NCBI GenBank assembly: GCA_002077065.1
Contig: NAJO01000037.1
Coordinates: 416,424-480,423, forward strand
Source of the DNA: Cryoendolithus antarcticus
Taxonomy: Eukaryota; Ascomycota; Dothideomycetes; Cladosporiales; Cladosporiaceae
Direction of reading: 5' to 3'
Length of the DNA: 64,000 nt
The notes beneath the pieces were generated by a model. That model searched no databases. It was not told where the DNA came from and worked only from the letters and a program-made list of their open reading frames with translations. A program made the position numbers and the translations under genes. Numbering within the stretch: the stretch's first letter is position 1; every line of letters starts with the position of its first letter. This document shows, piece after piece, positions 1 to 64,000 of the stretch.

Positions 1-1297
1 TGTCGAAGTCGTCGAAGCTCATGGTCGGTGTGATGGGTACGAGCATGTATGCTCGGATGCCGCTCGAGTGTAGCCACTCGCGCGACACGGCTGTGCCGAG
101 TAGGCGAGCCCAGCGAGATGACAGGTGTAGGGTATTGGGCGGGTCTGATAGACTTGCAGACTGCCTCAGATTCACCCTGATGGTGGTGGATGTTGGTGTT
201 GCTGCGTACGCAGGCGGTAGGTCTCGCAATGCTGAGGGTGTGACCTCCATGTCGGAGATGTCAGATGTGGACGATCTGGTATGCTGCGCTCGACTTGGTA
301 TCAAGATGGCTAAAGTGTTGATGCGCTACTATTGACTTGCTCCAGGGACAGTGTAAGTATGCTCATCAAGTGCACAAACATCTCATTGTCATGCTATGGC
401 GCGAGCCTGATATATACTCCCTCCTTTTCCCCATTCACCATCCCACAGCAGCCACAACCCTCCATCACCGCACTTTGCTGGCAGTGAACCGCCCCATGGT
501 GTCCAGTCAACGAGGTAAAACGACCTATTCAACGATACACAGCCGCCCGTCAGCTGTCAGCAGCCGCGTGCACTGTAGCTCAGACAAGCCCAGACCTGCC
601 TACACAATGCATTGTACCTCGTCAAGCGCCCAGATCCTGTAGGCCTCTTCCTTCTAGATCTCACATGCATGGTCCGAAAGTGTGGCGCACAAGGCTATGC
701 AGTCAGCCCTGTGAGCTGGTGACGGCTTGGCCGTACGAATTGAATGTGATGCGCAAGCCACAACTTGATGAGTTCTGGTACGAAAGGAGCTCAGCTCCGA
801 CGTGGCAGAATGGGCGTAGCTACATGGTGACTGCGGAACTTTACTCACTTGACAAGCTTTGCACGAGTCGCTCCACTCGAGTAGCTTGAGGTCCCGTAAC
901 GAGGCAAGTTCGCAATGTTCGAATGTCGATGTTTGCTACACTCCCCGTCAGCCTGGTAGCCACTTACCGGAGACCTGTCTGTGCAGTCGTACAGATATGC
1001 TGTGGAACATGTTCCGTGGTCGGACATGCGCTCATCGCTACAAACGACATCGAGGTCCTTGTCACACTTCCGAGAGTAATCGACTTGAACGCGGACACAT
1101 AGGACATGCTGTATCAGTAAGGCACTCTGATCCGCAGATAACCCGATCGCTATTCCTCGTGACCATCGCCGCGACCAAAACTCAGATTAGTCCGTTGCTC
1201 ACAGAACGCAACATCGACGTCCAATTGACTTCCCCGCCGTCTCAGTACCTTCACCTCGTGTGCCATATCCTTCTCCGCCTCCAATCTGATCCCTCCG
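1..1297. other. Gene-free stretch
   Basis: I see no convincing gene here. Open frames on both strands are short, have no recognisable domain and do not join across good splice sites. It may hold the promoter of a gene to the left or simple intergenic DNA. Confidence 0.5.
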
Positions 1298-2053
1298 CTA
1301 CCCCGTTCCCTGCCTCCCCAGACCCCTAATCCCCAATCCCCGTGCCCCCAACTCCCGCCGCCCCGTCGGCACATACCCCTCCTCTTTCCCTACCCTTCTG
1401 CCTCGTGCTCTCGGTCTCATCCGCCGCTCAGTCGTCCGATCTTCATTCTTCCGTCGCTCACCCGTGCGAAAGTCCCGCCTCAACACCCGTCGTAGCCACC
1501 CCTTCAACCTCTGGACCCGGCTCGGTCTTTCAGGCTCGGGCTCAAGAGGCCGCCATGCAAATTCAGGGGGATGTGGATGGAAGAAATGCGGAAACGACTC
1601 CGTAGTACTGCTTCGAGTCGGCGAAGGTGTGGGGTTCCCGGCTCTCGCAATAGGCGAAGCCGGCGGTAGGTCGTCAGGCGTAGGGACCCGGGTGCCTGGG
1701 TGAGGATCAAGTGCTGAAGGAGGGTCAGAAGGGGATGATCTCAGTGCAACATTATCCGAGTCCTCGACTGACGTAGCGCTGTGAGAGACAGGGAGATGCA
1801 GCGTTGATAGCCGGTGTGGGTCCGTCGCCCGCCGGGGTTCAATCGTCGTGCCGTCGACGTCCTGGCTGTAGACCGAGGATGTCCGTCTAGCTAGTGGTGT
1901 TGGCGCTGCTGGACAGGACATCGGACTTGCTAAGAGGAAAGGGAAGGGAATCATGAGTACACAGGGAAGAAGGAGAAGCAGATGCGAGGACCTAGGATCT
2001 GCAATCCCTAGAAAGCTCACCGTATCGATCGGGGGCACAGGTGCTTGCTGCAT
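1298..2053 (-). CDS. Hypothetical Arg/Pro-rich protein (doubtful)
   Basis: This is an uninterrupted frame of 251 codons from an ATG at 2053. A second ATG at 1954 would give about 218 residues. The N-terminus holds a hydrophobic Leu-rich run (LLLLLPCVLM), which could be a signal sequence if the first ATG is used. The middle is rich in Ser, Pro and Thr, with a run of short aromatic/proline motifs (HFFHPHPPEFAW), and the C-terminal third is strongly basic with many Arg residues (RLKGWLRRVLRRDF). I recognise no family. It lies just downstream of the branching-enzyme gene on the same strand. Only frame length and protein-like composition support it, and it could be a chance open frame in GC-rich DNA. 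Confidence 0.3.
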   Translation of the reverse strand: MQQAPVPPIDTVSFLGIADPRSSHLLLLLPCVLMIPFPFLLASPMSCPAAPTPLARRTSSVYSQDVDGTTIEPRRATDPHRLSTLHLPVSHSATSVEDSDNVALRSSPSDPPSALDPHPGTRVPTPDDLPPASPIARAGNPTPSPTRSSTTESFPHFFHPHPPEFAWRPLEPEPERPSRVQRLKGWLRRVLRRDFRTGERRKNEDRTTERRMRPRARGRRVGKEEGYVPTGRRELGARGLGIRGLGRQGTG

Positions 2054-2338
2054 CGTGCGAATTGATCGAAGGAAGATTGATGGTGAGATGGAGATGGTGA
2101 TGAGATCGAAGCGGGTGGGAGTTAAATCTATCTAGGTGAGTCGCTTCCGCCCTGCGTCAGTGGTAGCACGTTGCTTATGTCGCTTTTTAGACTCTTTGGC
2201 ATGTGTGCAGTGCACCTCCATCCGACTCCGAAAGCGCCAAATTCGCTTCCAGCGAAAGCTTTGTGACAGTCTGGCGATCCCCGGCGTCCGCTACCTCTCC
2301 AATCCGTCGATATCCCATAACAAGGGCTTTTCAGCTTT

Positions 2339-4543
2339 TCAAATGGTCTGTTCGAGCGCGAGTACCTATTCGCAAGTCAGCAATCCAGTTCTGTTACACC
2401 TCGTCACCAGGCTACTCACGATCGCCGTCCGCGTAGGTATATAAACCTGCACGAAATTCTTCCTCTCATTCCACTTGAAGTCCGTCGTGAAGAACCTTCC
2501 ATCATTCTTAACCCTGCCCAATCCCCCGAACTCCGGATCATCAGAATTCAGCACGATTTTGTAAGTCCCAGCCTGCTCAACACCGACCCTGTAATCCGTG
2601 AAAGAGCTGCTAGGATGGAAATTGAAAATCCACAGCAACCCCGCACGCTCAAACACAATGACTTTGTCGCTCTCGTTCTTGAGTGAGATGTAGGCCTGCG
2701 GGCTGTGCAGCCATCCGTACTTCTCCTCCGTCCACTGCATCTTGCTGTCGAACTCGTTGAGGAACTTGTACCGCAGTAGCGAGTCGTCGGGGAGATTGAA
2801 CTGTCGACGAGCGTAGTGGAAACTATTCCCATTGCCTTCTCGCGGAAAGTCCAGCCACTCCGGGTGTCCGAACTCATTGCCCTCGAAATTTAGGTACCCC
2901 TCGCCACCGAGAGCGTGCGTGATGAGTCGGATCATCTTATGCAGCGCCATGCCGCGTTCAATGACGGGTGTAAATTCCGAGAGCGTCGACATGTTAGTGT
3001 ACATCTGCGCGTCGCACAGCCAGAACAGCAGCGTCTTGTCGCCCACAAGCGCCTGGTCATGGGACTCAGCGTACGCAATAGTTTTCTCGCCGTGTCTGCG
3101 ATTCGTCAAGGTGTGGCAAAGAGCGCCCATGTCCCAGTCGATATCCTGCTTCTCCTTCAGCCACTTGATGTACAGATCCGGAATCGCCATGGCTAGTCTG
3201 TAGTCGAATCCTATTCCACCCAAACTGAGCGCTACACAGAGCGCGGGCATACCCGAGACGTCCTCCGCGATGGTGATGCAGGAGGGGTACAAATTATGCA
3301 GCATCTCGTTGGCGATCATGAGGTACACAACGCCGTCTTCGTCGACATCCGGGCCGTAGTACTCGTGGTAGCCTCCTGAAAAGCCTGTGCCGATGCCGTG
3401 ATGGGTGTAGAGCATGGAGGTGACGCCGTCGAAGCGGAAACCGTCGAAGTTGTATTCTTCCATCCAGAAGCGCAGGTTGGAGAGCAGGAAACGGAGAACC
3501 TCGTGGTTGCCGTAGTTGAATAGTCGGGAGTCCCAGAGCTCGTGTCTCCCGCGCGCGCCTTCGTGAAAGTACAGGTGATCGGAGTTATCGAAGTAGTTCA
3601 GGCCGTCGTGGACGTTCTTGCTGGCGTGGGAGTGCACCACATCCAGCAGCACTGTGATACCGAGGCCGTGGGCAGTGTCTATGAGCTCTTTGAGCTCGTC
3701 GGGGAAGCCGTAGCGGCTGGAGGCGGCAAAGAAGGAGTTAATTTGGTAGCCGAAGGAGGCGTAGTAGGCGTGCTCCATGATGGCCATGAGCTGGATGGTG
3801 TTGTAGCCGAGGTGCTTGATTCGGGGGAGGACATTCTTGGTAAATTCACTGTAAGTTGCGACTTTAGGGTCTGGGCTGCTGATACCGACGTGGGCTTCGT
3901 AAATTCGGGCGCTGGCGGGCTTGGGTGGACGAGGATTCTTGAACTTGTACTTCTGTGGTGGGTTCCAGAATCGTGCGTCGTAGATGGGGCTGATGTTCAG
4001 GTCTTGTGTCACACGCTTGATCCAGACGGGGATCCTCTCTGCTCTTTGCCCATCATTCGGCACCACCATGCTGATCTTGACTTTGCTGTCGTGTGCGATT
4101 GCTGGTTGGCCGTTGTGAGGTGGCAGTACGATCTCCCATACGCCGAAGTCATCTCTCTTCATCTCATGGCTGTCGCGGTTCCAGCCGTTGAAGTCGCCGA
4201 TGAGGTATGCTCGCATGGCATTGGGCGCCCATTCGCGGTATGTGATGGTGCCGTCGGAGGCGATATTGAAGCCATAGCGCTCATAGCCGCGTGAGAACTT
4301 CTCCAGGCCACCTTCGCTGTTGTCGATGTCGTTGATCCATTTCTGTGCTTTCGAGAAGCGTGATCGCAATTGTGGCTTGAAGGGTTCGAGGTATCCGTCA
4401 AGTTGGACGACGCCTGTGGGTTGTCAGTGACTGCTTTCTCCATCAATAATGTGGTCTTACTGACCAGTGCCATCGTTGGCGACTTTGTTGTCCGAGGGCG
4501 CGGACTGGACGCTGTTGTCTGAGGACTGGTTAAGCTTGTCCAT
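2339..4543 (-). CDS. GLC3: 1,4-alpha-glucan branching enzyme
   Basis: This enzyme makes the alpha-1,6 branches of glycogen in the cytosol by cutting an alpha-1,4 chain and transferring it (GH13, EC 2.4.1.18). I read three exons: 4465-4543, 2420-4413 and 2339-2365, with introns of 51 and 54 nt that have GTCAGT and GTGAGT donors. The product is 699 residues, close to the roughly 700 usual for fungi. Order of domains: a short Ser/Asn-rich start, CBM48 ([20 protein letters not shown]), the TIM-barrel with GFRFDGV (nucleophile Asp near 355), IAEDVSGMP (acid/base Glu near 410) and AESHDQ (transition-state His/Asp), then an all-beta C-terminal domain. The last nine-codon exon gives the family-typical end [12 protein letters not shown] single-exon reading would run past the donor at 2419 and add an unrelated tail. 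It is transcribed divergently from the ClpX gene across 653 bp. Confidence 0.96.
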
Positions 4544-5196
4544 GTTTGCGGTGCTCGTTTACTGCAGTCAGCGTGTACGTTCGCACAAGCCAGGCGGAAA
4601 AGGTTGGTCAAGCAGGACTAGAAAGAGCGGAAGACTGAATGATCCTTCAGACTGGGTCCCTACCGTGAGCCGACCAGGTATATACACAGCAAACACTTGA
4701 TCGCCCTCTACTAGACGGAAATGTTTGGTGGGGCAGATATGACATCGCGCTGGGGAAGCTCCATGCATTGGGTTCAGCGACAATCCTGGAGGGGTCTCAC
4801 TCCGCATATCAAAGGCCCGACTCGACTGGCATTGATCTTCGCTACAGTCCTCGGCGGACGTGTAGGCCTTCGTAATACTCTCCATGGTGTCTGTCGTAGG
4901 ACGCGCGTGATGAAGCGGTAGGATACCTGCACCTCCGACGCGCCTCCCAAAGGTTGATGGCGCCGTCGTACACGAAACAACAATGCAGGGGCCCGAGCGC
5001 TGAGTCCTCTGCTTTCTTGCCCGATCGGGATCGTAGGTGGGTCTTCGATATGAGGCGGGGAAGGTGCGATTCATGTAAGTGAATGTGATGTAGACAGCAG
5101 CATTGTATGCCATCAGCTCGGCTTTGGAGATCATTGGAGACTCCTTAGGCGCTAAGCTCACGATGCCAGACTAGCTTATACCATTCAATCCTCAGC
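4544..5196. promoter_or_regulatory. Divergent promoter region, GLC3 / MCX1
   Basis: This 653-bp stretch separates the start codons of two genes that run away from each other, so it must carry both promoters and 5' UTRs. A 197-codon open frame on the minus strand (4568-5161) has no recognisable domain and overlaps this region; I treat it as chance. I cannot name individual binding sites. Confidence 0.6.
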
Positions 5197-7137
5197 ATGG
5201 CGACTCTCACGACCAGCTTCTCCCCGCAAGCTCGCCTGACCTACGTTGGCCTTTACTCATTGTTCCATCGCCCACGGCGACGTCTCACCACTTCTACTCG
5301 CCACCATGACCAGGACAATTATCGCCGCAGCGACTTCACCTCCCACGGCTTCACCGGCTACTACGACCCCGCCGCTCCCACCGAAGGCCCTCTCCGCGAC
5401 GCCTCAAACATCGGCGCCCCGCGCATAACCCCCAAACTTCTCGCCGCACATCTAGACCAATTCGTTGTCGGGCAGGAACGTGCTAAACGCACTCTCGCAA
5501 CAGCAGTCTACAACCACTACCAACGAATCCAGGAACTGCAACGGCGAGATGAGGAAGACGAGGAGCGGGCTGCTCAAGAGGAGAGGCGGAGTCATATGCA
5601 TCGGCATCCGGTTGAAGGTAGGGAAGTGGAGTTGAAGCGCGGGATTGTGGTGCCTTCGCTGACTAGAGGCGGGGATCAAGATGAGTTCCCTGGACAGCAG
5701 GCGACGGTGACGTTTAGTGCTTGGGCGGGGGCGGAGCAGAGGGGTCAGCAATCGCAGCAGCAATATCCAAGGGAGGAAGCGAGACCGCAGCCGCCACCGC
5801 CGATATTGGATCACAGCCCCTTGACTATAGAGAAGAGTAATGTCTTGTTACTCGGGCCTTCCGGCGTGGGCAAGACTTTGATGGCTAAGACTCTGGCAAG
5901 AGTGCTAGAAGTGCCTTTCAGCATGTCAGATTGCACGCCCTTCACGCAAGCCGGCTACATAGGCGAAGACGCCGAAGTGTGCGTGCAACGGCTCCTAGCC
6001 ACGGCAAATTACGATGTTGCGAAGGCAGAACGCGGCATCATCTGTCTCGATGAAATCGATAAGATCGCCACAGCCAAAGTGAGCCACGGTAAAGACGTCA
6101 GTGGCGAGGGAGTACAGCAGGCTTTGCTGAAGATCATAGAGGGGACGACATTACAGATCCAAGCGAAGCAGGAACGCAACAGCGGTGGACCCGCAAGCAA
6201 CAGCAGCAAATCAAGCAGTCAAGGCTATGGTCCGACGAACAGCCCCCTCTCCCCCGGCAACATTTCACAATCAAGTAACTCCTCCACCGCTCCGCAGAAA
6301 GGCGAAGTCTACAACGTCAAAACGGATAACATCCTCTTCATCTGCGCCGGCGCGTTCAACGGCCTGCACAAAGTGATCCTTGACCGCGTGAGCAAAGGCT
6401 CGATGGGGTTCGGGGCGTCGATCCGCTCCCGTCCTTCCTCTTCCACCTCATCTCACCACGAAACGATCCTGGAAGGCGAAGACGAGCTCTTCGAAACGCA
6501 TCTTCCCTACTACACACCGCCTTCTTCCCAATCCGCAGACCCTGCAACAGGTAAGCCAGTAAAACGGACATTCAACACTCTCGACCTCGTGCAGCCTCAA
6601 GACTTGCAATCTTTCGGCCTCATCCCCGAGCTCGTCGGACGCATCCCGCTTTCCGTCGCGCTGAGCAGCTTGGACACCGCAGCGCTGGTGAAAGTTCTCA
6701 CGGAGCCGAGGAATTCGCTTTTGAAGCAGTATGAGCAATTGTTCCACCTAAGCAGTATCGAGCTACGGGTCACAACCTCAGCCCTCCACGCCATCGCCTC
6801 CAGTGCCTCCAAAATGGGCACAGGTGCCCGCGCGCTTCGCACAGTCATGGAACGCCTCCTCGCCGAGCCGATGTTCGAAGCGCCTGGCTCGGGGATCCGC
6901 TATGTAGTCGTTACTGAGGCTGTGGCGCTGAAGAAGGCTGGCGCGATTTACTTCGGTCGCGGACAGCAGGGGGAAGTGGCGAGGGTTGTGGCGGAGGAGG
7001 AAGAGGAGTGGGAGAGACGGCAGGCCAAGGAACGAGGGGAAAGTGAGTGGGAGGGACGGGCAAGGCATAATAGTGAGGGTGGGGCCGCGAGGACGTTTGA
7101 GGAGTATAGGGTCAAGGCGAGTGCGGGGGGGTATTGA
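5197..7137 (+). CDS. MCX1: Mitochondrial ClpX-type AAA+ unfoldase
   Basis: This is a single-exon gene of 646 codons. It encodes a mitochondrial matrix AAA+ unfoldase that remodels protein substrates; in yeast the homologue is Mcx1, which helps activate haem synthesis. The first 35 or so residues are rich in Arg, Ser and Thr and lack acidic residues, which fits a mitochondrial presequence. Visible motifs are Walker A GPSGVGKT (220-227), the pore-loop GYIGED (253-258), Walker B IICLDEID (281-288), the second pore region near SMGFGAS, the arginine-finger region LVGRIPL, and sensor 2 [12 protein letters not shown]. The N-terminal zinc-binding domain of bacterial ClpX is absent, as in fungal homologues. 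Two low-complexity inserts are present: residues about 110-205 (Glu/Arg/Gln-rich) between the first helix and Walker A, and about 326-368 (Ser/Asn/Gly-rich). No ClpP partner is encoded nearby. Confidence 0.93.
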
Positions 7138-8033
7138 GTGGTGTTGAAGGAGAGGGAAGGGTGGGGATAGGGCTATGAATGTATGAAGATATGTGTTGAT
7201 GTATACGAATAAAATCTAGGAGCGGTCTACAGATCATTTAAGCCCTTCTTCCCACAGAATTGCTAATGAGGCCCTCATATTCCGTTTCATTGTTCCCCAG
7301 TTGGCAGGACCATTTCCTGCGACCTTCCCACCTCCAAACTCGATCACCCTCTCCCTTCTCAACTCACTCGATCTTTCCCACCTGCACGTGATTCTTACCA
7401 GGCTGACAATTGAGCACGCCAAAACTTAGCTTACCCGCACCCGTTCTCAGAGAATCATCTTCCAGCTTTCTCTCTCGATCTATTTTGTTCCTTCTCTCAT
7501 ACTTACCTTGCGAGAGTTCGTGGCGCTCACCATTGCCTTGAACTTAGCGAGACCTCCTGCATTGCACAGCGCGGTGAGGGATTGCTATGAGTTGCCTGCG
7601 GGTACCTCAGTCGTGCAATTTTTGATTGTCACCAGAATGCTTTTCACCGATGCGTTGGCTCTGATGGGGCTGGCGAACGGAGAAGAGAGAGAATCTGAAT
7701 GTGTCGGCTCAGCGGACGGGGTGTTAAGGTCATGCTGGTGACATATTGACGTAGTAGATGAACATGGACGAGGCCGTCAGCAACGATATGCAGGGTGTTG
7801 ACGCGTTTGATAGCTATTCGACGCGTGTTAATTGACATACATGTAGCTGGTAGCCCACTCCATCGTGACACCGTCGCTAGTGCAGCAGCCATCACTTCGA
7901 CAGCTCCAAAGTAAGCCTCTCTCGAGTACTTCATCTGGTAAGCTGCAGAGCGGCGTATCCTCTTGAATTCTCACCCCCTCCTCTAACGTCCACCTACGCA
8001 CCAAACCTTCCCTCACAATCCTATCCCGCCACA
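7138..8033. other. Intergenic, no gene seen
   Basis: This stretch of nearly 900 bp lies between two genes on the plus strand. It should hold the 3' UTR of MCX1 and the promoter of the Apc15 gene. The 200 bp before 8034 are C-rich on the plus strand, but that composition continues into the coding region. No RNA gene or repeat is visible. Confidence 0.5.
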
Positions 8034-9107
8034 ATGCTCTCCCTCCCCCTCCTCCCCCCTCCCGACCTCCCAACCCCAGGCCTCCCCCTCCTCTTCCCTC
8101 GCTCCACCTCCCCACCACCCTCCGCCCCCCAATCCTCCACAACCCACCATGCCCGTCAGAATCGCCCCAGCAACTCCTCCAGCTCCTCCCGCCCGAAAGA
8201 ACCAACCGCCCTAGCCCTCCTCACAGCCGACGAAGCCTCCCTCGCAGCGCGCAAAAAAGCCATCAGAAACTTCGGCGCCTACTGGATCCGTCCGCCAGGC
8301 ATCCCTAAGACGCTGCAAGCCATGCATGAAGAGGAGATTGAGAGAAGAGAGCAAGAGGAGCTAGAGAGGCAGGAGCGGAATATGGCTGATTTGGCGGCGG
8401 AGCAGCAAGCGGGGGAATTGGCTGCCGCTAGACAGGAAGGAGCTGCAGGGGAGGAAGGGGGAGAAGGAGAGAGGGATCTCGATGCCGAGGTGCCTGATGC
8501 CGAGGAGGCAGAGATGGGTGATACGACCGAATTCGACGAATCCGAAGCTTTCACCGGTGGGTCGATGCTCAGCGCCGCGGATCCCGAAGCTGAGGAGCCC
8601 GAGGAGGAGATCAGAGTGTATACTGCTATGGAGGAGGCTGAGCTCATGGGCGTCGTAGACGAGGAGGCGGAGCTCGGCTTACTACTAGACGAAGACGGGG
8701 GCGAGGATGTGGGAGAGAGGGATCTAGATGACGATGTGCCTGATGCGGGGAGCTACCAGCACACTGACACGGAGGTTGAGGATTCCTCTGACGAGTCTTC
8801 GCTGCAGAACTCGTTCGCTCAGCAGAGTGCACGGCGATCCGCGCGCCGCCAGCAGGTACCTTCACTAGGCGGAGTGCACACGCCTGCGCTGGGGGGTGGA
8901 CTCCAGACACCTATACATGGAGGTCTGCAGGAGAGGATCCGAGCGCAGGTTGGAGGGGAGACGCTGCCGAGGAGTCCGGGGAGTTTGGATCTGGGGAGTT
9001 CGCTGTTGGAGAGTGGAGGAGGGGTGGGAAGTAGTCCGGTTGTGAGTAGGGGGTTGGTTGGAGGAAGGGGGAGAGTGGAAGGAAGATGGCGGGGACGCAA
9101 TGGATGA
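8034..9107 (+). CDS. APC15: Anaphase-promoting complex subunit Apc15
   Basis: The product is 357 residues from one exon. It begins MLSLPLLPPPD, the conserved opening of fungal Apc15p proteins, and continues with the block DEASLAARKKAIRNFGAYWIRPPG, which fits the same family. An acidic middle region contains two copies of an ERDLD-x-(E/D)-VP-(D/E)-A motif (residues about 145-160 and 228-240), the second followed by GSYQHTDTEVEDSSDE. Apc15 (Mnd2 in yeast) is a small subunit of the APC/C ubiquitin ligase that controls Cdc20/mitotic-checkpoint turnover in the nucleus. A Glu/Gln/Arg helix (EEEIERREQEELERQE) follows the conserved start. The C-terminal 90 residues are Gly/Arg/Ser-rich and poorly constrained. 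A GTGAGT at about 9042 could be a donor, but I see no good acceptor, so the unspliced end is kept. Confidence 0.78.
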   Translation: MLSLPLLPPPDLPTPGLPLLFPRSTSPPPSAPQSSTTHHARQNRPSNSSSSSRPKEPTALALLTADEASLAARKKAIRNFGAYWIRPPGIPKTLQAMHEEEIERREQEELERQERNMADLAAEQQAGELAAARQEGAAGEEGGEGERDLDAEVPDAEEAEMGDTTEFDESEAFTGGSMLSAADPEAEEPEEEIRVYTAMEEAELMGVVDEEAELGLLLDEDGGEDVGERDLDDDVPDAGSYQHTDTEVEDSSDESSLQNSFAQQSARRSARRQQVPSLGGVHTPALGGGLQTPIHGGLQERIRAQVGGETLPRSPGSLDLGSSLLESGGGVGSSPVVSRGLVGGRGRVEGRWRGRNG

Positions 9108-9185
9108 AGTCCGAGCAGATTTGGCAGAATTGAAGGACAATGCTATGGACTGCTACGTTCGTGCTCATCGGAGGTGATCTACCAC

Positions 9186-9839
9186 CTAAGCCCAGATCCC
9201 CCTGATTCCCCACTCCCGCGGCATCACCTCAGTCCAAACCGTCAGCTCGAGACCGCGGATCTCCTGAGTCGATAGACCCTCCAAGACTCTGGCCCAGTTG
9301 TCTTCTCGGACAAGCACTTCGACCGCAACTTCTACATCAGGCTCAGCGAGCCTCCTCCCAAGCCTGTCTCTCCAACCCGATTTTCTCCGCCGCTGTTTCA
9401 CCACCGTCTTGATCCGGCCAACCAGGTGATAGCCCCTGGCGACCATCGTGGAGATCTCGCGCTTCTCCAACTCCGCTTTAAGCACGAGCTGCAAGGCATC
9501 GAAGGTGCATTTGTACGACAGTCTCACGGGCTCGATACTCGTCATGAACGCAGGACCGAGATGTATCGTGCGCGGCGGGACGAGCATGCGACTCCACTCT
9601 GGGAAGATGATTTTCACATGCGTGAAAAATGTGTCTTCGTACTGGAATTGCTGCGCTGGTACGAGCAGATGTGGCGAGGTGTAGGTGCGGCAGTACAGGG
9701 CAGTATAAGCTGGTGGTCGAATTTCTGAGGTGTAATCAGGTGGGTCAGAAGCATCGCTGCTGGCGTTCGCGTCAAGGAGGGCGTCTGTACTCTCGTGCTC
9801 CGGGTCTTGCGGTGTATTCTCATGCAGCTGGGTCTCCAT
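9186..9839 (-). CDS. Hypothetical protein with two PPxY motifs
   Basis: This is a complete single-exon frame of 217 codons, starting METQLHENTPQD. The N-terminus is acidic and disordered and carries two PY motifs close together, PPDY and PPAY (residues about 33-45). PY motifs are the ligands of the WW domains of Rsp5/Nedd4-type ubiquitin ligases. The rest looks folded, with alternating beta-like segments (FQYEDTFFTHVKIIFPEW, VEVAVEVLVRED) and a basic patch (VVKQRRRK). The layout of beta-rich body plus PY motif recalls arrestin-like Rsp5 adaptors, but I see no arrestin signature and the protein is short, so that is only a possibility. It converges on the Apc15 gene with less than 80 bp between the stops. 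Confidence 0.6.
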   Translation of the reverse strand: METQLHENTPQDPEHESTDALLDANASSDASDPPDYTSEIRPPAYTALYCRTYTSPHLLVPAQQFQYEDTFFTHVKIIFPEWSRMLVPPRTIHLGPAFMTSIEPVRLSYKCTFDALQLVLKAELEKREISTMVARGYHLVGRIKTVVKQRRRKSGWRDRLGRRLAEPDVEVAVEVLVREDNWARVLEGLSTQEIRGLELTVWTEVMPREWGIRGIWA

Positions 9840-10620
9840 CGATGGCTGATAACTTTGCGACGATGGCGAAGTGGAAGTCTTGAGGGGGATGTGGTACTAG
9901 TGACCGTTCGTGTACGTTGTCGCACAGCAGCTTTTATACGCAACGTAGTTGCCGTGAACAATGTACTCGACGTGTACTGCGCGACCAATCCATCGTCAAT
10001 GTGCCTGCAGCCGTAAAGTTGGTCTCAGTCTGATGAAGTGTGTAGTGTTTACGGTGCGAAAGCGCGGCTACTTGCGGTGCAGTTCTATAGCGACACGCGG
10101 GCGCCGTACAGCTGACAGGAGGCGCAATGCGGCGGTCACGATGCAGCTGTATAGATGCCAGCTATGGGTGAGTGGAGTGACCGCGCGGTCGTTGGGGCCA
10201 ACGGTGAAAGCCTCTGGGGGTGGGTTGGCCTGGAAGCTTCACACTGAAAGCGTTTCGGTTGAACATGCATCATGCCAGTGAAGCCCTGCGACGTCAATCA
10301 GCGCAACGAGATCTCATCACAGTGTTCAACCGAATTATACGCGTCGCAGAATGGGCTACCGATATATTCGAAGTCGGAGAGGTAGATGGTGTTCTGAGGG
10401 GGCGGAAATCTCATGCCCTCGTTATGAGAGCTTGGCGACGGCTGAGCAGCTCAATATCCCGATCGCGAATTCGCTCCGAATGGACCTTCACCGGTTCAAG
10501 GCATCCGTCTCCAATAATCGGTACTGTGATGTACGCTAGTGTCCACAAGTCCGTTACTGCAGTTGACCTCACTTTGTCCCCTGAGAGTCAAACCAGACCT
10601 GGAACAGCAAGTACGCGACC
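9840..10620. other. Intergenic, no gene seen
   Basis: This 780-bp stretch lies upstream of the PPxY gene and downstream of the F-box-like gene, both on the minus strand. Open frames on the plus strand here (for example 10220-10702) have no domain and run into the neighbouring gene in antisense. I see no repeat or RNA gene. Confidence 0.45.
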
Positions 10621-11094
10621 TCAGCCAAGTCCACGTCTTATGCCGACTGCTATCCTGAGCTGCGCGATCATCTCTGCAGTCATTGGCGGAGCTATCCCTT
10701 GACGTGCTAGGTCTTGATAGTTCGCGACCACGAAACGCATGACGTCCAGAGGCCTGAGATGTCGCATGATCTGCAAGGTGATCTCTGCCGGCATCCTGAT
10801 CAGTGGGAACAGTGCAGGTAGCCTCGTGTTCGTGGTGATGTAGGCTACTCTTGGTCTTGACAGTGCGGGAGCGAGTCCGTTTGCCGAGAGTAAGGGGTAG
10901 TTGGCGAAAGCTAAGTTGATGAATGCTTCTGGCGGAAGAAGATCAACGATGTCAAAAATCAGTTCCGATGGCATGGCGTAAAATGGATGTCGGGGCGGGA
11001 CCGTGGTCAGTGTAGCTGTACTACTATTGCTGGGTGTCGCGGCGTTGCCGATGGGCTGTGCATCGTCGCTGGTTGTGTCGTCCGGCGGCTCCAT
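10621..11094 (-). CDS. Small protein with two F-box-like segments
   Basis: The product is 157 residues from one exon, starting MEPPDDTTSDD. After a disordered Ser/Thr-rich leader come two similar segments about 60 residues apart: MPSELIFDIVDLLPPEAFIN followed by LAFANYPLL, and MPAEITLQIMRHLRPLDVMR followed by FVVANYQDL. Both match the fungal F-box pattern (LPxEhhxxIhxxLxxxDhhxhhxxs), with Met-Pro in place of Leu-Pro. F-box proteins bind Skp1 and recruit substrates to SCF ubiquitin ligases. There is no room for a separate substrate-binding domain. It lies 40 bp from the Pga1-like gene on the same strand. It may be a decayed or specialised member of the large fungal F-box-like families. The two repeats are visible in the sequence; the function is inference. 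Confidence 0.62.
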   Translation of the reverse strand: MEPPDDTTSDDAQPIGNAATPSNSSTATLTTVPPRHPFYAMPSELIFDIVDLLPPEAFINLAFANYPLLSANGLAPALSRPRVAYITTNTRLPALFPLIRMPAEITLQIMRHLRPLDVMRFVVANYQDLARQGIAPPMTAEMIAQLRIAVGIRRGLG

Positions 11095-11133
11095 AATTGC
11101 AGAAAGACACTAGTGACAACACTGAGATCCTGT

Positions 11134-11870
11134 TCAGTCACGACGATCTTTGATGGGTTCCGAAGAGACAAAGTGACGCCAGACTCTCCCCGACACGAAC
11201 CAGCCTCCAAAGGCAAGCACCAAGATATAGACTGCTGTGGGTCCGAGTGACTGTGGGAAGACGTTCCAGAGGTACGGGTCCAGTATGAGATCAATGTCAA
11301 CAAAAGGCGGATCCAGCATTCGAGTCTTGTTGGTGGTGAAGTAGTCTGCAGCTGCCTGCACGTGGAGGAAAAGTAAGGACTCTTTGCCGTCTCGTGTTGA
11401 GGTAATCGTAGTGTTCTGTGTCCGTCGATCTGCTCGCTCGGCGTAGAGAGCGAGTTTCTGTATCAAATGTGGCGTGTCAAAGACTTCTGCTACCTCATAC
11501 GTATCGATTTGGAAGGCTGTAGGTTGCTAGTGATTCGTCAGTCTCGCCACAATACTCTTCCCGCAACATTCACACTGACCACTGCAGCCCAGCAAACGCG
11601 CAGTTCGTATCGCTGACCTGCGTTTAGCGTGCGAAGAAGATACCAATGGCTCAAGCCGTCAGGTGACTCTGGCGTTGGGAAGTCGACCTTGATGTTCGTC
11701 CTAATTGTCCGCTTCTCGGGCGTGATGGTGCTTAGCTGAAGAGCGGCAAGACTGAGGCTGTCATCTGAGAGTCCAATAGAGGATGGAGCGATGAATATGA
11801 CTTTTTCGGTGTTTGCGAGTGCAGTCACGGCCCAGGCAAACACAAGAGCAATACAGCCTAGCAGCTTCAT
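11134..11870 (-). CDS. PGA1: Pga1-like ER protein (GPI mannosyltransferase II partner)
   Basis: Two exons, 11580-11870 and 11134-11526, are joined across a 53-nt intron (GTCAGT donor, CTGAC branch). They give 227 residues. I chose the ATG at 11870 because it opens directly into a signal peptide (MKLLGCIALVFAWAVTALA); an ATG 16 codons upstream would bury it. The mature part begins NTEKVIFIAPSS and contains HWYLLRTLNAGQRYELRVCWAA, AAADYFTTNKT and a luminal LDPYLWNVFPQSLGP before one C-terminal membrane span (TAVYILVLAFGGWFVSG) and a short basic tail. That arrangement matches the fungal Pga1 family, whose yeast member pairs with Gpi18 to add the second mannose to GPI anchors in the ER. The splice choice restores the family-like AAVQPTAFQIDTYEV junction. 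The family call is from memory of homologues. Confidence 0.7.
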
Positions 11871-12266
11871 TGTGAGAAGCGTGTCCCTCTGGCCGAAGCT
11901 CGTGGTAGCATGGGTCACTTCATGTAGTTCAACTCCCGTAATCCGTAGAGGCCCAACCGCTAATGCCCTCTACAACGATATCAGAGCACGATATCACAGA
12001 ACGACACACTTCTGGTCGTGGTGGAGAAGGCAGCATGAAGCATAGCGAATGAGAGGTGGAATTCCTGCCAAGCAAAAGAAGTTCGAGCGGGTAGAGCCGC
12101 TGTGTTGATCCTGCCCCACCACAAGAACACCAGGAGACAATCCGCGTCGCCCTCAACCACGAAGTCCGGCAACGCCTCGACATCTCCGCCTGCCTCCTCC
12201 TCACCACCGCGCCGGCGACCTCCCTTATCACCTTTCTACCCTCGTCGTCCCCCACCACACGTAAAG
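11871..12266. promoter_or_regulatory. Divergent promoter region, PGA1-like / alpha-tubulin
   Basis: About 400 bp separate the two divergent start codons. The plus side just before the tubulin ATG is C/T-rich (12180-12260), a common feature upstream of highly expressed fungal genes. No specific site is identified. Confidence 0.5.
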
Positions 12267-13972
12267 ATGCGCGAAGTCATCTCATTGAACGGTACGCCTC
12301 AGTCCTAACGCGTCCTGACCGCCAGATCAGGGAACTCTCGACGAAGCGAACAATAACTGACATCCTTCGTGTATAGTCGGCCAAGCCGGATGCCAGATCG
12401 CCAACAGCTGCTGGGAGGTCAGTCAGAAGAGTCCGGAGGCCCGAATAGTGAAGATGGAGTTTGGCTGTGGTCGGAATGTGGGTGCCTGAGTACAAACATA
12501 CTGACATGATCGGGAAATAGCTGTATTGCCTCGAGCATGGCATTCAGGTAAGCGGAATGGCAAATCGAGGATCGCTTCATCTACTGACATGTACACAGCC
12601 CGACGGCTTCCTCACTGAGGAGCGCAAGGCCAATGATACCGACCAAGGATTCTCGACCTTCTTCTCCGAGACCGGTACGACAACATAGATCTGTAGAGAG
12701 CACCACTACAGGCACTAACATACAGTACAGGCAACGGCAAGTACGTGCCACGCACGATCTACTGCGATCTCGAGCCCAACGTTGTCGACGAGGTCCGCAC
12801 CGGCACCTACCGATCCCTCTTCCACCCCGAGCAGATGATCACAGGCAAGGAGGATGCCTCGAACAATTACGCACGTGGACACTACACAGTCGGCAAGGAG
12901 CTGATCGACCAAGTCCTTGACAAGGTGCGCCATGTCGCAGACAACTGCTCGGGTCTGCAAGGTTTCCTTGTCTTCCACAGCTTCGGTGGAGGAACTGGTT
13001 CTGGCTTCGGTGCGCTACTTATGGAGCGTCTGTCAGTCGACTACGGCAAGAAGTGCAAGCTTGAGTTCTGCGTGTACCCGGCACCTCAGGTCGCCACCTC
13101 GGTGGTGGAGCCGTACAACTCCATCCTCACAACCCACACCACTCTCGAGCACAGTGACTGCTCCTTCATGGTCGACAACGAGGCCATCTACGACATCTGC
13201 CGTCGCAACTTGGGCATTGAGCGCCCCAACTACGAGAACTTGAACCGCCTGATCGCGCAGGGTATGTGTTGCAATTGCACCCTTAGCAACTCAAGACAGC
13301 CTACTGACAAAACCCAAAGTCGTCTCCTCCATCACCGCATCCCTCCGCTTCGACGGCTCCCTCAACGTCGATCTCAACGAGTTCCAGACCAACCTCGTCC
13401 CCTACCCACGCATCCACTTCCCTCTCGTTGCCTACGCCCCGATCGTCTCCGCCGCCAAGGCCGCCCACGAGGCCAACAGCGTGCAGGAAATCTCGATGGC
13501 GTGCTTCGAGCCCAACAACCAGATGGTGAAGTGCGACCCACGCAACGGCAAGTACATGGCTACCTGCCTTCTCTACCGCGGAGACGTCGTCCCCAAGGAC
13601 ACCCACGCCGCTGTCGCCACCCTCAAGACCAAGCGCACCATCCAGTTCGTCGACTGGTGCCCGACCGGCTTCAAGCTCGGTATCTGCTACCAGCCACCCA
13701 TGATGGTGCCCAACGGCGATCTCGCCAAGGTCAACCGTGCTGTGTGCATGTTGAGCAACACCACTGCTATTGCTGAGGCGTGGTCTGCGCTGTCTCACAA
13801 GTTCGATCTCATGTACAGCAAGCGCGCGTTCGTGCACTGGTATGTGGGTGAGGGTATGGAGGAGGGCGAGTTCTCCGAGGCTCGTGAGGATCTTGCTGCG
13901 CTGGAGCGTGACTACGAAGAGGTTGCTGCGGATTCTACTGAGGGTGATGAGGGTGCTGAGGCTGAGTATTAG
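12267..13972 (+). CDS. tubA: Alpha-tubulin
   Basis: The product is a microtubule subunit of exactly 450 residues, built from six exons: 12267-12291, 12377-12417, 12521-12547, 12599-12674, 12731-13261 and 13320-13972. All introns have GT/AG ends and phases that agree. The protein starts [20 protein letters not shown], carries the GTP-binding loop GGGTGSG, the catalytic-loop region [15 protein letters not shown] and the acidic tail ending EAEY, so the C-terminal tyrosine is retained. Three of the first four exons are under 45 nt, which is usual for fungal tubulins. MREVISLN rather than MREIVHIQ separates it from beta-tubulin. The segment [20 protein letters not shown] differs from the commoner [20 protein letters not shown], which may mean it is the more divergent of the two alpha-tubulin paralogues many fungi have. 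Confidence 0.97.
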
Positions 13973-14438
13973 ATGCCTGATGTGCTGGAAAAGGAGAGGC
14001 GCAGATGGTGGGAGACAGGCGTAGGCGCAGAGGTGCTAGTCTAGCTGGGCATGGACTAGGCTTCACGGTACATGGAGCATGATTGTCAGAATGCCATTGT
14101 GGGATGTTACTTGAGTATGCTACCCGTGTAGCTTCGTTTTCCTCCCGGATGTGGGAAGCTTTTCTGATCCTTGCGCGTAACTCTCGCGTCTAGATAGCCG
14201 GTCTACACAGCCACAGACAGCTGGCGCCATCATGCACGCTCTGTGTCAGCGATAGAGCAGTGCTGCGTGTCTCGGATGCAATCGTTCGCATTGCCGAGCA
14301 CTTTCTGGACGAATGAGTTTTGTTTGTCGTACTTCGTAGCTCCTCCCCTTCACTATCTTACCTTTCGCGAAGTGCGCTGCGATTTGCTTGAATTGGTCTC
14401 TTCTGAAACCACTACCTCCCGCAGCACCTTGCACTTTT
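13973..14438. other. Intergenic, 3' UTR of tubulin and promoter of WW gene
   Basis: Nothing beyond expected untranslated sequence is visible in these 466 bp between two plus-strand genes. Confidence 0.5.
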
Positions 14439-15999
14439 ATGGAAGCGCCAGAAACGCCCGACGCTGGGCCCAGCTTCTCCCCTCCCAATCTACCACCCGG
14501 CTGGTGCGTTCGCAGTCCTACCTCTTCATCGCACTTGCGATTATGCAAAGATCAACGGGCTTGGCACTGACGATGTGAATGTAAAGGATCGCGCAGTGGG
14601 ACGCCAAGTGAGTGACGATCGGTGTTTGACTGCGCCTCGGAGCATCCATGATCTATCTTGACACCCAACGCTCTGTCATTGAACGACTTACTGACATTCT
14701 GGTGGCAAAGATCGGAGAAGTACTACTACGTTCAAATCAGCACCGGCGAATCCACCTGGGACACGCCTACCACTGCTGCACCGCAAGTCCCTACGCCTGG
14801 AAGTACGCCTGCGCCGGTGATGTCGAATCCGTATGGGACGCCGGATCAGAATGGGCAAGGTGGGCCTGGAGGTGCGGGGGAGTCGGACAGGAGTCTGGGG
14901 GTGAGTTCGCTTTGAAGTGAAGTGAAGTGTGTGTACGGCTTCGCTGACGGAGAGGTACCAGGGCTCGCTCATGAACATGGCTATGGGCAAGCAATCTGGA
15001 TCGCAGTCGCAGGGTGGCCTTGTTGGTGGATTGGCTTCGCAGTTTCTGGGTGGAGGCAGCAATAGCGGGCATGGCGGCAGTAGCTCATCCTCTGGACTTG
15101 GTGGGATCGCACAGTCGTTCCTGGGTGGTGGGAGCAAGCCGCAGCAACAGCAAGGTCATGGGCAGAGTCAGAGCTACGGGCAAAGCCAGAGCTACGGGCA
15201 GAGTCAATCGCACAGTAGCAGTGGCGGTAGCGGCGGTGGCCTCATCGGCTCGCTTGCCGGCGGTCTGCTGGGCGGCCACAACAAGCCACCTTCTGGGGGC
15301 TACGGGTACTCTTCGAACGGCAACTCGAGCGGGACGTACACTGGGACTGCACCGCCAACGTCTTACCAGCAGAGCTACCAAGCTCAGTCTGGCCAGTACA
15401 ATGCACCGAGCGGGCAGCAGTCCTACGGCGCTCCTACACCACACCACGACTCGAGCTACAGCTCCCAGCCTCAGCACCAGCAACCACAACATCAACAACT
15501 CCAACATCAGCAATCCTACGGTACACCACAACAACAACCCTACGGCCAATCAGCTCCCTACGGTCAGCCCTCTCCAAACCCCACACCAGGCGCCTATGGC
15601 TCGGCACACCAGCCTCCGCACGACCAATACCAATCCCACACGCCAAACTACGATCAATACAATCAGCCTCCCCAGCAACAGCAAGGCGGCTATCAAGCTT
15701 TCAACCCTCAGCACGGCCAATACCCACCTCCCGCTCCGCAAGGGCAAGGCTACGGCGGGTACGATCAAGGTGGTCAGTATGGGCAACCGCAAGGCGGCTA
15801 CGGTGGGCCTCCACAGCAGCAAGGTGGCTATGGCGGACAGCAGGGCGGATATGTGCAGCAGCCGCCACCACAGCAGAGCGGAGGCTACCCCGGGGCGGGG
15901 AGTCAGCACGATCAAGGGCACTCTGGGTTCCCGGGGGCTGGGAGTCATCATGCGCAGGCGGGGCAGGGGTATGGAGGGGCGCCGAACCCGGGGTGGTGA
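14439..15999 (+). CDS. WW-domain protein with prion-like Gln/Gly/Tyr tail
   Basis: Four exons (14439-14503, 14587-14607, 14711-14900, 14962-15999) give 437 residues. The second exon is only 21 nt and lies inside the WW domain. Joined, the domain reads [20 protein letters not shown] followed by [11 protein letters not shown] (residues about 17-48), with both signature Trp residues and the closing Pro. WW domains bind proline-rich PPxY-type ligands. The remaining 370 residues are low complexity: two similar amphipathic Gly/Leu/Phe stretches ([18 protein letters not shown]), SYGQSQ repeats near 15170-15215, a Gln/His-rich block and a Gly/Tyr/Gln block resembling FUS-type assembly domains. I do not recognise a specific function. 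The domain is certain; a role in RNA granules or as a WW adaptor is only a guess from composition. Confidence 0.85.
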
Positions 16000-16483
16000 G
16001 AGGAGATCTATAGAACGGGGATGAAAGCATGGATATGTCTATATGATGGGCGAATTGCTGAGTGTGATAGAAATGCCATTGCCATGCCCCGATATGTGGT
16101 CCGAGCTTCTTGCGTCCTTCAACATTGAAGTTCACGTCCCCTTGGTCGCGTCTCTCATCACTGCCCGCTGCTGCACCTTCTCACTCTTGAATGTATTACT
16201 TTCCTCTACGTAAATTTCATTGTCATTGATATAGGATTCCAAGAAGGTGTCGAAGGTCGCGAGAGGCTGCAGCGCCAGGGCGCCATGCATGAAGTGGCGT
16301 GAAGCATGGCACAGCCTCGCGCATTAGAGCTATGGTACGCAGATAAGTCGCTGAGGCCGCTCGCTTTCCTCCTTTCCTCTTCCTGTAGTCTTTCCTTACC
16401 ATTTTCCCTCTCTTCCCAAGGGCCCAAGTCCACCGCATTTTTAGCTCTCTCTCGGTGTTGCACCAAACTTCGTGTCCCCAACG

Positions 16484-17658
16484 ATGGCCGAGATCGCGGG
16501 CCTAGTAATTGGCGGCGTCGCCCTCGCCGGCCTCGTCGATTCTTCTCTGAATCTCATATCCCGCGTCAACACTGGCCGAGCGTTCAAATCAGCCTATCAA
16601 GATGCCGCGCTCGAGATCACCATGCTCGGTGCCCGCCTAGCCCGCTGGGAGAAGACGTATCGCGCACATCCAGACCCTAACGCCACGGCCGAGCAAGGCG
16701 ATCTAGCGGAGTCGTGGCTGCTGACCATAAAAGCGCGTTTACAAGACGCGTACGAAATCGGGAGGTCTTATGAGTGGGAGGGTAGGGTTGGGAGTGGCGC
16801 TGGGGAGGCCAGCGATATAAGTAGTCAGCAGTCAGCGGGCAGAGCTGCAGTGGTCGACAAATCTCGCCTCACAGACAAAGTCCGCACCGCAGTCGAGAAA
16901 TTCCGCTCCCCTGGTTTAAGCCAAGAAGTCACGCTCGCAGACCGCACGAAATGGGCCCTAGCAGACTCCGACAAAATGAACGAGCTAGTTCTAAAAATCT
17001 CCCGCCTAGTAAGCAACATCGAGCAGATCTTCCCCTCGCTCGAGCCTGCTCTTCGCGCCGCTACGAAAGCAGAAGCCGCCGCCATCCAGCCTTCGGCGAT
17101 CGACGAGCCGGAAGAAGCGATTCAGGAAGTGCACAAGGCGGCTGCGAAAGTGGATGCAAGACTAGGCTACATTTTGCAAGATTTAGAGGCGTATGACAAT
17201 ACCGTGCTGCATGTGGGCGATAACATTGATAGCAGCTTTGCAGGTGGGAAGGAGGGAAGCTCGATAAGCATGCGTAACTTAAAAGCGGGTGGCAATTCTA
17301 ATGTGAGGATTGGGTCAAATTACAATGCCGGGTCGTACGACATCGGGGGAAACGAGTTCTTTGGGGGCCCGCGCAGACCCCCACCAGGTGGTGGTAAGTC
17401 GTGATCCTATCTTCTCGATGTCAGACATATCTGCTGACAGGACTAGGGCAAGGTGGCGGTGGGTCGCAAGGCGGTGGTTCTGGTGGCTCAGGAGGGAACG
17501 AAATGTCCGGTGGCGGGTCCAAACCACCTCGAGGTGGCGGTGGTAAGTTGTGATCTCCTCCGCGTCGGAAAGATCTGCTGACTAAGGCATTAGGGCGAGG
17601 TGGCGATGGTGGGCAAGGCGGTGCTTCTGGCGGCTCAGGCAGCAATGTGAAGCGGTAG
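16484..17658 (+). CDS. HeLo-domain protein with HET-s-like amyloid motif
   Basis: I read three exons, 16484-17393, 17447-17542 and 17594-17658, giving 356 residues. The N-terminus (MAEIAGLVIGGVALAGLVDS) and the following RVNTGRAFKSAYQDAALEIT match the start of fungal HeLo (prion-inhibition and propagation) domains: a hydrophobic first helix, then helices with LGARLARWEKTY and TKWALADSDKMNELVLKISR. HeLo domains insert into membranes and cause cell death once triggered. After the helical part come two related short segments, VLHVGDNIDSS (about residue 240) and NSNVRIGSNYNAG (about 271), like the repeated Asn/Gly-rich beta-arches of HET-s amyloid signalling motifs. A Gly-rich tail encoded partly by duplicated exons follows. 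No NLR partner gene is adjacent. The upstream 100 bp are pyrimidine-rich. Domain assignment is by pattern; cell-death function is inferred. Confidence 0.72.
17394..17658 (+). repeat. Duplicated intron-exon unit in the HeLo gene tail
   Basis: The two introns (17394-17446 and 17543-17593) share their donor region (GTAAGTYGTGATC), the branch region (ATCTGCTGAC) and the TAG end. The exons after them begin with nearly the same Gly-codon run (17447-17490 and 17594-17637). This is a tandem duplication of a whole intron-exon unit of about 150 bp, with the phase-1 boundaries preserved. Confidence 0.8.
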
Positions 17659-18080
17659 AAAGTGGTGTAAGCCGCGCATATCGAGCGTGCCGCGAATTCA
17701 CGGTCATCCCAGCTACTTGAGCCAACTCTCACGTTCACCGGTCATGAAGGAAACTCGATCATGCAGTAGCCTACGGACAAACGCAGTTGGTGGAGTGGGC
17801 GGTGTGGAACGTTGAGCGAGCGAGCGAGAGTTGCTTCATGACATGGCCAACTGGCAATGGCAGCGCCGTATCGCGACTAAGTCGTAGTCGAAATGGATGC
17901 ATTTGCGTTTAGCCTATTCTTATGGTGAACTGCCACAATTGACGTCCCTATGACAAGCTACACTAATAGCGCGCTTTTCGCTCCCCAAACGCCAGACAAT
18001 GCCGTACTTAAGTCATCATCACGGCGCCAGCTAGCGCAAACAGTTCGATCATTGCTCCGCGCCGTGGTCTAGCACGGTTC
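17659..18080. other. Convergent 3' region, no gene seen
   Basis: This 420-bp stretch lies between the 3' ends of two converging genes. A short GAGC-type tetranucleotide run sits near 17815-17830. No other feature is visible. Confidence 0.5.
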
Positions 18081-19688
18081 TTACGTCTTCATAACCCTCT
18101 CCAACCCCTCCAACAAGATATCCGCATGCCTCTTCTGGAAAATCAACATCGGCCTCAACCTTACCGCCATAGCACCACTGCCACCAATATTGATCCCCTC
18201 GCCCTTAGCCTTCTTCAGCACCTCATCTCTACGCGGTGAGTCCCACGCAATGAACGTGCCCTGGCCCTTGCCACGCAAGTTTTGGATTTCTTTGGGGTAC
18301 TTTTGGGCTAGCGATTCGAGACCGGAGTAGAGGTAGGCGCCTGTGGAGGCTGTGTTCTCGACGAGGTTGAGGCGCTCGATTTCGTCGATGATGGCGCGGA
18401 AGAGGAGGGCGCGGGCGGGGTCGCCGAGCCAGCTGGGAAGGTATATTAGCTAGAGCTTAGAAGGGAGGGATAAGGTGAGGGAAGCTTACGTGTTGAACTG
18501 CCTGTACGGCTTGTTGGGTCGCAGCTCAGGGTTGCCGAAGTAATACCCAGCCGCCTGCGCCTTCTTACTGAAGGTCACCATGTCTGGCGGGTCTTGCAGG
18601 TTCCAGTGATCGTGGGCCCAGAATTTGCCTGTCGCGCCGACACCGGTCTGGACTTCATCCACAATCATGAGAACATCGTGCTTCTTCGTGATGGCACGGA
18701 GACCCTGGAAGAAAGCGGGCGAAGCGTGGTTATCACCACCCTCAGACTGGATGGGCTCGACAATGATAGCAGCAGGTGGTGAGTGGAAGGTCGTGAGAAC
18801 GTGCTCGAATTCCTCCAAACACCGCTGCTCCTCCTTCGCGTTCTCCTGGACGTGCTCTTCAAGAGGGTACTTGAGGGCTGGGAATGAAGCTTGTGGCCAG
18901 TCAAAAGCAGGAATATCGAGTTTGTGAATCGGCTTGGAGCGAGTCGTGGAGAGGGAGCCGAAGAGACGGCCGTGGAAGCCGGTCTTGAAAGATAGGATGG
19001 ACATGTTAGGCGAGCCAGGAGTCTGGTTGTTCATCGAGGACTCGATGTCTTCGGCGGAGAAGTCGGCGTTGTAGCTGCCACGTCGTTGCTGGGCCTTCCA
19101 CATGAAAGCTGCCTTATAAGCAAGCTCATTGGCGTCTGAGCCGGCAGTAGCGGTAAGGACCTGGTTCAAGCCCTTCGGTGCGACGCGGAGCATACCAGTC
19201 TCGAGGATCTCCGCCCAGTCGTGCTGCGGGAAGTTGCCCATCGCTGGACGGTTGATGATTGCTGAAATCATCTGTGGGCTCATGGCAGCTTGCATGAGGT
19301 TGGGGTTGCTGTAGCCGACCGGGATACTAGCGATCTGAGCGTATACATCGAGCAAGACGTTGCCGTCTACGTCTGCGATGTAGTTGCCGAAGGAGTCCTG
19401 GTAGTTGCACATCATGTTCAAGCTGCGGGTCTCGAACGTCTTGTCGAGCTTGCCAATAGCCTCCAATGCCTTGGGCCCGGGGATCTGCGTTCGGATGGAC
19501 GGTCCTGTAGGCTCGCCTGGGAAGAGTGACTCTTCCGCCGAGCTGTGGGAGGATACCTGCTGTGCAGTTGCCGCTGAGGCTGCTCGAGGTGGCGTCTGAG
19601 TCGCCATTGTGCGCCGTGTGATGTTGTTCCTCGTTGCGAGCCTGACTGCAGGTTGCAGCCGAGCTGCTGAGCGGGCGAAGGACGCCAT
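18081..19688 (-). CDS. UGA1: 4-aminobutyrate (GABA) aminotransferase
   Basis: Two exons, 18490-19688 and 18081-18432, flank a 57-nt intron and give 516 residues. This PLP enzyme moves the amino group of GABA to 2-oxoglutarate, the first step of the GABA shunt. Visible family features: RTQIPGPKALEAIGKLDKTF, the PLP-phosphate region TATAGSDANELAYKAAF, GFHGRLFGSLSTTRSKPIHK, the Asp-containing LMIVDEVQTGVGATGKFWAH, the Schiff-base lysine in FSKKAQ (Lys 375 or 376) and NTWLGDPARALLF at the exon junction. The first 33 residues (MASFARSAARLQPAVRLATR) are Arg-rich without acids and look like a mitochondrial presequence; an internal Met at about 28 would give a cytosolic form. The Ser/Ala-rich linker before SLFPGEPTGPS supports a cleavable leader. 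Confidence 0.95.
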
Positions 19689-20144
19689 TGCTGTGATTGT
19701 GTACTTCCAAAAGGTGGCGATATGCTCGTAGCGGGCGTTGATCCACCTAGTATGCTACGCTAGAGTAAGGACAACGGTGATGGTGATAATGGTAGAGTGG
19801 AGGGTGGGAGATGGAAAGTGAAGAGGTGAAGGAAGAAGAAGGATTTGATCAGTAAAACTGCACCTCACTGGAGATACTTCGCAACACAGAGATAGCTTCT
19901 TCCTGTATCTTGCCGCTTCAACCGCCAGAAAGCGTGAACAAGAGGTGTGTCACCTGCAGGGTCCCTCCGAAGCTTCCCCACTATCATTGACGTCGGCTTC
20001 ATTGTCCGAAAGCGGAAGGTACAGCCTGCGAAATATGACTGCAGCTTAGCATGAGCAACAACACTACGCTCAGCTACATTGCTCCTTTTGTTTGCACCAC
20101 AAACGCATCTGACAGGCCAGCATTTCACTCCAAGCAATGAGCCA
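19689..20144. other. Intergenic, promoter of GABA transaminase gene
   Basis: These 456 bp lie upstream of the GABA transaminase gene and downstream of the next minus-strand gene. A purine-rich run (19795-19850, plus strand) corresponds to a C/T-rich promoter element just upstream of the start. Nothing else is visible. Confidence 0.5.
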
Positions 20145-21091
20145 TTACACATTACCGCCTCTGCGTCCCTCCCAAGTCACTACAACCGCTCGAGATAACT
20201 TCTGAACCCAGTACCGAAACTCCTCGTAACGGCAGCCCCATTGGTGACGACTGACGAGAGCGGCTGTCGTTTGGGTGATGACTTGAAGAATGATGTAGCC
20301 CTCCTGCTCTGTATGCATCGTCAACAACTGTGTAGAGTACATCATTGGTAGCATAGTACCTTCGGTGTTGCAGCACTCTCTGCCAACGTCGTCTGCGAGT
20401 CCACCCTCTCCGTCTCCCATCTCACATGTCTCTGTTCGCGAGTCTCACTCGTTGATGAAGCGGTACCAATGCGCCAGTAGTCAATGTCGACGTTCTGATC
20501 AAGGATCCTGAGACGCTTCTCGATCATGAGCGGTGTCAGGGTGCCTATCAACTCAGGGAAGACACGCCGTAGCTTCGAGACGATGGCTAGTGGCGAGTAG
20601 TTGCGGGAGTCGAGCACACAGATCGCACGATCATGTTGCTGAGTCCAATCTTGGGGGAGCGGAGGCACGTCAAGGAATCGATCGTTGACGATCGATGTCG
20701 TGTGGAAGACACGGGCGCGCGGTGTCGAGGCAGGGCGCGGGAGTGCTGGTCGGATCGGCTCCTTGCCCTCATTCACGTCGAAGCTAACAGCAGTGGGCAG
20801 ATCTGGTAGTAGTGGCGACTCTGGCGCTATGTTCTCCTTGTCATGGAGTGGGCGAGATCGGACCGGCGGCGTCTGGGCTCGTAGATTCGCCAATGGACTT
20901 GGGAACGCGTTGACCTTGGTTCCTAGCGGCGACGAGATCGTGTAGGAGCGACGATGGCGACGGCCAACGAGTGGACTGATGATTCTGCTTTGGGTGTGTC
21001 AATAACGATCTCGTCGCTATAGCATCGAGTTGACTGACCTGGGCTCCGGGATTCTGCTACCCTCGGCGCTGTCACCCCGACGATTACCCAT
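20145..21091 (-). CDS. Hypothetical conserved-looking protein, C-terminus uncertain
   Basis: Exon 1 is 21039-21091 (MGNRRGDSAEGSRIPEP) and joins across a 51-nt intron to an exon starting at 20987. The reading continues as SRIISPLVGRRHRRSYTISS, then a Pro-rich disordered segment with HDKENIAPESPLLPDLP, then a probable helical domain: QHDRAICVLDSRNYSPLAIV and SKLRRVFPELIGTLTPLMIE. The 3' end is ambiguous. The frame stops at 20342 if unspliced. A GTGAGA donor at 20425 with an acceptor at 20328 restores phase and adds a Trp-rich segment (RHQWGCRYEEFRYWVQKLSR) ending at 20145, which looks more protein-like; I prefer it. A 51-nt intron ending CATACAG is a third option. I do not recognise the family; the KENxxP segment could be a KEN-box-like degron, but that is speculative. 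Confidence 0.5.
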
Positions 21092-21830
21092 TTCGCGGAG
21101 AAAGGATGCGGTGGAGTACATGATGGTCTCCGTATCACCCGCCATCTTCACTCACATCCTCTACCTGACTGCTGTGGCCGACTCAAGATGCAAAGCCATT
21201 GCCCTTGAAGAGTGTGACTGCGCACCGCATCGTCTCGAGTGTGAGGTAAATATTCCACGTGCTCGGGCCGGCATGAGTGCTCCTTCCTCAGGCCAAATGA
21301 GGTCAACAACAGCGGGACGTGAATACTAAGGAGCAGGTATAGGAAGAGTCCTCCTGTGTCGAACCTACATTGTCGTTGAGCAGACTATCGTCGAGCATTG
21401 TGGCTTTTATCGCTCGCTATCATGGCAATGGACAGCTGCCTACCTGTAGAGTTGACGGTAACTCCCAAAGTACAGAGGTGAGAGACATTTGCAACTCCTC
21501 GTACGCCATGTGTTCAGGGCTTTCAAGGGCGAGTTTCCCCTTTCATGCCCAAATCCATGATACATGGCAGAGGAATCGGTCGTCCGGGTAATGTAAGAGT
21601 TCGTCGCTAGACCACGGGCTAACGGCAAGTAGCCGAGGAAGTTGGAGCTCTCACCAAGACTCGCGGCCACATACACATCACTACCCTGCAGCTACACAAC
21701 ATTGCTGTAGCTTGTCGCGTCACCTGTGGGAGCTTACAGCTACGTTCTCTGACATACAGCCTCCAATTCACTCCATTTACAGCGCCACTGACTCGAGGTT
21801 CACCCCCTTCAACAGTCGCGTGCCGGCAGG
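21092..21830. promoter_or_regulatory. Divergent promoter region, unknown gene / adenylate kinase
   Basis: About 740 bp separate two divergent start codons. Short open frames on both strands have no domain. I see no repeat or RNA gene. Confidence 0.45.
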
Positions 21831-22776
<946 letters not shown>

Positions 22777-23044
22777 GATCCTGGTGAGATAGGAGACGTG
22801 GAGAGTGCCGACGAGAGCGTCTGTGTACAGTTGACGGGAAGGCAAAAGCGCAGGGGAAGCAGAGATGTAACATATCAGTCACAGCGGTACTTGTGTTGAT
22901 TAGTCGCCTCGCGGCACGCTTACTTGCTTTGCATTCGTATCGTACAAACCCCCGATCGTACACCACGAGAGCCGAGACTCGTATGCTGCTGCCTCGGACC
23001 ACGATAAAACTCCAGACGCCTTGCTAATGCCACGGAAAATCCTC

Positions 23045-25309
23045 TCACATGCTTTTACACCCATTCCCGTCGCCGGCACGGCACTCCGCACATCGCCAAC
23101 CCGCTTCCCTCGTGTCGAGACGCACGCAGTCCATGTGAAAATGCACGCGTTTGCAGCCCTGAATCCGTGTTAGCTACTAACCATGAAGAAGTGATGAGGA
23201 TGGAAGGGGCAACATACCGTGTCGTCGCAGATGATGATGCCGCGATTACTAGTCACTGCTTTACCACACGTACAAGTCCTGACAGCGGGAGTCGTCCCTG
23301 TGAAAGGCTTGGATCGGTGGCCACTGCTTGGGACTCCATTGGTATGTGGCTTGACGCCATAGTCTCCAATAACATTAGTAAGAGCGTTTGCGGTGTCGCT
23401 CAGTAAGGCGTCCGACGCCTCTTGACCCACGATCCCGTGCCTCGCCAGTCTCTTAACAAATTCATGGAAGTCGTCTTTCCAGCGCCCAGCAGTTTCGGTT
23501 CGCCACTTCTGCTTGAAGCGCTCTAGACTGCCCGCCAGGTAGACTTCGCCGCAGAGATTCTCGGAGTCTAAGTGCGCGTTCCAGGCTTTCCAGAACTCTT
23601 TCGTGGCGTCGCTGATGGGTAGGTCGTTGATGTCGTCGTGAAGACGCTGGGAGAGCCAGGTAAGGTTGATGGACGAGGAGTTCAGGGATGGGAGGAGAGA
23701 GCCAGGCGTCAGGGGGCGTTTGGATATCGGAGCGTAGAAGCGTATGCCAGGGACATCAGGGACGGGGTGGAGTCTGATAGTAGATGTGGGAGGGATGACG
23801 CTGTTCATCTGGTGCTGCGGGGTGTCGGCGGGTTTGCTGGGCTTGGAAGGGGAGACGTTGGCGGACTTGCGACCGTTAGTCTTCGTCGCTTTCGTCGTCC
23901 GTTTCTGCGGCTGCTGATGATTCGTCCAGGTATCCTTGCCCGTAAGGTACGCTTTCTCGTCAAACGGCCGGGAAGGAGCGATCCAGGTCTCCTCGTCGCC
24001 TGGGCTTGGCTCACGAAGGATCTCGCGTGTCCTTGCGGTCACGGAGAGGATTATGGTCTTCTCTACCAAGCTGGGCGAATCCTTGCTATGCTCGATCTCA
24101 AAGTGGAAGTGTCCGTGATGTAGCAAGAGGTGCATGTGCAGCCGATCGAAGTCCGTGTGTGCCACCCCTGGCATGCCAGGTACAGCGCACAGCGGACATC
24201 GCAGATGCTTGCACACGTGCTGCGCCTGCTGGTATACATAAGTGATCACATAGTCCGGCGGTGTTATTTCCATCTGGTCAGACGTATCGGGCGTGGGCAG
24301 CTGGCCAGACTTGACCTTGTAGTCACGCGCAAGGCGGTTGTACCTTTCAAGCGGCGTGTCTTGCTGTCGTAGCCAGCCCATAGACAGTGCGGCTCCATAT
24401 TTCAGGTCCAGGCTTTTGTGGCCCTGCCTACGCTTCATAGGAATCAACTTGCCTGCTGGTGGACACCCAGGGAACGTCGAGCAGTTAAGCTTGACCACAC
24501 CTTCCCTGTCCGAGCGGCTGAGATGTTCAGCATTGGGCCTTCTACCTTCTAGAAGCTCCAAAAACTCTGTTGTTCCGTGCAGATCTCGACATTTGATCTC
24601 CAAGAGAAGCTCGTAATCGAGAGGGATAGACTGTTTCCATTTGTTGACGCCAACATGGCCACTGTCGATTGTGGTGTAGAGCTGCTCAACTTCGATGAGT
24701 ATCGGTTTCTCTAGCGCGATGTCAAATCGTCTGGGTGAGCTAGTGGTAGCACTGCTTTCGATCGTGCCTGCTTTGGTCTCGATGTACACCTCACGAGCTG
24801 GAACAGCGGGTTGTAAGATCCTTGCAGTGACTCTGCATTCTGTGTGAAAGTCGACAGATGCGTCCGGTAGCCAGTCTAGCTCGTTGTTGGCTTGCTTGAC
24901 GGGTGACGCCCTCCTACGAAAGCGTCAGTATTGGCTACTAGAGCAGTAGCCACAGCATCATCCAGAGCACATACTTCGTCTCCGCGCCATGCCTCCCACC
25001 ACCTTCACCATCGACCCTCCGCAGCTGCAGTCCAGCGATCTGCAACACTGGCTTCTGCCCCTTGACTAGATCCTTCAGCATTTCCGGGGTAGGGTAGTTC
25101 CATCCCGCGTCCCGGCATCCGGTGGCGACCATGTCATCCAGTAGTCCAGGATCGCCAGTGTCCTTCGATCGAAGAGCAGCCAGATTCCGCTTATGACCAT
25201 CGAGAGCCCGTCTCAGATTCCTGCGCAAGAACGACGGATTTCTCGTCGCGAGTTCGCGAGCTAAGTATGCGTTGCCTATGAGCTTGCGATGGGCGGCGGA
25301 CTCGACCAT
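23045..25309 (-). CDS. SUZ12: SUZ12-like Polycomb (PRC2) subunit with C-terminal PHD finger
   Basis: Exons 24975-25309, 23218-24913 and 23045-23158 give 714 residues. PRC2 methylates H3K27 and SUZ12 scaffolds the complex. Visible parts in order: an N-terminal basic helix region (PSFLRRNLRRALDGHKR), a C2H2-type zinc finger (CKHLRCPLC ... HMHLLLHHGHFHFEIEHS, about residues 325-375), a Lys/Ser/Pro linker, and a VEFS box (ISKRPLTPGSLLPSLNSSS, LTWLSQRLHDDINDLPISDA, KEFWKAWNAHL). The C-terminus holds a C4HC3 PHD pattern split by a 59-nt intron: CTCGKAVTSNRGIIICDDT joined to GCKRVHFHMDC and WRCAECRAG. Without splicing the frame would end early in HHFFMVSS and lose half of the PHD. The intron has a strong GCTAAC branch. 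The first ATG at 25309 is the best start, but an upstream exon is possible because a CAG acceptor lies right before it. Confidence 0.85.
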
Positions 25310-26043
25310 GTCACCTGCAATATGAGAAATCGATCCTGTTCATTGGCAGGACAGGAGGTGATCGAAGTGAGAGAGCCTGTACAAGTCCACATCACTTCGC
25401 GCATGCTGAGACGTGGCGCGAAGTTTCGAGGTGTGAATGTTCGAGTACGGGAAAGCACTCGTTTGACCTGGTCTGCGCTTCATCGCTCCATGCAAGCAGG
25501 CGCGACTGGGAGACGGGGGTGTCTCCTTTCGCTGGCTCGGCAAGTTGCAGGCTTGTTACGCAAATCTGACAGGTCAATTTCCTGTGTCAACAATACGCCC
25601 TGCCGCAATGTTCTACAACGCGAGAACGCAAATAGAGGTCGAAGCTGTGATGCCCTTTTGTCGATTGATCGAAGTCCGAGTACGCGCTGAACCCTAACGC
25701 GCGAGGATATGGCTTGGCGAAGACTTGGTGGCGTTTCGTACACAGGCCACGACATTGCCGCAGAGTGAAGATATGAAACGTACGAGATCACATCGATGAT
25801 CTACTGATACGATGGCAGAAAATGCATGCAGACTGTAATCTGGACGCAAGGCATGTATACGGATTGCATGAACTACACAAACTCCCCGTAACGCCACAGG
25901 CCATCGCTTCTCATGCAGCTGTGCTCGAAGGTCAATCTGCACATCAAGCTATTATGTACGCGATCTAGCATGCAGCTGTCAAAGCACAACGCCCGTCACA
26001 ATGTGTCGCATCCAAATCCCTTACTCGCTGTTCGCATATATGT
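25310..26043. other. Intergenic, no gene seen
   Basis: This 730-bp stretch lies between the Rab gene's stop and the SUZ12 start, both on the minus strand. It may hold a 5' exon or leader of SUZ12 (open frame 25340-25543), but I found no phase-compatible junction. Confidence 0.45.
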
Positions 26044-26973
26044 CTAGCAGCACCCACCAGCGCTGCCGGACTGCACGCCTTGACCTTGCCCGACTTGCAC
26101 GGTTGGCTTGTTGTTGACGGTCGTGTTGCCCATGCGCTCCTTGATCTGTCGTGCCATCGTCAGGAAAGCCTGCTCGACGTTGCTGGCGTTCTTTGCGGAG
26201 GTCTCGAGGAATGGGATGCCGAGGCTGTCTGCGAATTCCTACTGGTTGTCAGTATTGCCGCCTACCCATACGCAAATGAAGCCGATGAGGCATACCTTCG
26301 CCACACTGTACTCCACGACCTTCTTATCCGCCATATCGCTCTTGTTGCCGACTAGCAGCTTGTTCACGCCCTCTGTGGCATAGCGATCAATCTCCTGTAG
26401 CCACTGCTTCACGTTGTTGAAGCTGTCCATGTCTGTCACATCGTAGACCACGCAGATGCCGTGTGCGCCGCGGTAGTAGGAGCTGGTGATCGTGCGGAAG
26501 CGCTCTTGTCCCGCGGTGTCCCACTGCATAATCTCGTCAGTATCGCACTCGTCGCTCCTAGGATATGACCGCTGGATAAGAAGCGACTCACGATCTGTAG
26601 CTTCACCGTCTTGCCATCTAGCTCGATCGTCCTGATCTTGAAGTCCACGCCGATCGTAGAGATGTAGCTCTCGGTGTATGTGTCGTCCGCGAATCGGAGG
26701 AGCAGGCAGGACTTTCCGACGCCGGAGTCTCCGATCAGCAGAAGCTTGAAGAGGTAGTCATATCTAAAGTCCGTGTGGGTTAGCTTGCGCTTCGGCATCT
26801 GAGGTACAGCGGTCCAAGAAGCAGCAAGAATGATAGTAGAGTGGCAGGACGGCGTTCGTTAATCGGGTGATACTCTGTTTGCTATTAGCGATGACTCCTG
26901 GTGCGCCATGCCCTAGCCATCGACTATGCTCAGGCTCTAGTGAATGCTAGGGCACTCACGACTCTGGGTTCAT
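26044..26973 (-). CDS. YPT1: Rab GTPase Ypt1/Rab1
   Basis: Four exons (26960-26973, 26592-26763, 26296-26523, 26044-26238) give 202 residues. Ypt1 is the Rab that controls ER-to-Golgi transport and autophagy initiation. Motifs: P-loop GDSGVGKS, switch I with [20 protein letters not shown], switch [33 protein letters not shown], and a C-terminal double cysteine (GGCC end) for geranylgeranylation. The first exon is only 14 nt and encodes MNPES before a 196-nt intron; it adds one Ser compared with the commoner MNPEYDYLFK start. An alternative in-frame ATG at 26798 ([11 protein letters not shown]) would read through the intron acceptor and is less likely. The sequence [18 protein letters not shown] region ([20 protein letters not shown]) is Rab1-like. 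Confidence 0.96.
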
Positions 26974-28085
26974 GATTGCGGTCTTGCTGTCGGCTCGTTA
27001 TCGGTGTTGTGATGGAATCCGGTGCAGGTCGTTGCGCAGGTGGACGGAGATATCAGTAGTGGAGGCACGAGGTGGTGACAACTGGAGGTGTGAGGGGAGG
27101 TGGAGTCAGTACAACATGCGCTGTATGGTCTGCCGGTAACTTGTCTGCCACAGAGTGTCAGGCGTGGGAGGCGGTCGTCAGTGACGGGACGGACCGTTGC
27201 ACGTGCCGAACTCGAATGGGTCTTCACCACGAACATTGCGGGCGTCAAACAGGTCTTGGCGACCTTTTTTATTTCTACGATTTACAAAATGGGTACACCT
27301 GCTGCGTTGATCGCTTCCACAGGTTGTGGTACTAATTTGGACGTCAATATCAGGTCGCTTTGTTCAAAATCTTGAAAAGCGCTGCGATTCTACTACACCA
27401 TTGCTAAGTACACATGCCTTCACATAGCTACTTGTACCTCCCATCTCTGTCGACGTGACACTTATCTCATCAGCTTGTATGCTCTCCGTCGTAGGGCTCA
27501 GTCGATAGACTGGAATCTCCGGCCGCTGATACTTACCAATCGAGTCGGAAAAGTGACATAAAGGGACGGCTGGGGCTTCGTGACCGCAGTTTGAGCCAGG
27601 AGGGGCAAGTTTATGTCTGATGACTGGTTTCCGTTCCGTAAAGGACACGGCGTAGAAGCGCCCCGTGATATGAGGGAGGACAGGGGCGAGCCGAAGGGAT
27701 TATATTATGGAAGCAAATCCTCTGTACTTAGCTGTGTGTATTTGAGTCTCAGGTTGTACCACGCTCACGCGAGATTAATGCGTGCTTCTTGTTACGACCC
27801 GTCATGCTTGTCACCGCATTGATGATGTACTTCAAAGAGCCAGATCACATGCTGTGGGTCATTTCTCAATACAATTCTGACGTTGCTTGTGGAAATGTAA
27901 TGGCAGTTGGGAATTCTATGTTTCGACGACGATTCCTTGGAGAGGCAGGCTGACGAAGATTGACAGGGTTCATAGAGTTATGCGGGGTGCAGCACTAGCG
28001 TCCCGGTGATTTTCGTCATAATCGCCAAAGATTCAGAGATATGCGCCTTTCTCAAGGTGTTGCGGGCTTTTTTCTTGTATGCACG
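26974..28085. promoter_or_regulatory. Divergent promoter region, YPT1 / ECM16
   Basis: More than 1.1 kb separates two divergent start codons. AT content is higher than in the neighbouring genes around 27850-28050. Short open frames on both strands lack domains. No RNA gene or repeat is recognised. Confidence 0.45.
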
Positions 28086-31000
28086 ATGCCGCCCAAGTTC
28101 GTACCGCGCGAGCGGAAGCATCGACGACTCGCGAAGTTGAAAGAGACTTCAAAGAAAGCACCACCAACGCAGTCAAATGCGGAAGTTATCGTGCCTGCAT
28201 CGAAATCTGAGCAGGAGGAACGACGACAGCAATTGAAGGACGAATTGCGTGCCCACCAACCGGATGTCAAGATCAATGGTAAGAAGAGGAAGCGACTTGA
28301 TCACTACGTCGATACGAAGCTCCGTAAAGAGGAGAATCTCGAATTGATCAAAAAGCTTGCCTCTCACCAAATCGATACGAGTCTCCTGCAGTCGTCTAAG
28401 AAGCTTGGGAGAGTGAATGATACTAGGCGAGAGGTCATCGAGAGAGCTCTCAGAGAAAGAAAGGCTGGCATTGACGTACGGGGCGACCAGGATGAAGTCC
28501 TGTTCCAGCAGCGTGTACCTGTAGTTGCTGATGCTCGTATACGTGCCGCTGTATTCACAGAGAAACCAAGCGACCCTGATGGGAGGAGCTTCGGCAGTGG
28601 GCTCAAGCGACCTCTGGACGTTGGAGAAGATGGGAGACCTGTGTTGCCGTCAAGAAAGCGGAGAAAGCGCGAGAAGATTCGCAGTGTCCGAGAAGCGATG
28701 CCTTTGTCAGACAAGGAATATTCAGATGAGGACATGGACGAGGAGATCATGGAGTCAGAAAGTGATCAGGATGAGTGGAACGGTTTCAGCGACGGCGAAA
28801 TGGAAGAGCACAGCACGGAAGAATCCCGCGAGAACACGGCATCGGGCAGCGAGGATGATAGCGCGACCTCGAATTCGGCGGAGGAGTCTACAGAGGATGA
28901 GGACGATGACGAGGACAGCGAGATTGGCGCTGTCGACAAGCCTGCACGAGCCTCTGCATTCAAGATGTGGGCTGCTGCTCGACGCAACGAGGCGATCGGC
29001 GTCGAACCGTCCATCGCACCGACGAGCGATCCTGCTGTGATAGCAGCCTTCAAGCCACGAGTGTCTTCTCCAGATCCTGCTCAACCTGCTACAACTACTA
29101 CAGCCTCGACAGCACGGCCTGAAAAGGCTATCACGACCAATCGCGCCACGGACATTCAAGCCGCTCGACTCGAGTTACCGGTTGTCCAAGAAGAGCAGAA
29201 GATCATGGAAGCGATCCATAACAATCCCATCACGATCATCTGCGGTGAAACAGGTTCAGGGAAAACAACGCAGGTCCCTCAGATGATATACGAAGCTGGC
29301 TACGGCACAGCGATTGGGAAGCCTCGGGCTACGTCTGAAAAGTCAGCGGCGTCTTTCAGTAGTGGAATGATTGGCATCACCCAACCGCGCCGTGTAGCTG
29401 CTGTCTCCGTCGCCCAGCGTGTGAAGACCGAAATGGGGAGCGAGTTCAGCAGACAGGTCGCTCATCAAGTACGCTACGACAGCGCCGTGACCAATGATAC
29501 TGCGATGAAGTTCATGACAGATGGAATTCTCCTCCGCGAAATCAGTCAAGACTTCGTCCTCAGCAAGTACTCTGCCATCATAATTGACGAAGCGCACGAA
29601 CGGTCTGTCAACACAGACATCCTCATCGGCATGCTATCTCGCATTGTTCCATTACGGGCGCAGCTTGCAGGAGAGCAACGTACTCGATACTCGCCTTTGA
29701 AACTGGTGATTATGTCCGCTACGTTGCGGGTGTCGGATTTCATCCAGAATGACAGGCTATTCAAGGGGGTAGTACCTCCGATCGTGGAAGCTGAGGGTCG
29801 CCAACATCCAGTCACAGTCCACTTCAGTAGGACCACGGAGAGAGACTTTGTATCTGAGATGGTCAGGAAGGTGGAGAGAGCGCATCGTAAACTTCCGCAT
29901 GGAGGGATGTTGGTGTTCCTTACTGGGCAACAGGAGATTCAAGACGTCGCTGCGAGGTTGAATCAGGTGCTTGGAGGTACTGCGAGCTATACTCGACCCA
30001 CGACGAACGGACGCGACTCGTCGTTCGGCTTTGGAGCAGATGACTACGATAATGCGACAATCCGGAAGCGAGGAGATACGCTGGAAGGGGAGGACGAGGC
30101 TGGCTCTGATGTCGAAATTAATGGTGCAGATAGCGATGCCGAGGACGCTGATTTTGACGTGGCTCCAGATCCAGCCTTCATGCCGAAGAAGGCTCAAGGA
30201 CTTCTCAAACCGCACATACTGCCCCTTTACGCGGCTCTACCAACTTCCCAGCAGATGCGCGTGTTCCAAGATCCACCCGAAGGGCATCGATTGATCGTGC
30301 TTGCCACGAATGTTGCCGAGACGTCCTTGACGATCCCCGGCATTCGCTACGTCTTCGACTGTGGCCGCAGCAAGGAGAAAGTGTATGACACCTCGGCTGG
30401 TCCTGGCATTCAGACCTTCGAGATAGATTGGATCTCGAAGGCGAGTGCTGCGCAACGAACAGGTCGTGCTGGGCGCACTGGACCAGGACATTGCTACAGG
30501 CTGTATAGTAGTGCGGTGTTCGAGGAGTTCTTCGCTGAGCATGCGATTCCGGAGATCTTGCGGACGCCGTTGGAGAACGTGGTTTTGCAGCTGAAGAGCA
30601 TGGAAATCGAGAATGTAGTGAACTTTCCCTTCCCTACACCGCCGGAGAGGAAGCAATTGGAGGTTGCTGAGACCCTTTTGCGGAATCTGGGCGCGATAGC
30701 AGAGGGCAATGGGAAGATCACGCCCCTCGGGAGGCAGCTCCTGGCATTTCCTGTCAGTCCGAGGTTTGGAAAGATTCTACTGCTAGCCCAAGCCAACGAG
30801 GTGGTCACACCGGCTGTAGCGACAGTGGCTGCGCTCGCTGTAGGCGATCTGAGTATCCCCGAAGTTCAAGCTGGCGCAGCCTCTGCGCGCTTGGGGCCTG
30901 CAGCCGATGATGAGAGCGACGACTATGATGGCAATCAGCGACGCCGGATTGAGAGGGAGGGCTACACAGCAGCCGAGATACTACATCAGAAGTACACCCG

Positions 31001-31847
31001 CGCCCAAGCGAAGTTGTCTCAATGGGATCACAGCAGTGACACCGTCAAGATGCTCGCCACAGTCGCCGTGCACGCCGATGCGATGCTGAAGAAGAACAGC
31101 CCACAGGTCTGCAAGGACTTCTACCTGCACGAGAAGCCGCTGCAAGAAGCCCAACAATTGCGCCAACAGCTGCATAACATTATAGCTTCTCAGCTTGCAG
31201 CTGGTGTTGATAATGCTACTATAAGCGACCTCCGATACGAACCGTCGATACCGATTCCCTCGGAGAAACGACGGAAGATGCTCAATCAAGTCGTCGCAGC
31301 CGGGTTTATCGATCAGATCGCTATTCGAGCCGATCTACTACCCTCCACTGGTACTAATAATCGAGCCAAGCGAGCCAATCAAGTTCCCTACAGAACGCTC
31401 ATACCCTCAGTGAAGGAGGAAGACATCGATCGCACTCTCTCGCAAGAAGATCAAGACTTCCAACGCTCCGTTTACGTGCACTCTGCGTCAGTTTTAGCCA
31501 AGCTGAGCGCCACGGAGATGCCGCCCTATATCGTTTATTCGCACATGTCACGCGCATCGCCGAGGAACGTTGACGAGGATAAACAACTACGGACTAGGAT
31601 TCACCCGCTCTGCGTGGTCTCGGCTAAGCAGATAGCCGCTCTCGCTGAGGGCACACCGTTACTGCAGTATGGTAATCCGCTTCAGAAAATTGAGGAGCTA
31701 GAAGGGGGCAAACGGAGAAGATGTTGGGTTGGGGTTGAGTTGGCTGCGAGTAGGGGTGAGATTGGCTGGCCGTTAGGGCCGTGGAGAGTTGAACAGGTTA
31801 GAGGGAGGATGGGCGATTGGGTTGTGGACAAAGTACTGCAACGGTAG
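28086..31847 (+). CDS. ECM16: DEAH-box RNA helicase Ecm16/Dhr1 (DHX37)
   Basis: This single-exon gene of about 1253 codons encodes the nucleolar helicase that releases U3 snoRNA from pre-40S particles. I start at the ATG at 28086 (MPPKFVPRERKHRRLAKLKE), the family-typical opening; an upstream in-frame ATG at 28041 would add 15 unrelated residues. The N-terminal region holds LASHQIDTSLLQSSKKLGRV and long acidic Ser/Asp/Glu tracts (28720-28930). The core has GETGSGKTTQVPQMIYEAG (near residue 388), TQPRRVAAVSVAQRV, IIDEAHERSVNTDIL (near 500), SATLRV, LVFLTGQQEI, ATNVAETSLTIPGIRYVFDC and QRTGRAGRTGPGHCYRLYS. A second acidic insert lies between motifs IV and V. HA2 and OB-fold regions follow. It is complete. 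Confidence 0.95.
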   Translation: MPPKFVPRERKHRRLAKLKETSKKAPPTQSNAEVIVPASKSEQEERRQQLKDELRAHQPDVKINGKKRKRLDHYVDTKLRKEENLELIKKLASHQIDTSLLQSSKKLGRVNDTRREVIERALRERKAGIDVRGDQDEVLFQQRVPVVADARIRAAVFTEKPSDPDGRSFGSGLKRPLDVGEDGRPVLPSRKRRKREKIRSVREAMPLSDKEYSDEDMDEEIMESESDQDEWNGFSDGEMEEHSTEESRENTASGSEDDSATSNSAEESTEDEDDDEDSEIGAVDKPARASAFKMWAAARRNEAIGVEPSIAPTSDPAVIAAFKPRVSSPDPAQPATTTTASTARPEKAITTNRATDIQAARLELPVVQEEQKIMEAIHNNPITIICGETGSGKTTQVPQMIYEAGYGTAIGKPRATSEKSAASFSSGMIGITQPRRVAAVSVAQRVKTEMGSEFSRQVAHQVRYDSAVTNDTAMKFMTDGILLREISQDFVLSKYSAIIIDEAHERSVNTDILIGMLSRIVPLRAQLAGEQRTRYSPLKLVIMSATLRVSDFIQNDRLFKGVVPPIVEAEGRQHPVTVHFSRTTERDFVSEMVRKVERAHRKLPHGGMLVFLTGQQEIQDVAARLNQVLGGTASYTRPTTNGRDSSFGFGADDYDNATIRKRGDTLEGEDEAGSDVEINGADSDAEDADFDVAPDPAFMPKKAQGLLKPHILPLYAALPTSQQMRVFQDPPEGHRLIVLATNVAETSLTIPGIRYVFDCGRSKEKVYDTSAGPGIQTFEIDWISKASAAQRTGRAGRTGPGHCYRLYSSAVFEEFFAEHAIPEILRTPLENVVLQLKSMEIENVVNFPFPTPPERKQLEVAETLLRNLGAIAEGNGKITPLGRQLLAFPVSPRFGKILLLAQANEVVTPAVATVAALAVGDLSIPEVQAGAASARLGPAADDESDDYDGNQRRRIEREGYTAAEILHQKYTRAQAKLSQWDHSSDTVKMLATVAVHADAMLKKNSPQVCKDFYLHEKPLQEAQQLRQQLHNIIASQLAAGVDNATISDLRYEPSIPIPSEKRRKMLNQVVAAGFIDQIAIRADLLPSTGTNNRAKRANQVPYRTLIPSVKEEDIDRTLSQEDQDFQRSVYVHSASVLAKLSATEMPPYIVYSHMSRASPRNVDEDKQLRTRIHPLCVVSAKQIAALAEGTPLLQYGNPLQKIEELEGGKRRRCWVGVELAASRGEIGWPLGPWRVEQVRGRMGDWVVDKVLQR

Positions 31848-32736
31848 TATATGCTACGCCGGACGGAAAATGAGAGCGTTGGTGCGCCTCGAAGAGGCGT
31901 GAATTGCGATCACAGTCAGATGTCTGCACTGATGTGTCACAGCAGTCTCTTTGTGGAGTTGACAACACGTGAAGGGTGCTATCGGTATAGCTGCGGAGCT
32001 GGAGAGATAATCCGGTTTGTCTGAGAGAGAGCACACATTGTCATCATGCTTGACTGGAATTCCTTGGGCCAGGACACTATGAAAAAAATCCATGACAATC
32101 TCATGACTCTCATCTGCGCGGGGACGGGCTCTGGTAAGACTATTCAGGTTTGTCAGATGATGTACGAAGCTGTACGTGGCACAAGCACCGGAGCAGACAG
32201 CACTCCTCGCCACACAAGTCTTTCAGCGTCGTCTGAAGCACTTCCGCGAGGCTACAAGCTCCGAGGGCGGTTCCAGACCGCGGACCCTGGCCGCTTAGTT
32301 GGAAAGCATCTATATGCGAGTCTCTGGCAAGTGATCGAGTAAAGTAAAGAAACTCAAGCTATATCCGACGTATCTCCGACAGCACATATGGCGTGATCGA
32401 GGACGCATGAACCACACTTCTAGCAACATCCGCAGCTCTGATTGCGTGACTGGATACGCTAAGATTCCACCTCTTCGTTGTGGTTGTGCCCGCTACTCGT
32501 CGACTTCGGCATCGGAAACCGACCTTGCCGACGACACAGGCTGTGCTCCTACTGGGTAATGGGGCTGTTGACCTCGTGGCAATCATGTAAGCATTGGGTC
32601 TGTAACTTTCTTCTTGTAACGGTGGTGTTTTTCTGGCGCCTGTATCGATGATCTCTCCCTGATTGCGGACTCGTCTTCCAATTGTGTCATTGCATTTCTT
32701 ATCACCTGTTGACTTCACAGCGTTTCTGTAGCTAGC
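31848..32736. other. Intergenic with helicase fragment
   Basis: This region separates ECM16 from the monooxygenase gene. The middle holds a fragment related to the helicase (listed separately). The rest shows no gene or repeat. Confidence 0.5.
32046..32342 (+). pseudogene. Fragment related to the DEAH helicase motif I region
   Basis: An open frame of 98 codons opens MLDWNSLGQDTMKKIHDNLM, followed by TLICAGTGSGKTIQVCQMMY and EAVRGTS. Compared with ECM16 just upstream (IMEAIHNNPITIICGETGSG, KTTQVPQMIYEAGYGT), the Walker A region aligns over about 35 residues, and the DNA at 32085-32183 looks roughly three-quarters identical to 29208-29306 by eye. After that the similarity ends and the frame becomes Ser/Arg-rich without helicase motifs. 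There is no DEAH box. It is best read as a partial, decayed copy of the helicase exon, though it retains an ATG and stop. Confidence 0.6.
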
Positions 32737-34343
32737 ATGGCTGGGAATCAAAGACTCGATGTCAAGACCGTGGGAGTGATTGGCGCAGGTGTTAGCGGTA
32801 TCTCCTCAGCTATACACTCAAGACGAGCGGGTATCAACGTCACTGTTTTCGAGCGCAGCGATCATGTTGGTGGCGTATGGTATGTCCAGCCTGCAGCCTG
32901 CGATCGAGAACTCGTTGTATTGACGACCAGACAAGGTACTTCGACGAGCGGTCTGCAAAGGACGCAGCCTATCCGTCCACTAGTCCTTCTGTCGGGGACT
33001 CATCGGAGTACGAAGCTAGTCTGTCGAGTCGGCGGGACAAGCGTCGCGATTCACCCGTCGAAGGGAACGACTCGGACTACACTGAGGCGTCCATAGCTTT
33101 CGCCCCACCAGGGCCCTGCTATGACGGCCTCCGGAACAATGTTTCGACACACGAAATGGAGATGTCGACGCATCTGTTCAAGGCTGGCACAGAGGAATTT
33201 GTCAGTCAGCGGGAACTGGCGGACTATCTGCAGGATGCTGCCAATGCGAATAATGCACACACAGACATCCTGCTGAATACGCGGGTCGAGGACGTGATTA
33301 AAGTCGACGGAAAGTGGCAGGTCGAGACCACAACGCTGACGAGGACGGACGGTGGCCCACAATACACTCCAAGAACCTACCAGTTCGATGCCGTGGTCGT
33401 GGCAAACGGCAACTATCACGCAATGAATGTCCCCGACATTCCTGGTCTGAGGGAATGGAAACGGACTTACCCAGGTCGAGTCATGCACTCGAAGCTCTAT
33501 CGGAGACCTCAGAGATATCGTGACCAGAACGTCCTGGTCGTTGGTGCCAGCGTAAGCTCCACAGACATTGTTCGCGAACTTGGCAGTATAGCAAAGGCGA
33601 CGTGCCAATCCTCCCGCGGTGGTGCATACGATCTCCCCACGACCTTACTTCCCGAGAACTGCGCGCGAGTGTCAGGAGTCAGGTCTTTCGACCCGCTTGC
33701 GATGTCTTCGAGCTCTTCTCCATCAACATGTATCCCCGGCACCGTGACTCTCATAGACGGCACAGTTCTCAAGGGCATCGACTCCGTCGTCCTAGCAACG
33801 GGCTACCACGTCTCCTTTCCCTTTCTCCGCTCTCTACACGCCGACCACCTCTCCTCATCCATGGCTGACGACAGAGTCCTTGTGACAGACGGCCAGCAGA
33901 CCCATAACCTGCACAAAGACATCTTCTACATCCCAGATCCGACACTGAGCTTCATCGGCGTGCCATATCATACGGCGACCTGGAGCTTCTTCGAGTTCCA
34001 AGCGGTGGCTTTGGCGCAGGTACTTGCCGGAAAAGTCGCATTACCCAGCGAGGCCGGCATGCGAGATGAGTACGAGCAGAGACTGCAAAGGAAGGGTGCA
34101 GGACGGGCGTTTCATAGTCTGAAGGGTTCGGGGCAGGAGATTGAGTATGTGAATGAGCTTGTTGAGTGGGTGAACGGCGGGAGGGAGGAGGTGGAGAAGG
34201 GACAGTACGTGATGAAGGGGCATTCGGAGAAGTGGCTGGCGAGCTATGCAAGGCGTCAGGAGAGGTTCAAGCTGTTGTTTGGACCGAGTAGGGATAAAGC
34301 GGTGGATGAGAGGGTGTTGGCGGGGATGGCGGGTTGTGTGTAG
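32737..34343 (+). CDS. Flavin-containing monooxygenase (FMO-like)
   Basis: Two exons, 32737-32879 and 32936-34343, are joined across a 56-nt intron in the middle of the first FAD region (GGVW|YF) and give 516 residues. Motifs: FAD-binding GVIGAGVSGISSAIHSRRAG, ERSDHVGGVWYFDERS after splicing, an FMO-type YPGRVMHSKLYR (usual form FxGxxxHxxxY/F), NADPH-binding VLVVGASVSSTDIVREL, and the ATGY box (SVVLATGYHVSFPFLR). Such enzymes oxidise soft nucleophiles such as amines and sulfides using NADPH and O2, and fungal members often work in secondary metabolism or detoxification. A Ser/Asp/Arg-rich insert sits at about residues 60-95. The second nucleotide motif has Ser-Ser where many have Ser-Gly. No biosynthetic genes are adjacent, so the substrate is unknown. 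Confidence 0.88.
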
Positions 34344-34558
34344 ATCGATAGACAATATAGAGTTCATGATCAGCGATCGTCCATTGATTCGAGCTAGACT
34401 GTGAGCGTCACTCGATGTAGCTCCGCACGTGTATGCCGTGGTTTTGATAATGTCCTCTGTCCGGTAAGGGTGCCTCGATGCCCTAATACTGGTTTCCTCC
34501 ACGAGCAACGTCTTGCCACTCGACGATCCTGCAATGGTCGTAGTCGAGCTCGAGTACT

Positions 34559-35820
34559 TCACTTTCGAGTCTCCTCGACCCCGTCCTTCGCTTTGTTTCG
34601 TCTGAACTCGAGCCTGGCTCTCTTGAGCTGTGCTAGCTTCGATGCTGCCTCGGCTTCCGCAGCGAGCACTTCTATCTCTTCTTCGTCGTCCATGGCGACA
34701 TCGGCAGCGGAGTACGTGGGAAGCGTCTCCTCAGCTGTCAGATCAATGATCTGCTGCTCTGGTTTGGGCTGTACTGGACCTGTACAATCCTTGGCTTTCG
34801 TCTGGCGAGCGGTGGGTGCTGTAGCTTCTGGAGAGATGGCGCTCTTGAATTCTGCGAACGATGCGAACTTACTTTTGGCTGTAATCTTGTCCGTAATGAT
34901 GTCCAGACCAGTATCGCGAGTCCTCCGCGCAAGCACAGGGAATCCAATGATCTCTGCGTCGAAGTCCCACTGGTCTCCAGTCTTGGCTTCGTCACGGCTG
35001 CGGTATCGCTTAGCTGCTGGAATTTCAATTGCAGCAGGCGCGTATGATTGCTTGCGTGATACAGATCCGTTGGTAACCTGTTCTGGCCGGTTCATCGGAA
35101 GATTCTGCTTGTGGTGCAAGTCCTCCAGATGACGTCCAAGTAGGCTGGAGACCTGTTTCTTCGGTCTCGGTGGCCATTGGACTTTCAGCCTAACTATCAG
35201 TCGTGTCGTGACAGCACTCTGTGAGTGCTCCACACCTGATGCTGCCGTCGCGACTGTGGACGCGAGCGGTCTCAGATGTGTAATCGTGCTTGCGAGTGCC
35301 CGGAGATTCGGTTCGGACCCGGTGCAGGGGGTTTGAAGGAAGTCGGGATCTGTGGAGATTTCGAAGTTGGATTTCATCTGTGCGACTGCCAGCTGCTTGC
35401 CTGCATCGAGTGCGCGTGCATCGCTGCGGAAAGCCGTAACGTCACTTCGGTCAGAACGACCGACGTACTGCAGGGCGACCCGATCCCATTCAATCTCGTA
35501 CTTGTGACGTAGGTTGCAAAGCTCTACTACACGATTGACATGCTTTGTCGGAACCTGTTACGTTCAGCGGGACTCAGAGTCAGAAGAGACACTCGCAGTA
35601 CCTCGTAGCAAGCAACCTTCCACGTCTTGCATTTGTAGCACCGTCGGTGATGTGGTACACACTTCTGGCCTTGGGCGATCTTCGTGCTACACTGGCGGCA
35701 TGGCAGAACCGAGAGATCTATTGTCGTAAGATTGTACTTCTTCCAAGGGCGAGTCGGAGCGTTGCGAATGTCGCTTTTGATTACACCGTGGGGTAGCACG
35801 CCAAAGTCAATGACAGGCAT
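34559..35820 (-). CDS. Cys/His-rich protein with SUMO-interaction motif
   Basis: Exons 35602-35820 and 34559-35554 are joined by a 47-nt intron (GTACTG donor, CTGAAC branch) and give 404 residues. The junction reads ACYE|VPTKHVNRVVELCNLRHK, which is continuous and protein-like. The N-terminal 70 residues hold a compact Cys/His cluster (CRQC, KCVPHHRRCYKCK, ACYE) that could bind zinc. The middle is basic and Ser/Thr-rich. Near the C-terminus is QIIDLTAEE, a good hydrophobic-acidic SUMO-interaction motif, followed by an acidic stretch (MDDEEEIEVLAAEAEAA) and a basic helix. I do not recognise the family. A nuclear role linked to SUMO is an inference from the motif. The start at 35820 (MPVIDFGVL) is tentative, because the frame stays open to an ATG at 35922. 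Confidence 0.6.
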
Positions 35821-36619
35821 GACTGTCCAGCCCCGTGCTTGAGATGCAGCGAACTGAGCGTATCGAGTACGACCACAGTGAGTCAATTGGAGCAAGTGGA
35901 AACTTGGAAGGCATCGCTGCAACAGGCAGTCATGGACTCACACGTAAAGTGCATATGGCAAGAACGCTGCGAGCGCGCTCCTGCTGTGGACGGAGCCTGT
36001 ACCTTCCATGCAAATCCCAGAGCTCTACATCTGCGTACATACGGGTCTGGTTGATGGTACATCCAGCAACGCTCTGGGATCTTGCCTACTGTAGACAGCA
36101 AGTGTCCGATGCGAGAGTCTTTTTGACCTCATTTCCGATACATGTTGTGCAGCTCGCTAAAAACTGGACTACAGCAGCATCTTAGCCACACCAGCGTGTG
36201 TTTCAATGGGATTGTATCCTTCCTTCACGCGCATGCCTCACGTAGCCCTAGAAAGACATACAGTTGAAATGCGTGGATGTGAGGACGATGTAACGATGGA
36301 GCAGCCACGGAAGTCAGCCGCATAACCGGGAGGATGTCACCGAAAGGCTTGACTCGAGGTCTGTGCTTTGCGCCCCAGCGACGGGTCCGATAAGAAGCTA
36401 ATCAAACATTTCTTTCCTCGTCTGCAGTACTCTCGTTCCATTGTATAACCTTGAGAGGCAGTATACGATGTCCTCGGTGGTATACGAGCAGCAGCTGGCC
36501 CTGGACGCGTTCGAGAACGAGTAGCGAGATTACTGCATTGGTGACAAGTTTTGGAACATTGCTTTTTCCGTCGAAGCTTCAGCCGCGCCATTGGACGTCC
36601 CGAGTAACGTGATACGACC
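35821..36619. promoter_or_regulatory. Divergent promoter region, SIM-protein gene / MFS gene
   Basis: About 800 bp separate two divergent genes. No domain-bearing frame, RNA gene or repeat is visible. Confidence 0.45.
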
Positions 36620-38263
36620 ATGGACCACCACGTGAGCCACGACGAGGAGCTGGAGGATCTCGCTGGAACGCATCGCATGTTCGCACGCATCGAGAGCCCC
36701 GGCCAGACCTCGACTATCTACAGCGAAAACATCACTCTCGTCCCCCAGCCGACGAAGTCTCCCAACGATCCCTTGAACTGGGGGGCGGCGCGCAAATACT
36801 GGCACGCGACCTTGATTCTATTTATGACCGCTTTGACAGCGGCCATCTCAAACGATGCAGGCTCAGCGGGCGAAGCTCTCGACGAAGACCTCGGCATCAG
36901 CTACGATGTGCAGAATACCGCTGCAGGCGTGCTGTTCATCGGTATCGGGTACTGGGCACTGCTTGCCAGTCCGATGCCCTGGCTGTATGGTCGCAAGATC
37001 CAGTACTTGATCTGTCTGCTAGCTGCGATCGGTGGATCGATTTGGTTCGCGCGCATCCAGACGTCAAACGACACGATCTGGAATCAGCTCTTCATTGGTG
37101 CTTCCGAGTCTTGCGCTGAGACTGTTGCACAGTTGAGCTTGTCGGATTTGTTCTTTCAGCATCAGAGGGGTTCAGTGCTGGGTGTCTATATCCTGGCGAC
37201 GTCGATTGGAACTTTCCTCGGACCGCTCATTGCCGGCTATATTTCGAGCAATGTGGGATGGAGATGGATCGGCTGGACTTCTACTATAATCTGTGGGATC
37301 ACGCTGCTAGTCTTCATCTTCACGCTTGAGGAAACAGCATTTGAGCGCGACAATATTCTGTCAGGACACCTGATCAGCCCTGCCAATCCGTCGCTCACAG
37401 AGGAAGGCGAGAAGCAGGCATTCAACGCCGCACAAGGTAGCCCCGAGAATGGCTATCCAGACGAGTTACCGGGCGCTACAGACCCAAAGAAGCCGTATTG
37501 GAAGAGCATCGCGTTAGTCACGCCCGCCCCCAACCTGGTCGGGTTCGGCTTCAAGCAGTACTTCGTCCGCTTGTTTAACACTCTACGCGTCTTCTACTTC
37601 CCAGCAGTGCTGTACTCGGGTCTCCAATGGGGCGCACAAGATGCTTGGCTATCATTCTATCTCACCGTGCAGCAAGACAATTGGTACGACGCGCCATGGT
37701 ACTACAGCGATCAAGCCGTCTCCATCATGAACGTGCCGACTCTCATAGGTGCAATTATTGGCTGCGTCTATGGTGGTTGGTTCTCAGACTACTTTATGCA
37801 ATGGATGGCGAAGAGACGAGGCGGTATTAGCGAAGCTGAGGACAGACTATGGCTCATGCTGCCTTCTGGCCTGGTCAACCCGGCTGGTCTGATGCTCTTC
37901 GGCATCGGGTCTGGCAAGGGCTGGAGCTGGCCTGCACCGTACGTTGGACTGGCCATGATAGGTTTCGGCTGGGGCTGTGCGGGCGACTTAGGAATGGCGT
38001 ACCTGATGGACGCCTACCCCGAGATGGTCCTCGAGGGCATGGTTGGTGTGGCAGTCATCAACAACACACTGGCTTGCATCTTCACATTCGTGTGCTCATT
38101 CTGGATTGATGCGTCGGGATTGTCGAACACATTCATTGCGATTGGCGTACTGTCACTGTTCTTCCATGCACTCACGATTCCGATGCTATGGTACGGGAAG
38201 AGCGCGCGGCGATGGACGGCGAAGAAGTATAGGAACTATTTGCATCTTCGAGATGGACGATGA
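36620..38263 (+). CDS. MFS transporter (DHA1-like)
   Basis: This single-exon gene of 547 codons encodes a polytopic membrane transporter. A cytosolic N-terminus (about 65 residues, with SPNDPLNWGAARKYWHA, the usual lead-in of fungal DHA1-type carriers) is followed by about 12 hydrophobic segments: for example ATLILFMTALTAAIS, VLFIGIGYWALLASPMPW, LGVYILATSIGTFLGPLIAG and TSTIICGITLLVFIFTLEE. A central cytosolic loop (residues about 245-300) is Pro/Glu/Asn-rich. LYGRKIQYLICLLA after segment two stands in the motif-A position. The second half includes MIGFGWGCAGDLGMAYLMDA. Substrates cannot be told from sequence; this family includes toxin/drug exporters and metabolite carriers. The start ATG is supported by immediate continuity with the conserved PLNW region. 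Confidence 0.9.
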   Translation: MDHHVSHDEELEDLAGTHRMFARIESPGQTSTIYSENITLVPQPTKSPNDPLNWGAARKYWHATLILFMTALTAAISNDAGSAGEALDEDLGISYDVQNTAAGVLFIGIGYWALLASPMPWLYGRKIQYLICLLAAIGGSIWFARIQTSNDTIWNQLFIGASESCAETVAQLSLSDLFFQHQRGSVLGVYILATSIGTFLGPLIAGYISSNVGWRWIGWTSTIICGITLLVFIFTLEETAFERDNILSGHLISPANPSLTEEGEKQAFNAAQGSPENGYPDELPGATDPKKPYWKSIALVTPAPNLVGFGFKQYFVRLFNTLRVFYFPAVLYSGLQWGAQDAWLSFYLTVQQDNWYDAPWYYSDQAVSIMNVPTLIGAIIGCVYGGWFSDYFMQWMAKRRGGISEAEDRLWLMLPSGLVNPAGLMLFGIGSGKGWSWPAPYVGLAMIGFGWGCAGDLGMAYLMDAYPEMVLEGMVGVAVINNTLACIFTFVCSFWIDASGLSNTFIAIGVLSLFFHALTIPMLWYGKSARRWTAKKYRNYLHLRDGR

Positions 38264-38589
38264 GATCGAGCACTTGTACAGGCGTTGTTCATAGCACTTC
38301 GGATGACTTACATAAGGCTTGAGTTCCTCCTGGTGTTTCATCTCATTTAACGATCTCTTCGTATGCGTCCGTGCACGAAGCTCCTACCAAGATCCCTACC
38401 TGAGCTTACGACATGTGGTTACGGAACATCGACATCACTGATACCCGCTCACTGTACATTACTCGCTTTGTCGACATTGAAGTCGCGTAGCATTGGAAGC
38501 TACGCATTTGACGGGCTCTAGACTGTCCTCGTAATCCCTCGAGATCCGCATTCTTGAGCATTCCCCCATGTCCGCGGCGTCCAGGCACC
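38264..38589. other. Short intergenic, promoter of EDE1
   Basis: These 326 bp lie between two plus-strand genes, with nothing beyond expected untranslated sequence. Confidence 0.5.
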
Positions 38590-41500
38590 ATGGCAGACAA
38601 CACTAATGATCCCAGTATGCCTCCACAAACCAACCCCTCACTCCCCATACTGACTCCCTCACAGATCCGGCAATCCTCAATCTCTCCCCCGATGAGAAGC
38701 GCGCTTTCGGCTACCTCTTCAATCAAGCCGACTCGGACCAACTCGGCGTCGTAACCGGCGAGCGCGCCGTCTCCTTCTTCCAACGCACGAGCGTCTCGCC
38801 CACAGTCCTCGGTGAAATATGGCAGATAGCCGATACCGAGAACCGCGGCTTGTTAACGCGCCCTGGCTTCTGTATAGTGTTGAGGCTGATAGGACATTAT
38901 CAGGCGGGCAGGGAGCCGAGTACGGAGCTGGCGTTCAAACAGGGACCGATACCGAAGTTTGACGGGCTGACGATACCTGGATTGGGTGGTAATGCGAGCC
39001 CGGCGGGGGTGCCGATGGCGCAGAGTCCGACCGGGGGTGGGTTCCCACCAAACGCGCTGCAGCCGCAGGTCAGTGGGCAGGGACCCATTAGGGTGCCGCC
39101 GCTTGATGCGCAAAAGGCACAGCAGTATGCTGGGTTGTTTGAGCGATCCGGCGCGCAGGGTGGCGTGATGGATGGAGGCACCGCAAAAGCGATATTCGAG
39201 AAGGCTGGATTGCCTAACGAGGTGCTGGGCAAGATCTGGATGCTGTCGGATCGGGAACAGCATGGCGCGTTGAATCAGAATGAGTTCATTGTGGCTATGC
39301 ATCTACTCACGAGCATGAAGTCGAGGAGTATGACTGCTCTGCCTGGCACGCTACCGCCTGGACTGTATGAAGCCGCCGCGAGACGAGGTGCGCCACCACC
39401 TCCCGGAAGTCGGCAAGTACCTACGCAGACTCCAGTCTCGAGACAGTTCACCGGAGGCTCGATAGGTGCGCCGCCGAGAGCGCAGAGTCCGCTTGCGAAG
39501 CCTCCCGGCTATGCGACACCACCGCCCCAAGTCGCACAACCGACTGGTCTCGGTCCTCACTGGCTGATAACAGCGCAAGAGAAGGCCAAATTCGACCAGT
39601 TCTTCGCGACTGTGGACACCGGGAACCGCGGAGTGGTCACTGGCGAACAAGCTGTACGCTTCTTTTCAGACTCGGGCTTGCCTGAAGATACTCTGGCGTC
39701 TATCTGGGACCTGGCAGACATCAGAAGCGAAGGGCAGCTGAACAGAGATGAGTTCGCAGTGGCTATGTACCTCATCCGACAACAAAGAGCACCCAATGCT
39801 GCGCCCCTGCCTGCGTTTCTGCCATCAGCGCTTGTCCCACCAAGCATGCGAAAGCAGAATATCCAGCAGCAAACGCAGCAGACGACAGCGCCGGCCTTTG
39901 ACAACGCGAGCAATACCTCTGGTCTGCCTAAGTCGGCTGCAGACGACCTATTTGGTCTAGACGAGCCAACTGCACCTGGTCCTCAGCAGCCAGTCTTACA
40001 GCCTCAGGCGACTGGTGCATCGACATCAAGAGATCCGTTCGGCGGCAGCAATGTGCCTGCTTCACCCAGCAGTCCTCAGCAACGCTTCCAGTCTCAAGCA
40101 CCGCAAAGTGGCTCAGTCTTCAAGCCGTTTATGCCTACGTCCGCATTCGGTGCTAGTATCGCTCAGCAGAACACAGGTGGATCGATGACATCCTCCCAAG
40201 GTCAGGCTCGCGGCTTTGCGCCACCAACCGGCCCGCCTCCCCCACAAGCCCGTGCGCAGCAGTCCGGTGGCATGGACGACCTGCTCGGCGACAACGATGC
40301 TCACGCTGCGGAGAGTGGCAAGCTTACCAATGAGACGACCGAGCTTGCCAACATGAGCAATCAGATCGGCAACCTACGATCTCAGATGGAGCAGACGCAA
40401 CAAAAGAAGACTGCGACGCAAGCAGATGTGACCGCAACGTCGACGCAGAAGCGAGATCTCGAGACTCGGCTGCAGCAATTCCGCGCGCAGTACGAGCAGG
40501 AAGCGCGCATAGTGAAGGAGCTGGAGCAGCAGCTGACTACATCTCGCGAGTCGACGAAGAAGCTTGGTCAGGAGCTTGCTATGCTCGAGGGTGGCTATCA
40601 AGATCTACAAGCACAGCATCAAACTATAGGTCAAGCATTGCAGGCTGATCAGACCGAGAACGCGAACTTAAAGCAGCGCATTGGCCAGCTCAATGCGGAG
40701 GTCAACAGATTGAAGCCAGAGATCGAGAAGATGAAGCTTGATGCACGCCAGCAGAAGGGTCTGGTCAGTATCAACAAGAAGCAGCTGACTACCAATAAAT
40801 ATGCTCTCTCGGGTTTGCAAAGTGAGAAAGCAGATCTAGAGCGAGAGGCGACCGAGCGCGCGGAAGCCGCAGCAAGAAGCCCACCGCCTGAGCCTACACC
40901 TGTGGCAGCACCTCGGGAGGCCGTTGTAAGTCCTGCGGGCAGCACTTTGAGCTCGACGAACCCGTTCTTTCGCAAGACGTCCACCGAGCCGCAGGCCGAG
41001 CGATCAATGAGCCCTGCTGTTGCGTCACCCGGTGCACCCAACCCTAGCGCCTTCGATCAGCTCTTCGGCCCATCGTTCGCGCAACAAGCTGGCAGCCGCC
41101 CTGGTACGCCACCAGTCACAAGCTTCGGCGCTCGCCCGGCGCCCGTCATGCCACGTGATCGAGCTGCATCTGGAGACTTGGCGAACTCAGTGGGCACAAT
41201 GTCCTCAGACGGCCGACCAACGCCCTCCGCAACGCCGCCGCTTAGTGAACGCGCTGCGAAGGAGAGTCCCGTTGGCAGTGGCCTCGAGCGCAATGCCGAT
41301 AATATACCACCACCACCCGAGAAGGGTCAATTCACACCTGCACAGCTGCCGGTGGGTGGTTTGCGTCCTTCAGCCACTAGTGAGTCGAGCTCGACGCGTG
41401 TATTGCCACCTGCTAGTCGCGCTGGCGGTACTGATACGCCTCGTGACTTTGACGCACCGATCGAGACACCTGGACTCAGAGGTCCATCAGGCGCGTTCGG

Positions 41501-43267
41501 AGGCGTCAGTGAGGGTCTGCCTGGTGCATTTCCTGAGACGCCAGCTGTGGAGCAACCGGGATCTCGAGGGCCGTTTGGCGCACCTAGTGCACCCCTTAAT
41601 GAGATTTCGAAGGCGGTGGAGCCTTCCATTGAGGCACCCGCGCCTACCAAGGACTTGAACACCGACTTCGACAATGCATTCGCTGGCTTTGGTGCTCCTG
41701 AGGCAAGCAAGTCAGCTGAAAGTCGTCAAGTTGATGATCCTTTTGCGCCGAAGGAACTGGCTCCAGCTGCAAGCGGTCTTCAGTCGCGTGGATTCGGATC
41801 CGAGTTTCCTCCGATTCGATCTCTGGAGCACGATGAGGAGGATAGTGACAGTGATGACGAGAGCACTGCAGGCCATGGTTTCGGCGATAACTTCGGAGCT
41901 GCAGCACCTATTTCACAAGCTACTGCTCCGTCTGTGAAGGCACCTGAAGAAGCAGCCAGTGTTCCTGCCATCGCTACAGGCTCTAGCCTTGCACCAGCGC
42001 GGCCCGATCTCCACAGTGGCGCGTCTACTGCAAGCGTGCTGCCTAGCGTAGACGCGCAGCAGTCGCCACCGGGATACGATGCGAGTGAAGCTCAAGTAGG
42101 CCATGGGGACAGATCAGGATCGAACCAATTCCCTCAAGAGTATTCTGGGCTGCTACCAGCTAGAGATGTCCCTACTTCACCCACCGGTGCTGCATCTCCG
42201 CCGCCACTGCAGGGGCCTGCACTTGCAGGCTCAACGACGATGGCCCGCGAAGTAGTCTCTGCATCACCACCACCAGCGGCAGTCGATCGCGTGCAAGAGA
42301 TCATGGCGCCTGAGCAAGAGCATACACAACGTGAGGAGAGTGGTCGAAGTCTCACGACCCCATCCACGTCGCTCTTCCCCGCCGGTGCGACGGCCGCCTC
42401 GCCCTTCGGTACTGCATCCACTACTGAGACCTTCCACGATGCCTTTAGTCGTCCGACTAGCAGTTTCACCGACATTGGCGCCGCCGCCAACGGACCTACT
42501 TCCACCAGCTCGTCCATACCCCACGCAGGAGTCCAGACTACCTCGCAGCCAAACGCCTTCGATGACTTCGATGACTTTGACGACCTGGCCGAAGCTAAGG
42601 AAGCAGACAAGTCGATGTCAGACCTTGACTTCGGCTTCGGCAATCACTCCCGAGAAAACTCCGAGTTCAATACTGCCTTCGACTCGCCTGCCGCGAGTAT
42701 GACGACGACCACTGCAGACTCTCAAGCGACGCCTAGACAGCTCACTGAGAGTAGCAGTGCTTTCGCTAGTGGCTTCGGCAGCTCGACTGCGCAACCGCCC
42801 CCGGCTTTCGGCAGTGGGACGTCAAGTCTGCAGCAGACGCCGCAGAACGCACAGCACGATTGGGACGCGATTTTCTCGGGCCTGGACAGCTCAGCGAATG
42901 GAGACATTGATACGAGTCTCAACGGCGCTGCGGGGTCGACTGCCCAACATGACGCTTGGGGGTTCGCCGACTCGACGCCAGCATCGTCGGCTCACCCACA
43001 GCCGTCGGCTGCGCCTGCTACCACCAGCGCACCTGTGAAGTCTGCGCCTGATATGGGGAGAGCACTGACGCCGGGAACGGAGCACGATGATCCTATATTG
43101 AAGAGGTTGACAGGACTGGGGTACCCAAGAAACGACGCATTAAAGGCGCTAGAGCAGTATGACTATGATATTGAGAGGGTACGTTTGTTTTGAGTGCCTA
43201 AACACGCCTGATCGAAGTGTGCTGACAATCTACACAGGCCGAGGATCATTTGCTGAAGCAGATCTAA
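38590..43267 (+). CDS. EDE1: Endocytic EH-domain scaffold Ede1 (Eps15-like)
   Basis: Three exons, 38590-38614, 38665-43178 and 43238-43267, give 1522 residues. The first intron (50 nt) sits right after MADNTNDP and the last places AEDHLLKQI at the C-terminus. Ede1 starts clathrin-mediated endocytic sites at the plasma membrane. Three EH domains are visible: LSPDEKRAFGYLFNQADSDQ near the start, KAQQYAGLFERSGAQGGVMD (about 140-225), and KAKFDQFFATVDTGNRGVVT (about 290-380), each with EF-hand-like loops and the DEF/NEF-V-AM pattern (LNQNEFIVAMHLL, LNRDEFAVAMYLI). Then come Pro/Gln-rich linkers, a coiled coil (about 530-690, many Gln/Glu/Lys heptads), long Ser/Thr/Pro-rich segments with an NPF motif (STNPFFRK) and an acidic DDFDDFDDL cluster, and a C-terminal UBA domain (DPILKRLTGLGYPRNDALKA) that binds ubiquitin. 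Confidence 0.95.
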
Positions 43268-43695
43268 GATCGACACCGGCTCGGTTCGGTCATGCGATGG
43301 CGATGCGGCTCCGCTGCCCTGGCGGGAAATTCGTGGAGGCGGAAAGGGTGAGTGTACATATAGTGAACTTTGCGCATACCAGCACGCCGACGCTGTGGAC
43401 GGCAAGTAATGTGTGAATATACTTCGTTGTCCACTTACTGTTCTCAATGTTGACTGATGCGTTGTGGCGATGCGGCTGCGTTGCTGACTACCGACTTGTG
43501 CTGGGCGCCCTGTCTCGTCCTCCGACTGCACCCCATGAACGAGACGTACTCGGCACTCTCGGTCACGATGACCACAAGTAGTTTTGCGTTACGGGCATTG
43601 AGATCTCGACTGTAACCCACTTCGTCTCTACGAAAGGTCAAACGCTCCTGTGCTACTACAAGCCCAGCCACAACAGCGAAGTTGGGATGTAGTGC
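43268..43695. other. EDE1 3' flank
   Basis: No gene is visible in these 430 bp before the repeat array. Confidence 0.4.
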
Positions 43696-44565
43696 GGAGA
43701 GGAGAAGAGTAAGTCTTTGGATGTGTATTCGCCTGGCCTCAATGACTCTCCTAGGTACAGCTCTCCACCGCACCACTATCGCAGCCAGACTGACATGAGC
43801 GTTGCCAGTGTTCCAGACGACCGGAGAAGGGAAGAGCAAGTCTGTGCTGGTCGCTCACTTGCTCTTGGCTGCTCTCGGCGGCTCTCTCAGGCGCAGCTCT
43901 CCATCGGACCGCTATCACGGCTCGACCGATATGAGCATTGTCTCAATGTCAGACATCTGGAGAAGAGAAGATCAAGGCTTTCTCGCTCTCTCGTCCGTCC
44001 GGTCTCGATGACTCTCCTGATTACAGTTGCTCGACATGCCGCTGTTGCAGCTAGGCTGATCTGAGCACTGACAGCGTTCGAAATATCTGGAGAAGAGAAG
44101 AGCGAGTCTTTGCTGGATGTCCGCTGGACTCAGTGGCTCTTCTAGATGCAGCTGTCCACCGTTTCACCGTTGCAGCTGGAGTGATGTGGGCATTGCCAGT
44201 GGTTCAGATATTTGGAGAAGAGAGTCTCGACTGAACTTCAGTAGCTCTCCTAAGTCCGGCTATCCACCGTACCACTTGCGCAGCCGAGCTGATATGAGCA
44301 TTGCCGATCCTACAGGAATCTGTAGAAGATAGTCCTGACGGGTCGATACCTAGCTTCGGTAGCTCTCCTAGGTGCAGCTGTCCACCATTCCACTGTTGCA
44401 GCTGGACTGATACACGCATTGTCAGCGTTTCATGTCTTTGGCGACGAGTGTCTGCGCTGACTGCGCACCCGGTCTCTATGGCTCTCCTGGGTACGACTGT
44501 TTACCGTGCCACGTGCGCCGCTCGGCTGATATGAGCATTTCCGGTGTCTTGTGCATTTGGAGAAG
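43696..44565 (+). repeat. Degenerate tandem repeat array, about seven 109-136 bp units
   Basis: Units start near 43696, 43823, 43959, 44089, 44213, 44322 and 44440, and the next start appears at 44559. Each opens with a GGAGAAGAGAAG-like run, then carries a variable middle, a GRCTCTCCTAGGTRCAGCT-like segment, a CCACCRYWCCACTRTTGCAGC-like segment and a GACTGATATGAGCATTGCCAG-like segment before ending at TCTGG. Copies differ by many substitutions and small indels, so spacing varies from 109 to 136 bp. No long frame persists through the array on either strand. It is an old minisatellite or a degraded multi-copy element; I do not recognise the unit. Confidence 0.82.
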
Positions 44566-44958
44566 GGAAAGTACTGCGTACTGCACACCACGGATCTAAA
44601 GGAGGAAGGCACGACCTAGGCAGGACTTCACGAGCCATCGATCTGCTATTCCATTAGCTAAGGAGACTTCAAGGTGTGTCCTTCAATCCGTGCCTTCCCC
44701 TTTCACTTCACCTTGTTCTGCGTGCTCACTACCTAGTCTAGGTAGACTTCACTCACTACTATGCGTGTTTACACGTGCGTTTCTTATAGTGCGTTTTCGT
44801 TGGGGCACGTGGGCTCTAGTACAAGTCACGGTAGGCGATTTTGTTTGTGTTTACTTACTACTACTACCTACTTACTTACCACTACCGACCCTCTAACAAC
44901 AACCCGCCGGCGCCGAGCCTCTCTATACGCCTCCGACCTATATCTACCGCGAACCGCT
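44566..44958. other. Promoter/5' flank of the Thr/Pro-rich gene
   Basis: This holds a short TACT/TACC-type run near 44855-44885. The frame of the next gene is open upstream to an ATG at 44761, but that part (LLTTTTYLLTTTDPLTTTRRRR) translates the simple repeat and is probably untranslated. Confidence 0.45.
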
Positions 44959-46176
44959 ATGCCGAGCCTACGAGAATACCGCCGCCAAGCCTATAACGCC
45001 GCCGCCGAGGCGCCTCACAACACCATCATGGCATTATTCCTCTTCTGCATGCTCATCGCCGTCTCGACCATCGCCGGCCTCAAGCGTCCCTACATCCCGG
45101 CTCTCAAGCCTCCCACTCACCCGGTCCCCGCCATTCAGATCCGCTTAGAGACCACTTCAGCAGGATCGGTCAATATGGACGTTCTCAATGGCGTGGCATC
45201 GACTGGGACAACTTCATCAAGCATGGTCATGATTGATATCAACACTTTCGATCCCGTTCTACCGACTGGAACCGACCTTGCGCGTCTGACTACTGCGATT
45301 GGGAACAATTATTTCGATGTTACATCGATCGAAATGATTACTACGGGTGGTACAACAACAATTCCAACGATTGTGGCTCCAACTGGCGTTACAGCTCCGT
45401 TCCCGACCGTTACCGCGCCAACTGGTGTCCCTGCTCCATTCCCATCGATCGTTGCTCCGACCGGCATGCCTGCTCCATTCCTCAATATCAGCACCTTCCG
45501 CTCCCCTTCCACGACCATAGTAGCAACCGGCAGCCAGGAATCGATCAATTGCGCGAACCCTGCGAACGCCTACGAGGTATTCTACTGCGCTTTGCAGCAT
45601 ACGAGTACTACCAGCACGTCTATTGTAGGGCGTGCACCGACGACAATGCTGACTCTACCATCGGCTTCCACCCGTTCGAATGCTGGACGTGACCCGCAGC
45701 TTTTGGAGCCCCCGGCCTTCACACAGACTGCTGTGAGCACGTCCGTCGCGCCGAGCTGCACACAGGATCCAAACAACAGCTTGGCAATGCTGGAATGCAT
45801 GATTCGTACGTGACTCTCAACAGTTGAGTCACGTAGAACATCACTGATCGTACCACAGTCCTCGCGGCTCAGGTCTCGCCGATACCTACACACACTGCGA
45901 CCGTTTCAATCGCAGCTCGCAATGGGGGGATCACATCGACGGCACAGCTACCAAGTATCACGTCCGCTCAGCCATTGGCCACTGCCTCGACTCTCGTGCC
46001 AATGCACTGCACGCCGATACGGATATCATGAAGCAGATGGAGTGCATGAAATGTAAGTTGATCGCTTTCAGCGCCCAGAGCTTGTGAGACTCGCTGACCA
46101 CAAACGTAGCATCCTTGTCAGTGCTATTGGCGCTGGCAACGCAGCTGCCAGTAGCCACGAGCTCGGTTCACGGTTG
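44959..46176 (+). CDS. Membrane-anchored Thr/Pro-rich protein, 3' reading uncertain
   Basis: The start MPSLREYRRQAYNAAAEAPH leads into one membrane segment (NTIMALFLFCMLIAVSTIAGL), so this is a signal-anchored or secreted protein. The exposed part is Thr/Ser/Pro-rich and includes three tandem copies of an APTGxxAPFP unit (45365-45480) and a Cys motif SCTQDPNNSLAMLECMI. I read exons 44959-45805, 45859-46052 and 46110-46176. With the GTACGT donor at 45806, exon 2 stays Thr/Ser-rich but stops at 46029; with a GTGACT donor four bases later, exon 2 stays open, reads HADTDIMKQMECMK (a second copy of the Cys motif's end) and joins exon 3 to a TGA at 46174. No family is recognised. The gene may be frameshifted. 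Confidence 0.5.
45807..45835 (+). promoter_or_regulatory. Hairpin covering an intron donor
   Basis: TACGTGACTCTCAACAGTTG and the bases that follow form an inverted repeat: TACGTGA with TCACGTA, and CTCAAC with GTTGAG, with one 2-nt bulge and a 1-nt loop. Both possible donors of the first intron (45806 and 45810) lie at its base. Confidence 0.65.
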
Positions 46177-46775
46177 AGATACGGGAATGAATGATACGAT
46201 ATCATGCAAGTCGACAGTGGTAATGGTAGTTGAAATGATGGCAGTGCATCGTGCACAAGGGCAGGTACCCTATGGTGAAGGCTGAGCCTGCAACCAGATA
46301 ATCATGATGGAGTCGATAGTGGGTGTATGCGTGAAACTCTCAACTTCTCCTGAATATTGAAACAGTGAGAGTGCTTCCATCGACCTAGTCGCAGCAGCTG
46401 AATGCTGTGCTATTCAGTCAGTGAGAAGCAACGACCACCGCGGATATTTTTCACTGGAGTTACTCTGTTTCTCAACTAGGCGCTTCTCGAAGATTTCCAT
46501 TACAGACGCGCAATGTAGAAGCACAGGACTGGCACAGATATCTAGAGAGGTCGAGGCGGTCCCTCCGCTTCCCCAAAAATCGTCTAAGCGCTATCTCCTT
46601 CTCAGACGCTCCTAGCAGTGCTCGTCTACCTCAGTGCGCTGAGTTAGCTTATGTTTCGGGGCGTGCTGACGTAAGATAGGCTTTGGCAAAGAGCATCGAG
46701 GTCTAAGGCAACTTTTGCCGAAACCCGACTCTGTAGAGATAGTCTAGGTGGTCAGGCACGGTCAGGTTGAAGGAC

Positions 46776-46800
46776 ATACATTGATTGGCAATCAATGTAT
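46776..46800. repeat. Perfect 11-bp inverted repeat
   Basis: ATACATTGATT and AATCAATGTAT flank a 3-nt GGC spacer. It could be a binding site for a dimeric protein or a transcript hairpin. It lies in a gene-poor stretch with no adjacent start codon. Confidence 0.7.
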
Positions 46801-47006
46801 TACGTAGCACAGCAGCGTAGCCCCCAAGGTCTCTAGAACGATTAATGAATTCATCATCATCATCTAGGTGGTCAGCGCTGTTATCCGCGTGGCTGCAACC
46901 GGCATATACTAGATCGTTGCGCCCATGAGAATTTTTATCCAAGGCACGTCGCTGACATCCAAATCCTCTCCGCCTTGCATCATATGCTGCACTCGGTCCC
47001 AGGGGC

Positions 47007-47510
47007 ATGCGTGCAGGTGCACAGCAGTGCCCAAACTCCCGGGAACCGGACTCAAGCTTTTGGATGAACGAGGGGAATGGCCTAGGATATACGCCGTTCG
47101 TCAACCTGTCCACAGATATAGCAATGTGCAGTAGTGTTGTAACGTCGCTGCTCGGGCAGCTTCGGGCTCGCGCGGGCAATATAGCAGGCTCTCATGTAGA
47201 CAAGATGGTCATCTACGATGCCGATGCCGATGCCGACGCCACGACCGCATGTTCGGAAGAGCAGGTGAGATCCCGCACTTCGTTCTACCGCGGCAGGTTC
47301 ACATCGGATTATCCCAATCTCTTCACCACCTTTGAACGTAGCATTGGCAGAGTTCCGGAGTTGCCTCCTGCTCCAATCACAGATCTGCGGTGTGAGTGGG
47401 CCGGCGCGCCTCGGCAGGGTCTGGAACTGCTGCCCGTTGCCGATCTTTTAGGGCTGCTATGTAGAATCGGGATATTGCTGCGGTGGCCGCTTAACAGAAG
47501 ACGGGACTGA
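47007..47510 (+). CDS. Hypothetical protein (doubtful)
   Basis: This open frame of 167 codons starts at a real ATG (MRAGAQQCPNSREPDSSFWM). It includes a short Asp-Ala repeat (DADADADA) and a C-terminal segment with a hydrophobic run (LGLLCRIGILLRWPL). No domain or family is recognised. An overlapping antisense frame (46703-47179) is of similar quality, so neither is well supported. Confidence 0.22.
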   Translation: MRAGAQQCPNSREPDSSFWMNEGNGLGYTPFVNLSTDIAMCSSVVTSLLGQLRARAGNIAGSHVDKMVIYDADADADATTACSEEQVRSRTSFYRGRFTSDYPNLFTTFERSIGRVPELPPAPITDLRCEWAGAPRQGLELLPVADLLGLLCRIGILLRWPLNRRRD

Positions 47511-47972
47511 ATTGCCTTGGACTAACCTCCTTGCGGCCAGGTAGAGGCTGAAGTTGAGGAGACACATCTCCCGGGAATATGCTCAACCGCCATCGTTCAG
47601 CCGCTTAAGCGCATAATGTACGGATATGACAGCCGACAGCCACAGGTGACACGAAGCTTATGCATGATGCCTGCAGTTTTGGGCTGTCTTTAAACGGCCC
47701 TGCATGGGTGGCGAAGTGGCATTTGCAGAATCCCATACAACCATTGTGCATAACAATAAAGTTTCGACATTCATCCTTGCCACGCCACAGAAATCGAACG
47801 CAGCCCGCCCATCTATCGATGTCATTTCAAATGCGAGAACGCCCCGAGCTCTACTCACGCAGCTTCCTCCAAGACGAAGAGCGCACAGCACTCCAGTCTG
47901 AGGCCGTTTGTGTCGATAGTCCCGGATCTGCCGCTTGCAGTGGTACCCAAGCAGCACGACAACGGGACTTGC

Positions 47973-50347
47973 ATGGCGTCCTTGCCGCATATCGCACCGA
48001 ACTCGTCGACTGATCGATCCAAAAAAGCCGCAGCCCAAGCACGTCGACATCAGATCGCAGTAGCATGCGAGCAATGCCGACGACGCAAAGTCAAGTGCAA
48101 CGGCACCCGCCCTTGTACCGAGTGTGGATTACGCAGCGTGAACTGCGTCTACGAGGCTCAAGCCGGTGAGACTCGAACGCAAGCTGTCAAGCGCAAGTAT
48201 GAAGACCTGGAACAGTCCCACGATGCTCTGCTGGAGTTGATCGATCTGGCTGCGTCGCGACGAGATGCACCTGATATTCTCAGCCGGGTCAAGCATGGCG
48301 ATGACATCCACGACATTCTTGCTCAGCTTAAAGAGGGCGAGAACCTCTATGAAGCGCATCAGGGTGGTCGATCGAGGGTGCGGCGCATGCTGCTGAGCTG
48401 TCTCATTCAGAGTACAGCGTCGGTCCAGGAGATCATCGAGATGGCTCCATTTCTGGCCGAGGAACGTCTGCGCGCGGATTTGCTGGAGACTAGGGAGTGG
48501 AGATCCCTCACGAATCGTTTGGTCAGCGCACGAATGTTGTCACATCTCATGTTAAGCGTGAATGAGAACGGGGCGCATCCTTCAGAGAACGGCTACTTGG
48601 CAACCCAGTCCAATGCTCCGGATCAGGTCGATAGCCGCCTTGACACTCCAGCGTTTTTTGTCCCGGCACTGCCATGGACTAGACTAACCAGAGATGACAA
48701 TCTCATATCGCATCTAGTCTCAATCTTTCTCACCACTAACAACACTTACGGGCGGTATGTCGAGGAGGATCTATTCGTTGCAAGTATGCAGTCTGGCAGT
48801 AGCATGACGGAGTATTGCTCGCCGTTCCTGGTCAACGCTATCTGCGCCATGGCTTGTGTAAGTTGACCTAAGTCGTGACTGTACACAAGTCGATTGACTC
48901 ATGGCTTGACAGCAAAACTCAGAGCATCCAGCTGCATTTGTACAGCCCGATGAATTCATCTCGCGAGGCGAGCATTTCCATGATGAGGCGTTGCGACTCT
49001 GGTTGCTCGAAGAGGGTCGGGCTTCCCTTACAAACTTGCAAGCGCTCATAATCTTGTCCATTGAGTAAGTCACCGATTGTTCTCGATCTGTCAAGTGAAG
49101 TCGCTCACAATCGACAGATCGGGCTTTCGCGGCAAAGATAAGATGACGATTACTCTGCTCGCCGTTGCGCTGCAGATGAGCAACGACCTGCCCTTTCCCC
49201 CTGCCGTGGAGGGCAAAGTTGCTGCCGACCGAGTGCGAGCACGCAGCCATGTCTCTTGGGCTACTCACTACTTTGACGTGTGAGTCAACTCGGTCCCGTC
49301 GAATGGAAGTAATGCTGACGTACGCAGCACGTTCTCGCTTGGTCTTCTCCGTCCATCTACAAACCTCGATCCCCGGATGGACCATGTCCCTAATTTGCCA
49401 GACAGTCGTGCCGAGTGGTCAGGCGCGCCCTTCCTCGCATCGCGAACAATGTTCCGACCGAATGCGCTGATGCGCGAACGATGCGTCCTGACACGTCTGA
49501 ACTCTGAGGTCAATCATCTGCTCTTCGCGAGGCAGGAGAGCATGTCGAGTCGAGACTTTGAGAAAGCCGCCTCCGATCTGAAAAGCAGGCTGCTTGGCTG
49601 GTACCACATGCTGCCCGATGATCTCACGTTCCGCAGTGATCTGCCGGCGCCGGTGTATGAGCTGCAGTAAGTAATGGTACCCCAGCTTTCCGCAAAGCCA
49701 GTTCTGACTTCAGTGGAAGCGGTACCTTCCTCTGCGCGATCATCCTTCTCTGCTCTCACACCGAGACTCTCCTTCCCTCGAAGAAAGCCTCCGAGACCCA
49801 AGATCGGGCGTCTCCCACCACCAGAACAGCCAGCACAACGCCCGAGGCTGCACCGGCACCGGAATCCTTACTCTACGCACTACAAGCAGCACGTATGTGC
49901 CAGCACTACCGCAAAACCTACGGGTTCAAGATCACGTCCCCCTTCGTCTTCCAGACTGCCGCGCTAGTCTGCCTCATCTTACTAAACCGTCTGGACTTTT
50001 CGCTCACGTACTCTCCCGCACTGAGGGAAGGCAACCCCATCCCTTTCTACGATGCCAGGTCGGCTTTCGAAGAAAGCTACCGCTGCCTTCTCGGAATCGG
50101 CACTAGAGTTATGATCGCCAGAGGTGTAGCGAGGATGGTCTATCAGACTGTGAAGATGACCGGCAGAGTCATGCCCGAGGCTGCGACCAAAGTAAGGGAG
50201 ATCGTAGCAGAGGCTACTTGGGGCGCATCGGATGTGCATCGCATCAGCTCGAGCTATCCAAACTATAGCCTTCCGGAGAGTGTCAACCCCGCGGCTGAGG
50301 CGACGATGGAAGCGCTGTTGAAGCAGTGGGAGGCGATGCAGGTGTAG
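47973..50347 (+). CDS. Zn2Cys6 transcription factor
   Basis: Five exons (47973-48857, 48913-49064, 49118-49279, 49328-49666, 49714-50347) with compatible phases give 723 residues. The DNA-binding domain is near the start: VACEQCRRRKVKCNGTRPCT and ECGLRSVNCVYE, the six-cysteine binuclear cluster that recognises CGG-type half-sites. A helix after it (QAVKRKYEDLEQSHDALLEL) fits a dimerisation coiled coil. The remainder carries the middle-homology (fungal-specific transcription factor) region with YGRYVEEDLFVASMQSG, SPFLVNAICAMACQNSEHPA, GRASLTNLQALIILSIESGF, VSWATHYFDVTFSLGLLRPS and a C-terminal helical part. The start at 47973 gives MASLPHIAPNSSTDRSKKAA; the frame is open upstream, so an earlier exon is possible. 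Which genes it controls is unknown. Confidence 0.9.
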
Positions 50348-50661
50348 GATATGCAAGATAGATAATTTCTTTGTGGTGCAGGATCCGGCAGGGCACTCTT
50401 TCTGGTGACCGTAGCCATCGGTCCGAAGGTGCGGTGCGCCGCGGGTACGGTAATATTGCTTGCAGAGGAGGCGAGTGAACGCTGTCCATGTTTTCGGTTT
50501 GTTTACTCCGTTAGTACATCATAATCGCATTAACATCGTATCGCATCAGATACCTGATCACGTCAGCCAATTCTCCAGTCAATCGCCCACGTAGCTACCG
50601 ACGCTTGCAAACGATCTTCCAGATCGCGCATGGCACTGCCGCAAGCTGCTCTCTCTCTCTC
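50348..50661. other. Convergent 3' region
   Basis: About 310 bp lie between the 3' ends of converging genes. Nothing else is visible. Confidence 0.5.
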
Positions 50662-51087
50662 TCAATCCCAATCATCACCGTCCAACGCCGTTCTCGTCCT
50701 CCTAAACCTCACCCCACCCTGCACCTCCATCCAGCTAATCCCCTCATCAAGCACAACCCACTTCCCCTCCGGCTCCGCCTCCCCTTCCTTCCCCTTCCCC
50801 TTGGCCCCACTCCTATCGTATACCAACACCTCACAATCCCCAAACTCCCTATACTCCCACCCAATCACCCGCACTCCAAGCAATGCCTCCCGCCAATCTT
50901 CGAAGCCTAGATTCGCGAGCTCGGCGGGTGTGAGCATTTGCGCGACTTCGCTGGGTTTGAAGAAGCGCGGCGGCTCGACGTAGTCGAGGAATTGGAGGAA
51001 GTGGGCTCGAAGGGCGGGGTCGGCGGCGGCGGTTTGAGGGGAGGAGGGATCGCGGCGCGCTGGGCCGAAGGGCCAGAGCCAGGACAT
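50662..51087 (-). CDS. Small hypothetical protein, possibly DUF3253-like
   Basis: I choose the ATG at 51087 (MSWLWPFGPARRDPSSPQTA), which gives 141 residues; the frame is open upstream to 51252, but that part is Ser/Pro-rich and leader-like. The folded core reads FKPSEVAQMLTPAELANLGF, EDWREALLGVRVIGWEYREF and GDCEVLVYDRSG, then an acidic Gly/Lys loop and GGVRFRRTRT at the C-terminus. The order 'SEVA ... WR ... VR ... G-x-hR' loosely recalls small DUF3253-type winged-helix proteins, but I am not confident of that. It is tail-to-tail with the Zn2Cys6 gene. Confidence 0.55.
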   Translation of the reverse strand: MSWLWPFGPARRDPSSPQTAAADPALRAHFLQFLDYVEPPRFFKPSEVAQMLTPAELANLGFEDWREALLGVRVIGWEYREFGDCEVLVYDRSGAKGKGKEGEAEPEGKWVVLDEGISWMEVQGGVRFRRTRTALDGDDWD

Positions 51088-52104
51088 TATTGGGAGATGA
51101 TGTAGGATATGCTCAAGGTGGAATTCGGTGGTGGAGGGTTTTACAGAAGGGCTCAGAGGCCGAGACGGGCTGTGGGTGGGCTTGCTACTTCCGGAGCGGT
51201 ACTGAGTCTGTCGGACAGTGACGCTTGATGCACAGTCTGAACAGCTAAGCAAGAGAAAGGCTTATGAAGAATGGCGTATGGTGGCTTGGTAGCTTAATAA
51301 CTAGCTTCACCTTGCTGACATCAAGCTACCACGTGATTGTCCGATGAACGTGACCTTTGCCTGATGCTTCTGCCATTGGACACAATGACATGGAGCAGCC
51401 TCTCCGACCAGAGGCGAGTTACGAGGTAACGAGAGAAATGACAGTTGAGATCATCAAAGTGGTGGCACAAGTCCATTGTCATTCATCATAGTACAAGCAC
51501 AAGAAAAGGCACCCTATCAAATCTCCAAGCATCTTCACCCTTCTCGCCTACCCAACAGGCAGAGTGGTACACCCACAACCCAAGCCTTGATGTCCAACCA
51601 GTGTCTCAGCCCCATGACACAGAGCAAAGCCAGCTCTTCCTCAGTCGAGTGACAGCCAGCCACAACCGTGCAAGATCGTTTGACATGGTGGTACAGCTCA
51701 TTGCATCCAAGTCGAACCTGATGGGTAAGGTCATGCTTCATCAGCCAGTGCAGTCGATCTTCAGAGGGCTGGTGGTGGTGTGGTGTTGTATAAGATCCCT
51801 CATTGGGATGTCGGAAGATCGCCATTATACAAAAGAAAAAGTATCGTGCTGGGTCGTGAAGGGATCGTGGGGTGAGGAAGCATTAAGCTCCTTCATGTAG
51901 TGGTGCACCGCACCGCAGCACATGCATGTTGTTGATACAGGTCATCTGAGGCGCATCGTACGCGCAAAGCCGAGTCATGTGTACGCCCGGTCGTGATGCG
52001 TCTAGTATAGGCACAGATCGTGTGACCGTCAGTCGTATCGTAGCTCATGTGACAGATCCAGTGTTACAAGTGGTCATCGTACTGGTACATAGCGCATAAT
52101 GCGC
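51088..52104. other. Intergenic, no gene seen
   Basis: About 1 kb lies downstream of the PUF gene and upstream of the small DUF-like gene, both on the minus strand. It should contain the long 3' UTR of the PUF gene. A 151-codon plus-strand frame (51445-51900) lacks any domain. Confidence 0.45.
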
Positions 52105-55100
52105 TCAGTGGAAGCGGTAAGCATTGTTGTTTGGGGGTTGAGCGTCGCCGCCATTGATGATGGCAGTGTCCGGCTTGAAGCCATTGGTGTTGCCATTGGT
52201 ATACCCGTTGGAACCGCCAGAGAAGCCACTTGGAGCACCATTCTGGGTGTATTGTGTGCCCTGCTGCTGCTGGTGGTGGAAGGTATTGACGGGCATCATG
52301 GTGCTGGGTGATCCATAGCCGCCGTGAGAGATGGGCTCAATCATGCCACCGAGGGTGCCGCTGTGGCGCTTGGGCTGAGGCGCCATGATCTCCTGGGCAC
52401 CACGTCCGTAGTGGTTGCCATTGGTGAAGGTCTGGCCGTTGCCATTGGCGTACTGCTGCTGACCGTTGCCGATCCAGCCATTGCGGTTGCCGCGACCGGT
52501 GGGTGCGTTCTGAATAGCAGGAAACGGCTGCGGGAAGGTAGGACCACTCGACGTGTTGTATGACTCCTCAGGAGTCATGACGCCCGAGTTGAGTCCGGAA
52601 GTGCGGCCATCGAAGTCCATGACCTTGGAGATGAGGCGGCGACCGTATGGGGTGCCACGGATACCTGGAAGGAGCGGACGCATGGCGTCGGCAAGTGCGA
52701 TCTTCTGCTCATCATCGGCGAAGTCGAAGGCGGTCTGCACGACGTAGTTGCCAAACGTGTCGCGAATCATACCCTCCACTTGCGTTGCAACCATGAGCTC
52801 TGTGATGAGGAGGCGACGAGTCTGCTCGCTGGCGCAGCGGATAGCCTTCTCGATGACGTTCGAGCTAAACTTCTGCTTAGACAGGAAGACGACCTTGCCG
52901 AAGAATTGCTCGCACATGGGCTCGGTGAACAGCGGCTCCTGAATGTCCAGGATGTACTGCACAACGTAGTTGCCGAACGGATCCTGGACAAGATTGAGCG
53001 CATTCTGACTGATCTGGCGTATAAGCTCGCCCTTCTGCAGACCAGAAGCATGGTCGACACAGCGCTGCAAGACACAGCAGCCGTGGCGGTGAGTGCCGAC
53101 AGCCACGCAATGTACACCCACTGCGTCAAAGATGAACTGGGCGTTGGCCGAGGTAAGATGATTGAGACACTTCTGAATGACGTGATTGCCGTTCAAGTCT
53201 TGGATGAGCTGCACGACGTCGAAGCGCATAGCCTCGATGATGAGCTGGATCTGCTCATCGATGGAGATGAACTCGATCATCTTCTGCAAAGCGCGGGTGC
53301 CGTGCTGATTGAGTGCGATTTGCGTCATCTGCGCCATGCAATTCCTGATGAGGGTGGTACGCTGATCGTCGTCGCAGTTCTCGAGCAGCTTCTGGCAGAG
53401 GTAATTGCCGAAAGGGTCCGTCATGAGCTTGACGATATGAGGAGAAGCCTCTTCGAAGATGACTTGGACAGAGTGCAGATCGCGCTCGTCGAGCTTGCGC
53501 TGCAGGAAGCGGCAGCCCTGCTGATCAGTGCAGAGTCCCAGGATCTCACCACGCAGCTGATCGACGCTGGTGGCGCTGAATCTCGCAAGCTTATCGTCGG
53601 TCTCGAACTTTCGGTGTTGCTGAGTCGAGCCATTGTAATTACCATGCATGCGAGGGGCGCCGCCCATAGCAGGGCCATTGTTGAACTGCTGTTGATACAT
53701 GCCTCCGGCGTATGGGACTTGGGCGTAGGGGGACTGGAACTGTGCCGGTGTAAAGCCGCCGTTGAGGTTCATGGCGCCAAAGCCGTTGTTGAGTGCATGC
53801 ACCGGTGTCTGGACCGGAGTCTGCAGGCCGTAGCCGCCGTACATTGACTGAGCGTAGGGGGACATCATGAAGTTCTCGTTGGTGTAGTGAGAGGGGATGA
53901 ACGACGATGCGCTAGCTTGGAAGTTCGGCTGAGAATCCTGCTGTGTGGAGGAGGATAGCTGTGTGTTGGCTTGAGCGTCGGTGAGGTGTTGATTGGAAGC
54001 TTGAGAGACTTGTACCCGGTGTCCGTTGGTAGTGTTGTGGTTGGAGGTGATGTTGGCAGCGGCGGAGTGAGGTGAGTTCTCAGCTGTGGTAGCGAGCTGA
54101 GAGGTCATCGGCCGAACAGCACTCTTCAGTGGTGATGTGACGTTTGTACCGTTCAATCTTTGCAATGTGGGGATGTCGTTGGTCGATCGAGAGTGATGCG
54201 CGATGCCGTTGCCGTTTGCAACACCCCGAGGCGGTGAGGTGAGGAGTGCTGGGCGCTTCGCTTCAGTTGCGAGATTGAACTCTACTGAGCGGCGATTATT
54301 GCTGGCTGACTTGAACGTCGGCTCATTCAAGACACTACTGATGCCTGCGTAGTTCGCCTCGTTGTTTCGAAGCGCACTTGGTGGGAGTGAGATGCGGTGT
54401 CGAGCTGCCGTTGCCCGATCGGCTACTTGCTGTTCACCGTTCGCAGTGAGTACGAGATCAAGCGCAGCTGCAGGATCGACGTATGATGCGCTGCCGTTCT
54501 CTTCACGCCTGATGAGCTTCGGGAATCCGTCAGCGGTGTGCTGGACTTGAAGGTATGTCTTGCCGTCGGAGGGCGAGGCTTTGGTCTTGGCGTTGCTGCT
54601 CGATGGCTGATTGTCCTCGTCGTAGAAGAATGTTGAGTTGTTGGCAGATCCAAGAACACTTGACAAGTCTGGGACTTGACTACGAGTGCGATCGTAAGAC
54701 GTTACTGGCATAGACTTCCGGTTGGGACTGAGAGGAGTAATAGTTAGTACAGCCCTTTTGTTATATAGAGTCGAGGTAAGCCCTGAACAATAAGAGCGGC
54801 GACAATGACTTCAACAAATGTGGGTGGCTGGTATCACTCGAGTGACGATGTCGACATGTGACAGATGCAATAATGTGCCCCTCAATGCACACTATACATT
54901 GGCGTATGCCTCACTTTCCAACACCAAGACTGGCCTCGCCAGTGGACGTACGGTCGGGACTGGATGTACTTACTTTGCAGCTGCTCTGTGCGCGTTCGCG
55001 TTGAAATCGAACAGGAAGTCATCGTCTTCCTCTTCGTCATCGGAGTGCCTTCGAGAGCCTGGTACTGACTGTGAAGGAATGTTGGACGCATTGTTCCCAT

Positions 55101-56072
55101 TATAAGCCTGGGCAAAGTGACCCGCCGGGGACGTCAGCTGCGTGTTCGATCGACTGCCTCTGTTAGTGATCCCGGGCGGCGACATCACACTCGATGAGCT
55201 ATATCGATTGGGCTTCGAAAGCGCGGAAGGGAACGCATCGGCGTACTCCGGCGGTGTCGTTGGCTCGCTTTGAGCGATCATCTGTGCGACTGCGTGCTCG
55301 TGTCGCATGTTGTCCTCGACCTCGCGACGAGTGTCTGGGTCAACTTGCTCGATGAAAGCTTGTATCCGTCGCTGCTCAGCGAGAAGCTGCTCGTAATGGC
55401 GATATTCTCTTTCAGCCTGCTATATGTCAGTGGTCTTCCCGCAGCCCTGTCGAGATCTTCGTCCATCAGCGCAGAACATATAGCTGTGCTCACTTACCGG
55501 AGGTAATCTCGAGGCTAGGTTGCTCTATATAATAACAGTCAGTACGGATCAAGATCCAAATGCAGGCTACGCCGCTATACAGGATAGGCTCGTTGCCAGG
55601 CAGCAGCCTGGAAGTGTCGTAGCGCTGAGGTGGATTTGAGGGTGTGTTGCATGGAAGGTGCGTCCGGAGTGCAGTCTCGTTCCTGCCTCAAGAGCACTTC
55701 CTTCTTCACCGCACTTCTTGTGACAGCACATGCTTCCATTGCTTCTTACAAGCCAACAAGATCGCTATCCCTCATATTGCCATGCATCATGTTCATAGTG
55801 CCGAGGAGACGTACCTGTGCTGCTTCGCCTGCAGCAAGGCGGCGCTGCTGCCCGATGGGCGAAAGCGTGGGCAGCGCATTTGTCGTGAATCTCCTGGTCA
55901 ATCCAGCTCTTGCCTCGCTCGCAGCGGCATTCATGTTGGTAGCAGGGCCTGGCATGCCTCCACTCAAGCGATTTGGGTTTCGCGGAGGGGAGAGGGGGTT
56001 GCCTGAGAAGTTGGTGTATGCAGGCTGTTCTTCGCGCGGCGACTTGGGCCCGCCTCGGTAAGGGTACGCCAT
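52105..56072 (-). CDS. PUF-family (Pumilio) RNA-binding protein
   Basis: Four exons (55815-56072, 55498-55524, 54974-55416, 52105-54727) give 1116 residues; the second is a 27-nt microexon (SNLASRLPP). PUF proteins bind UGUA-containing 3' UTRs in the cytoplasm and repress or localise mRNAs. The N-terminus (MAYPYRGGPKSPREEQPAYT ... LTRRFTTNALPTLSPIGQQR) is disordered, then a coiled coil (AEREYRHYEQLLAEQRRIQA) and an acidic DDEEEDDDFLFDF patch. Eight Pumilio repeats are visible between about 53550 and 52600, with core triplets in GCRFLQRKLDE, FGNYLCQKLLE, HGTRALQKMIE, NGNHVIQKCLN, HGCCVLQRCVD, FGNYVVQYILD, FSSNVIEKAIR and FGNYVVQTAFD, plus YGRRLISKVMD. The tail is Asn/Gly/Gln-rich. It looks like the Puf4/Mpt5 side of the family, but I cannot settle which. 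A one-exon reading starting at 54711 would lose 250 residues. Confidence 0.92.
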
Positions 56073-57359
56073 GTTGAGAGCGTCGCTATGGTCCCGAGTA
56101 TCAGCATGGAGGCCTGCTGGAAGACCTGCTACTGCCTTGAACGAAAGCGAAGGGGAACTCACACCGACTCGAGAAAGACACACTCGGTAATTCCTCAACA
56201 CTCCAGTACCAGCGCAGCCCGCGCTCTTGAGCGCTAACACTTACACGAGGAACAATATTCAGCAGTAAAGACAGTGTTGGGCACACAGCACAGCGAAATC
56301 ATACAACTAGTGGGGAGGTGCTGAAGTCGCTCCTCGCCAAGCACTGTGTGCAAGCGCAGGGGGAGTCAGGTTCACTAGGTTCGGCCGGCGAGCACGCAGA
56401 TCCCGAAGAGCTCATGTGGAGGACCAGCTACGAATGGGGATTCAGCTATCGGACAATGTGGCCATGTTGCCGCTTCGTTAGTTCACAAATCTACCAATCT
56501 CAGGAGAGACACCACGCGCGCAGAATGTTCGGGTATTCCCCTTGGCCCAGGGTCGCTGAGAGGGTCGACTTCTTCTGACAAGCTTCGATGCCCTGCATTT
56601 GATGAAACGTGCGTCTAGAAGATGTTGCGCAAGAAGGACCCCACTTTGTCAACGTGCTGGGCGAGAACATGTGGACTGCTGCGGGCTGCTGCATATGAAA
56701 GTTGCGCTGCAGGCGATCTCGACGCTGCATAAGGCCATGCTGCTGCATTGTGAAGTGGACCACTTTCTTCTCTCCACGTTCGGTTAATGTTCGAAGCAAC
56801 GCTAATCGAGATCCCCACTTCGACTCAACCATTGAGCTTGAGCCGAGAGACAGGTGCAAATTCATTATTGTATGTAGAGTCGTCAGCACAGTCACGAACT
56901 ACTCAGCATGGAGCCTGCTCTACTTTTACGCTCGACTTCAGAAAAGCCGGAACGAATTGCGTCCACCAATATGTCTTGCTGTACACATCGAAAGGCAGGG
57001 GAATCGGATTAGCGTTGTTCCGACCCGGATTCTGTAATTGGTCGCGACAAGCATTCTGCAGACAGATCTCGAGTGACTGCTTCGATCGCGCTGTATGCAG
57101 ATGTGCAGAATGTGCAATTGCTATCACAGCATTCTCGCAAACGCGAATAAACTGTACCAACACATCATCGCCGCTACTTTGTGCATTCCCGTCGAACAGA
57201 GGCTTGATTCGGTTACCAACTCTTGAACTCGATCTGCTACATAAAAAACCTCCAAAAGCGTGACTTACGACTTCACTGATTGATGACTGTTCCTGAAAAT
57301 CCTGCTTCGCGCATGCGCACATCCATGCAGCGTAAGTAAAAGAAGGTCTAGCTCTCGAG
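56073..57359. promoter_or_regulatory. Divergent promoter region, PUF gene / RPC2
   Basis: About 1.3 kb separate two divergent start codons. Several open frames of 60-160 codons occur on both strands (for example 56787-57263 and 56903-57370), but they overlap each other, lack domains and have no consistent codon bias. No RNA gene is recognised. Confidence 0.5.
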
Positions 57360-60300
57360 ATGGCGCCCAAGACGAGAAAGGCTGGTCCAACGGAGGTGGT
57401 GTCAAAGACTTCGACGGTATTGCCACTCTAAACGAGATTTCGACGCAACGGGCCATCCTAACGTATCAATTGCAGAGTACCGCAAGCACAACGGCTAAGA
57501 AGCCGTCAGCACCGCCGAGAGCGACGCCGAAGACCAGCACGCAAGCCGCTGCAAAGGTGACAGTTGCAAGCGCACAAGATGAACCTCCTCCCCGCAAAGA
57601 GCCGAGTCTCAAGAAGGCGCCGATGGACGATATGGACGCCCTTCTTCGGCCATTCTACTACAGCAAGTCTCTCACAGATCCCATTAATACGGCTCGAGAC
57701 AAGTGGAACCTCCTTCCTGCATTCCTTCGAGTAAAGGGACTTGTCAAACAGCATATTGACTCCTACAATTACTTCACCGATGTCGATCTCCGGAAAATCG
57801 TACAAGCCAACTCGCTCGTCGTCAGCGAATCGAATCCAAGTAAGTACATCGAGTTCACGGACATCCGGATTGGCGAGCCGAACAGGCCGGAAGACGATAT
57901 TGGTGGCCATCGCGACAGCAATGTCACGCCAAATGAGTGCCGTCTGCGAGACATGACTTACGCTGCGCCAATATATGTTGACTACATCTACCCGCGATCG
58001 ACTGGCAAGACGAAGCGGAGGGACGTGCTAATCGGACGAATGCCAATGATGCTGCGGAGCGCCAAATGTGTTCTTAATGGACGATCAGAGGCCGCGATGG
58101 GACTGCTGAATGAATGCGCCGTCGACCCGGGAGGCTACTTCATCGTGCGCGGTACCGAGAAAGTCATCCTCGTGCAGGAGCAGCTCAGCAAGAACCGAGT
58201 GATCGTCGAAGAGTTCAAAGGTGTCATCCAGGCATCTGTTACCAGTCACACAGCGAATGTCAAAACAAAGACATACATCATTGCAAGCAAGAAGAATCCG
58301 CTCAAGACTGACCTGCTCGTACTCAAGCACAATTCCTTCGTCGAGGACATTCCCATAGCCATCGCACTGAAGGCTATGGGCGTCCAGGCTGATCACGAGA
58401 TTCTACTGCTTTGCGCTGGGCAAGACTCGGAGTACCAGGACATGTTCGCTCCAAATCTTGAGATCGCATCTCTGTATGGTGTACATACTCAGGAGCAGGC
58501 ACTGGACTTCATTGCCACCAAGATCAGGAAGGAGAATACCTTTGGCAGAATGAAGTCAGAGAAGACGCCTAAGCAACAAGCTCTTGATAAGCTTGCGCAG
58601 ACGATCATACCGCATGTTGAAGTGCAGAACCTTAACTTTCGGGCCAAGGCACTGTACCTTGCGTTCATGTCTCGGCGTGTGCTGCAGGTGATGAACAATC
58701 CCAAGCTGATCGACGATCGCGATTACGTTGGTAACAAGCGACTTGAACTCGCTGGACAGATGTTGTCAATCTTGTTCGAAGATCTGTTCAAGGAGTTCGT
58801 TTCCCACATCAAGCGAAGTATGGACAAGACACTGAAGAAGCTCAATCCCACGAAGGAGTTCGATCCGAATGATCACATACGCTCGTTTGAGTCGCGAATT
58901 ACAGGTGGACTAGACCGAGCGATCTCGACTGGCAATTGGAGCTTGAAGCGTTTTCGTATGGACCGTGCGGGTGTCACACATGTGCTCAGTCGCTTGAGCT
59001 ACATCAGTGCATTGGGCATGATGACTAGAATCTCCTCACAGTTCGAGAAGACCAGGAAAGTGTCTGGACCTCGTGCATTGCAGCCGTCCCAGTTCGGCAT
59101 GTTGTGCACTTCCGACACGCCCGAAGGTGAAGCATGTGGGCTTGTCAAGAACTTGGCGCTCATGACACACATCACAACATCCGACGAAGAAGGTCCCATA
59201 CGGACAGTGGTTTTCACATTGGGCGCAGAAGACGTGACGACAACAGCTGGACAGGAGATCTACGGCGACGGCTCATACATGATCTTCCTGAACGGCACAC
59301 CGATGGCTGTCACTCGCTCGCCGAAACAATTCCTGGTAGGCTTCAGAAGATTCAGACGCATGGGCAGGATATCGGAATTCGTCAGCATACACATCAATCA
59401 CCACCATAATGGGCTACACATTGCTACAGATGAGGGGCGGATATGTCGACCGCTGATCGTGGTTGAGAAGGGCAAGTCAAGACTGACTGTGCGCTTCCTG
59501 GAATCCCTTCGAAAGGGCACTATGGACTTTGACGATGCGCTCAGCAGAGGCATCGTGGAGTATCTGGACGTCAACGAAGAGAACGACTCGAACATTGCGA
59601 TATATGAGGAGAAGATTGACCGACATACGACACATCTCGAGATCGAGCCATTCACAATACTCGGCGCAGTCGCAGGACTCATTCCGTACCCTCATCACAA
59701 TCAGTCACCTCGAAACACATACCAGTGCGCCATGGGCAAGCAAGCTATCGGAGCCATCGCATACAACCAGACCACGCGGATAGACACCATCCTCTACCTC
59801 ATGGTCTACCCGCAGAAGCCGCTTGTCAGTACTCGGACGATCGAGCTAGTCAAATATGACAAGCTGCCAGCCGGCCAGAATGCGACAGTAGCAGTGATGT
59901 CCTACTCCGGATACGACATAGAAGACGCCCTCGTCCTCAACAAAGCCTCCTGCGATCGCGGCTTCGGTCGATGCCAGGTCTACAAGAAGACTAGCATGCC
60001 CTTGAAGTCCTACGGCAACGGTGCGAACGACCGCATGGCAGACAAGGACCCCACGAACCCTAAGCACGAAAAGCTAGGCACAGACGGCGTAGCTGAAGTC
60101 GGCGTCGAGCTCGAGCAAGGCGACAACTACATGCTCAAAGAAACGCCCATAGACCAGTACCGCTCCATCAACCCCAAGATGCAGACTTGGGCAAAAGCGC
60201 ACATGTCCTACAAACTCCCCGACCCAGCCTACGTCGACAAAGTCATGGCTACGCGAAACGAGCAGAATCAGATCCTCTTCAAGATCCTCACGCGGCAGAC

Positions 60301-61051
60301 CCGCCGCCCAGAGATCGGCGACAAGTTCTCCTCCCGCCACGGCCAGAAAGGCGTTGTGGGCATACTTGCCGAACAAGCAGACATGCCCTTCACTGACCGC
60401 GGCATAGTGCCAGACATAATCATGAACCCGCACGGCTTCCCCTCCCGCATGACAGTCGGCAAAATGCTCGAGCTGGTGTCTGGCAAAGCCGGCGTGTCGA
60501 CAGGCACACAACAGTACGGCACAGCGTTCGGCGGGCGCAAGGTGGAGGATATGGGCGATATACTGATCAAGCATGGCTTCTCGTACTCTGGCAAGGACTA
60601 CGTCACTTCTGGTATTACTGGCGAGCCTCTGCCGGCTTATGTCTTCTTCGGCCCGATCTACTACCAGAAACTTAAGCACATGGTGCAGGACAAGATGCAC
60701 TCGCGCTCTACCGGACCGCGGGCAGTGCTAACCCGTCAACCCACCGAAGGTCGCTCTCGAGCCGGTGGGCTACGTCTCGGTGAAATGGAGCGCGATTGCT
60801 TGATCGCCTATGGTGCTTCGCAGCTGCTACTCGAGCGGCTGATGCTGAGTTCTGACGCACATGATGTTGATATCTGCGAGAAGTGCGGACTGATGGGGTA
60901 TCATGGGTGGTGTCAGAGTTGCCAGGCTACCGGGGGGATGGTCAGGATGACTATCCCTTACGCGGCGAAGTTGCTTGTGCAGGAGTTGATGAGTATGAAT
61001 GTTAGTGCGAGGTTGAGGTTGGAGGATGAGTTTCCCGGTGGGAGTCAATGA
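57360..61051 (+). CDS. RPC2: RNA polymerase III second-largest subunit Rpc2
   Basis: Exon 1 is 57360-57416 (MAPKTRKAGPTEVVSKTST); exon 2 is 57476-61051, joined across a 59-nt intron with a CCTAAC branch. The product is 1210 residues. This is the RPB2-type catalytic subunit of Pol III, which makes tRNA, 5S and U6 RNA in the nucleus. Landmarks: FYYSKSLTDPINTARDKWNL (protrusion), VDPGGYFIVRGTEKVILVQE (lobe), SRLSYISALGMMTRISSQFE, SDTPEGEACGLVKNLALMTH (fork), YSGYDIEDALVLNKASCDRG, GDKFSSRHGQKGVVGILAEQ (hybrid-binding), MTVGKMLELVSGKAG, and the C-terminal zinc ribbon CEKCGLMGYHGWCQSC near residue 1153. The ribbon sequence and RTGPRAVLTRQPTEGRSR fit Rpc2 rather than Rpb2. The N-terminal 50 residues are a Pro/Ala/Lys-rich extension. 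Confidence 0.96.
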
Positions 61052-61461
61052 GAGAGTGATCGAGGATCGAGGATCTGCCGCGGAGGATGAGGAGAGGAAG
61101 ATTGAAGGATATGCGGCAGCGCCCATGAGAGGCGGATGATACACGTGAGGTCTTATACGGGTCATTGCATGTCGAGATTCGAAGAATATGCCTCCGAGGA
61201 GAGCACCATTGTACAGTACAGCGCATAATCGGCAATCGTCGGCATTTGCCCTCTTTCGGACCTCATTACACCGAAGTGACTTCAACACCACACAAGACTC
61301 GGGTAGCTGCATCGCCATCCGCCAATGCATCTCGATAACGCGGCAGACCTGCCTCCAGATCTCTCACAGTAAGTCATTTCCTCTCATCTCTCTTACTGCC
61401 CGCCTGTAGAGTCGCTGTTTCTCTTCCTCCTCCCCCAAGTTTCGAGATCAACACTCCAACC
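61052..61461. promoter_or_regulatory. Promoter of the flavocytochrome gene
   Basis: These 410 bp carry a strongly C/T-rich stretch just before the next ATG (61375-61460). A GTAAGT at about 61370 and a TGTAG at about 61410 could bound a 5'-UTR intron. Confidence 0.4.
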
Positions 61462-63015
61462 ATGCGCACCATCCCCTACACCGAAGTCCAGCTCCACAAA
61501 TCCGCCTCCTCCTGCTGGGTGATCCTCTACGACCAAGTCTGGGACGTCACAGCCTTCCTACCCTCCCACCCAGGCGGTACAAAGATAATCCTGCAATTAG
61601 CAGGCAGCGACGCAACATCCGAATACGACCCCGTGCACCCCGAAGGAACGCTCGAGAGCTCCCTGCCGCCGGAAGCGCTGCTGGGGAAGATAGATCTGGC
61701 CACGATGCCGAAAGCAGAGGCGGTGGAGGTAGGGAGGGAGGTGGTGAAACGGGCGAAACAGGAGGTAGGAGTGGGAGGAGGAACAGGGCATCCGCAGGAC
61801 GACGAATGGAAACCAGAGACAGTCGAACAATGTCTAAATCTCAACGATATCGAGCGCCTCGCAACCCGCAAACTCAGCAAAAAAGCCTGGTCCTACTACT
61901 TCTCCGCCGGTGACGACCTGCACACCAAATCTCACAACAACACAGCATACCGGCAGATCCTCCTCCGGCCCAGGATATTCGTGGACTGCACGCTCTGCGA
62001 CCCCTCGATCAATCTTTTAGGGAAACACAAACTACAGGTCCCTTTCTTCGTCTCCCCCGCCGCCATGGCCCGCCTCGGCCACCCAGACGGCGAGGCAGGC
62101 ATCGCGCGCGCAGCGGCGAAGTTTGGAGCGTTGCAGATTATCAGTAATAATGCGAGTCAGACGCCAGAGCAGATTGTTGCCAATGCGCCGGAGGAACAGA
62201 TCTTTGGCTGGCAGCTGTACGTGCAAACCACGCGCGCGAAATCCGAAGCCATGCTCGCACGAATCCACGCCCTGCCGAGCGTGAGATTCATATGCCTCAC
62301 GCTCGACGCCCCCGTGCCAGGAAAACGGGAGCATGATGAGCGGAGCTCGAATGTAGCTGCCTCGCTCCCCTCTCCCAGCGCATTAACATCCACGCCCGAC
62401 TCCGCTGAATCCCGCGCCGAAGTCGCTTCAGGCGGTGTAGGAAAATCCCTCTTCGCCGGCACAGCCCCAGACCTAACCTGGCGCACCACACTACCCTGGC
62501 TCGCCGCGCACACTTCCCTCCCAATCGTGCTGAAGGGCGTGCAGACGCACGAAGACGCCCTGCTCGCCTCGCGCCACACACCTCAAGTCCAAGCGATAAT
62601 CCTCTCCAACCACGGCGGCCGCGCCCTAGACACCGCGCCCCCGGCTATCCACACCCTGCTCGAGATCCGACGGCATTGTCCTGAAGTGCTCAAGACGCCG
62701 GGATTCGAGGTGTGGTTAGATGGAGGGATTAAGCGCGGGACGGATATTGTGAAAGCCCTGGCTCTAGGCGCGAAAGCTGTGGGGATCGGGAGGGCGGCGT
62801 TGTTTGGGTTGGGGGCTGGGGGGCAGGGCGGCGTGGAGAGGGTGATGGAGATTTTGAGGGGGGAGGTGGAGACTGCTATGAGGCTGTTGGGGTGCGGGAG
62901 GGTGGAGGAGTTGGGGCCGAGGTGTGTGAATACGAGGAGTCTGGAGAGGGATATATATCTAGGGGAGGATGGGGGAGGCGAGACGGAGGGAGATAGGATT
63001 AGGAGTAGGTTGTAG
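61462..63015 (+). CDS. CYB2: Flavocytochrome b2-like L-2-hydroxyacid dehydrogenase
   Basis: This single-exon gene of 517 codons encodes a fusion of a cytochrome b5-like haem domain with an FMN-dependent alpha-hydroxyacid dehydrogenase, the architecture of L-lactate cytochrome c reductase. Haem ligands: SHPGGT (His 36) and DPVHPEG (His 59). A linker of about 40 residues rich in Glu/Val/Gly follows. The FMN barrel shows VPFFVSPAAMARLGHPDGEA, ISNNASQTPEQIVANAP, GWQLYVQTTR, LTLDAPVPGKREHDERS (substrate Asp), VLKGVQ (Lys 358), LSNHGGRALDTAP (catalytic His 384, Arg 387) and LDGGIKRGTDIVKALALGAK. The Ser/Pro/Ala-rich loop between REHDE and TAPDLTW is the protease-sensitive loop. Unlike yeast Cyb2 there is no mitochondrial presequence; MRTIPYTEVQ opens straight into the haem domain. 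The substrate could be lactate or another hydroxyacid. Confidence 0.93.
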   Translation: MRTIPYTEVQLHKSASSCWVILYDQVWDVTAFLPSHPGGTKIILQLAGSDATSEYDPVHPEGTLESSLPPEALLGKIDLATMPKAEAVEVGREVVKRAKQEVGVGGGTGHPQDDEWKPETVEQCLNLNDIERLATRKLSKKAWSYYFSAGDDLHTKSHNNTAYRQILLRPRIFVDCTLCDPSINLLGKHKLQVPFFVSPAAMARLGHPDGEAGIARAAAKFGALQIISNNASQTPEQIVANAPEEQIFGWQLYVQTTRAKSEAMLARIHALPSVRFICLTLDAPVPGKREHDERSSNVAASLPSPSALTSTPDSAESRAEVASGGVGKSLFAGTAPDLTWRTTLPWLAAHTSLPIVLKGVQTHEDALLASRHTPQVQAIILSNHGGRALDTAPPAIHTLLEIRRHCPEVLKTPGFEVWLDGGIKRGTDIVKALALGAKAVGIGRAALFGLGAGGQGGVERVMEILRGEVETAMRLLGCGRVEELGPRCVNTRSLERDIYLGEDGGGETEGDRIRSRL

Positions 63016-63135
63016 GACAGTGTAACAAGTCACCACATAGCACTGCAGCTAGGCTTGCGATGCGGATCTTAGCACCCTAAGTGATCTCGCATCGCCTTTC
63101 TCCCTCCTCCCTCCTGACAATCAAAGCACGTCCTA

Positions 63136-64000
63136 CTAAAAGGCACTCGCCCCCAATCCCTCCCCTTCCCCCTCCATAACCACACCCATCAACCCCTCCT
63201 CCGCCAACCCACTCCTCAACTCGGCTCCTCTAGCCTCCCTACCCAACCTCTCCCAATCCCGCAAACCCCGGCGCTTCCTCTCCTCCTTGGCCTCAATAGC
63301 TCTCCTCAGCCTCTCAGTCTCCTCGGCCAGCTTATCTAGCCTCGTTCGATCGATGAGAGCGGGGGCTTTCTGGCCGCCGGGGATGGGCTGGGGGAGGGAC
63401 GAGAGGGAGGGGTGGATTGAGGGGGTTGCTGGAGCGGGTGGGTCGGGACGGCGGGAGAAAGCGGAGGGCGCTGAGGGGGTGGTTGTTGAGGGGAGGGTGG
63501 AGGAGCGGGGGCCGGTGGGTGTGGAGGTCGAGGTAGAGAGCTCGGGGAGGGGTTGAGCGGATGTGTTGCTGAAGCGTTGGGTGCGGGGGTAAGTTGTCGC
63601 GCTAGAAGTGTTGTTGGGCTGGCGGTAGGGCGTGGGTGGTTGGGAGGACTGCTGTTGATGCTGGGGTGGCTGTGTCGAGAAAGAGCTCCGTGGGCCGGCT
63701 GGAGGCGCTTGCTGTTGTTGCGGAGCGCTGTACTCGGATTCGCGCTCGAACTTCTGCCCTCGTCCGAAGCCTTCGCCCTGACCTCGTCCGAAACCCTCGC
63801 CCTGCCCACGCCCAAATCCACCTTCACCTCTCCCAAACCCACCTCCTCTCCCTCTAAACCCCCCAGGTCCAGCCCCGCCTCTTCCCCTAGGCGCAAACTC
63901 CCCTCCAAACCCACCTCTTCCACCAAACTCCCCACCTCCACCTCCAAATCCTCCCCTCCCACCAAACTCCCCAGCAAAGCCTCCCCGTCCCCTCGGCGCC
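63136..64000 (-). CDS. RGG-rich protein, 5' end beyond the window
   Basis: The last 288 codons are present and end at a TAG at 63136-63138; the gene continues past 64000. From the window edge the frame reads Gly/Arg/Phe repeats (APRGRGGFAGEF, FGGRGGFGG, GGFRGRGGGFGRG), then three copies of a GFGRGQGE-like unit (63760-63830), a Gln/Pro-rich linker, a Ser/Thr/Pro-rich segment, and a C-terminal charged helix (IDRTRLDKLAEETERLRRAI, EAKEERKRRGLRDWERLGRE). RGG regions bind RNA and are arginine-methylated. The charged helix at the end may be a protein-protein contact. I cannot identify the family without the N-terminus; RNA metabolism is the likely area. Overlapping frames in the same GC-rich repeats are shadows. 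Confidence 0.72.
   Translation of the reverse strand, partial: APRGRGGFAGEFGGRGGFGGGGGEFGGRGGFGGEFAPRGRGGAGPGGFRGRGGGFGRGEGGFGRGQGEGFGRGQGEGFGRGQKFERESEYSAPQQQQAPPAGPRSSFSTQPPQHQQQSSQPPTPYRQPNNTSSATTYPRTQRFSNTSAQPLPELSTSTSTPTGPRSSTLPSTTTPSAPSAFSRRPDPPAPATPSIHPSLSSLPQPIPGGQKAPALIDRTRLDKLAEETERLRRAIEAKEERKRRGLRDWERLGREARGAELRSGLAEEGLMGVVMEGEGEGLGASAF

Follow-up and report, generated by a model that had tools for sequence, protein, structure and literature searches.

The HeLo-HRAM gene occupies positions 16484..17658 on the forward strand of the window (the whole stretch of 64,000 nucleotides analysed here, on contig C81 of the Cryoendolithus antarcticus assembly) and is predicted to encode a protein of 356 aa in three exons, whose GT-AG junctions were inferred from genomic DNA rather than RNA data. 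Exon 1 (16484..17393, +) is an open reading frame of 303 complete codons plus one base. The initial annotation placed a HeLo domain in the N-terminal 200 residues, and Pfam agrees: PF14479 matches residues 6–202 (16499..17089, +), scoring 73.2 bits where the cut-off is 23.2, and beyond HeLo no Pfam family lies above its cut-off in the exon 1 protein. A family profile built from six sequences (A1) matched the HET-s HeLo structures in the PDB by sequence comparison only, best 2wvn at E 3.7e-19, and it also matched a separate PDB entry, the HET-s(218-289) fibril 2kj3, at E 0.027. Residues 1–26 (16484..16561, +) form a hydrophobic N-terminal helix that is a candidate membrane-inserting segment; in the profile alignment they align with the N-terminus of the HET-s HeLo domain. 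A search of 5.8 billion protein sequences returned five relatives at E ≤0.001, the closest being P0001 from Rachicladosporium sp. CCFEE 5018 (91%), followed by P0002 (62%) and P0003 (59%), both from Oleoguttula sp. CCFEE 5521, and two others with 41% and 30% identity to the window protein.

Two short related segments that had been noticed just after the HeLo domain (residues 241–251 and 271–283) turn out to be the ends of two complete 21-residue HRAM repeats, r1 (residues 227–247, 17162..17224, +; LGYILQDLEAYDNTVLHVGDN) and r2 (residues 259–279, 17258..17320, +; SSISMRNLKAGGNSNVRIGSN), which are separated by a loop of 11 residues (17225..17257, +) delimited by the sequence pattern. HRAM repeats are described as having hydrophobic residues at positions 5, 8, 10, 16 and 18 and Gly at position 19, with an inter-repeat loop of 6–18 residues in 154 of 155 cases (PMC4518210). 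Both window repeats have a hydrophobic residue or Ala at positions 5, 8, 10, 16 and 18 and Gly at 19 (position 10 is Ala in both, so the pattern holds only if Ala is counted as hydrophobic), and the loop falls inside the 6–18 range. The double pattern occurs in none of the 524 other stop-free stretches of at least 60 aa in the window (61,668 aa) and in one of 20,000 shuffles of residues 204–303, and is not due to chance. A third match, a single one at residues 75–95 inside HeLo, is of a kind expected by chance, since the control stretches yield 26 single matches and 1,047 of the 20,000 shuffles contain one.

A second line of evidence for both repeats comes from a profile made from eight C-termini (those of the window protein, its homoeologue, P0002–P0005, and the proteins of two further HeLo genes on contigs C64 and C76). 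Among 177,635 PDB sequences this profile placed two HET-s fibril sequences at the top (E 0.012 and 0.014, the next being 1.5), and its alignment to the HET-s fibril spans both repeats and the YGGK end. Taken absolutely, E values of 0.012–0.027 for the fibril are weak, but by these comparisons both halves of the protein point to one known protein, HET-s. The structure modelling that had been suggested gave the expected order of elements at low confidence: an AlphaFold2 run with six sequences (mean pLDDT 40.8, used only for helix and strand order) has a helix at 5–26 and, after the helical N-terminal part, two strands in each repeat (230–236 and 241–246 in r1, 262–268 and 273–278 in r2).

Several features set the repeats apart from those of HET-s itself. 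The canonical HET-s model PF11558 (PMC4518210) is absent from the window protein at E up to 10, and there is no Asn at positions 3 and 20 (Y/D in r1, I/S in r2), the Asn positions of the HET-s repeats that are numbered 1 and 18 in PMC3321046. Arg or Lys at position 15, described as a preference and not as invariant in HRAM (PMC4518210), is absent, the window repeats having Val and Asn there. Position 9 is an E/K pair, with E in one repeat and K in the other; positions 4, 6, 7, 11, 12 and 13, at which charge complementarity between repeats is reported as significant (PMC4518210), form only Q/R, D/N and D/G pairs. Judged by the missing PF11558 match and the replaced Asn, the motif of the window protein is not canonical HET-s. 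There is some likeness to HRAM3, which rests on one descriptive sentence in PMC4518210 and not on the published profile: the hydrophobic pattern, Gly19 and the Gly-containing loop are shared, and position 3 is His in P0003 r1 and in each repeat of P0004 and P0005, whereas position 3 of the window protein is Tyr/Ile.

An NLR gene is adjacent to 98 of 155 HRAM effector genes (PMC4518210). The initial annotation saw no NLR within the window, and we also found none: the 25 other non-overlapping open reading frames of at least 200 aa in the window contain no NACHT, NB-ARC, ankyrin, TPR or WD match (Pfam, E 1e-5), and they encode a class-III aminotransferase, tubulin, RNA polymerase Rpb2, PUF repeats, a helicase, an MFS transporter and others. 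Contig C81 as a whole has none of the at least 26 NACHT and at least 10 NB-ARC matches listed for the assembly searched (46,965,068 bases in 149 contigs); the receptors on C92 and C4 described below are missing from these lists of matches. Just upstream of the HeLo gene, at 14652..15999 (+), a WW domain matches weakly (E 0.0087, under the cut-off); after it comes a long Gln/Gly/Tyr/Pro-rich open reading frame that has no Pfam family.

A search of the genome for NLRs with the motif at their N-termini, which had been proposed as a check, did give candidates. An HMM of 14 repeats, taken from HeLo proteins only and including the window's own, was run on six frames of 45 records: 36 NACHT/NB-ARC loci, each extended by 1,500 flanking bases (26 + 10 rows, a few of the places being entered under both families), eight HeLo loci and the window. 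Apart from HeLo genes, only two of the 36 loci passed the inclusion threshold, L017 on C95 (1.2e-4) and L019 on C63 (2.4e-4). This HMM contains the window repeats, and its score on the window therefore proves nothing. When it was rebuilt without the window and orthologues, L017 and L019 were the best non-training sequences among 4,569 stretches (12.5 and 11.9 bits, domain score), and the full-sequence E values were 0.011 for L007 (the homoeologue), 0.027 for L017, 0.036 for L019 and 0.89 for the window. In both loci a single copy of the motif, r0 (MSQQPSSGGVHVNNLNAGGNAQVHVGDVHNHHEG in C95), lies in a short N-terminal exon just before the NACHT exon, and the C95 gene model of 978 aa contains NACHT/NPHP3_N and ankyrin repeats. 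Receptor-side motifs are described as poor in charged residues (PMC4518210); one of the 21 residues of the C95 r0 is charged, and the range across 11 r0 is 1 to 5.

The r0 is kept in P0006 (66% identity, 69% query coverage), an NLR of an Oleoguttula species in which two executor relatives also occur, and in P0007 (B0A48_07897 of Cryoendolithus antarcticus), the N-terminus of which equals our reading of C63; among the 120 relatives listed (of 740), the remaining 118 have no match below E 1 with either HMM. The C63 copy (L046) has an in-frame stop after intron 2 where C95 has CAA, so only one receptor copy looks intact, and the C63 copy may be broken or lost, or spliced differently. The neighbours of the receptor gene, identified by eye, are acyl-CoA dehydrogenase-like and agmatinase-like, and there are no HeLo matches within the 10 kb read around it. 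Executor genes (C81 and C83, the contig of the homoeologue) and receptor genes (C95 and C63) are on four different contigs, and whichever two are paired, the distance is about 206 kb or more, even with contig ends joined in the closest way. Because the receptor is unlinked, the pairing of executor and receptor rests on 21 residues. Nonetheless, the suggestion that the gene might be an orphan does not stand up well; given a homoeologous pair of NACHT-ankyrin receptor genes with one N-terminal motif copy on other contigs, and the purifying selection described below, the window executor is unlikely to be an orphan. Nor does the partner have to lie next door, as it was a genome-wide search for a 21-residue motif that gave the candidates.

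Whole-genome searches with three r0 peptides gave 4, 11 and 11 matches (E up to 0.126, with every candidate scored), the union of which is 14 loci; a reversed r0 peptide gave no genome match, but none of its candidates reached scoring, which makes it a weak control. We read 11 of the 14 loci (all except C65:263139, C59:707712 and C59:922328), and two of these are the NACHT-ankyrin genes on C95 and C63. On C92 (L056, C92:133258, +) the r0-like N-terminus belongs to a TPR protein in which a split P-loop-like stretch was seen by eye; in the exon scanned, Pfam found TPR and did not find NB-ARC. In four loci r0 stands directly before ankyrin repeats: L055 (C128:1202928, +), L057 (C147:25171, −), L058 (C57:861226, +) and L059 (C113:39662, +). 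Pfam found no nucleotide-binding domain in the whole C128 gene model; the annotated protein of the C147 gene (P0126) has none, its precomputed domains being all of ankyrin type; in C57, where the ankyrin repeats were assigned by similarity, no NACHT or NB-ARC was seen in the 1.6 kb read; and in C113 Pfam found no nucleotide-binding domain in the 1.6 kb read. In both C57 and C113 later exons could hold one. The r0 of C57 and C113 differ by 14 synonymous and 2 nonsynonymous changes and are thus evidently translated and kept. Those of C128 and C147, with 7 synonymous and 12 nonsynonymous differences (pS 0.42, pN 0.23), are under weaker constraint than the C57/C113 pair. The database model P0126 leaves out r0, so a survey restricted to annotated proteins can overlook the r0-ankyrin class, and P0127, an Oleoguttula relative of the C147 gene, is likewise annotated without r0; these annotations give no support for conservation of r0 in Oleoguttula ankyrin proteins.

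The remaining four r0-like N-termini precede an open reading frame without a Pfam family over cut-off: L060 (C65:264995, −), L061 (C65:43841, −), L062 (C59:703990, +) and L063 (C59:705856, +). In three of the four, r0 is followed by RDSYGNVTNLYQ (RDVNGNITNFYQ in L061) and then by the open reading frame. The C65/C59 r0 differ by 2 and 2 changes, too few to judge constraint.

Among the other HeLo genes of the genome, the C64/C76 pair is like the window gene in having HeLo followed by r1 and r2, and the C64 r2 begins with the same SSIS stretch; unlike the window protein, the C64 and C76 proteins stop right after r2 and have no tail. Among the matches listed there is no NACHT or NB-ARC on the C64 and C76 contigs, and no NLR-like open reading frame was noticed within ~5 kb. 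For a pairwise comparison of 21-mers with BLOSUM62 we took the r0 of four of the 11 loci read (C95, C63, C128 and C92). The C95 r0 scores 30–46 against the C81/C83 repeats and 29–35 against those of the other HeLo-HRAM pair, and the C63 r0 scores 24–41 and 18–20, respectively. The C128 r0 scores 52/48 against r2 of C64/C76 and at most 34 against the window repeats; the C92 r0, which is closest to r2 of the C64/C76 proteins, scores 35/39 and at most 19. These scores modestly favour C95/C63 as partners of the window repeats and C128/C92 as partners of C64/C76; the contrasts are modest and serve as a lead only.

The C4 locus (L051, about 1692–5361) has a HeLo executor like that of the window, but with the receptor-like gene adjacent, in divergent orientation (the textbook layout), and with a different type of motif. 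In the receptor-like gene AAA_22 exceeds its cut-off, NB-ARC falls short of its own (18.5 of 23.5 bits), and TPR repeats are also present. The C-terminus of the C4 HeLo protein carries an NQ-G-Q-type stretch, which we take to resemble a sigma motif. A counterpart lies between the HeLo and receptor genes (local score 36); an unrelated stretch in the same 10 kb scores 35, so the shared motif is only suggestive. The neighbour layout thus seems to be present in this genome for another motif. On C51 (L052), HeLo and NB-ARC matches that contain stops are found a short distance apart.

The reading that best explains these observations as a whole, to which we would give a probability of about 0.78, is that the window gene encodes a HET-S-type cell-death executor that would be templated by the r0 of a receptor and would attack membranes through its HeLo domain. 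The parts themselves, their conservation and the matching motif are observations of this analysis, and they bear out the initial annotation in seeing a HeLo executor with a HET-s-type amyloid motif in two copies (PF14479, the repeat pattern with its controls, and the fibril profile match). The course of events would follow the NWD2/HET-S paradigm as described in PMC4344463 and PMC4518210: a ligand would bind the ankyrin repeats and the receptor would oligomerise, its r0 motifs would stack into a beta-solenoid seed, and the seed would template r1 and r2 of the executor, whose HeLo domain would then refold, expose the hydrophobic N-terminal helix, enter the membrane and kill the cell. With HET-S/NWD2 of Podospora anserina (HRAM1) the window system shares a HeLo domain followed by two 21-residue repeats, a NACHT receptor with a single N-terminal repeat, and the profile matches of the window family to both HET-s structures. 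It is unlike HET-S/NWD2 in that the receptor is unlinked and has ankyrin instead of WD repeats, and in that the executor has no Asn at 3/20, has extra Gly-rich exons and is undetected by PF11558. Unlinked receptor and effector genes have already been discussed (PMC9815663, PMC7889193), and PMC4344463 mentions ankyrin-repeat homologues of NWD2. A HET-S-type cell-death pathway would in this way be placed in an Antarctic endolithic black fungus.

C95 is our candidate for the main partner, and other r0-like loci could serve as well. It is possible, though we lean against it, that there is no single cognate NLR and that the executor is served by a shared pool of r0-bearing sensors in a many-to-one network. 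There are 14 r0-like loci against four double-motif HeLo genes seen in the genome; a mean ratio of 5.7:1 between NLR-side and effector-side motifs is reported for one HRAM class (PMC9815663); the C57/C113 r0 are kept, and the r0 of C65b has the top score among the 11 r0 with the HeLo-repeat HMM, outscoring that of C95 (28.6 against 23.0 bits). On the other hand, the pairing scores separate two sets, the C128 and C92 r0 fitting r2 of C64/C76 better than the window repeats, and PMC7889193 reports an absence of cross-seeding among the HET-S, HELLF and HELLP prions. A more speculative version, which we rate lower still, puts the executor at the centre of a dispersed amyloid network with some sensors that would have no nucleotide-binding domain: the ankyrin-repeat proteins of C128, C147, C57 and C113, and a further set (the C65 and C59 arrays) with r0 ahead of an unknown domain. 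These sensors would then seed HeLo executors, or competitively block them, without a NOD oligomerisation step. In the literature searched (titles and the beginnings of abstracts, with subscription papers and supplements outside the search) we found no report of r0 on ankyrin proteins without a nucleotide-binding domain. If such proteins work, it becomes testable whether amyloid signalling needs NOD-driven oligomerisation, or whether repeat proteins can seed or restrain it directly.

The window protein could instead be an allorecognition factor, a HET-S-like incompatibility protein triggered by a self-propagating prion state rather than an output of an immune receptor, and its architecture is indeed the same as that of HET-S. 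In the profile alignment it has Ala where the HET-s chain has the Pro of a GRPF stretch, which we take to be position 33. A change at position 33 of HET-s is reported to abolish pore formation (PMC4344463); the aligned residue of the window protein is not Pro, and its HeLo domain is therefore of the killing type in that respect, a point that counts for the main executor reading as well. However, PMC4344463 treats the [Het-s]/HET-S incompatibility as an apparent peculiarity of Podospora that arose out of the NLR pathway, and a receptor r0 is present in the genome, which makes this alternative improbable.

Whether the executor is alive can be judged from its homoeologue on C83; the two copies each lie beside the same aminotransferase gene, and since many of the genes we inspected have a diverged counterpart on a second contig, the genome behaves as a duplicated one. 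Between C81 and C83, dN/dS is 0.11 for exon 1, 0.123 for HeLo (0.46 in its variable stretch 100–125) and 0.075 for r1, loop and r2 together; r1 alone has 0.19 (3 nonsynonymous and 4 synonymous changes), and r2 has no nonsynonymous change against 6 synonymous ones. The segment after r2 has 0.50 (5 nonsynonymous and 3 synonymous changes). The double repeat is thus under purifying selection between the homoeologues: the switch is kept and the sequence after it drifts. Such selection argues against a dead executor, and that the gene is a decaying leftover, an orphan HeLo gene with a drifting C-terminus and relic repeats, we consider very unlikely. That view could draw on the absence of an NLR from the window, the drift after r2, P0003 of Oleoguttula, in which a recognisable end of r2 is missing, a receptor copy that may be broken, and the C83 stretch that aligns with exon 2, in which a comparison by eye shows a changed acceptor and a TGA; against it stand the low dN/dS of HeLo and repeats, the unchanged r2 protein sequence and the matching r0 both in this genome and in Oleoguttula. 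Least credible of all is coincidence, that is, low-complexity Asn/Gly segments in a HeLo protein of some other function such as RNA binding through its Gly-rich tail, for although that tail is Gly-rich with a few Arg and confidence in the AlphaFold model is low over its whole length, the pattern controls, the fibril profile match and the r0 in receptors speak against it.

The long Gly-rich tail that had been noticed after the motif is real, but the gene end first assigned, 17393, merely closes exon 1, and two more exons follow. The segment directly after r2 (17321..17392, +; YNAGSYDIGGNEFFGG...) contains aromatic residues and di-glycines, and a short segment of this kind, often with aromatics and di-Gly, is normal for HRAM proteins (PMC4518210). 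The window protein then continues into the tail, with predicted GT-AG introns at 17394..17446 and 17543..17593 (+), and predicted tail units in exon 2 (17447..17542, +) and exon 3 (17594..17658, +, with the stop codon). The initial description of the gene as unusually organised accordingly applies to the extra Gly-rich exons, the only unusual part of its organisation, and not to the post-r2 segment or to the unlinked receptor. P0004 and P0005, more distant relatives, end soon after r2, and P0002 has a short Gly-rich tail that ends NAKR where the window protein ends NVKR; together with the diverged tail of the homoeologue, these ends indicate that the tail is a lineage-specific addition. The tail may perhaps be a solubilising or spacer appendage and probably lies outside the amyloid switch. 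We disfavour it as a functional domain in view of the post-r2 dN/dS, which is based on few changes, the divergence of the homoeologue tail and the early ends of P0004 and P0005. Finally, positions 17394–17658 consist of two similar intron-exon units, with introns that start gtaagt.gtgatc and exons that start GGC, and they have the look of a tandem duplication of a single unit.
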